Positions 1 to 24,897 of a DNA stretch of 24,897 bases are shown here, piece by piece. Position 1 is the stretch's first letter, and each line of letters starts with the position of its first letter. The notes beneath the pieces were generated by a model. It searched no databases and had not been told where the DNA came from. It saw nothing but the letters and a program-made list of their open reading frames with translations. The translations under genes and the position numbers were made by a program. Source of the stretch: a virus; IMG/VR virus record IMGVR_UViG_3300032288_001144, positions 1-24,897 of that record; one strand, written 5' to 3'.

Positions 1-297
1 ATCAAACCGCTTAGCGCCAGCGGTATCATGACTCAGCAGAAGTACATGTTGGACATCGCAGAGTCTCGTCTGGCTTCCATGACCGGTGGGCAGGACCCGG
101 CCACGTTCGCCGCTATGCTCACCGAGGCTGCGCAGGGAGGAGACGCTATGGCTGCGAGCCAGCTGATGGCCCTCGATAACGCCCAGAAGCAGTACGACTC
201 CGCCTATAACAACTACATGTCCGCCGCGAGCCAGCTGGGTGCATTGACTATGACCGAGTCCGGTGGAGGTGACGGGGTCGCCGATCTGTCAGATTAG
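1..297 (+). CDS. C-terminal part of an unidentified virion-region protein (partial)
   Basis: The reading frame is open from the first base of the window (IKPLSASGI precedes the first Met at position 28), so this is probably the 3' end of a gene that begins upstream. About 98 residues are visible. They are rich in Ala, Gln, Met and Ser, predicted mostly helical (LDIAESRLASM; a later segment with YDSAYNNYMSAASQL), and end in a Gly/Asp-rich tail GGGDGVADLSD. There is no signal peptide, transmembrane segment or enzymatic motif. It lies 71 bp upstream of the giant virion-type gene on the same strand, so a structural or internal virion role is plausible from context only. The Met at position 28 could instead be the true start, giving 89 residues, but I see no convincing SD before it. 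Function unknown. Confidence 0.6.
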   Translation: MKPLSASGIMTQQKYMLDIAESRLASMTGGQDPATFAAMLTEAAQGGDAMAASQLMALDNAQKQYDSAYNNYMSAASQLGALTMTESGGGDGVADLSD

Positions 298-368
298 GAC
301 TGGCAATAACCAGACTAGCCTAAAGCGGCACCGTTGCGTATACTCTGGCCAAGCAGAGGAGTCTTCGC

Positions 369-3300
369 ATGGGTGTCATTCAGGTTCCGGGCCGCATCAG
401 CGGGAAGACCTACAGCGTCAAGATCAAGGGCGATACCCCTTCTGAGTCCGAACAGGCGCGCATCCGTGCATATCTGGACGAGCAAGAAGGCGCGTTTGTA
501 CAGGACTTTTCCCAGCGCTTCGGCTTTGCTCCCCCGACCCCTGATGATGGCACCGCCATCGGGCGTGGTTTTGAGCGTGGTAAGGCCGGTGCGAAGTCTG
601 TGCTTGGCACCACGGTCGAGACTATTGGCCAGCAGGTGGGGCTGCCCAGCATTGCCGAATACGGTCGGGGTATGGAGGAAGCGGCGGCGCAGCGCCAGTT
701 TAAACTGAGCCTGTTGCAGCCCGCACCGACAACCCGCCAAGATGTAGCGGCTGCCGAAGGTTTCTTCCCGACGATTGGCGCAGGGCTCAGCTATGCAGGT
801 GAGATCGCAGGTGAACAGATTCCGCAACTTGGCGTTGGTCTCGCGGGCGGTGCGGCTGGTGCTGTCGCTGGCGGTCTGACCGCTGGCCCCGGTGGGGCTC
901 TGGTTGGTTTCGGTGTGGGCTCCGGTCTTGTTGAAGCACCGATGCTGTTCGGTGCCAACGTGCAGCGCCAAGAGGAAGAAGTGGCAGCTGGCCGCAAAGA
1001 GGCTGTGGACCTCACAGACGCACTGGGTGCCACGGTCGGACAGTCGGCGCTCACTGCTGTAACTAACGCCCTCGCAGGGGCGGGGGTCTTCTTGCGCCCC
1101 GGTGCCAAGCTCTTTACGCGAGTGACGTCCGGTGCCGCTGTTGGTGGTACGACCGAGAGCTTGAACGAAATCGGCCAGCAGATGCTGGAGCGTCAGCAGG
1201 CAGGCCTGCCTGTCGATAGCGAAGACGCCATCCAAGAATACATCGACGCTGGTGTGGCTGGTGGCGTGCTCGGATTGGGTGCCGGTGGTATCGGAGGTAT
1301 TGCTGGACCTCGCGTAGCGGAAGCTGGGCCGGGCGAAGCCCCGCCGCCCGCGCAGGGCGAAGCACCACCAGAGGCTCCGCCGGAAGCGCCGCAGATCGCG
1401 GCTCTCACTGTTTCCGAAGAAGAGGTCACTGAGCGCACGGTCGATGCGCGGGGTATCTACGATGAACGCCTTGCTGTTGCGTTGGACAGCGGTGCGAGCG
1501 AGCCAGAGGCCGAGCAGCTCGCAGCAAGAGCTGCGCTGAACTACATCTCAGAGCTGCCGGAGCCTGTCCAAGCCCAGCTCGGTGCCTTCAAGAGCACCAT
1601 GGAGACGCAGGCTACCGCCTCGGTGCCCGGTGCAATGCCGCCCGATCTGCCGGACTCGGCGTATGCCTCGGAGTTTGGTGCTACAACGCAGAAAGAACTG
1701 TTTGAGGCTCCTCCGGCCCCGGCGGTAGCGCCGCAGCCCACGGTAGAACTGCCGGAACCTGAGAGTGAGGCCGACGCCTTCGAGCGTGCTGCGGCGCAGT
1801 ATGCCCCGACGCGCACTGCTGTTCCAATGGCGAAAGGCCCCGAGCCGAAGCCTGAGCAAGTCCTGACGGATGATCTGGTAACGCAGTTGGGTGTCGGGTC
1901 GGCCAAGTCGGCGTCGTTGCGTAAGCTGGTCGGCAAACCCGTGCAGGACGCGAAAGTCATCAAGGCGCTGGACAGCTGGGCCCAGAACCCCAAGACAAAG
2001 CCCGAGCAGAAGGCGCTCGCCACGTCTCTCATTACCGGCCAGCCCGTGCAGGGGGATTTGTTTGCCGAGCCGAAGGTTCCAGATGTCCCGAAAGCCGCGG
2101 TCACCCCCGCCGCCGAGCCGGAGGTCGTCACGGAACAGATTGCCCAAGAGGAAGTCGCCCCTGCGCCGGAGGTCTCCGATGTCACCCAGATTGCAGAAGC
2201 TAAGCCAGAAGAAGTGGGAGCTGGCGTTCCGAGTGGTGGACAAGGCGTGGAAGGACTCGGACAGCCCGCTGGCGACGCTCAGCCCGCCCAAGAGCCTACA
2301 GCACCTGCAGGCGGAGGACTGGGAGGAGATTTGTCGGTGCCTATGGGTGCTGATACAGCAGCGGGAGCAGAGCAGCCTGCACTGACCCCCACCCCTCTCG
2401 GCCCGCCGCCGAGCCTGACGCGCCCTGTTGTTCCTCTATACCGCATGGGGCCGGGCATCCGCCCGACTCCGCCGCTTCCTAAAACCAATGCCGACGCCGA
2501 GTTGGATAAGGTTCTGGCCGACCGCTATGCGGCGGTCACTCCGCCGAATGTGAAGCGCGGTGCAACATTCCTGAACGAGCCCGAGAACAAGGCGCGCGTT
2601 GCGGACAAACTGACAGCAAACGACAAGCGCCTCGTGGTGAGCCTTCTCGCTACGCGCGACGCGGGCATGTCTCCGCAGGGGGCCGCAGCCAAGCTCTACT
2701 TTTCTAAGGTTGAGCGTCCTATGGATGCCATCCTCATGGTGGTCGATGACCTGACGGCCCCATACGGCAAGTACCGTGCAGAGCCGGGCACGCCGGATTA
2801 CCAACGTGAGTTTATGCAGGGGACCGGCAGTGTAGCCGCCAAACAAGCCTTGGAGTTCATCCGGGCCCGGATGTCCCCTGCGGTGCAGAACGAACTCGAC
2901 TTCCGCATCTCTCTGAGCGAGCAGCAGAACAAGAACCAAAAGACGTGGATCGCTGACCTCGACCATGTGGCGTTGAAACGGAAGGCCCGCCTCGAAGCTA
3001 AAGCCGCGGAGACTGAGGCGGCGAAAGAGTCCGGCTATATCGTCGAGGACATGTCCACTGATCCGCTGGCTGCACTGGACCGTGAGCTGCATTACTCGGT
3101 CAAGATGGCGTTGGACGGTGGAAATCTCCGGCTGGCATTGCGGGCGCTCTCGGCGACGACAAATAACAAGGAGCTCGCCAAGCTCGCAGCTCGCTTTGCC
3201 GATATGGCCGGGACTACGAGGGTCAAGGTCCTCTACCCCGGAGATTCCGCCGAACACATCGGCATGGCGCGCGGAAGGTATTGGGGTGCAGGCAAGAACG

Positions 3301-6300
3301 CTCCCGATGAGCGCCGCAACTTTATCTATCTGAACGGGCAGACCGGCATGGACGCCCATGTGCTTATGCACGAGATGGCGCACGCTGTTACTGTAGAGCT
3401 CGCCTACACGATGCCTAACCACCCGGTCGTCAAGCAGCTCGAGACACTCCTGAAAGATTTGCAGTCCCGCATCGGGCGCGACGCTTTTGGAAACTACGCC
3501 GACGAGTTCTATGGGCTCAAGAACCTGCCTGAGTTTTTGGCGGAAGTCTTCGGTCGCGTTGCTTTCGGCGAGAGCGACAACGGCTTGCGCGACCTCATGG
3601 AGCGCACGACCTATCTGACCGAGACCGAAGTGCAGCGCGAAGTACCGCTGAACTTCCTGCAAAAAGCTACAGAGATCATCACCAACCTGATGCGTTCCCT
3701 CGTCGGCCTGCCGTCCAAGCCATACCCGCGAAAGACAAAGACGGATATTGCTTACAGCAAAGAGACCGCAATGGATCAGTTCCAGCGGCTCGTCGAGGGC
3801 ATGCTCTCAACCGCACCCGATGTGCTGCCCGCAGAGGTGTTCAAGCGGGCAAGACTAAGCCCGCGCGTCGCGGAAGCCACGATCAACAACGCCCTGCAGA
3901 GCGCTGATCCGTGGAGCCCTGCGGGTCGAAACAAACTCGCCGACCAGATGAAGGCATCCACTCCGATGCCGGTGCGTCGCGCGCTGCTCGGCCTTCTGCA
4001 CCTTGACTGGTTCAACGATCTCGCCGGGAAGTACTTCCCCCAGATCGCAGAACTCAAAGCGCTGGACGACCTCCGTCGCGGCGAGATTGTTGCGATGGAA
4101 GAACGCGCCAAGGGCGTGATGGAAGACATGCTGGCCTATGCCAACAAGCAGCCAGAGATGTACTCCAAGCTCATGTCGATCATGGGCCGCGCCACGCTGG
4201 AAGAAGTCGATCCGACGCAACCGCTGTCCAAATACATCATGGACAAGGACAAGACCCGCGTCTGGCACGAGCTGAACAACGAGCTGCGCAATTCGGACTC
4301 CACCGGAGAAATGCGGAACCTGTTCAAGACGGTGCGCAACATGTTTGCGCAGTTCCGCGAGGACATCAAAGCTGTGCTGTCAGAGCGCGTGAAGGAGATG
4401 ACCGACGACAAGGCCACTCAGAACCAGCTGATCGCACGGTTGATGCAGAAGCTCGACGAAGAGAAGGCCATCGACCCCTACTTCACCTTGATGCGGAAAG
4501 GCGACTTCTGGCTGACCTACACCGCGGAGGACACCACGGCACCGGCTGTCGTTGACCCGAACACGGGCGTATCACGCAAGCCACCGACTCAGTTCGTGCA
4601 GGCGTTCAACACGGTGTGGGAACGAGACCAGTTCCGCAGAAAGCTTGAGGCAACCGTGGATGCCAACGGCCAGCCCGTCGCGAGCAACTTCGAGGAGCTT
4701 CCGCGACCGACGGGATACAACCCCGACAGACCCGTACCGACCGAGTTCGCACAGGGCGCTATCAACATCATCGGCAGCTTGGTTTCGGGCTCAGCTGACC
4801 CGGACTCAAAAGCGCGAGCAGAGGCCGCTATTGCCGCCGTCCAAGATATGTTCGTGCGGTTCACCCCCGAACACTCGATCATGCAGTCCTTCAACAAGCG
4901 TAAAGGCACGCGGGGCTTCATGGGGGATATCACCCCGCTCGGCGTAGTTGATCGTCCGACGGACATGGTGCAGGCACTGGCTGAAAAGACTTCGTCGCTG
5001 GCCTACCAGCTGGCGAACATCAAGTACGGGGCCAAAATCCAAGCCCTGAAAAATACCTCACGGACGACGCTCGACAACCTGAAAAGGTCGCAGGACCTGA
5101 CCGCAGGTGAAAAGCAGGCGGTTATTGCCTACCATGACGAGTTCATGGACCGTGCTACGTTTGCACAGAGCCCACGGGTTAGCGGAACAGCGCAGGTTGC
5201 TCGTGGCGTTACCTTCGGCATGACCCTCGGGTTCAGCGTCGCCGCTGCGCTCAACAACCTGATGCAGATTCCCATGGTCGGGACCACCGAACTTGGCGGG
5301 CGTTACGGCATGGGGGCGTCTATTCGTGAACTTGGGTCGGCAGGGCGACTGCTGATGAACGCAGGCAAGACCAAGCGGGTTCGCTCCTTCGGGCCGGATG
5401 GCATGGTGCTGCGGGATTCCTCCAGCGTTGACGACTTCGGTTCTGTGGCCAACTACTTCGAGGTCAACGATAACGGGGAGTACGTTCTCCGGTCTGACAA
5501 GCCCATCCCGAAAGCCCTGCGCAACAAACTTTCGAACTTGGACGTTCTGGTTGAAACGCTCTCTGCCAACGGCATGCTGACCAACTCAATGGCGCAGGAA
5601 ATGCTCGATGCAGAGTCGGGGTTCCTGCAAAGGATCAACCAGTGGTCGGGCTTCCTGATGCACCAAGCTGAACGGTTCAACCGTCAGACCATGGCCGTCG
5701 CCGCCTACAATCTCGAGCTGGGTAAAATCACTGGGCCTGTTAGCCGAGAGGCCAAGATCGCCGCTGCCAAGAAGGCCATCGAGATCACTGAACGCATCAA
5801 CGGCAGCATCGGTGCCTCCACCGCACCGCGCTTCGCTCAGAGCGCTGTCGGCTCTGTGGTGTTCATGTTCAAGCGGTTCGGTCTGCACATGGCCCGGTAC
5901 ATCATCGGCACCGCCAATCAGGCCCTACGCGGAGCAACAAAGGAAGACCGCGCAGTCGCGCGCTACCAGATCATCGGTATGCTCGGCACGACCGCCCTGT
6001 TCGCTGGTGTGCAAGGTCTGCCGTTCTTCGGGGAACTGATGGCGGTGTTCAACCTCTTGTTCACCGACGACGATGAGGAACCGGCAGAGGTCGTTATCGA
6101 GAAGTTCCTGCAGGAGCCGTTCTACCACGGGGCCTTGAACTATCTCACTGGTGCCGAAATCGCCTCGCGCATCTCGATGAGCGGGCTCATCTTCCGCGAA
6201 AACAAGATCGAGAAGGACCAGAGCGTTCTGTACGATCTGTTTGAGATGCTCGGGGGCCCGGCAGTCGGTGTCTTCATGAACACCGAACGTGGTATCGAGC

Positions 6301-6809
6301 TGTTGTCGCAAGGGGAGCTGTATCGCGGCGTGGAAGCCATGATGCCGTCGGTCATCAAGAGTGGGATGAAGGCAACTCGCTTTGCCACAGAAGGCGCGAC
6401 CACTCTCCGCGGCGACGAGGTCATCCCTGTGTCCAACTTGGACATCGCCCTGCAGATGATCGGCTACACCCCCGGTGCGTATGCACGGGAGCAGGAGCGC
6501 GTGTCTGGGGCGAAGAAGATCGACGAGGCTGTTCGGTCGAAGAAGCGTCAGCTGCTTCGCAAGTACAATCTTGCGTTCCGTGAGGGCGATTTTGCTGAGG
6601 TGCGCGAGGTTCTCAAAGAGATGCGAGAGTTCAGCCGCAAGTACCCAGAGGATGCCATCTCTGGCGAGACCCTCACCCGGTCGCAGCGCGGCTTCCAGCA
6701 GCGGTCGCAGGAAATGATCGGCGGTGCATCGTTCAGCCCAACTGGGCGGGGTCGCGCAGAGCAGTACATAAGCGAGTTCGACGAGGACACGTCTCTCTGG
6801 GCCGGATAA
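369..6809 (+). CDS. Giant internal virion-type protein with metallopeptidase-like motif and PLxRFG-type C-terminal region
   Basis: The 2146-residue protein starts at an ATG with SD AGAGGAG 7 nt upstream (355-361). Visible order: a short N-terminal module (about 1-60); hydrophobic glycine-rich segments that could insert in membranes (about 135-195, 220-245, 292-315); a low-complexity Pro/Ala/Glu linker (about 318-700); a zincin-like site HEMAH at 1001-1005 followed by EFLAEVFG (Glu1055/Glu1059 as candidate third ligand); a long helical region; and MFKRFG at 1833-1838 followed by hydrophobic segments. The last resembles the PLxRFG-type region of very large phage proteins. Such proteins are known or proposed to be packaged inside the capsid and ejected with the DNA, with peptidase activity possibly acting on the cell envelope. 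That role is inference here. It is the last rightward gene and converges with the early block. High confidence that it is one intact gene; moderate for function. Confidence 0.85.
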   Translation: MGVIQVPGRISGKTYSVKIKGDTPSESEQARIRAYLDEQEGAFVQDFSQRFGFAPPTPDDGTAIGRGFERGKAGAKSVLGTTVETIGQQVGLPSIAEYGRGMEEAAAQRQFKLSLLQPAPTTRQDVAAAEGFFPTIGAGLSYAGEIAGEQIPQLGVGLAGGAAGAVAGGLTAGPGGALVGFGVGSGLVEAPMLFGANVQRQEEEVAAGRKEAVDLTDALGATVGQSALTAVTNALAGAGVFLRPGAKLFTRVTSGAAVGGTTESLNEIGQQMLERQQAGLPVDSEDAIQEYIDAGVAGGVLGLGAGGIGGIAGPRVAEAGPGEAPPPAQGEAPPEAPPEAPQIAALTVSEEEVTERTVDARGIYDERLAVALDSGASEPEAEQLAARAALNYISELPEPVQAQLGAFKSTMETQATASVPGAMPPDLPDSAYASEFGATTQKELFEAPPAPAVAPQPTVELPEPESEADAFERAAAQYAPTRTAVPMAKGPEPKPEQVLTDDLVTQLGVGSAKSASLRKLVGKPVQDAKVIKALDSWAQNPKTKPEQKALATSLITGQPVQGDLFAEPKVPDVPKAAVTPAAEPEVVTEQIAQEEVAPAPEVSDVTQIAEAKPEEVGAGVPSGGQGVEGLGQPAGDAQPAQEPTAPAGGGLGGDLSVPMGADTAAGAEQPALTPTPLGPPPSLTRPVVPLYRMGPGIRPTPPLPKTNADAELDKVLADRYAAVTPPNVKRGATFLNEPENKARVADKLTANDKRLVVSLLATRDAGMSPQGAAAKLYFSKVERPMDAILMVVDDLTAPYGKYRAEPGTPDYQREFMQGTGSVAAKQALEFIRARMSPAVQNELDFRISLSEQQNKNQKTWIADLDHVALKRKARLEAKAAETEAAKESGYIVEDMSTDPLAALDRELHYSVKMALDGGNLRLALRALSATTNNKELAKLAARFADMAGTTRVKVLYPGDSAEHIGMARGRYWGAGKNAPDERRNFIYLNGQTGMDAHVLMHEMAHAVTVELAYTMPNHPVVKQLETLLKDLQSRIGRDAFGNYADEFYGLKNLPEFLAEVFGRVAFGESDNGLRDLMERTTYLTETEVQREVPLNFLQKATEIITNLMRSLVGLPSKPYPRKTKTDIAYSKETAMDQFQRLVEGMLSTAPDVLPAEVFKRARLSPRVAEATINNALQSADPWSPAGRNKLADQMKASTPMPVRRALLGLLHLDWFNDLAGKYFPQIAELKALDDLRRGEIVAMEERAKGVMEDMLAYANKQPEMYSKLMSIMGRATLEEVDPTQPLSKYIMDKDKTRVWHELNNELRNSDSTGEMRNLFKTVRNMFAQFREDIKAVLSERVKEMTDDKATQNQLIARLMQKLDEEKAIDPYFTLMRKGDFWLTYTAEDTTAPAVVDPNTGVSRKPPTQFVQAFNTVWERDQFRRKLEATVDANGQPVASNFEELPRPTGYNPDRPVPTEFAQGAINIIGSLVSGSADPDSKARAEAAIAAVQDMFVRFTPEHSIMQSFNKRKGTRGFMGDITPLGVVDRPTDMVQALAEKTSSLAYQLANIKYGAKIQALKNTSRTTLDNLKRSQDLTAGEKQAVIAYHDEFMDRATFAQSPRVSGTAQVARGVTFGMTLGFSVAAALNNLMQIPMVGTTELGGRYGMGASIRELGSAGRLLMNAGKTKRVRSFGPDGMVLRDSSSVDDFGSVANYFEVNDNGEYVLRSDKPIPKALRNKLSNLDVLVETLSANGMLTNSMAQEMLDAESGFLQRINQWSGFLMHQAERFNRQTMAVAAYNLELGKITGPVSREAKIAAAKKAIEITERINGSIGASTAPRFAQSAVGSVVFMFKRFGLHMARYIIGTANQALRGATKEDRAVARYQIIGMLGTTALFAGVQGLPFFGELMAVFNLLFTDDDEEPAEVVIEKFLQEPFYHGALNYLTGAEIASRISMSGLIFRENKIEKDQSVLYDLFEMLGGPAVGVFMNTERGIELLSQGELYRGVEAMMPSVIKSGMKATRFATEGATTLRGDEVIPVSNLDIALQMIGYTPGAYAREQERVSGAKKIDEAVRSKKRQLLRKYNLAFREGDFAEVREVLKEMREFSRKYPEDAISGETLTRSQRGFQQRSQEMIGGASFSPTGRGRAEQYISEFDEDTSLWAG

Positions 6810-6836
6810 AAAAGACCCCGGCGCGAAGCCGGGGTC
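6808..6836 (-). terminator. Intrinsic terminator of the leftward early operon
   Basis: A perfect 9-bp GC-rich stem, GACCCCGGC (6814-6822) pairing with GCCGGGGTC (6828-6836), encloses a 5-nt loop. Read leftward, it is followed at once by six U residues (complement of A6808-6813). No T-tract follows on the plus strand, so it is oriented for leftward transcripts. The tract overlaps the TAA stop codon of the convergent giant gene, so the two blocks share this boundary with almost no spare DNA. Confidence 0.88.
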
Positions 6837-6894
6837 AGGATGAAGAACAACAGGAGGCGAGCTGGCGGCAAGCTCTTCTGTCAGGCGCACAATA

Positions 6895-7113
6895 TCATGC
6901 GGTTCTCCAAATACGCAACCCCAAGAGCTGGTACTCCACTCTTTGGCGGCATGTTAGTCTCATGCCTAACCTCTCCGCGACCTTGTCAACCTGCCTGCGG
7001 CAGAGGTCGATGTTTACGCAGGGGACAAATATCGAGCCCCCTACGTGCAGTTGATCCCAAGGTACGATGATCCGCACCCCATCTGGGTCTAGGTCATTTA
7101 TCTTGTTCGCCAT
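6895..7113 (-). CDS. Small conserved-looking phage protein, last gene of the leftward operon
   Basis: A 72-residue protein beginning MANKINDLDPDG, with a core of the form IVPWDQLHVGGSIFVPC and a C-terminal GLRIWRT. This layout (a Pro-Trp/aromatic segment, a 'G-S-x-FVP' strand and an ending in G-x-R-x-W-R) recalls a group of short phage proteins of unknown function; the resemblance is from memory, without a search. The ATG overlaps the 3' end of the primase-helicase gene by 20 nt and has no clear SD, so translation is probably coupled to that gene. The leftward terminator follows 58 nt after the stop. One copy of the dispersed 18-bp palindrome (6953-6970) lies inside this frame, encoding part of ERLGMRLTC. 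Role unknown. Confidence 0.7.
   Translation of the reverse strand: MANKINDLDPDGVRIIVPWDQLHVGGSIFVPCVNIDLCRRQVDKVAERLGMRLTCRQRVEYQLLGLRIWRTA
6953..6970. repeat. Dispersed palindrome GTTAG-N8-CTAAC, copy 1
   Basis: GTTAGTCTCATGCCTAAC. This is the copy nearest the end of the leftward block, inside the 72-residue gene. It shares with the other four copies the two 5-bp inverted arms, the exact 8-nt spacer, and an invariant C and G just inside the arms. Possible operator site. Confidence 0.7.
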
Positions 7114-9952
7114 TCGGATCGTTTAGCACAATCGGCACCTCAATGACATCGGCTACGGGCATCTGCAGCTTGGTGCCTTTGGTCAGACGCACTTTGGTCT
7201 TCTTGGCCTGATACTTGGTCTTGAGCTCGGCGATGACCGAGTTGTAGTTGACCTGCTGCTCAGCCAGCCATGCCTTGAACGGTGTCGGCAGGAGGTAGAG
7301 GATGTTCAGGTCGGTCTCGTAGCGGCCCACAATGTCGGCGGTGCGAGGCTGTTGATCCGGCACAACCAGCTCGTCGATGCCGTTGACGTAGTCCTTGCTG
7401 CGGCGGTCGAGCGTCGATTTGATCTGCAGGATGCGGCCCAAGTTCTGGTAGGTGTAGGCAGTCACGAGGTCCATCGGGTCGAGGGACATATCAGCGCTGG
7501 CAGCCTTGTTCCCCTTGAGGATGTTCTTGAGGATGTAGCTGCGCAGGGTAGGCACGTCATAGTCGAGCAGCTGGAGGTGCTTACAGATCACAGCCGCTGC
7601 AAGAGCGGTGGCCGCTGCCGCTGACCAGAAACGGTTCTCAGGCCCGAGGTCCGCAGCGGTGTCGATCTGGCGCTGCAGCGTCTCAACGAGGAGCCGCGTC
7701 TCCGACAGGTTCGACATGACGTACTGGATGAAGATGATCCCGGCATGCCCGTAGTTGTTCTGGATTTGGTTGCTGAACGCATCGGTCAGGCGCTTGTCGG
7801 CCTTCTCGGTGAACAGCCTGCTCGTCTCGATCTCAAGAACCCTCTGCGCCTCAGCTTTCGGCATTGCCTTGGCCATCGCCACCTTGTCGATCAGGCTGCA
7901 GTTGGCTGACGAGATGAACAGCAGGTTCCACGGCTCTCCGCGGTAGCGCTCGGTGTTGCCGTTCGAGGACATCCGATTGCGCTGTTGACCGCCCGTGATC
8001 TGGTAAATAAGTTCTGAGGCGTCCTGCGGTCGGATGTTGGTGATCTCGTCCATGCAAACCGGCAGGCTGTGCATCACATCGGCGCGGTTCATCTTGGAGT
8101 TATGGGTGTCGTCCTGCTTGAGCAGCAGCTTGCGCGGATCGCCCCACGGGGACAGGGCTGCATACTGGGCGTGGGTCTTACCGAAGCCCGAGTCCTTAGA
8201 CCACAGGTGCAGGAGCGACGCGTTGATGGGGAGAAACTTCATCAGCACTGAGCCGAAACCGACGCAGGTGATGAACTGGTGCAGCTCGAACCCCGGCTTG
8301 TTGTAGAAGTTGACGGCGTCCCGCCAGCCGTCCAGCGTGCCCTTGGGCTCGAAGAAGTCAATCATACCGCGCGTTGCCGCCGACGGTGCGTTGAACTCGA
8401 CGTGGTCGGCATGGATGACCTGTCCGCCGAGAACGAAGCCCTTGAAGTCTGGTAGCCAGCCGAACTGGCGGTGTGCATTGTCAGCCTGCGTGGTGATCTG
8501 CAGGTCTTTAACCATGCTTTGTGTAAAGCTCATGATCGCATCCACTTCCCTGTTGATTGCCATAACGCCATACGTGGCGAGAACCTTGCGAAATTCGTCT
8601 TTCGACGTGACCACGTAGAGGGGGACCACAAAGGAGCGCACCCCGTCCATCGGTAGATGGTGACGCATCTCGATGACTTCACCCTGCTCGGGGTCTGTCA
8701 AGCGCCGCACAACGTAGAGATCGTTGTGCCAGACCACGCGTTCAATGACGTCTCCGTCGTCATCAGTGGCCCGGATGAAAACACCGCCGCTCTTTCCCCG
8801 GAAATAGGGGCTAGGGTACGAGGGTATCTCGTAGGTCTTCGGCGGTGCATCGGGCTGCTCGGGGTCAGCGACCTCGACGATGTTGTCCTCCGGCTCGGCT
8901 TCCTTGAACTGCTGGCCAAGCACGATGGGGGACTTGATCTTGTTCAGGTGCGGGCAGCCTGCGCAGCCACCCGGGTTGTATTCGTCGAACCGCCCACAGA
9001 GGTATGGCCCCGCGATGCGGTCAGCCTTCTTCATGGCGTCGTGCTCGTCGTAGTCGGGGTGGCCCTCAGAGACAGCACGCACAGCCCTCGGCGCATCGCT
9101 GCAGTGCTTGGCGATAGACAGCGCCGCCCGCCACATGGGTTCTTCCAGAGAGGCCCGGTTCTCTACGCAGAACGCCAGCTGGGCGCAGCCCTTGCCAGCG
9201 ATAGTCTTCTGCATAATCATTTTGAACGAGGCTTCGCGCTTCCCGATCAGGGCGTTCATCATCGCGCTGTTGGTCACTGCCGGGGTATACTTGCGCGCCG
9301 GTGCTACAAAACCCGAACCGCCTTCGACAGACGCCAGCAGGCTTGCAAAGTCAAAGAACTGCACGGGCTCGGGCTCAGATACCCCGAAGAATGATACGGC
9401 CTTGGGGTCGTCTCCTTTGTAGTTGTGCGTCCCCGGAACTCGCAGAACGCGGGCGGCGTCGGCGGTGACGTTCTCGTCGGCCTTGAACCCCTGTGCCTTG
9501 GCCAGCGCCTTGAGCTTCTCTGCCACCGGGAGCCACGTCATTAGGTCAACGGGCTGTGAGAGCGGCCAGTAGACGTGCACCCCGTACCCGGAGTTTACGA
9601 GAAACGGCTTCGGCAGCTTGTTTGTTTTGACGAAGCTCTTGAGCGCCACGATGGCAGCCGCTTGATCTGGGAAGTCCTTTGCCTTGCCCGTGCGGAGGTT
9701 AACCCCGCAGTCGAGGTCCATGTAGAACGCCCGCATCTGCTTGACGTTCTCGGCCTCACGTGAACCCGCTTCCTCGAAAGTGCCGAGGGCATAGTAGGCA
9801 TCGAAGCCGTTTTCGTCGAAGTTGTTCGCAGCCTGCTCAAGCTGCTCAATTGTGTCGTAGAACTTCTGAATGCGTCGGCCTTCGCCGAGAGCTAGAACGC
9901 AGTAGGAGCCCGCAGTGCCAAGGACGGCCTGCAAAAACGTCGATGTATTCAT
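7094..9952 (-). CDS. Primase-helicase: archaeo-eukaryotic-type primase fused to DUF927-like helicase
   Basis: A two-part replication protein of 952 residues from the ATG at 9952 (a GTG at 9961 would add three residues; the ATG has an AGAG element at better spacing). The N-terminal part carries AEP primase motifs: FYMDLDCG with metal-binding D79 and D81, SGYGVHVYW (121-129, catalytic His126) and RVLRVPGTHNYK. A Cys/His cluster follows (C319, C330, C333, H335), probably zinc-binding. The C-terminal part resembles DUF927 helicases: GW near 498, Walker A KDSGFGKT (586-593) and Walker B CMDEI (D635, E636). Expected role: primer synthesis and unwinding at the phage replication fork, with the family A polymerase encoded upstream in the same operon. 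It follows a 79-nt gap containing a stable inverted repeat, so it may be separately regulated. Domain assignment is by motif only. Confidence 0.9.
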   Translation of the reverse strand: MNTSTFLQAVLGTAGSYCVLALGEGRRIQKFYDTIEQLEQAANNFDENGFDAYYALGTFEEAGSREAENVKQMRAFYMDLDCGVNLRTGKAKDFPDQAAAIVALKSFVKTNKLPKPFLVNSGYGVHVYWPLSQPVDLMTWLPVAEKLKALAKAQGFKADENVTADAARVLRVPGTHNYKGDDPKAVSFFGVSEPEPVQFFDFASLLASVEGGSGFVAPARKYTPAVTNSAMMNALIGKREASFKMIMQKTIAGKGCAQLAFCVENRASLEEPMWRAALSIAKHCSDAPRAVRAVSEGHPDYDEHDAMKKADRIAGPYLCGRFDEYNPGGCAGCPHLNKIKSPIVLGQQFKEAEPEDNIVEVADPEQPDAPPKTYEIPSYPSPYFRGKSGGVFIRATDDDGDVIERVVWHNDLYVVRRLTDPEQGEVIEMRHHLPMDGVRSFVVPLYVVTSKDEFRKVLATYGVMAINREVDAIMSFTQSMVKDLQITTQADNAHRQFGWLPDFKGFVLGGQVIHADHVEFNAPSAATRGMIDFFEPKGTLDGWRDAVNFYNKPGFELHQFITCVGFGSVLMKFLPINASLLHLWSKDSGFGKTHAQYAALSPWGDPRKLLLKQDDTHNSKMNRADVMHSLPVCMDEITNIRPQDASELIYQITGGQQRNRMSSNGNTERYRGEPWNLLFISSANCSLIDKVAMAKAMPKAEAQRVLEIETSRLFTEKADKRLTDAFSNQIQNNYGHAGIIFIQYVMSNLSETRLLVETLQRQIDTAADLGPENRFWSAAAATALAAAVICKHLQLLDYDVPTLRSYILKNILKGNKAASADMSLDPMDLVTAYTYQNLGRILQIKSTLDRRSKDYVNGIDELVVPDQQPRTADIVGRYETDLNILYLLPTPFKAWLAEQQVNYNSVIAELKTKYQAKKTKVRLTKGTKLQMPVADVIEVPIVLNDPNGEQDK

Positions 9953-9977
9953 TGCCGCCACTCTACTAGGTTGGGTT

Positions 9978-10017
9978 GCCGCGACGAGGCGAGGTTGTTT
10001 TTATACCCCGTCGCGGC
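9978..10017 (-). promoter_or_regulatory. Long inverted repeat in the leader of the primase-helicase gene
   Basis: GCCGCGACG (9978-9986) and CGTCGCGGC (10009-10017) form a perfect 9-bp GC-rich stem around a 22-nt loop. It lies in the largest gap of the leftward block, between the stop of the SSB-like gene (10032) and the primase-helicase start (9952). In the leftward RNA the loop contains an A-rich stretch (GGTATAAAAACAACC). No U-tract follows the stem, so it is not a classical terminator. It could be an RNA processing or stability element, a translational control hairpin, or a DNA site. Confidence 0.5.
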
Positions 10018-10031
10018 CAGCCTATTAAGGA

Positions 10032-10922
10032 TTACTCGTCGTCCCATTCCGAAACAAGAGCGGAGAGGTTGCTCTTGTCAGTCGGCGGAGGCGCAGCCTT
10101 CTTGGCTTCGGCCTTTTTCGGCTCTTCCACCTCGTCATCGACGATGATCTTTTCCTTGGCAGGGTTGTAGCTCTTGGTCCCTGCAGCGGAATCCTTCTTG
10201 CCGCCCGTCGGCGAGACGGTCAGCGTGATGGCCTTGACTGCATCTTCGCTGTCCTTGGCCGCAACAGCAGCTTCCAGCTCATCACCAGTCAGAGGTCGCA
10301 CGGGCTTGAAGAACAGCTTCGGCGTCTCCGCGTCCTCGTCAAAGCGCATCTCAGTCATGACCGCGATGATCGGCGTGTCGTGTGCATCGAGGAACTTGGC
10401 ATAGGCTTGCATGCCCATGTCGCCGCCCTTGGCTTCGCCGAAGATGGAGGTCGCGGGCAGCTGCAGCTGGTAGACCTCGTCCGGCTTACCCTCGAGAGTG
10501 ATGGCCAAGCGCTGGTTGAAGCGGCACGCACGTCCGTTGTTTGCACCGGAGCCCTTCACGTTCATGGGGCAGTCGGCGCAGCGCGATGCCTTACGCTGAT
10601 CCGCCGGAACATCGGGGGCCGGGGTCTTGGTGTCCACCGACCAGCATACGGGCGGAGAGGTGCTGTTCGGGTCGTAGGTGCCCTCATAGTAGGTCCGCGA
10701 GATCGACGCAGCGTTCACGACAACCATGTTCATGGTGTCGGACTTGGACACGGAGACCTGCTCACCGTCCACGAAAAGACGGAACTTGCCGCCCTTGATC
10801 GAGAGGCGCTTGCCTGCACTGCCGACGCCACCCGAGAGGGTTTTGTTCATCGCCTGCAGCGACTTGAAGAGGTCGCTGTTTGCAAGGGGGTTGTTGCCGC
10901 CAAAAAGGGTCATTTCACCCAT
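10032..10922 (-). CDS. Putative single-stranded DNA-binding protein
   Basis: 296 residues. The C-terminus is very acidic and ends SALVSEWDDE, the kind of tail used by SSB and gp2.5/gp32-type proteins to bind replication partners. Before it lies a disordered Lys/Ala/Pro/Glu linker (about 245-285). The N-terminal two thirds contain beta-rich stretches (GGKFRLFVDGEQVSVS; TMNMVVVNAASISRTYYEG) and four cysteines, C93, C115, C118 and C133, that could hold a metal, as zinc does in T4 gp32. The start has a good SD (GGAGA) that overlaps the TGA stop of the preceding Acb2-like gene. Its place directly before the primase-helicase supports a role at the replication fork. The family is not certain; assignment rests on the acidic tail, the composition and the neighbours. 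Confidence 0.6.
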   Translation of the reverse strand: MGEMTLFGGNNPLANSDLFKSLQAMNKTLSGGVGSAGKRLSIKGGKFRLFVDGEQVSVSKSDTMNMVVVNAASISRTYYEGTYDPNSTSPPVCWSVDTKTPAPDVPADQRKASRCADCPMNVKGSGANNGRACRFNQRLAITLEGKPDEVYQLQLPATSIFGEAKGGDMGMQAYAKFLDAHDTPIIAVMTEMRFDEDAETPKLFFKPVRPLTGDELEAAVAAKDSEDAVKAITLTVSPTGGKKDSAAGTKSYNPAKEKIIVDDEVEEPKKAEAKKAAPPPTDKSNLSALVSEWDDE

Positions 10923-10933
10923 AGTAGTTCTCC

Positions 10934-11188
10934 TCAGTTTTTGTTGAACGCGGGTTTAGTCGCGGCTTTCACCGCCCACATCGCCGCATCTTCGATGTGA
11001 GTTTGCGCGAGCGCTTTGAGACGGGCGACTTCCGCTGCCCGCACAAGCTGCTCTTCTGTCTCGGCCCCGAGGGACGGAATCTCGTCAATCAGGTCGATCA
11101 GGTCCGCAGCCTGCTGTTTGATCTGATGGACGATGTCGTTGCCAGACGGGTTGAAGCTAACTCCGACCCGATAATCACCTTTGGTCAT
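10934..11188 (-). CDS. Acb2/Tad1-like small helical protein; candidate anti-CBASS cyclic-nucleotide sponge
   Basis: 84 residues, nearly all helical. Near the N-terminus is VSFNPSGNDIVHQIKQQA followed by LIDLIDEI. The C-terminal helix carries ALAQTHIEDAAMWAVKAATK. This pattern (an FNPSG turn, a first helix with a conserved Lys, and a C-terminal T-x-x-E-x-A-x-MW-x-VKA-x-TK signature) matches my recollection of the Acb2/Tad1 hairpin family. Characterised members bind cyclic oligonucleotides made by CBASS immune cyclases and so block effector activation. Binding here is inference; many family members are untested. The start overlaps the upstream HTH gene by ATGA and has SD GGGAG, and the stop overlaps the SD of the SSB-like gene, so it would be made with early replication proteins, suitable for early counter-defence. 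Confidence 0.68.
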   Translation of the reverse strand: MTKGDYRVGVSFNPSGNDIVHQIKQQAADLIDLIDEIPSLGAETEEQLVRAAEVARLKALAQTHIEDAAMWAVKAATKPAFNKN

Positions 11189-11415
11189 TCGCGATCTCCC
11201 AGATCGAGCTCCAGTTGCACGGGCTCTTTGTGCCCGCTGGTTAGTGCGGTCTCAACTTCCGGCAAATTGAACCGGTAGGTGTTTCCGATCTTGAGGTACG
11301 TGTGCTTCGGGATCGCACCCGTCTTGACCCACGTGCGCACGGTTGCGACAGACACGATGAAGCGCTTAGCGACAACCTCGATGGTCACGAAGGGGGTTTC
11401 GGTTTCAGTGGTCAT
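11185..11415 (-). CDS. Excisionase/MerR-like helix-turn-helix DNA-binding protein
   Basis: 76 residues. TIEVVAKRFIVSVATVRTWV (about 11-30) is a typical winged-helix/MerR-type recognition unit: a helix with Val-Ala, a turn, then 'S-x-A-T-V-R-x-W'. A short wing (YLKIGNTYRF) and a helix (LPEVETAL) follow, as in the HTH_17/excisionase fold. Its role could be recombination directionality, transcription control or a replication accessory function; sequence alone does not decide. No integrase is seen in the window, so calling it an excisionase would be premature. Its ATG overlaps the stop of the preceding coiled-coil gene by one base (TAATG). It is one candidate binder of the dispersed 18-bp palindromes. 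Confidence 0.78.
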   Translation of the reverse strand: MTTETETPFVTIEVVAKRFIVSVATVRTWVKTGAIPKHTYLKIGNTYRFNLPEVETALTSGHKEPVQLELDLGDRE

Positions 11416-11843
11416 TACTTCTTCCTCACAGTGATGACGTACTCGCTGTCCACGTTCAGGCCGGGAGGCAGCACGTCGGGGTTTTCTTCGAGGAACTGCT
11501 TCACCGAGGTCTGGTTCAGGCGCTTCTCGTAGAACTCAGGGACACCGTGCTCCAAGATGAAGCGGTTCATCGAGTCCCAGTCATTCGTCCAGTAGCGCGT
11601 CTTGATGCCACGGTAGAACAGTCCGGCTTGGGTGCGGACACTGTCAACGCCCTGCTTCTTGCAGTAGTCGAGCAGTGCCGACTTGATCGCGTTGAGCTGT
11701 GCTTCCAGCTTGGAGTCTTCCTGTTCGAACTGCGCTTTGAGCTCGGCCCGCTTTTCACGGATTTTCAGGTAGACTTTTGTGAACTTCTCCGGGGACACTT
11801 CTTCCTCAGCTTGGGCGTCCTCGGTTGTATTTTCCTCAGTCAT
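11415..11843 (-). CDS. Coiled-coil phage protein of unknown function (Gam/Gp157-like layout)
   Basis: 142 residues. An acidic N-terminus leads into a coiled coil (about 18-62, rich in Lys, Glu and Leu). A compact C-terminal domain follows with TRYWTNDWDSMNRFI and FLEENPDVLPPGLNVDSEY, ending in basic VRKK. A long helical hairpin plus a small terminal domain recalls Gam-type nuclease inhibitors or Gp157-type proteins, but I cannot see a defining motif, so this is only a resemblance of layout. The C-terminal block looks highly constrained and I believe similar proteins occur in other phages. The start has SD AGGAGA. It follows the helicase gene after the 50-nt gap that holds a candidate promoter, and opens the sub-cluster coiled-coil, HTH, Acb2-like, SSB-like. 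Confidence 0.65.
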   Translation of the reverse strand: MTEENTTEDAQAEEEVSPEKFTKVYLKIREKRAELKAQFEQEDSKLEAQLNAIKSALLDYCKKQGVDSVRTQAGLFYRGIKTRYWTNDWDSMNRFILEHGVPEFYEKRLNQTSVKQFLEENPDVLPPGLNVDSEYVITVRKK

Positions 11844-11872
11844 AGTGGTTCTCCTGCACTATCAAGACATGA

Positions 11873-11901
11873 CATTTAGTTACATTCTTTGCACTAGTCA
11901 A
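11873..11901 (-). promoter_or_regulatory. Candidate internal leftward promoter before the coiled-coil/HTH/Acb2-like/SSB-like cluster
   Basis: On the leftward strand TTGACT (11901-11896) is followed after exactly 17 nt by TAAATG (11878-11873). The -35 is close to consensus but the -10 matches TATAAT at only three positions. The site lies in an AT-richer 50-nt gap, one of only four gaps longer than 25 nt in the block, and the -35 overlaps the helicase stop codon. Plausible but weak. Confidence 0.3.
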
Positions 11902-13429
11902 GCATTTCTTTATAAAGATCGACAACCTTTGTGTGGACGTCAATCTTCTCATCAAGCAGTTTATAGACACGACGTTCTACGCCAGAACCTTGCAGCTGCA
12001 CCACGGTGCACTTGTTGGACTGACCCTTGCGGTGCACCCGGGCGTTGGCCTGTGCGTAGGTCTCGAGCGAGGATGTCGGTGCCCACCAGACCACAGTGTT
12101 AGCTGCTGTCAGCGTCACGCCGTGCGCTGCAGCCTGCGGCTGGATCACAAGCACCCGAGGGTTCGGGTCGGTCTGGAACCGCTTGAAGATGTCGGTCCGC
12201 GCCCCGGCGGAGACGTCACCCCTGATAACTTCGCAGGTGATGCCATCCTTGGTCAGCTTCTCGGACAGCATGTCGATGACGTGCTTGAACGGCACGAACA
12301 CCAGAACCTTGTGCGTGCTCTCGTCGATAGTCTCCTTGAGCACCTTGTAGCGGTTGTTGATGTCGAACTGCACTGTCTCGCCGGATTCGGTGTAGCTCGC
12401 ACCTGCAGAAATTTGGAGCAGCTTGCCCATCATCACAGCCGCGTTCACAGCCGTGATCTGCTCTCCGGCCACCTCCATGACCATCTGGCTCTTGAGACGC
12501 TTGTAGAACGTCTCCTGCTGCTTCGTCAGAGGCACGTCACGCTTCACGTAGACCATGTCGGGTAGGTCGAGGCACTCTTCCTTGGTGAAGCGCACAGCGG
12601 GCTGCAGCGCGCGATACACGAGCTCCGTTGATGTCTTCTTCGGCTTCCAGCGGAACTGCGACTCCTTGTACATCACCATGTCCTTCCACGCCCCGAAGAA
12701 GCGCGGCACCCCGGTCGGGTTGACAAGTTTGGCTAGGCCATAGGCGTCCTCTGGCCCCTGCGCTGCAGGCGTACCGGTCATCATCCAGAGCCAGCTCTCA
12801 GGTTTGACCAGCGAGTTCAGCACCTTCCAGCGCGTGCTCTGCGAGTTCTTGTAGTGGCTGGCCTCGTCGATGATGAACAGATCGTAGCCCGCAGCGATGA
12901 TGTCTTCTTTGACGATCTCCAGACCATCGTAGTTGATGATGAGGAAGTCGGGCTTGCCTGCGATGATCTGCTTGCGCTGTTTGGCGGTGCCGTAGGCGAT
13001 ACCCACGGTCCGGTGCATGGCGAAGGAGAACAAGTCCGCACGCCACGCGCTGTCCATGATCGAGATCGGGCAGACCACCAAGGCACGTTTGATAATGCCC
13101 TGCTTCATCAGGAAGTCCGCCGCCCAGATGGCCGACGCTGTCTTGCCTGTCCCGGCCTCGTTGAAGCAGAAGGCCCGCTGGTTCAGGGTCAGGAACGACG
13201 CCGTCGTCTTCTGGTGCGCCATTGGCGCATACTTGCCAGTCCAGCTGTATCGGCCCTCGATGGGGGATGGCACCTTTATGTTCAGGCCGCGCAAGGTCTG
13301 TGCCTCTTGCACACCCCAGTTGACGACGACCTCGTGCTCGCCGATCACCTTGCTCTTTGGGATGATCGTAGAGACTTGTTTTGGATTGCGTAGCTTGAGA
13401 AGCAACGCCTTATTGTCGATGATCTGCAT
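11894..13429 (-). CDS. SNF2-type superfamily 2 DNA helicase/translocase
   Basis: 511 residues from the ATG at 13429, chosen because it has SD CGGAG 6 nt upstream; an upstream GTG at 13474 would add 15 residues with no SD and would run through the palindrome. Helicase motifs in order: a Q-like motif YAPMAHQKTT near 68-77; Walker A NEAGTGKT (90-97); ALVVCPISIM (motif Ia); IIDEAS (186-191, motif II with Ser in place of His); MTGTPAAQG (217-225, motif III); FVPFK in the second RecA fold; and QANARVHRKGQ (460-470, motif VI with the arginine finger region). The last motif is typical of the SNF2 family. Likely an ATP-driven dsDNA translocase used in replication, recombination or fork remodelling. 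A GTTAG-N8-CTAAC palindrome lies exactly 15 nt before its ATG, suggesting local regulation. Confidence 0.9.
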   Translation of the reverse strand: MQIIDNKALLLKLRNPKQVSTIIPKSKVIGEHEVVVNWGVQEAQTLRGLNIKVPSPIEGRYSWTGKYAPMAHQKTTASFLTLNQRAFCFNEAGTGKTASAIWAADFLMKQGIIKRALVVCPISIMDSAWRADLFSFAMHRTVGIAYGTAKQRKQIIAGKPDFLIINYDGLEIVKEDIIAAGYDLFIIDEASHYKNSQSTRWKVLNSLVKPESWLWMMTGTPAAQGPEDAYGLAKLVNPTGVPRFFGAWKDMVMYKESQFRWKPKKTSTELVYRALQPAVRFTKEECLDLPDMVYVKRDVPLTKQQETFYKRLKSQMVMEVAGEQITAVNAAVMMGKLLQISAGASYTESGETVQFDINNRYKVLKETIDESTHKVLVFVPFKHVIDMLSEKLTKDGITCEVIRGDVSAGARTDIFKRFQTDPNPRVLVIQPQAAAHGVTLTAANTVVWWAPTSSLETYAQANARVHRKGQSNKCTVVQLQGSGVERRVYKLLDEKIDVHTKVVDLYKEMLD

Positions 13430-13444
13430 GTTGTTCTCCGAGGT

Positions 13445-13462
13445 GTTAGGCTTGTGCCTAAC
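13445..13462. repeat. Dispersed palindrome GTTAG-N8-CTAAC, copy 2 (15 nt before helicase ATG)
   Basis: GTTAGGCTTGTGCCTAAC, the most symmetrical copy (7-bp arms, 4-nt centre). It overlaps the stop codon of the preceding 85-residue gene and ends 15 nt before the helicase ATG, just upstream of its SD. On the plus strand the palindrome is followed by TC and seven T residues, so it could also stop antisense (rightward) transcription. Confidence 0.75.
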
Positions 13463-13715
13463 TCTTTTTTTCACCGGGCTTGTGACCGTTCCGGCTTCGG
13501 TTCTTCGAGGGTGACTCCAGTTTGTAGCCGTCGGCGTTGGTCCCGCCTTTGGCCAGAGCCTTCTTGTGGCTCACGTCCTTGCCCGCGCGGTCCACACCCT
13601 TCTTGTCCAGTGCGCGCCGGGCGCGTTGGCGCTCCATGCGATCCTCGTGTTCACCACGCTCTTTCTGCTTCTGGTACTCATGCTTATAGGGGCGAGGCGA
13701 TTTCGTGTACGGCAT
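13458..13715 (-). CDS. Small basic HNH-like protein
   Basis: 85 residues, very rich in Lys, Arg and Gly. After a charged helix (about 11-40) comes DVSHKKALAKGGTNADGY and then SKNRSRNG. A 'D-x-S/D-H ... GG-x-N ... N-R' arrangement (D47, H50, G57-G58, N72) is the core of the HNH/beta-beta-alpha-metal nuclease fold. The protein is half the usual length and has no cysteines, so the zinc-binding knuckles of many HNH enzymes are absent. It could be a minimal HNH nuclease, a degenerate member, or a non-catalytic DNA-binding protein. The ATG follows the preceding gene's stop by 2 nt; its stop codon is inside palindrome copy 2. It sits between recombination-type genes (PD-(D/E)XK nuclease and SNF2 helicase). 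Confidence 0.65.
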   Translation of the reverse strand: MPYTKSPRPYKHEYQKQKERGEHEDRMERQRARRALDKKGVDRAGKDVSHKKALAKGGTNADGYKLESPSKNRSRNGHKPGEKKS

Positions 13716-13717
13716 GG

Positions 13718-14068
13718 CTAACCTGTGCGATTAGAGTTGAACGTGTTGTGCAGTATACCACGTGCGAACTCCTCGCGCACCATTCTCCGTAGCCCTTCCA
13801 TCTCGTCTCTGATGATGTTTTTCACCATGTAGGTGACGTTGTTCTTGAAGGTTTCGGAGTGCACGAACTGCAGGACCAGCTGATCCCGCACGACCATGGC
13901 GGTGAAAGGCATATTGCCGGACGCGACAGCGCTGTGCACCGAGCCCTTGGAACCAATAGAGTCGCCGAACATGAAGTCTGCCAGCGCCCGTGCCAGCTTC
14001 TCTTGGATATGCTGCTCCAACAGCAGGGCGGTGTTCGCCGCCTCGTCCATGCTCACTTCGTCGCTCAT
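13718..14068 (-). CDS. Hypothetical helical protein between nuclease genes
   Basis: 116 residues from the ATG at 14068, which follows the nuclease stop codon by one base (TGACATG) and has SD-like GGTGG. The frame is open further upstream, but that part only shadows the nuclease gene. The N-terminus is acidic and helical (MDEAANTALLLEQHIQEKLARALADF). The middle holds a small beta segment (FTAMVVRDQLVLQFV), and the C-terminal half is helical and charged (MVKNIIRDEMEGLRRMVREEF). There are no cysteines, membrane segments or nuclease motifs. It may be a partner of the neighbouring PD-(D/E)XK nuclease, but this is only proximity. I do not recognise the family. Confidence 0.65.
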   Translation of the reverse strand: MSDEVSMDEAANTALLLEQHIQEKLARALADFMFGDSIGSKGSVHSAVASGNMPFTAMVVRDQLVLQFVHSETFKNNVTYMVKNIIRDEMEGLRRMVREEFARGILHNTFNSNRTG

Positions 14069-14069
14069 G

Positions 14070-14735
14070 TCATCCACCGTTGTGAGGGCATTCGGTAACA
14101 GGGCAATGCTTTCGGCACAGCCCCGACGGCTTCGGGTTCCACACGTCGTTCTCGAAGGCTTTCTCGAGGGACGCATACTTCTCGATCCATGGTCTCCACA
14201 GAACACCCTCGTCGCTCACGCTGTAGTCCTGCTTGACGATATCGTTGGCGATGGTGAACAGCAGAGCGCCCTTGACCTTCTTGACCTGCGGGAAGTGCTT
14301 GAAGATGGCCAGAGCCATGAGCTGCAGCTGTCCCGTGTCTGCGTACTTCGCACTCTTGCCCGTCTTGTAGTCGATGTAGCGGGCGGTATCCCCGTTAATC
14401 ACGATCAGGTCGGCGACGCCGCGGAACCACACAGCCTTGTCGAAGTAGCCGCAGGCTTCCAGATCAGCGTTCAGGCCCATCTTAAGTTCGCAGTGCTTCT
14501 GTCCCGGCATGTCAGCCAGCTTCTTCATGGTCTCTTCCATGAACGAGAACTGCGGTGGCAGGGCCACTCCGTCTTTGATGTAGTTCTCGCAGGCCGTGTG
14601 AAACTCCTTGCCGTAAAGGGTGGCGGGTGTGTCCTTGAACGGGAACTGCTTGAGGACGTTGACGTGGTAGAACTGCTTGGGGCAGGTCTCGAACGCTTTG
14701 ATCCGGCTGTAAGACCATGCCCCTGCTTTGCTCAT
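14070..14735 (-). CDS. PD-(D/E)XK nuclease, Cas4/RecB-like
   Basis: 221 residues from the ATG at 14735, which overlaps the upstream stop as ATGA; a GTG nine codons earlier has no support. Motifs match the Cas4/RecB nuclease group: WSYSRIKAFETCPKQFYH at the N-terminus, a conserved His46 in YGKEFHTACENY, Asp109 in GVADLIVI, D122-YKTGK (122-127), and QLQLMALA (136-143). Cysteine 18 plus C207, C211 and C216 near the C-terminus are placed like the four cysteines that hold an iron-sulfur cluster in Cas4/AddB-type nucleases. Likely an exonuclease for replication-coupled recombination or DNA-end processing, working with the nearby SNF2 helicase. No CRISPR array or Cas1/Cas2 is seen, so a CRISPR adaptation role is not supported. 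Confidence 0.88.
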   Translation of the reverse strand: MSKAGAWSYSRIKAFETCPKQFYHVNVLKQFPFKDTPATLYGKEFHTACENYIKDGVALPPQFSFMEETMKKLADMPGQKHCELKMGLNADLEACGYFDKAVWFRGVADLIVINGDTARYIDYKTGKSAKYADTGQLQLMALAIFKHFPQVKKVKGALLFTIANDIVKQDYSVSDEGVLWRPWIEKYASLEKAFENDVWNPKPSGLCRKHCPVTECPHNGG

Positions 14736-15061
14736 TTGTACAACTTGCTTTCCCACTGGCACACCGAGTTGATGTGCGTATGTTTAGTGGTCGGTTCGAC
14801 CATGCCAATCTTTTCGATCCACCCCAGCTTACGCAGGGCCGAGAGCATAGAGCCCCAGACGTTGTGGTGGTGCGGATCAGCCATCCCCTGCGACCGGCAG
14901 AAGGCACAGAGATGGCCACCTTCTATGTATCGGTGCCTTGCCAAGTAGTTTGCCGCGTTGTGGTAGTACTGCTTCTTCCACTCATCGTCGGCATTCGTGT
15001 ACGCGCGCTCGATCTCTTTCTTGATGAACGCATGCCTATCTTCGGCAGTCTCCAGCGTCAT
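14732..15061 (-). CDS. Winged-helix phage protein
   Basis: 109 residues from the ATG at 15061, which overlaps the polymerase stop codon (ATGA) and has SD GGAGA. The N-terminal 45 residues are charged and helical. The centre has HLCAFCRSQGMADPHHHNVWG and the C-terminal part reads ALRKLGWIEKIGMV, ending in SVCQWESKLYK. The 'P-H-x-x-N-x-W-G ... L-x-x-G-x-I ... W-x-S-x-L' pattern, as I recall it, recurs in small phage proteins with a winged-helix fold, often near replication genes. The CxxC pair (C52, C55) with the nearby His residues could bind a metal. Placement between polymerase and nuclease suggests a replication accessory or DNA-binding role. Not experimentally known to me. Confidence 0.65.
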   Translation of the reverse strand: MTLETAEDRHAFIKKEIERAYTNADDEWKKQYYHNAANYLARHRYIEGGHLCAFCRSQGMADPHHHNVWGSMLSALRKLGWIEKIGMVEPTTKHTHINSVCQWESKLYK

Positions 15062-16893
15062 TCCGTTTCTCCATAGTTCTTGCCGATACCGGCTTCGCAG
15101 TCCACGGGTAGGCCCTCGGCCCATGCAGGAACCCAGCGCATACACTCCTCGACGTAGGCTTTGCAGGCTTCGGCTTCGGGGTCAGGAACACAGCATACGA
15201 TACTGTCATGGACTGTCAACACAACGCGGTATTTTTGACGGATACGCATCATTTGCTCGCCGATGATAAGCCGCGCGAGGGCTTGCGTGACGTTCTCTAC
15301 CACCTTTCCCCCGTAGATGCGGGTGCGCCCCATGCGGGTTTGGTAGGAATATTCGGTGCCGCCCTTGTCGTTCTCGTCCTCTCGCAGCTCGTCGTAGCGG
15401 ATCAGTAGACCGTTGGGCAGCACGATGCCGGGTTCGTATGTATTGACCCCAAGCACCCCCTCTTTGCCGAAAGGCACAGCGTCGCCCCGCACCATGTAGC
15501 GCAGAGTGGTGCCAGCCTGCCTCCACATGGTTGAGATCATGTCGTTGGTGTCGCGGTAGATCGAGATGATCTTAATCGCCTCAGCCTTCGTGATCTCCAC
15601 GCCCGAGTTCTTGAGCGCCAGCTGGAACTTCTCTCCACCCATGCCGTAACCTGCACCCAGCACCGTGGTCTTACCGACGAACCGCTGGTCCTTGGTTACG
15701 TCACCCTCATCCACGCCGTAGATCGCCGAGGCCATCTTCTTGTAGACGTCACCCTTAGACGCAAATGTCTCTACCACATCGTCCTGCCCAGCCAGCCATG
15801 CCAGCATGCGCGCTTCGATCTGTGACGAGTCGGACTCAACGATGCTGTAGCCCTCGGGTGCCACGATGCACTTCTTGAGCGCCTTGGCGTTGGGCCCCCG
15901 GCTTGGCAGGTTCTGCAGGTTGATCTTGTCATCCCCGCCCCAGCGTCCGGTGTGCGCCGCATAGTATCGCACAGGCACAGGTAGGTTGCCCCGCCCAGCG
16001 ATGTCGATAAACCGCTGCGTGCGTGTCTCCTCAAGCGTAGACTTCACCCCGAGACGGGCAGCAGCCAGCGCCTGCACCTGTGGGTCATCGTCCTCCAGTA
16101 GGTCTTTCATGCCCTGATCGCTCTTAGCCAGCGCGTAGGTCATCTTGCCCGTGGTGGGGCTGATCTTCATGGGGCACGGCACGCCGAACTTACCGAGTAG
16201 CGTGGCAAACTTCGGGTTCGACATGAGGTCTGCCTTGTCCTCGACCCCAGCGGACTTGAGCAGGTCTTCCTTCATGGCCTGCGTCTTCTGCAGGTGCACC
16301 TCCAGCCGCTCCTTGTCCAACTCCAGCGTCGGCTCAGTGAACATGCGCAGTGTCAGGTCAATGAGCTTGAGTTCGGACTTCGGGAACCCACGAGCCAACA
16401 TCAGGTTAAAAATCTGATAGGTGAGGTCCACGTCGTTCTTGCAGTAGTTGCCGTAGGCCGCGAGTTCTTCTTCGGTGAAGTCGGCACGGCGCTTCCCCTT
16501 GGCATCTAGCACCTCGGTGCCCTTAGCCCCTACCGCATAGTTCTCGGCGAGGGCTTTCAGGCTTGCGCTCTTTTCCACACCGTGAATAGCACGCGCCATG
16601 CAGAGGGTATCGAACAGCACCTTGGGACGTATGTCGAAGCGCCACGAAAGGATCGCCCCGTCAAACATCATATTGTGGGCAAGCACCGCCGAGTTGGCCC
16701 AGTCGTACTGGGCCAAAAACTCTTTGGTACTCTTATGCGACCCGCTGAACCATGTGGTCGGCCCGTCGTTGACCTTCACCCCGATCCCAATGACTTGGAA
16801 CCGGGGGTCACGGATATACTCCTCCGTGGTGATCTTAGACAGGCTGTAGTCCTGCGAGTAGAACGTTTCGAAGTCGAGTGAGATAACGTCCAT
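15058..16893 (-). CDS. polA: Family A DNA polymerase with 3'-5' exonuclease domain (Leu762-type)
   Basis: 611 residues, the size of phage family A polymerases lacking the 5'-3' exonuclease domain. The proofreading domain shows DFET (D7, E9), NMMFDGA (D78) and YCKNDVD (Y150, D154). The polymerase domain shows motif A VESDSSQIEAR (catalytic D355), motif B K408-TTVLGAGYG and motif C TVHDS (H562, D563). Counting from the motif B lysine, the residue matching E. coli Phe762 is Leu412. In viral ecology, Leu at this site has been linked to slower or temperate replication; Phe and Tyr to lytic phages. It is the main replicative polymerase candidate, expected to act with the AEP-DUF927 primase-helicase. 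The start follows the OB-fold gene by 3 nt, with GGGAG further upstream. Confidence 0.96.
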   Translation of the reverse strand: MDVISLDFETFYSQDYSLSKITTEEYIRDPRFQVIGIGVKVNDGPTTWFSGSHKSTKEFLAQYDWANSAVLAHNMMFDGAILSWRFDIRPKVLFDTLCMARAIHGVEKSASLKALAENYAVGAKGTEVLDAKGKRRADFTEEELAAYGNYCKNDVDLTYQIFNLMLARGFPKSELKLIDLTLRMFTEPTLELDKERLEVHLQKTQAMKEDLLKSAGVEDKADLMSNPKFATLLGKFGVPCPMKISPTTGKMTYALAKSDQGMKDLLEDDDPQVQALAAARLGVKSTLEETRTQRFIDIAGRGNLPVPVRYYAAHTGRWGGDDKINLQNLPSRGPNAKALKKCIVAPEGYSIVESDSSQIEARMLAWLAGQDDVVETFASKGDVYKKMASAIYGVDEGDVTKDQRFVGKTTVLGAGYGMGGEKFQLALKNSGVEITKAEAIKIISIYRDTNDMISTMWRQAGTTLRYMVRGDAVPFGKEGVLGVNTYEPGIVLPNGLLIRYDELREDENDKGGTEYSYQTRMGRTRIYGGKVVENVTQALARLIIGEQMMRIRQKYRVVLTVHDSIVCCVPDPEAEACKAYVEECMRWVPAWAEGLPVDCEAGIGKNYGETE

Positions 16894-16896
16894 AAG

Positions 16897-17508
16897 TCAT
16901 TCGTCTCCCAGCGGGGTGTCGAGGTGGTCGTAGAACACGTCCACGTTCTTGGCAAAGTAGACCGCGCTTGCCCGGTCCTGCTCGCCCTTGGCATAGACCT
17001 TAACACAGGCGACATCGCCGTTCTTGTGCAGAGTGGTGAGGCGACCACCGACCTTCTGCAGGAGCTCCGGCAGGGCCGAGAGCGAGGGGCTCTGGCGCAC
17101 GATGGCATGGGTCAGCTCGTTAACAGTCCACGGGCGGGCGTCAGCCATAAGCAGGTCCATGGTCCCAACGAAGTCGGTAGGAATCGCAGCGGCGGGCGCT
17201 GCATACACTGGGGTGGCGTTAGGCACTTGACTAACAATGTCGGTGATGCGGGATACCAACTCCACACGAATTGCACGCCAGCGAGAGGTGAAGTGTGCGG
17301 TCTCCGGCTTCGCATAGTTGTCAACGGCGTAGGCCACAACGCTATCTCCGATATCCAACCCGAGCTGATCGACGTCACGTGCAGTGATGAAAACCTGCTC
17401 GTCGTCAGGCGTGATGGCAAAACCGATACCAGTTTTCGCCTTGTAGTTAAACGTACCCTCAATGCGCTTGAGGTCGGTCGGTTTGAAGTAGTTCAGGGTC
17501 ATGGTCAT
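16897..17508 (-). CDS. OB-fold/winged-helix two-domain nucleic-acid-binding protein
   Basis: 203 residues. Residues about 15-65 (RIEGTFNYKAKTGIGFAITP, VFITARDV, LDIGDSVVAY) resemble a cold-shock/OB-fold: a 'G-x-x-x-x-x-x-x-G-x-GF' start, a 'VFI' strand and 'GD-x-V'. A low-complexity Ala/Pro linker (about 90-112) leads to a winged-helix-like C-terminal region (WTVNELTHAIV; ALPELLQKVGGRLTTLHKNGDV). It is placed immediately before the DNA polymerase, so a ssDNA- or RNA-binding accessory role is likely by context. The start overlaps the upstream stop (ATGA) with SD AAGGAC. The linker codons for V92-N97 contain palindrome copy 3 (17218-17235), where the amino-acid sequence is presumably tolerant. 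No catalytic motif is seen. Confidence 0.65.
   Translation of the reverse strand: MTMTLNYFKPTDLKRIEGTFNYKAKTGIGFAITPDDEQVFITARDVDQLGLDIGDSVVAYAVDNYAKPETAHFTSRWRAIRVELVSRITDIVSQVPNATPVYAAPAAAIPTDFVGTMDLLMADARPWTVNELTHAIVRQSPSLSALPELLQKVGGRLTTLHKNGDVACVKVYAKGEQDRASAVYFAKNVDVFYDHLDTPLGDE
17218..17235. repeat. Dispersed palindrome GTTAG-N8-CTAAC, copy 3
   Basis: GTTAGGCACTTGACTAAC, intragenic, in the interdomain linker of the OB-fold/winged-helix gene. Same arms and 8-nt spacing as the other copies. Confidence 0.7.
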
Positions 17509-18023
17509 TTGTCCTTTTCCATTTCGATTTCGAAGTCAATTTCACGACACTCACCAGCAATGGCTGAGTAGGCCGCAGCGTCAGTGTAGTTGTCCGGGTG
17601 GTAGCCCGGTTGCGCGGAACGCGCGATCTTCTGCAGCACGTTCATCCATGCCACAGCCTCAGCGTCGAGTTGTGCCCCGTTGCGGATAGCCAGATAGGCG
17701 TCCCACAGTAGAGCACAGTCCGACAGGTTGCGATGCGGGGGTCCGTATGCCTTGTTCCGATCCCCCGCCGTCAGTTTGATTGCAGTCTCCAAGGTCTGCA
17801 CCCGGGTCGGCGTAACTTCACGGGGCTGGTTCATCTCGTCAGCCCGCAGCTCTTTGCGCAGCTCCTTCTCGAACACCTCTCTCGGGGTGCCGATCCGGTC
17901 GATGCAGCGTTGGGCAAATTCCACCGACGAACTGCAGTTGATGGCCACTTCCAGTGCGGACGCGGTCTTGTTCTTTAGCAGGTATTCCCAGACTGCCTGC
18001 TCTTCGTCACTCATATCAGACAT
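17505..18023 (-). CDS. DUF6378-like phage protein with N-terminal helical extension
   Basis: 172 residues. The C-terminal half (about 78-165) has the layout I associate with DUF6378: GDRNKAYGPPHRNLSDCALL, then DAYL, then AVAWMNVLQKIARSA and HPDNYTDAAAYSAIAGE. That is an all-alpha 'R-x-x-x-YG-x-P-x-x-N ... K-x-x-R ... D-N-x-x-D-x-x-x-Y' pattern that recalls MazG-type all-alpha folds, but the acidic metal-binding signature of active MazG is not obvious. The N-terminal 60 residues (AVWEYLLKNKTASALEVAINC...) look like an HTH-type domain. The biochemical role is unknown; a nucleotide-pool function is only a guess from fold resemblance. The start at 18023 is favoured by SD AAGGAGAGAGG and overlaps the upstream gene by 8 nt. 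Confidence 0.7.
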   Translation of the reverse strand: MSDMSDEEQAVWEYLLKNKTASALEVAINCSSSVEFAQRCIDRIGTPREVFEKELRKELRADEMNQPREVTPTRVQTLETAIKLTAGDRNKAYGPPHRNLSDCALLWDAYLAIRNGAQLDAEAVAWMNVLQKIARSAQPGYHPDNYTDAAAYSAIAGECREIDFEIEMEKDK

Positions 18024-18309
18024 TACCTCTCTCCTTCATCTTTGCGAGTGCTCTTTCTACTGCGGCGGGACTGCACGACCAGATCGCCGGGGTTCTCTTA
18101 TCGCTGCCCTGATCCTCGAGTTTGGGCTTCGTCTTGGACGGCACCGTGGGTGAGAACTTGTGTAGGGGTAGGGCGATCCCGAAGCGCTCACACGCAGCGT
18201 CAATTGACTTCCGGTGCATCCCATAGTGGGCCGCGGTCAACGATACGCTCCACCCCTTATCCCGCGCCGCGATGAGCATGTCGCGCGTGAGAAACTTTCT
18301 ACCAGTCAT
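18016..18309 (-). CDS. Small HTH protein
   Basis: 97 residues. The N-terminal half has a helix-turn-helix pattern: LTRDMLIAARDKGWSVSLTA, then HYGMHRKSIDAACERFGIAL, where 'S-L-x-x-A-A-x-x-G-x-x-x-x-x-I' fits the scanning and recognition helices of a small HTH domain. The C-terminal half is a basic, Pro/Ser-rich linker and a final helix (SPAAVERALAKMKERG). Probably DNA-binding, perhaps a regulator or terminase-small-subunit-like HTH; no partner terminase is seen here. SD GAGGAC precedes the ATG. It overlaps the 59-residue gene upstream by 11 nt and the DUF6378-like gene downstream by 8 nt. Confidence 0.65.
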   Translation of the reverse strand: MTGRKFLTRDMLIAARDKGWSVSLTAAHYGMHRKSIDAACERFGIALPLHKFSPTVPSKTKPKLEDQGSDKRTPAIWSCSPAAVERALAKMKERGNV

Positions 18310-18478
18310 GTCTGTCCTCTGCTTCCAGTTTGATTCTGTTGATGTCCGGCAGATTCTGCCGGGCCATGTATTCTATTAGGTCCAACTGCTCCTGCGTCAC
18401 CCACCACGCAGGGAGCTTGACGTATCCAGCCAGCCTCAATGCTCTCGCTCCGGGGCTGTTGGACGGGTCACGGGGCAT
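18299..18478 (-). CDS. 59-residue hypothetical protein
   Basis: A short frame, ATG at 18478 to TAG at 18301-18299. The protein has LAGYVKLPAWWVTQEQLDLI in the middle, followed by EYMARQNLPDINRIK and an acidic/His end EDRHDW. The WW-V-T-x-E-Q-L-x-L-I pattern and amphipathic helix look like a real folded small phage protein, and I recall similar short proteins in other phages. It fits exactly into the chain of overlapping genes: its start lies 11 nt inside the end of the preceding frame, and its stop lies 11 nt inside the next gene. SD is weak (ACGAAG), so coupling to the upstream gene is likely. Function unknown. Confidence 0.6.
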   Translation of the reverse strand: MPRDPSNSPGARALRLAGYVKLPAWWVTQEQLDLIEYMARQNLPDINRIKLEAEDRHDW

Positions 18479-18647
18479 CTTCGTGATCCATCATTAGTTC
18501 ATGCTGCACAATGGCCAGCACACCCATGGCAGCGGCCAGCGTCAGCCGCCCACTGTATTCGTAGATCACCTCTTTGATGCGATCTGCCATCTCGCCCGTC
18601 ACGTCCTCGGCCCTCTGGCCTGCGCCCGGTATGACTTTCAGGGTCAT
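18468..18647 (-). CDS. 59-residue hypothetical helical protein
   Basis: ATG at 18647, TGA at 18470-18468. The ATG overlaps the zinc-ribbon gene's stop as ATGA and has a strong SD (GGGGAAGGAACC just upstream). The protein starts MTLKVIPGAGQRAED, followed by amphipathic helices (MADRIKEVIYEYSGRLTLAA; MGVLAIVQHELM) and an acidic end. It has no known motif. The central helix is moderately hydrophobic but too short and charged to call a membrane segment. Its spacing, SD and coupled overlaps on both sides are the main evidence that it is translated. Confidence 0.6.
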   Translation of the reverse strand: MTLKVIPGAGQRAEDVTGEMADRIKEVIYEYSGRLTLAAAMGVLAIVQHELMMDHEDAP

Positions 18648-18928
18648 GGTTCCTTCCCCTCAATAAGATCAACGATACGCTGGGCCAAGAATCCGATCTT
18701 GAGGTTCGTGCCAGTCACCCGGTGGGCGATGGCGTGTAGGGCCTCCTCGGTGAGTTCAAAGGTCGTTGACCTTCCGCCGCAGGACAGGCAGTCACGGCGT
18801 CTCCTGACCGCATGGGCTGCGACACCAAACTCCTCCATGTGGATCGGCCTGCTGTCAGCCGTCCCGGCCAGACTTTTCTCACCGCACAGAGGGCAGATGA
18901 GGTGGTTGATTTTCAGTGCTCCGCTCAT
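18644..18928 (-). CDS. Stand-alone NrdR-type zinc-ribbon protein
   Basis: 94 residues. ICPLCGEKSLAGTADSRP, then HAVRRRRDCLSCGGRSTTFE, reproduces the N-terminal zinc ribbon of the NrdR repressor: two CxxC knuckles (C12/C15 and C47/C50), a 'DSR' turn, an Arg-rich stretch (42-45) and 'C-x-x-CG-x-R-x-T-T-F-E'. The ATP-cone that senses nucleotides in bacterial NrdR is missing; instead there is a short helical tail (EEALHAIAHRVTG...IVDLIEGKEP). It probably binds nucleic acid through the ribbon. It could mimic or interfere with host NrdR at ribonucleotide reductase promoters, or serve as a phage regulator. No nrd genes are visible here. The start is ATGA-coupled to the preceding gene. Confidence 0.75.
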   Translation of the reverse strand: MSGALKINHLICPLCGEKSLAGTADSRPIHMEEFGVAAHAVRRRRDCLSCGGRSTTFELTEEALHAIAHRVTGTNLKIGFLAQRIVDLIEGKEP

Positions 18929-19164
18929 GGCTTCCTCCCCGTCAGCGCCACCACATCTTCTTTGTGGAAGGTGATGTAGCAGTGGTGGTCCTTCCCGATC
19001 CCCAGCAGAACCTCATACTCATGAGGTGTGCGTCCGGTCGGTGCGTCCACGATCCCGTTGCGGCGGATCAGCTCCCGCAACAAGTCCTCGTCGCTGAGTT
19101 TCGCCATAACTTGTGCGATGCTTACGGCCTCCCGCATGGCGTCGATGATCTTCTTTCCGCTCAT
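18925..19164 (-). CDS. Small hypothetical protein
   Basis: 79 residues from the ATG at 19164, which overlaps the upstream stop (ATGA) and has the best SD in the block, GGAAGGAGAAGAA. The frame is open upstream but that part is a shadow. The N-terminal half is helical (KKIIDAMREAVSIAQVMAKL, DEDLLRELIRRNG). The C-terminal half looks beta-rich (YEVLLGIGKDHHCYITFHKEDVVAL). No motif is recognised. It overlaps the NrdR-like gene by 4 nt. Confidence 0.65.
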   Translation of the reverse strand: MSGKKIIDAMREAVSIAQVMAKLSDEDLLRELIRRNGIVDAPTGRTPHEYEVLLGIGKDHHCYITFHKEDVVALTGRKP

Positions 19165-19424
19165 TTCTTCTCCTTCCTGTGCAGTGCCGTGACCTGAGCC
19201 AGACCCGCTTTGTTTGGATGACGATGCACCCACGATCCAGTGTTGGGGTCGAACTCCTCACGGAAGAACTTATCCGTCACCGGGTTACCTGTCTGCACTT
19301 GGGGGTTGATCGACAAACACAGGGCGTCGAACTCTGCATCTGTCAGGATCGGATCGTTCTCGACCTCGTAGGCATATGCCGCCGCTGCCACACGTATTCG
19401 GTTCCTTATCTCGGGGTCTATCAT
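19161..19424 (-). CDS. Small phage protein with DNA-ligase domain-Ia-like segment
   Basis: 87 residues. The N-terminus reads RIRVAAAAYAYEVENDPILT followed by DAEFDALC. The 'Y-x-Y-x-V-x-x-x-P-x-L-(S/T)-D-A-E-(F/Y)-D-x-L' pattern matches the small Ia helix-turn of NAD-dependent DNA ligases, but no adenylation domain follows. The rest (INPQVQTGNPVTDKFFREEF, DPNTGSWVHRHPN) is typical of a phage protein I remember as widespread and uncharacterised. It could be an NMN-binding-like or protein-interaction module; I cannot assign an activity. SD GGAG lies 8 nt before the ATG, and the start is ATGA-coupled to the coiled-coil gene upstream. Confidence 0.65.
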   Translation of the reverse strand: MIDPEIRNRIRVAAAAYAYEVENDPILTDAEFDALCLSINPQVQTGNPVTDKFFREEFDPNTGSWVHRHPNKAGLAQVTALHRKEKK

Positions 19425-19867
19425 CCCTCCTGCTCCTCGCCCTTCTCTCCCTCAATCTCGGCCAGCGTGGTGCGGGCAATAAGGCTGTCATCAGCTTCCC
19501 ACGGCATTGCCTCAACAGCGTAATACCGCAGCGCCTCCACCGCCTTCGCCAGCTTGGCCTCAAGATCACGGACAGCCTGCGTCCCGATCCTGTCACACTC
19601 GGCATAGGCGTCCCGGTATTTCTCGCAGGTTGCCAGCTTGTCGTTAGCCTCGCTCAGCGCAACGTGCATCTCACTGTAGGTGTTGTTTGCATCGGCCAAC
19701 TTGAAGGCATAGTCATCCCGCTCCTTCTCCGCCTCAGCAATCCCGTTCTCCATCACAACCTGCGCCATGCGGCAGATGTTGAGTTGCTCGGTCAGGGCTT
19801 CGATGCGGTCGGCGGCTTCGTCCCACTTCTCGTAACGCAGCGCGTTGCACAGTACTTCGTCATTCAT
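19421..19867 (-). CDS. Coiled-coil hypothetical protein
   Basis: 148 residues, almost all predicted helix with long heptad-like stretches (WDEAADRIEALTEQLNICRM; AEAEKERDDYAFKLADANNT; VRDLEAKLAKAVEALRYYAV) and an acidic C-terminus (EIEGEKGEEQEG). This composition resembles Ead/Ea22-type early phage proteins, but without a diagnostic motif. Probably a scaffold or protein-binding factor. Its start is ATGA-coupled to the small gene upstream and its stop is coupled to the ligase-Ia-like gene. Three Cys residues are scattered and do not form a knuckle. Confidence 0.65.
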   Translation of the reverse strand: MNDEVLCNALRYEKWDEAADRIEALTEQLNICRMAQVVMENGIAEAEKERDDYAFKLADANNTYSEMHVALSEANDKLATCEKYRDAYAECDRIGTQAVRDLEAKLAKAVEALRYYAVEAMPWEADDSLIARTTLAEIEGEKGEEQEG

Positions 19868-20052
19868 GGCAGCATCTCCACTTCAACGGGCATGGGGGTG
19901 CACTCCATGCTGTAGTCATAGTCGAGGGCATCGCCCACGGGCACCATCGCCTGCCTGCAGGCTTCCTCGGTTAGGAACGGGATGCCATAGCTGGAACCGT
20001 CGATAGGCCCGCCGTGCATCGTGATCCATAGGATCGTCAGGTATGTGGTCAT
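19864..20052 (-). CDS. Small hypothetical protein with hydrophobic N-terminus
   Basis: 62 residues from the ATG at 20052, which overlaps the upstream gene's stop (ATGA) and has SD GGAGAT. The first 12 residues (MTTYLTILWITM) are hydrophobic, but the segment is short and followed by HGGPIDGSSYGIPF, so a cytosolic beta strand is as likely as a membrane anchor. The remainder is acidic with two Cys. No family recognised. Confidence 0.55.
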   Translation of the reverse strand: MTTYLTILWITMHGGPIDGSSYGIPFLTEEACRQAMVPVGDALDYDYSMECTPMPVEVEMLP

Positions 20053-20468
20053 TCCGGTATCTCCTCTCCATTGAACCAACGCGTTGCGGCCTCCTCGTCA
20101 AAGACAGCGACAGCATCACGCAGTTCCGCTAGGGCCTTCTTCCCGACATTCGGGTACATCCTGAACTTCGAGTGCGGGTGGGCTCTCAGGAAGTCTCTTA
20201 TCTTAACCGACCTCCAGTCTGGCCACGCCTCATTGGCGATTGCATTCTCCACGCGAGTTGACAGCACGAGGCACCCGAGGGTGTCTTTCGGCGCTGCATT
20301 CACGGCACCCATGTATTCAAGCACACGGTTCCCCTTGCTCACGATCTGCCGCACCCGCTCCCGGGTTATGTTGTTCTCATCAGCGACGGACTTGAGCGTC
20401 CTCTTGTCCCTCACCCGCGCACAGTAGATGATCCAGTTTCTGTCAGTCATCCTGTTGTGGGTAATCAT
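20049..20468 (-). CDS. Putative transcription factor: sigma region-4-like HTH joined to RNA polymerase alpha-CTD-like domain
   Basis: 139 residues. Residues 21-50 (DKRTLKSVADENNITRERVR, QIVSKGNRVL) match the sigma-70 region 4.2 helix-turn-helix, including the hallmark 'I-T-R-E-R-V-R-Q-I' recognition helix. Residues about 64-123 (LGCLVLSTRVENAIANE ... IRDFLRAH ... YPNVGKKALAELRDAV) match the RNA polymerase alpha C-terminal domain, with its 'L-S-x-R-x-x-N' first helix and 'P-N-x-G-K-K-(S/A)-L-x-E-(I/L)' helix-hairpin-helix. Both parts normally contact promoter DNA or RNA polymerase, so the protein is a strong candidate for redirecting host transcription. ATG at 20468 has SD GGAGGG at 6 nt. There is no region-2 domain, so it is not a complete sigma factor. 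Domain calls are by motif; function is inference. Confidence 0.75.
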   Translation of the reverse strand: MITHNRMTDRNWIIYCARVRDKRTLKSVADENNITRERVRQIVSKGNRVLEYMGAVNAAPKDTLGCLVLSTRVENAIANEAWPDWRSVKIRDFLRAHPHSKFRMYPNVGKKALAELRDAVAVFDEEAATRWFNGEEIPE

Positions 20469-20469
20469 G

Positions 20470-20661
20470 CTAGTCCCTCCATGTCCCCATAAGCCTCGAG
20501 TTCAGAGCGACCACCTCGGTCAGCCTTGCGAAGCGCCAGCGGCCCCACTTCCACCACCCCGGCGCTTTGTCAGGCACGGCGCGGCGGACCATAACCACGG
20601 GCAGGAAGCCAAACTTCATGTGGATGGCGCACTGCTGGGCGTTGCTTGTCAGCTCTTTCAT
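20470..20661 (-). CDS. Small basic hypothetical protein
   Basis: 63 residues from the ATG at 20661, overlapping the upstream stop (ATGA). It is basic and Trp-rich: FGFLPVVMVRRAVPDKAPGW and WKWGRWRFARLTEVV. The single Cys and the Trp/Arg cluster suggest a compact beta-rich fold or a nucleic-acid-binding patch, but I recognise no family. Its stop (TAG) lies one base before the ATG of the sigma4/alpha-CTD-like gene. Confidence 0.6.
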   Translation of the reverse strand: MKELTSNAQQCAIHMKFGFLPVVMVRRAVPDKAPGWWKWGRWRFARLTEVVALNSRLMGTWRD

Positions 20662-20876
20662 TTCCGCCCCCGTTCCCACGCCATGCGCGACAGTCGGTTG
20701 GCCAGTGCGTCGATGTCCTCGACGCTGATCTGACGGTTGGTGATGATGGCCCAGTAGACCAAGTCCATGAACCGCTTAGGTGGCAGCACGGATGCTGCGT
20801 TGCTGATCCCCAGTGCCGCCTCGGAGTAGATGTCACGGTTCGGCATGGGCTCGGCGCGTTTAGCTTTCCAGAACAT
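20658..20876 (-). CDS. Small hypothetical helical protein
   Basis: 72 residues, starting MFWKAKRAEPMPNRDIYSEA, then helical (NAASVLPPKRFMDLVYWAII; VEDIDALANRLSRMAWERG). A shorter form from the Met at codon 11 is possible. The frame overlaps the VRR-NUC gene by 17 nt and is ATGA-coupled to the next gene. No domain is recognised; weak SD (AGGG). Confidence 0.55.
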   Translation of the reverse strand: MFWKAKRAEPMPNRDIYSEAALGISNAASVLPPKRFMDLVYWAIITNRQISVEDIDALANRLSRMAWERGRK

Positions 20877-21159
20877 TTTCGATCATCCCTTTCAATTCAT
20901 TCACGTTGGTTTCGTCGATGACGAGAGCGATGCCGCCCTGCGCCGCGATATTGTCTAGGTTCATCTTCTGCAGTGCCGTCGGCTTGTTGCCATTGGCCTT
21001 GCACTCGATGCCGATGAACCGCCCCCTGAGACAGGCGACGATGTCAGGAACACCCGATGCACCGTAGCCGCCCGTCACTGGGTAGAAGTAGTAGGCACCC
21101 AGCGTTTTCAGCTGGGCGACCACCTTGGCTTTGACCTTCTTCTCCGGGGTGTCGGCCAT
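20860..21159 (-). CDS. VRR-NUC domain nuclease
   Basis: 99 residues, the whole length of a stand-alone VRR-NUC domain. Visible motifs: GGYGASGVPDIVACLRGRF with the catalytic PD, then IGIECKA (the ExK of the PD-(D/E)XK fold), then KPTALQKMNLDNIAAQGGIA, the conserved 'T-x-x-Q ... I-x-x-x-GG' helix of this family. Such single-domain phage enzymes are structure-selective nucleases, in some cases acting on Holliday junctions or flaps. Likely a DNA-repair, recombination or genome-processing nuclease. The stop/start junction with the upstream gene is TGATG (1-nt overlap). Confident on family; substrate unknown. Confidence 0.88.
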   Translation of the reverse strand: MADTPEKKVKAKVVAQLKTLGAYYFYPVTGGYGASGVPDIVACLRGRFIGIECKANGNKPTALQKMNLDNIAAQGGIALVIDETNVNELKGMIENVLES

Positions 21160-21446
21160 CAGTTCCGCATCCGAATCTGATAGTCCTCGTCCTGCATGTC
21201 CGCGGTCCGGCGCAGCCCCTCAGAGATCGACGGGTAGCTGATCCCGATAGACATGCCGTAGGAGTAGATCGTGGCGATCAGGTTGTTGATGATCTCGGCT
21301 GGCTCATCGAGATAGGCGTTGTGGATGGTCAGCGTCAGCGCGGAAATCTCAGCCTCCTCCAGCCTATCGGGCAGCGTTGCCATGATTTCGTCCAGCTTTT
21401 CCGAGGTTATGTTCGGGCTCATAGGGTCGTTGCTCAAAACGGGCAC
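21159..21446 (-). CDS. Hypothetical helical protein
   Basis: 95 residues from a GTG at 21446, favoured by AAGGAAAGGA just upstream; an ATG at 21422 would give 87 residues with a weaker SD. Mostly helical (ITSEKLDEIMATLPDRLEEA; AEIINNLIATIYSYGMSIGI). I recognise no domain. The GTG start would overlap the 42-residue gene by 13 nt; the ATG would lie 11 nt after it. Confidence 0.6.
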   Translation of the reverse strand: MPVLSNDPMSPNITSEKLDEIMATLPDRLEEAEISALTLTIHNAYLDEPAEIINNLIATIYSYGMSIGISYPSISEGLRRTADMQDEDYQIRMRN

Positions 21447-21562
21447 TCCTTTCCTTGTTTATACCATTCGTTGTTAGTCGGCTGCCTAACGGCTTCGACC
21501 TTCTGCGGCGCAGGTTTCGGCAGGAAGCCGATCTGCGTGAGGAACACCTCAAAGTTTGTCAT
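21434..21562 (-). CDS. 42-residue hypothetical protein carrying a palindrome copy
   Basis: ATG at 21562 with SD AGGGAG (AAGGGAGCATGAG before the ATG); the preceding gene's TGA lies in the same spacer, one base before this ATG. The protein begins MTNFEVFLTQIGFLPKPAPQ and ends NNEWYKQGKECPF. It is short, Pro-rich, and has a C-terminal W-Y ... C-P-F. Palindrome copy 4 (21473-21490) encodes VRQPTN in frame. It could be a genuine micro-protein or a leader peptide for the next gene. No family recognised. Confidence 0.55.
   Translation of the reverse strand: MTNFEVFLTQIGFLPKPAPQKVEAVRQPTNNEWYKQGKECPF
21473..21490. repeat. Dispersed palindrome GTTAG-N8-CTAAC, copy 4
   Basis: GTTAGTCGGCTGCCTAAC, inside the 42-residue gene and 26 nt before the candidate GTG start of the next gene. 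Same arms and spacing as the other four. Confidence 0.7.
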
Positions 21563-21563
21563 C

Positions 21564-21962
21564 TCATGCTCCCTTGATGACCCAGAACACATCGTCGTCG
21601 ATACGCATGCCGACCCCCTCGACCTTTGTCTGTGGGGGATCAACTTTCATCATTGACAGAACAGCCAGCTTCTCCTGCATCCACGCAGGTAATTGCGAAC
21701 TGTCAGAATAGGTGCCTTCTGCTTCACTGTCAACACTATCAATGCCAAGGCATACAACCTCGACCTGTTTAGTGGTAGGCGTTATCATAACACGATAAAC
21801 ATTCTCAAAGTCTGCGGTCCACTGGGCACGCATCTCCTTGGTCCGGGCCGACTTTGTCAGCACATCCGCGATAGCACGAAAGTGTTTGGGCACTCCCGCT
21901 GCAGCCAGATCATGTTCCGTGATCCTCTGCAGGTCCACCATACGCTTCATTCTGTTCTTCAT
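21564..21962 (-). CDS. Hypothetical protein sharing a C-terminal domain with its neighbour
   Basis: 132 residues. The N-terminal 45 residues are helical and basic. The last 40 residues (from LPAWMQEKLAVLSMM to VEGVGMRIDDDVFWVI) closely resemble the last 40 of the 292-residue protein encoded directly upstream (LPDWMRGRIAVLQM ... VDGVGLRMDDKVYYI). The conserved core is LP-x-WM-x(4)-AVL-x-M followed by V-(E/D)-GVG-x-R-x-DD-x-V-(F/Y). The middle part (FENVYRVMITPTTKQVEVVC) is beta-like. It has no catalytic motif I know. The shared domain suggests an intragenic duplication or a common partner. Start ATGA-coupled to the 292-residue gene; SD GAGGAC. Confidence 0.65.
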   Translation of the reverse strand: MKNRMKRMVDLQRITEHDLAAAGVPKHFRAIADVLTKSARTKEMRAQWTADFENVYRVMITPTTKQVEVVCLGIDSVDSEAEGTYSDSSQLPAWMQEKLAVLSMMKVDPPQTKVEGVGMRIDDDVFWVIKGA

Positions 21963-22837
21963 CCGTTGTCCTCCATGATGTAATAGACCTTGTCGTCCAT
22001 GCGCAGGCCGACACCATCGACGTAAGTATCCGGCTCGGTCATCTGCAGCACAGCGATCCTCCCCCGCATCCAGTCGGGCAGGGCGGTTGCGTCCATGCCG
22101 ACCACATCACTGACCTTCATGGGGTCCACAAACTCGATCCCTGCGGCGTGTGCCACCAGCTGCCCGTAGTTATCGGAGAACCCGACGAAGTGTGTCTTGC
22201 CCTTGGCTGCCATGGCCTCTCTCCAGTTATCGACAGCCTCAAACATGTTTGCCATAGTGGCCCGCACGGTCGGGTCGATGAACGTCATGTGGCGCACCTC
22301 TTTCCAGAAGGCGTTGTCGAACGACTGCCCGTAGCCAGTCTCCCCACTAAAATCACGCAGCAATCGGCGTGCGGTATCGTGGTGCTTGCTTGCCGATCCC
22401 TCGATCAGACGCTTGGCCCGCCCCGCCGTCCACTCTAGGCTTCTGCGCGGTGTGATCGGAATGAGGTGGTCCTTGGCCAGTTTCACCGCGCCCCGCAGGG
22501 ACTTTGTGGTCACGATGTTGTACTGCCACGCGCTGTGCTTATACTTGTCGTTCACGATCCCTTTGGTCCGCACGTAGAACTGGGGCTTGCTCTCCCCTGA
22601 ACCTCGCACACGCACATCACTGTAGCCGATCTCGCCGAGCACGTGGATGTCGCCCTCCCGGTAGACTAGGGCGTGCGAACTCCCGTCCATGTGCAACTTA
22701 ACATCGAGGGTGCGCTCGACCTCGTTCATGAAAGAGCCAAAGGGCCCGAGGTGGCGGTAGTAGTCCGCGTAGCTTTTGTGCCGCGCCAAGCGGCTCCCGC
22801 TCGTAACCGACGATACAAGTTCATGTGTGAATGTCAT
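21959..22837 (-). CDS. Hypothetical phage protein with LPxWM...GVGxRxDD C-terminal domain
   Basis: 292 residues, no recognised enzyme motif. N-terminal region: HKSYADYYRHLGPFGSFMNE, then HALVYREGDIHVLGEIGYSD and KPQFYVRTKGIVNDKYK, a mixed alpha/beta domain. The middle is helical and basic (LIPITPRRSLEWTAGRAKRL). C-terminal part: FVGFSDNYGQLVAHAAGIEF, then the domain from LPDWM (253-257) to DDKVYYI shared with the next gene. The ATG has SD GGAGAAAT and lies one base after the stop of the 356-residue gene. The length and order next to another large unknown suggest a two- or three-gene accessory module, possibly acting against the host. Role unknown. Confidence 0.65.
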   Translation of the reverse strand: MTFTHELVSSVTSGSRLARHKSYADYYRHLGPFGSFMNEVERTLDVKLHMDGSSHALVYREGDIHVLGEIGYSDVRVRGSGESKPQFYVRTKGIVNDKYKHSAWQYNIVTTKSLRGAVKLAKDHLIPITPRRSLEWTAGRAKRLIEGSASKHHDTARRLLRDFSGETGYGQSFDNAFWKEVRHMTFIDPTVRATMANMFEAVDNWREAMAAKGKTHFVGFSDNYGQLVAHAAGIEFVDPMKVSDVVGMDATALPDWMRGRIAVLQMTEPDTYVDGVGLRMDDKVYYIMEDNG

Positions 22838-22838
22838 T

Positions 22839-23909
22839 TTATTTCTCCATCTTCACTTTGGTGGCAAAGCCAGCCGTTTCATTGATCCATCTGTTGAAGC
22901 ATGCGCGGATGTGCTTACCCAGTGCCTTCACGTCGTCCTTGTCGCCGTTGTATGAACGCTCTGCGTCGTGCATATCCAGCATGGCTGCGACACCTAAGCC
23001 GTAACGCATCACATGCTCAGGGTCTTTCAGGATGGCACGCACGAGCGCCTTCTCAGTGTTCATGAACAGGATAGCGTGGCTCTTGCTGTAGCCCTTGATC
23101 TTGTGATCCGCAGCGATCTGATCGAGCTGCTTGTTCATCTCCATCCGAAAGTTCCAGTTCATCTGGTCGCGCATCATGGGATACATGGTCTGCGCCCACT
23201 CGTAGAGTGCCTCGATGTGCGGTTTGAACTCGCGCTTCTCGTCCTTGTTCACACGCGTGCGGTCCACCATGACCTTGTGAGGCTCGCCGACGAGGGTAAA
23301 CTTACCATCAGCCTCGCGCTTGAACGTCACGCTGAGCCCATCATCCCCGGTCTGGAACGCGCGGTGACGCTCGGTATACCACAAGGATGCTTTCTTCGCG
23401 GCCTGCTGCTTGTGATACTCGAAGATGTGGCGCGGCACGGTGCGGGTCTTGGGCAGGTGCAGTGTCTGTCCGGCTGCGCGGTTGTAGATATACTGCAGCC
23501 CCTCACGGGTCTGGCGGAACCAGAGTTCACGGGGCAGCGCACGGGCAATGAAAGAGTAGGTCTGGTTGTGCTGCCACTCGCCCGGCCCGTTGCGCACGGT
23601 GATCGTCTCGGTGCCATCCTTGTGCTTGCGCCACACGATGGGAGAGCACAGCGCGATGTCCTTGGGGGTCAGGGGATGCGCCTTGAGCGGTTCTCTGTAG
23701 CCCCAGTTGAATACCGGGTCGGCGTAGCCGCCGCAGGACAGGGCGTAGCAGTGGTCATTGACCTTGATGATCCGCTCCCACTTGCGGGCACGCTTGCCAA
23801 TTGGACGAATGTCCTCCTCGAGGGTGTGCTGCTTGCTCTTGAGCACGGGGGTCTTGGCATACCTTGCGGCGACCTCGTCGAAGCTGTTCAGTCTGTTGAT
23901 GTAAGTCAT
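22839..23909 (-). CDS. Large hypothetical phage protein
   Basis: 356 residues, strongly basic and aromatic, with no transmembrane segment. Notable segments: KWERIIKVNDHCYALSCGGY, then NWGYREPLKAHPLTPKDIAL, TETITVRNGPGEWQHNQTYS, ELWFRQTREGLQYIYNRAAG, and a helical C-terminal region (HIEALYEWAQTMYPMMRDQM; CFNRWINETAGF). I recognise no family; the gene looks intact and well conserved in codon use. Palindrome copy 5 lies exactly 15 nt upstream of its ATG, and its SD (GAGGATC) is between them, so expression of this gene may be controlled there, as proposed for the SNF2 helicase gene. Confidence 0.65.
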   Translation of the reverse strand: MTYINRLNSFDEVAARYAKTPVLKSKQHTLEEDIRPIGKRARKWERIIKVNDHCYALSCGGYADPVFNWGYREPLKAHPLTPKDIALCSPIVWRKHKDGTETITVRNGPGEWQHNQTYSFIARALPRELWFRQTREGLQYIYNRAAGQTLHLPKTRTVPRHIFEYHKQQAAKKASLWYTERHRAFQTGDDGLSVTFKREADGKFTLVGEPHKVMVDRTRVNKDEKREFKPHIEALYEWAQTMYPMMRDQMNWNFRMEMNKQLDQIAADHKIKGYSKSHAILFMNTEKALVRAILKDPEHVMRYGLGVAAMLDMHDAERSYNGDKDDVKALGKHIRACFNRWINETAGFATKVKMEK

Positions 23910-23924
23910 TGGATTGATCCTCTT

Positions 23925-23942
23925 GTTAGTCTGTGGCCTAAC
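23925..23942. repeat. Dispersed palindrome GTTAG-N8-CTAAC, copy 5 (15 nt before an ATG)
   Basis: GTTAGTCTGTGGCCTAAC, intergenic, between the MGYRSDV gene's stop and the start of the 356-residue gene. Its lower edge is 15 nt from that ATG, the same distance as copy 2. The adjacent sequence adds a further reverse half-site (CTAACGGCGGTTAG on the plus strand, 23938-23951). Confidence 0.75.
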
Positions 23943-23947
23943 GGCGG

Positions 23948-24370
23948 TTAGAAGTCTGTATTGATCTCACGGGTTAGGGACATGCGGTCCCAGAGTTGAT
24001 CCATGAGGCCCATGTCGCTGTAGTCGGAGTCCGACTCGATGTCTTGATCTTCCTCCCCAATGCGGACGAAGCGATAGGCAAATGGGAACAACGGCAGATT
24101 GCCCTCTCCCCGCCCACGCTCATCGTCAAACGATTTTACCAGTGCGGACATGTGCTGGAGCCCCTGCACGTCCTCGTAACTGTCATACCATTTCACACAA
24201 TCGGCGGAATAAGTGAGGAACACTGAGCCCTCGTGCTCGTGGATCGTCCACGCCGTCTCCAGACCGTTCTTCTGCACTCGTGGGTCCATACGATAGATCG
24301 CCATCACCTCGTCGATCTGCTCCTTGCTGGCGAAGGCAAAGGCGATCACCACGTCACTCCTGTATCCCAT
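23948..24370 (-). CDS. MGYRSDV-type phage protein of unknown function
   Basis: 140 residues beginning MGYRSDVVIAFAFASKEQID. The 'MGYRS-(D/E)-V' start followed by an alpha/beta domain is, as I recall, a recurrent signature of uncharacterised phage proteins. Further on: TAWTIHEHEGSVFLTYSADC, then VKWYDSYEDVQGLQHMSALV, FAYRFVRIGEEDQDIESDSD and a strongly acidic C-terminal region. The alternating alpha/beta pattern and acidity could fit a DNA-mimic or host-takeover protein, but that is speculation. The ATG has a strong SD (AAGGAG). It sits 38 nt upstream of the 356-residue gene, with palindrome copy 5 between them. Confidence 0.7.
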   Translation of the reverse strand: MGYRSDVVIAFAFASKEQIDEVMAIYRMDPRVQKNGLETAWTIHEHEGSVFLTYSADCVKWYDSYEDVQGLQHMSALVKSFDDERGRGEGNLPLFPFAYRFVRIGEEDQDIESDSDYSDMGLMDQLWDRMSLTREINTDF

Positions 24371-24374
24371 TGGG

Positions 24375-24701
24375 TTACTCCTTCGTTATCTTGGTCAGCT
24401 TGATCGCCCGCACGTCCGCGGCGCGGAGCATCAGGGTCTCTTCGTCGTTGTAGAGGTGCAGAAACCCGGTGCCTTGCATGGCCTCCATCAGGTATTTGCT
24501 GATCGTCGGTGACGCCGTGATAGTCATGCCGACCATGTCCCCGCTCACCAGCTGCACCTCGGCCAGTGAATACACGGTGGCCTGCTTCGCACCGTTATAT
24601 CCCGTCTGCCTGATAGCCCCACTTGTTATCCCTTGGCTCTTCATCAGTCTCTCCTGCTCTCTGATATACTGCTCAACCTTCTTCCTCAGTTCTTCATCCA
24701 T
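24375..24701 (-). CDS. Hypothetical protein
   Basis: 108 residues from the ATG at 24701, which has SD GGAGACGGCGG and overlaps the upstream gene by 8 nt; an earlier in-frame codon would only add shadow sequence. An N-terminal charged helix (DEELRKKVEQYIREQERLMK) precedes a beta-rich domain (ATVYSLAEVQLVSGDMVGMT; GFLHLYNDEETLMLRAADVR). The strand-rich part loosely recalls an Sm-like barrel but no motif supports that. Unknown function. Confidence 0.6.
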   Translation of the reverse strand: MDEELRKKVEQYIREQERLMKSQGITSGAIRQTGYNGAKQATVYSLAEVQLVSGDMVGMTITASPTISKYLMEAMQGTGFLHLYNDEETLMLRAADVRAIKLTKITKE

Positions 24702-24897
24702 CCGCCGTCTCCACGTAGCCAAGCCTTACGGCCAGCGCGTAAATCTCACACATCTCAGCCAGCTCGACGTGGATGTCGGGCGGACTATCCGGGTTCCGCA
24801 CTATCCTGTTCCCTTCCACGATGTCATAGACATCGAAGTTGAATCCGGCGGAGCGGGGTCTCACCATGCGCTCGTTTGGTCCGACCACGATGATCCA
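24694..24897 (-). CDS. Hypothetical protein, N-terminus outside the window (partial)
   Basis: The frame is open to the last base of the window (WIIVVGPNERMVRP...), so the true start is probably beyond 24897. A GTG at 24888 is possible but has no visible SD. The 67 visible residues include GFNFDVYDIVEGNRIVRNPD and HVELAEMCEIYALAVRLGYV, an alpha/beta fragment with no recognised motif. It overlaps the next gene by 8 nt. It shows that the leftward block continues to the right of the window. Confidence 0.55.
   Translation of the reverse strand, partial: WIIVVGPNERMVRPRSAGFNFDVYDIVEGNRIVRNPDSPPDIHVELAEMCEIYALAVRLGYVETADG

Follow-up and report, generated by a model that had tools for sequence, protein, structure and literature searches.

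A C-terminal domain shared by two overlapping genes, LONG and SHORT, of an uncultured tailed phage

Why would a phage encode similar C-termini in two neighbouring genes? The question arises in the window, 24,897 bases from an uncultured tailed phage, whose minus strand encodes a PolA-type DNA polymerase, an SNF2-type helicase, a RecB-type exonuclease and a primase-helicase, among others. Early in this minus-strand gene row sit LONG (21959..22837, 292 amino acids), which passes from a basic N-terminal alpha/beta domain through a helical middle to an acidic C-terminal domain, and SHORT (21564..21962, 132 amino acids), with the shared C-terminal domain behind two N-terminal helices. Both ORFs lie on the minus strand where an earlier note on this DNA had placed them, and the peptides it quoted are exact. 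The stop codon of LONG and the start codon of SHORT meet in a 4-base ATGA overlap (21959..21962, minus strand), which makes translational coupling of the two genes probable. The same or a similar overlap occurs in the related contigs L001, L018 to L022, L039, L042 and L043.

The shared C-terminal domain

The earlier note described a C-terminal block common to proteins whose N-terminal parts differ, and both halves of that description are borne out at the sequence level. BLASTP, hhalign and HMM searches delimit a block of about 42 residues, placed at residues 253-289 of LONG (LPDWMRGRIAVLQM...VDGVGLRMDDKVYYIM; 21971..22081, minus strand) and at residues 91-130 of SHORT (LPAWMQEKLAVLSM...VEGVGMRIDDDVFWVIK; 21573..21692, minus strand). 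Direct BLASTP of LONG against SHORT gave E = 2e-11, hhalign of profiles built from the relatives of each gave P = 8e-16 and, in a second run, 5.7e-18 over 42 columns, and HMMs built from the copies of one protein only matched the other (E = 3.6e-14 from LONG to SHORT, 5.6e-12 from SHORT to LONG). By these comparisons the similarity is far beyond chance, even counting all gene pairs in the window. With the block cut out, hhalign detected no significant similarity between the two proteins (P = 0.22 and 0.048). It also ruled out the LONG N-terminal domain as a further copy of the C-terminal domain (P = 0.29) and the neighbouring 356-residue protein F4 as a third paralogue (P = 0.15-0.16). Chance likeness, or convergence on a short amphipathic motif, would be in keeping with sequence homology limited to about 42 columns, but is extremely improbable given P values of 8e-16 to 5.7e-18, the identical predicted topology of the two ends and retention of the block in nearly all relatives.

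We modelled LONG and SHORT independently with AlphaFold2, using 23 and 26 natural relatives as input, respectively (mean pLDDT 89.2 for LONG and 86.9 for SHORT). At the C-terminus of both models, three strands are followed by a helix and then by two or three more strands, in the same order; the unrelated folds that would have refuted the earlier note's proposal were thus not what prediction gave. The predicted C-terminal domain of LONG (residues 214-292; 21962..22198, minus strand) comprises strands 215-223, 226-235 and 246-249, helix 255-265, and strands 271-273, 277-279 and 284-288, with pLDDT of about 88-96 except in the last residues; that of SHORT (residues 53-132; 21567..21806, minus strand) comprises strands 55-60, 67-71 and 83-85, helix 93-103, and strands 118-120 and 125-129. 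Compared by element order and residue offset, matching elements lie 157-163 residues apart in numbering, so the common fold probably starts near residue 214 of LONG and residue 53 of SHORT, about 35-40 residues before the block. As modelled, SHORT consists of little more than the C-terminal domain and the two helices that precede it.

PDB fold searches returned no significant match for either model. PAS/GAF/Cache-type entries scored weakly for both (Tlp3 and PDE6 GAF, Z 3-5), at a level on which we base no fold assignment. The N-terminal alpha/beta domain of LONG (residues 31-127; 22457..22747, minus strand) weakly resembles DUF1801 (2oc6; Z 5.0, rmsd 4.8, 103 aligned) and the DUF419/MmcQ-YjbR double-wing fold (3h9x; Foldseek prob 0.84, E 0.26; by VIA, Z 4.6, rmsd 4.3, 94 aligned), although matches with Z under 8 do not distinguish real kinship, neither family matches in sequence, and the scores are too weak for membership. 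Within this domain Y59, N96 and K98 are near-invariant among relatives, as is the motif N-x-K-Y; the domain is basic in 22 of 23 LONG relatives, and the C-terminal domain is acidic in all 23. In BFVD, the LONG model matched four proteins from uncultured Caudovirales phages (A0A6J7X9R3, A0A6J5RNX1, A0A6J5RE98 and A0A6J5QFS9), none of which has a name or a function; the predicted fold of the first fits most of LONG's length (E 4.2e-19, TM 0.78).

Neither protein has a significant family match in Pfam, PHROGs, NCBIfam, PADLOC or the PDB. Searches by tblastn of 50,697 phage records with LONG and SHORT from several lineages and with the 40-residue block gave nothing credible, and no cultured phage, and a scan of 84,980 bacterial and archaeal genomes with one narrow pattern detected, at that sensitivity, no relative and thus no prophage. 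Weak matches of the block to the LKO4 'pyrophosphatase' and Gordonia phage Stormageddon gp119, and of LONG/SHORT relatives to Pectobacterium POP17, Pseudomonas SEW_P16, MT835484 and Kolga, were set down to chance, the LONG and SHORT HMMs missing those loci. The last 30 positions of DUF7423 (PF24198) align with the block of the relative L055, but at 14 bits, below the Pfam gathering cut-off of 27, and this family matched neither the window nor 10 other contigs. On this evidence from sequence, LONG and SHORT are a real, uncharacterised protein family that is absent from the searched libraries.

Relatives, neighbourhood and rate of change

Relatives gathered from IMG/VR with LONG, SHORT and block alignments comprise about 20 further viral contigs carrying both a long and a short member of the family, some with LONG proteins only about 20-25% identical. 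By block HMM, nearly every positive contig encodes one long (275-400 amino acids) and one short (81-158 amino acids) protein, each with the block at its C-terminus, from genes that usually lie side by side, in many cases with an overlap of ATGA or a few bases. Exceptions in spacing are L055, with one small ORF between the pair, L041, with four, and L057, with about 1.7 kb. L056 is the only contig of the set in which the block HMM found LONG (3263-4114) and no recognisable SHORT; there, VRR-NUC directly follows LONG. In a tree of the C-terminal domains, whose root is unknown and many of whose branches are long, a single branch (97/96) divides the 19 SHORT from the 18 LONG copies without exception, a split that fits one old duplication with both copies kept since. 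The earlier note's proposal of a duplicated module stands in this part, on significant homology, shared predicted topology and the single branch; block similarity between separate profiles, C-terminal topology and tree split each came out as for a paralogous family. Near-universal retention of the two genes together agrees with a putative joint function.

The conserved gene order runs from a DUF3150-like gene through a MoxR-type AAA+ gene (phrog_1297), a DUF2201 metallopeptidase-vWA gene (PF13203) and, optionally, F6 and F4 to LONG, SHORT, VRR-NUC and, further on, PolA. Linkage of the pair to the AAA+ and DUF2201 genes upstream held in all 14 contigs that reach far enough; the window and three other contigs stop short of that region and lie outside this count. 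Pseudomonas phage Rollin has neither the AAA/DUF2201 genes nor the LONG/SHORT pair, and Rhizobium phage RHph_TM3_14A has the former without the latter. Rhizobium phage EVB41_056 was suggested by its position as a diverged LONG, a candidate that was not supported. In the window, F4 (22839..23909, minus strand, 356 amino acids) is a conserved neighbour unrelated to the block (hhalign P 0.15); it matches nothing in the databases, lies ahead of LONG in most relatives and is missing from L042, L052, L053 and L056. The conserved neighbour downstream is a VRR-NUC/Hjc-like nuclease of 99 amino acids (20860..21159, minus strand). On the plus strand, positions 369-6809 encode a 2146-residue protein with a match to DarB-like antirestriction/internal virion families (phrog_10089, E 2e-50) in its C-terminal 360 residues.

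In comparisons of L019 with distant contigs, identity is 23-26% for LONG, against 55-60% for DUF2201, 63-67% for PolA and 52-68% for VRR-NUC. Measured in this way, LONG evolves faster than any other gene of the cluster, with a C-terminal block that the block HMM still recognises in distant contigs. The window LONG is 41-43% identical to those of L001 and L003, whereas the flanking F4 and SHORT are 81-90% identical (SHORT 86-90%), and DNA identity is about 30-70% over LONG residues 1 to about 250, recovering at the block. Positions 22078-22797 thus hold a distant LONG allele between genes 81-90% identical to those of near relatives, and replacement of the gene by recombination is likely. Between L001 and L018, LONG is 79% identical but SHORT only 57%, indicating that LONG and SHORT recombine independently. 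We dropped the block as a recombination junction, since its DNA is 78-83% identical even to L018, where the remainder is not, and protein-level conservation explains this. F6, a 140-residue protein of no assigned function (window 23948-24370), is 48-57% identical to near relatives whose F4 is 81-83% identical, and by that measure is a second fast-changing gene, like LONG.

Possible roles of the pair

Phage early-gene module duplications are in themselves ordinary, so what is new in LONG and SHORT is an undescribed family and its arrangement, not the kind of system. So far the pair, which an uncultured phage clade conserves as a two-gene unit, draws interest mainly because its neighbour is a predicted viral machine for protein remodelling. 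Where two coupled proteins both retain a module and one of them otherwise changes fast, the best interpretation is a docking domain that serves a partner common to both. We tentatively favour, at clearly less than even confidence, an explanation in which the early-region proteins LONG and SHORT share a duplicated docking module, LONG acting as an adaptor and SHORT as its minimal version, with the MoxR/vWA machine as the most plausible partner. The module, about 42-80 residues long (three strands, a helix, three strands), probably descends from one old duplication, in proteins that are probably translated together as a rule. The neighbouring MoxR/vWA-peptidase machine is the best candidate partner by position only; LONG may use its basic N-terminal domain, which evolves fast, to bring this machine a target that is bound to nucleic acid or comes from the host, and SHORT may occupy a second docking site or regulate LONG.

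This docking explanation draws on the LONG/SHORT homology and common predicted topology, the presence of long and short genes with overlapping start and stop in nearly all contigs, the 97/96 branch, the upstream AAA+/DUF2201 genes in 14 of 14 contigs, the contrast between LONG at 23-26% identity, its block still recognisable, and its more conserved neighbours, and the basic (22/23) and acidic (23/23) domains of LONG. In jumbo phages, a MoxR/metallopeptidase-vWA pair has been proposed as a chaperone and cochaperone for virion assembly (PMC7824862); genes of this kind, and of the N4 gp24/gp25 AAA/vWFA type (PMC2784036), lie directly upstream of LONG and SHORT, which are themselves not part of either described pair. 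However, the MoxR/vWA linkage may reflect no more than synteny inside a single phage clade (PolA 57% or more), and RHph_TM3_14A carries MoxR and DUF2201 without the pair, indicating that such a machine does not in general require it. L056, with LONG and no recognisable SHORT, and the independent recombination of the two genes also count against docking. If the docking idea is true, LONG and SHORT would be the first candidate adaptors for a widespread, functionally open phage MoxR/vWA-peptidase pair. We consider it doubtful that the domain is, more specifically, a new docking module feeding clients to the MoxR AAA+/vWA-metallopeptidase machine that the phage itself encodes, where LONG would be an adaptor that diversifies rapidly and SHORT a regulator reduced to the bare domain.

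Almost as likely as docking, and likewise short of even, is that the shared module mediates homo- or hetero-oligomerisation, LONG and SHORT forming one mixed assembly, for example a ring or dimer, with SHORT controlling how many LONG subunits enter and no outside partner involved. Adjacent, translationally coupled paralogues that are retained together would suit such an assembly, as would an acidic C-terminal domain joined to a basic N-terminal one, but a window LONG of about 41-43% identity beside a SHORT of 86-90% leaves no evident co-adapted interfaces outside the block, and independent recombination speaks against a finely matched heteromeric interface there. LONG could instead be a nucleic-acid-binding host-takeover or transcription protein, its N-terminal domain double-wing or frataxin-like and SHORT a competing truncated regulator; the basic charge, the near-invariant N-x-K-Y, the weak resemblance to DUF1801 (2oc6) and DUF419/YjbR (3h9x) and the proposal that MmcQ/YjbR binds DNA (PMC7641849) lean this way, yet with structural matches below the level of real kinship (Z under 8) and no Pfam or PDB profile match we judge it rather unlikely. 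A toxin-antitoxin-like or defence/counter-defence pair, suggested by two small overlapping genes of which one evolves fast, is less probable still: PADLOC matches neither window protein, a homologous domain in both is untypical of a toxin and its antitoxin, and the genes occupy a replication/early-region position with conserved synteny.

Two database labels in this neighbourhood deserve mention. The DUF2201 metallopeptidase-vWA proteins (L019 3149-4435) fall in phrog_1314, labelled 'HNH endonuclease', which conflicts with their Pfam match. The 172-residue protein at window positions 17505-18023 matches phrog_474 ('phosphofructokinase'), a name that may mislead, since in L019 a protein at a comparable position (8223-8750) has a Pfam match to the dATP/dGTP diphosphohydrolase N-terminal domain.
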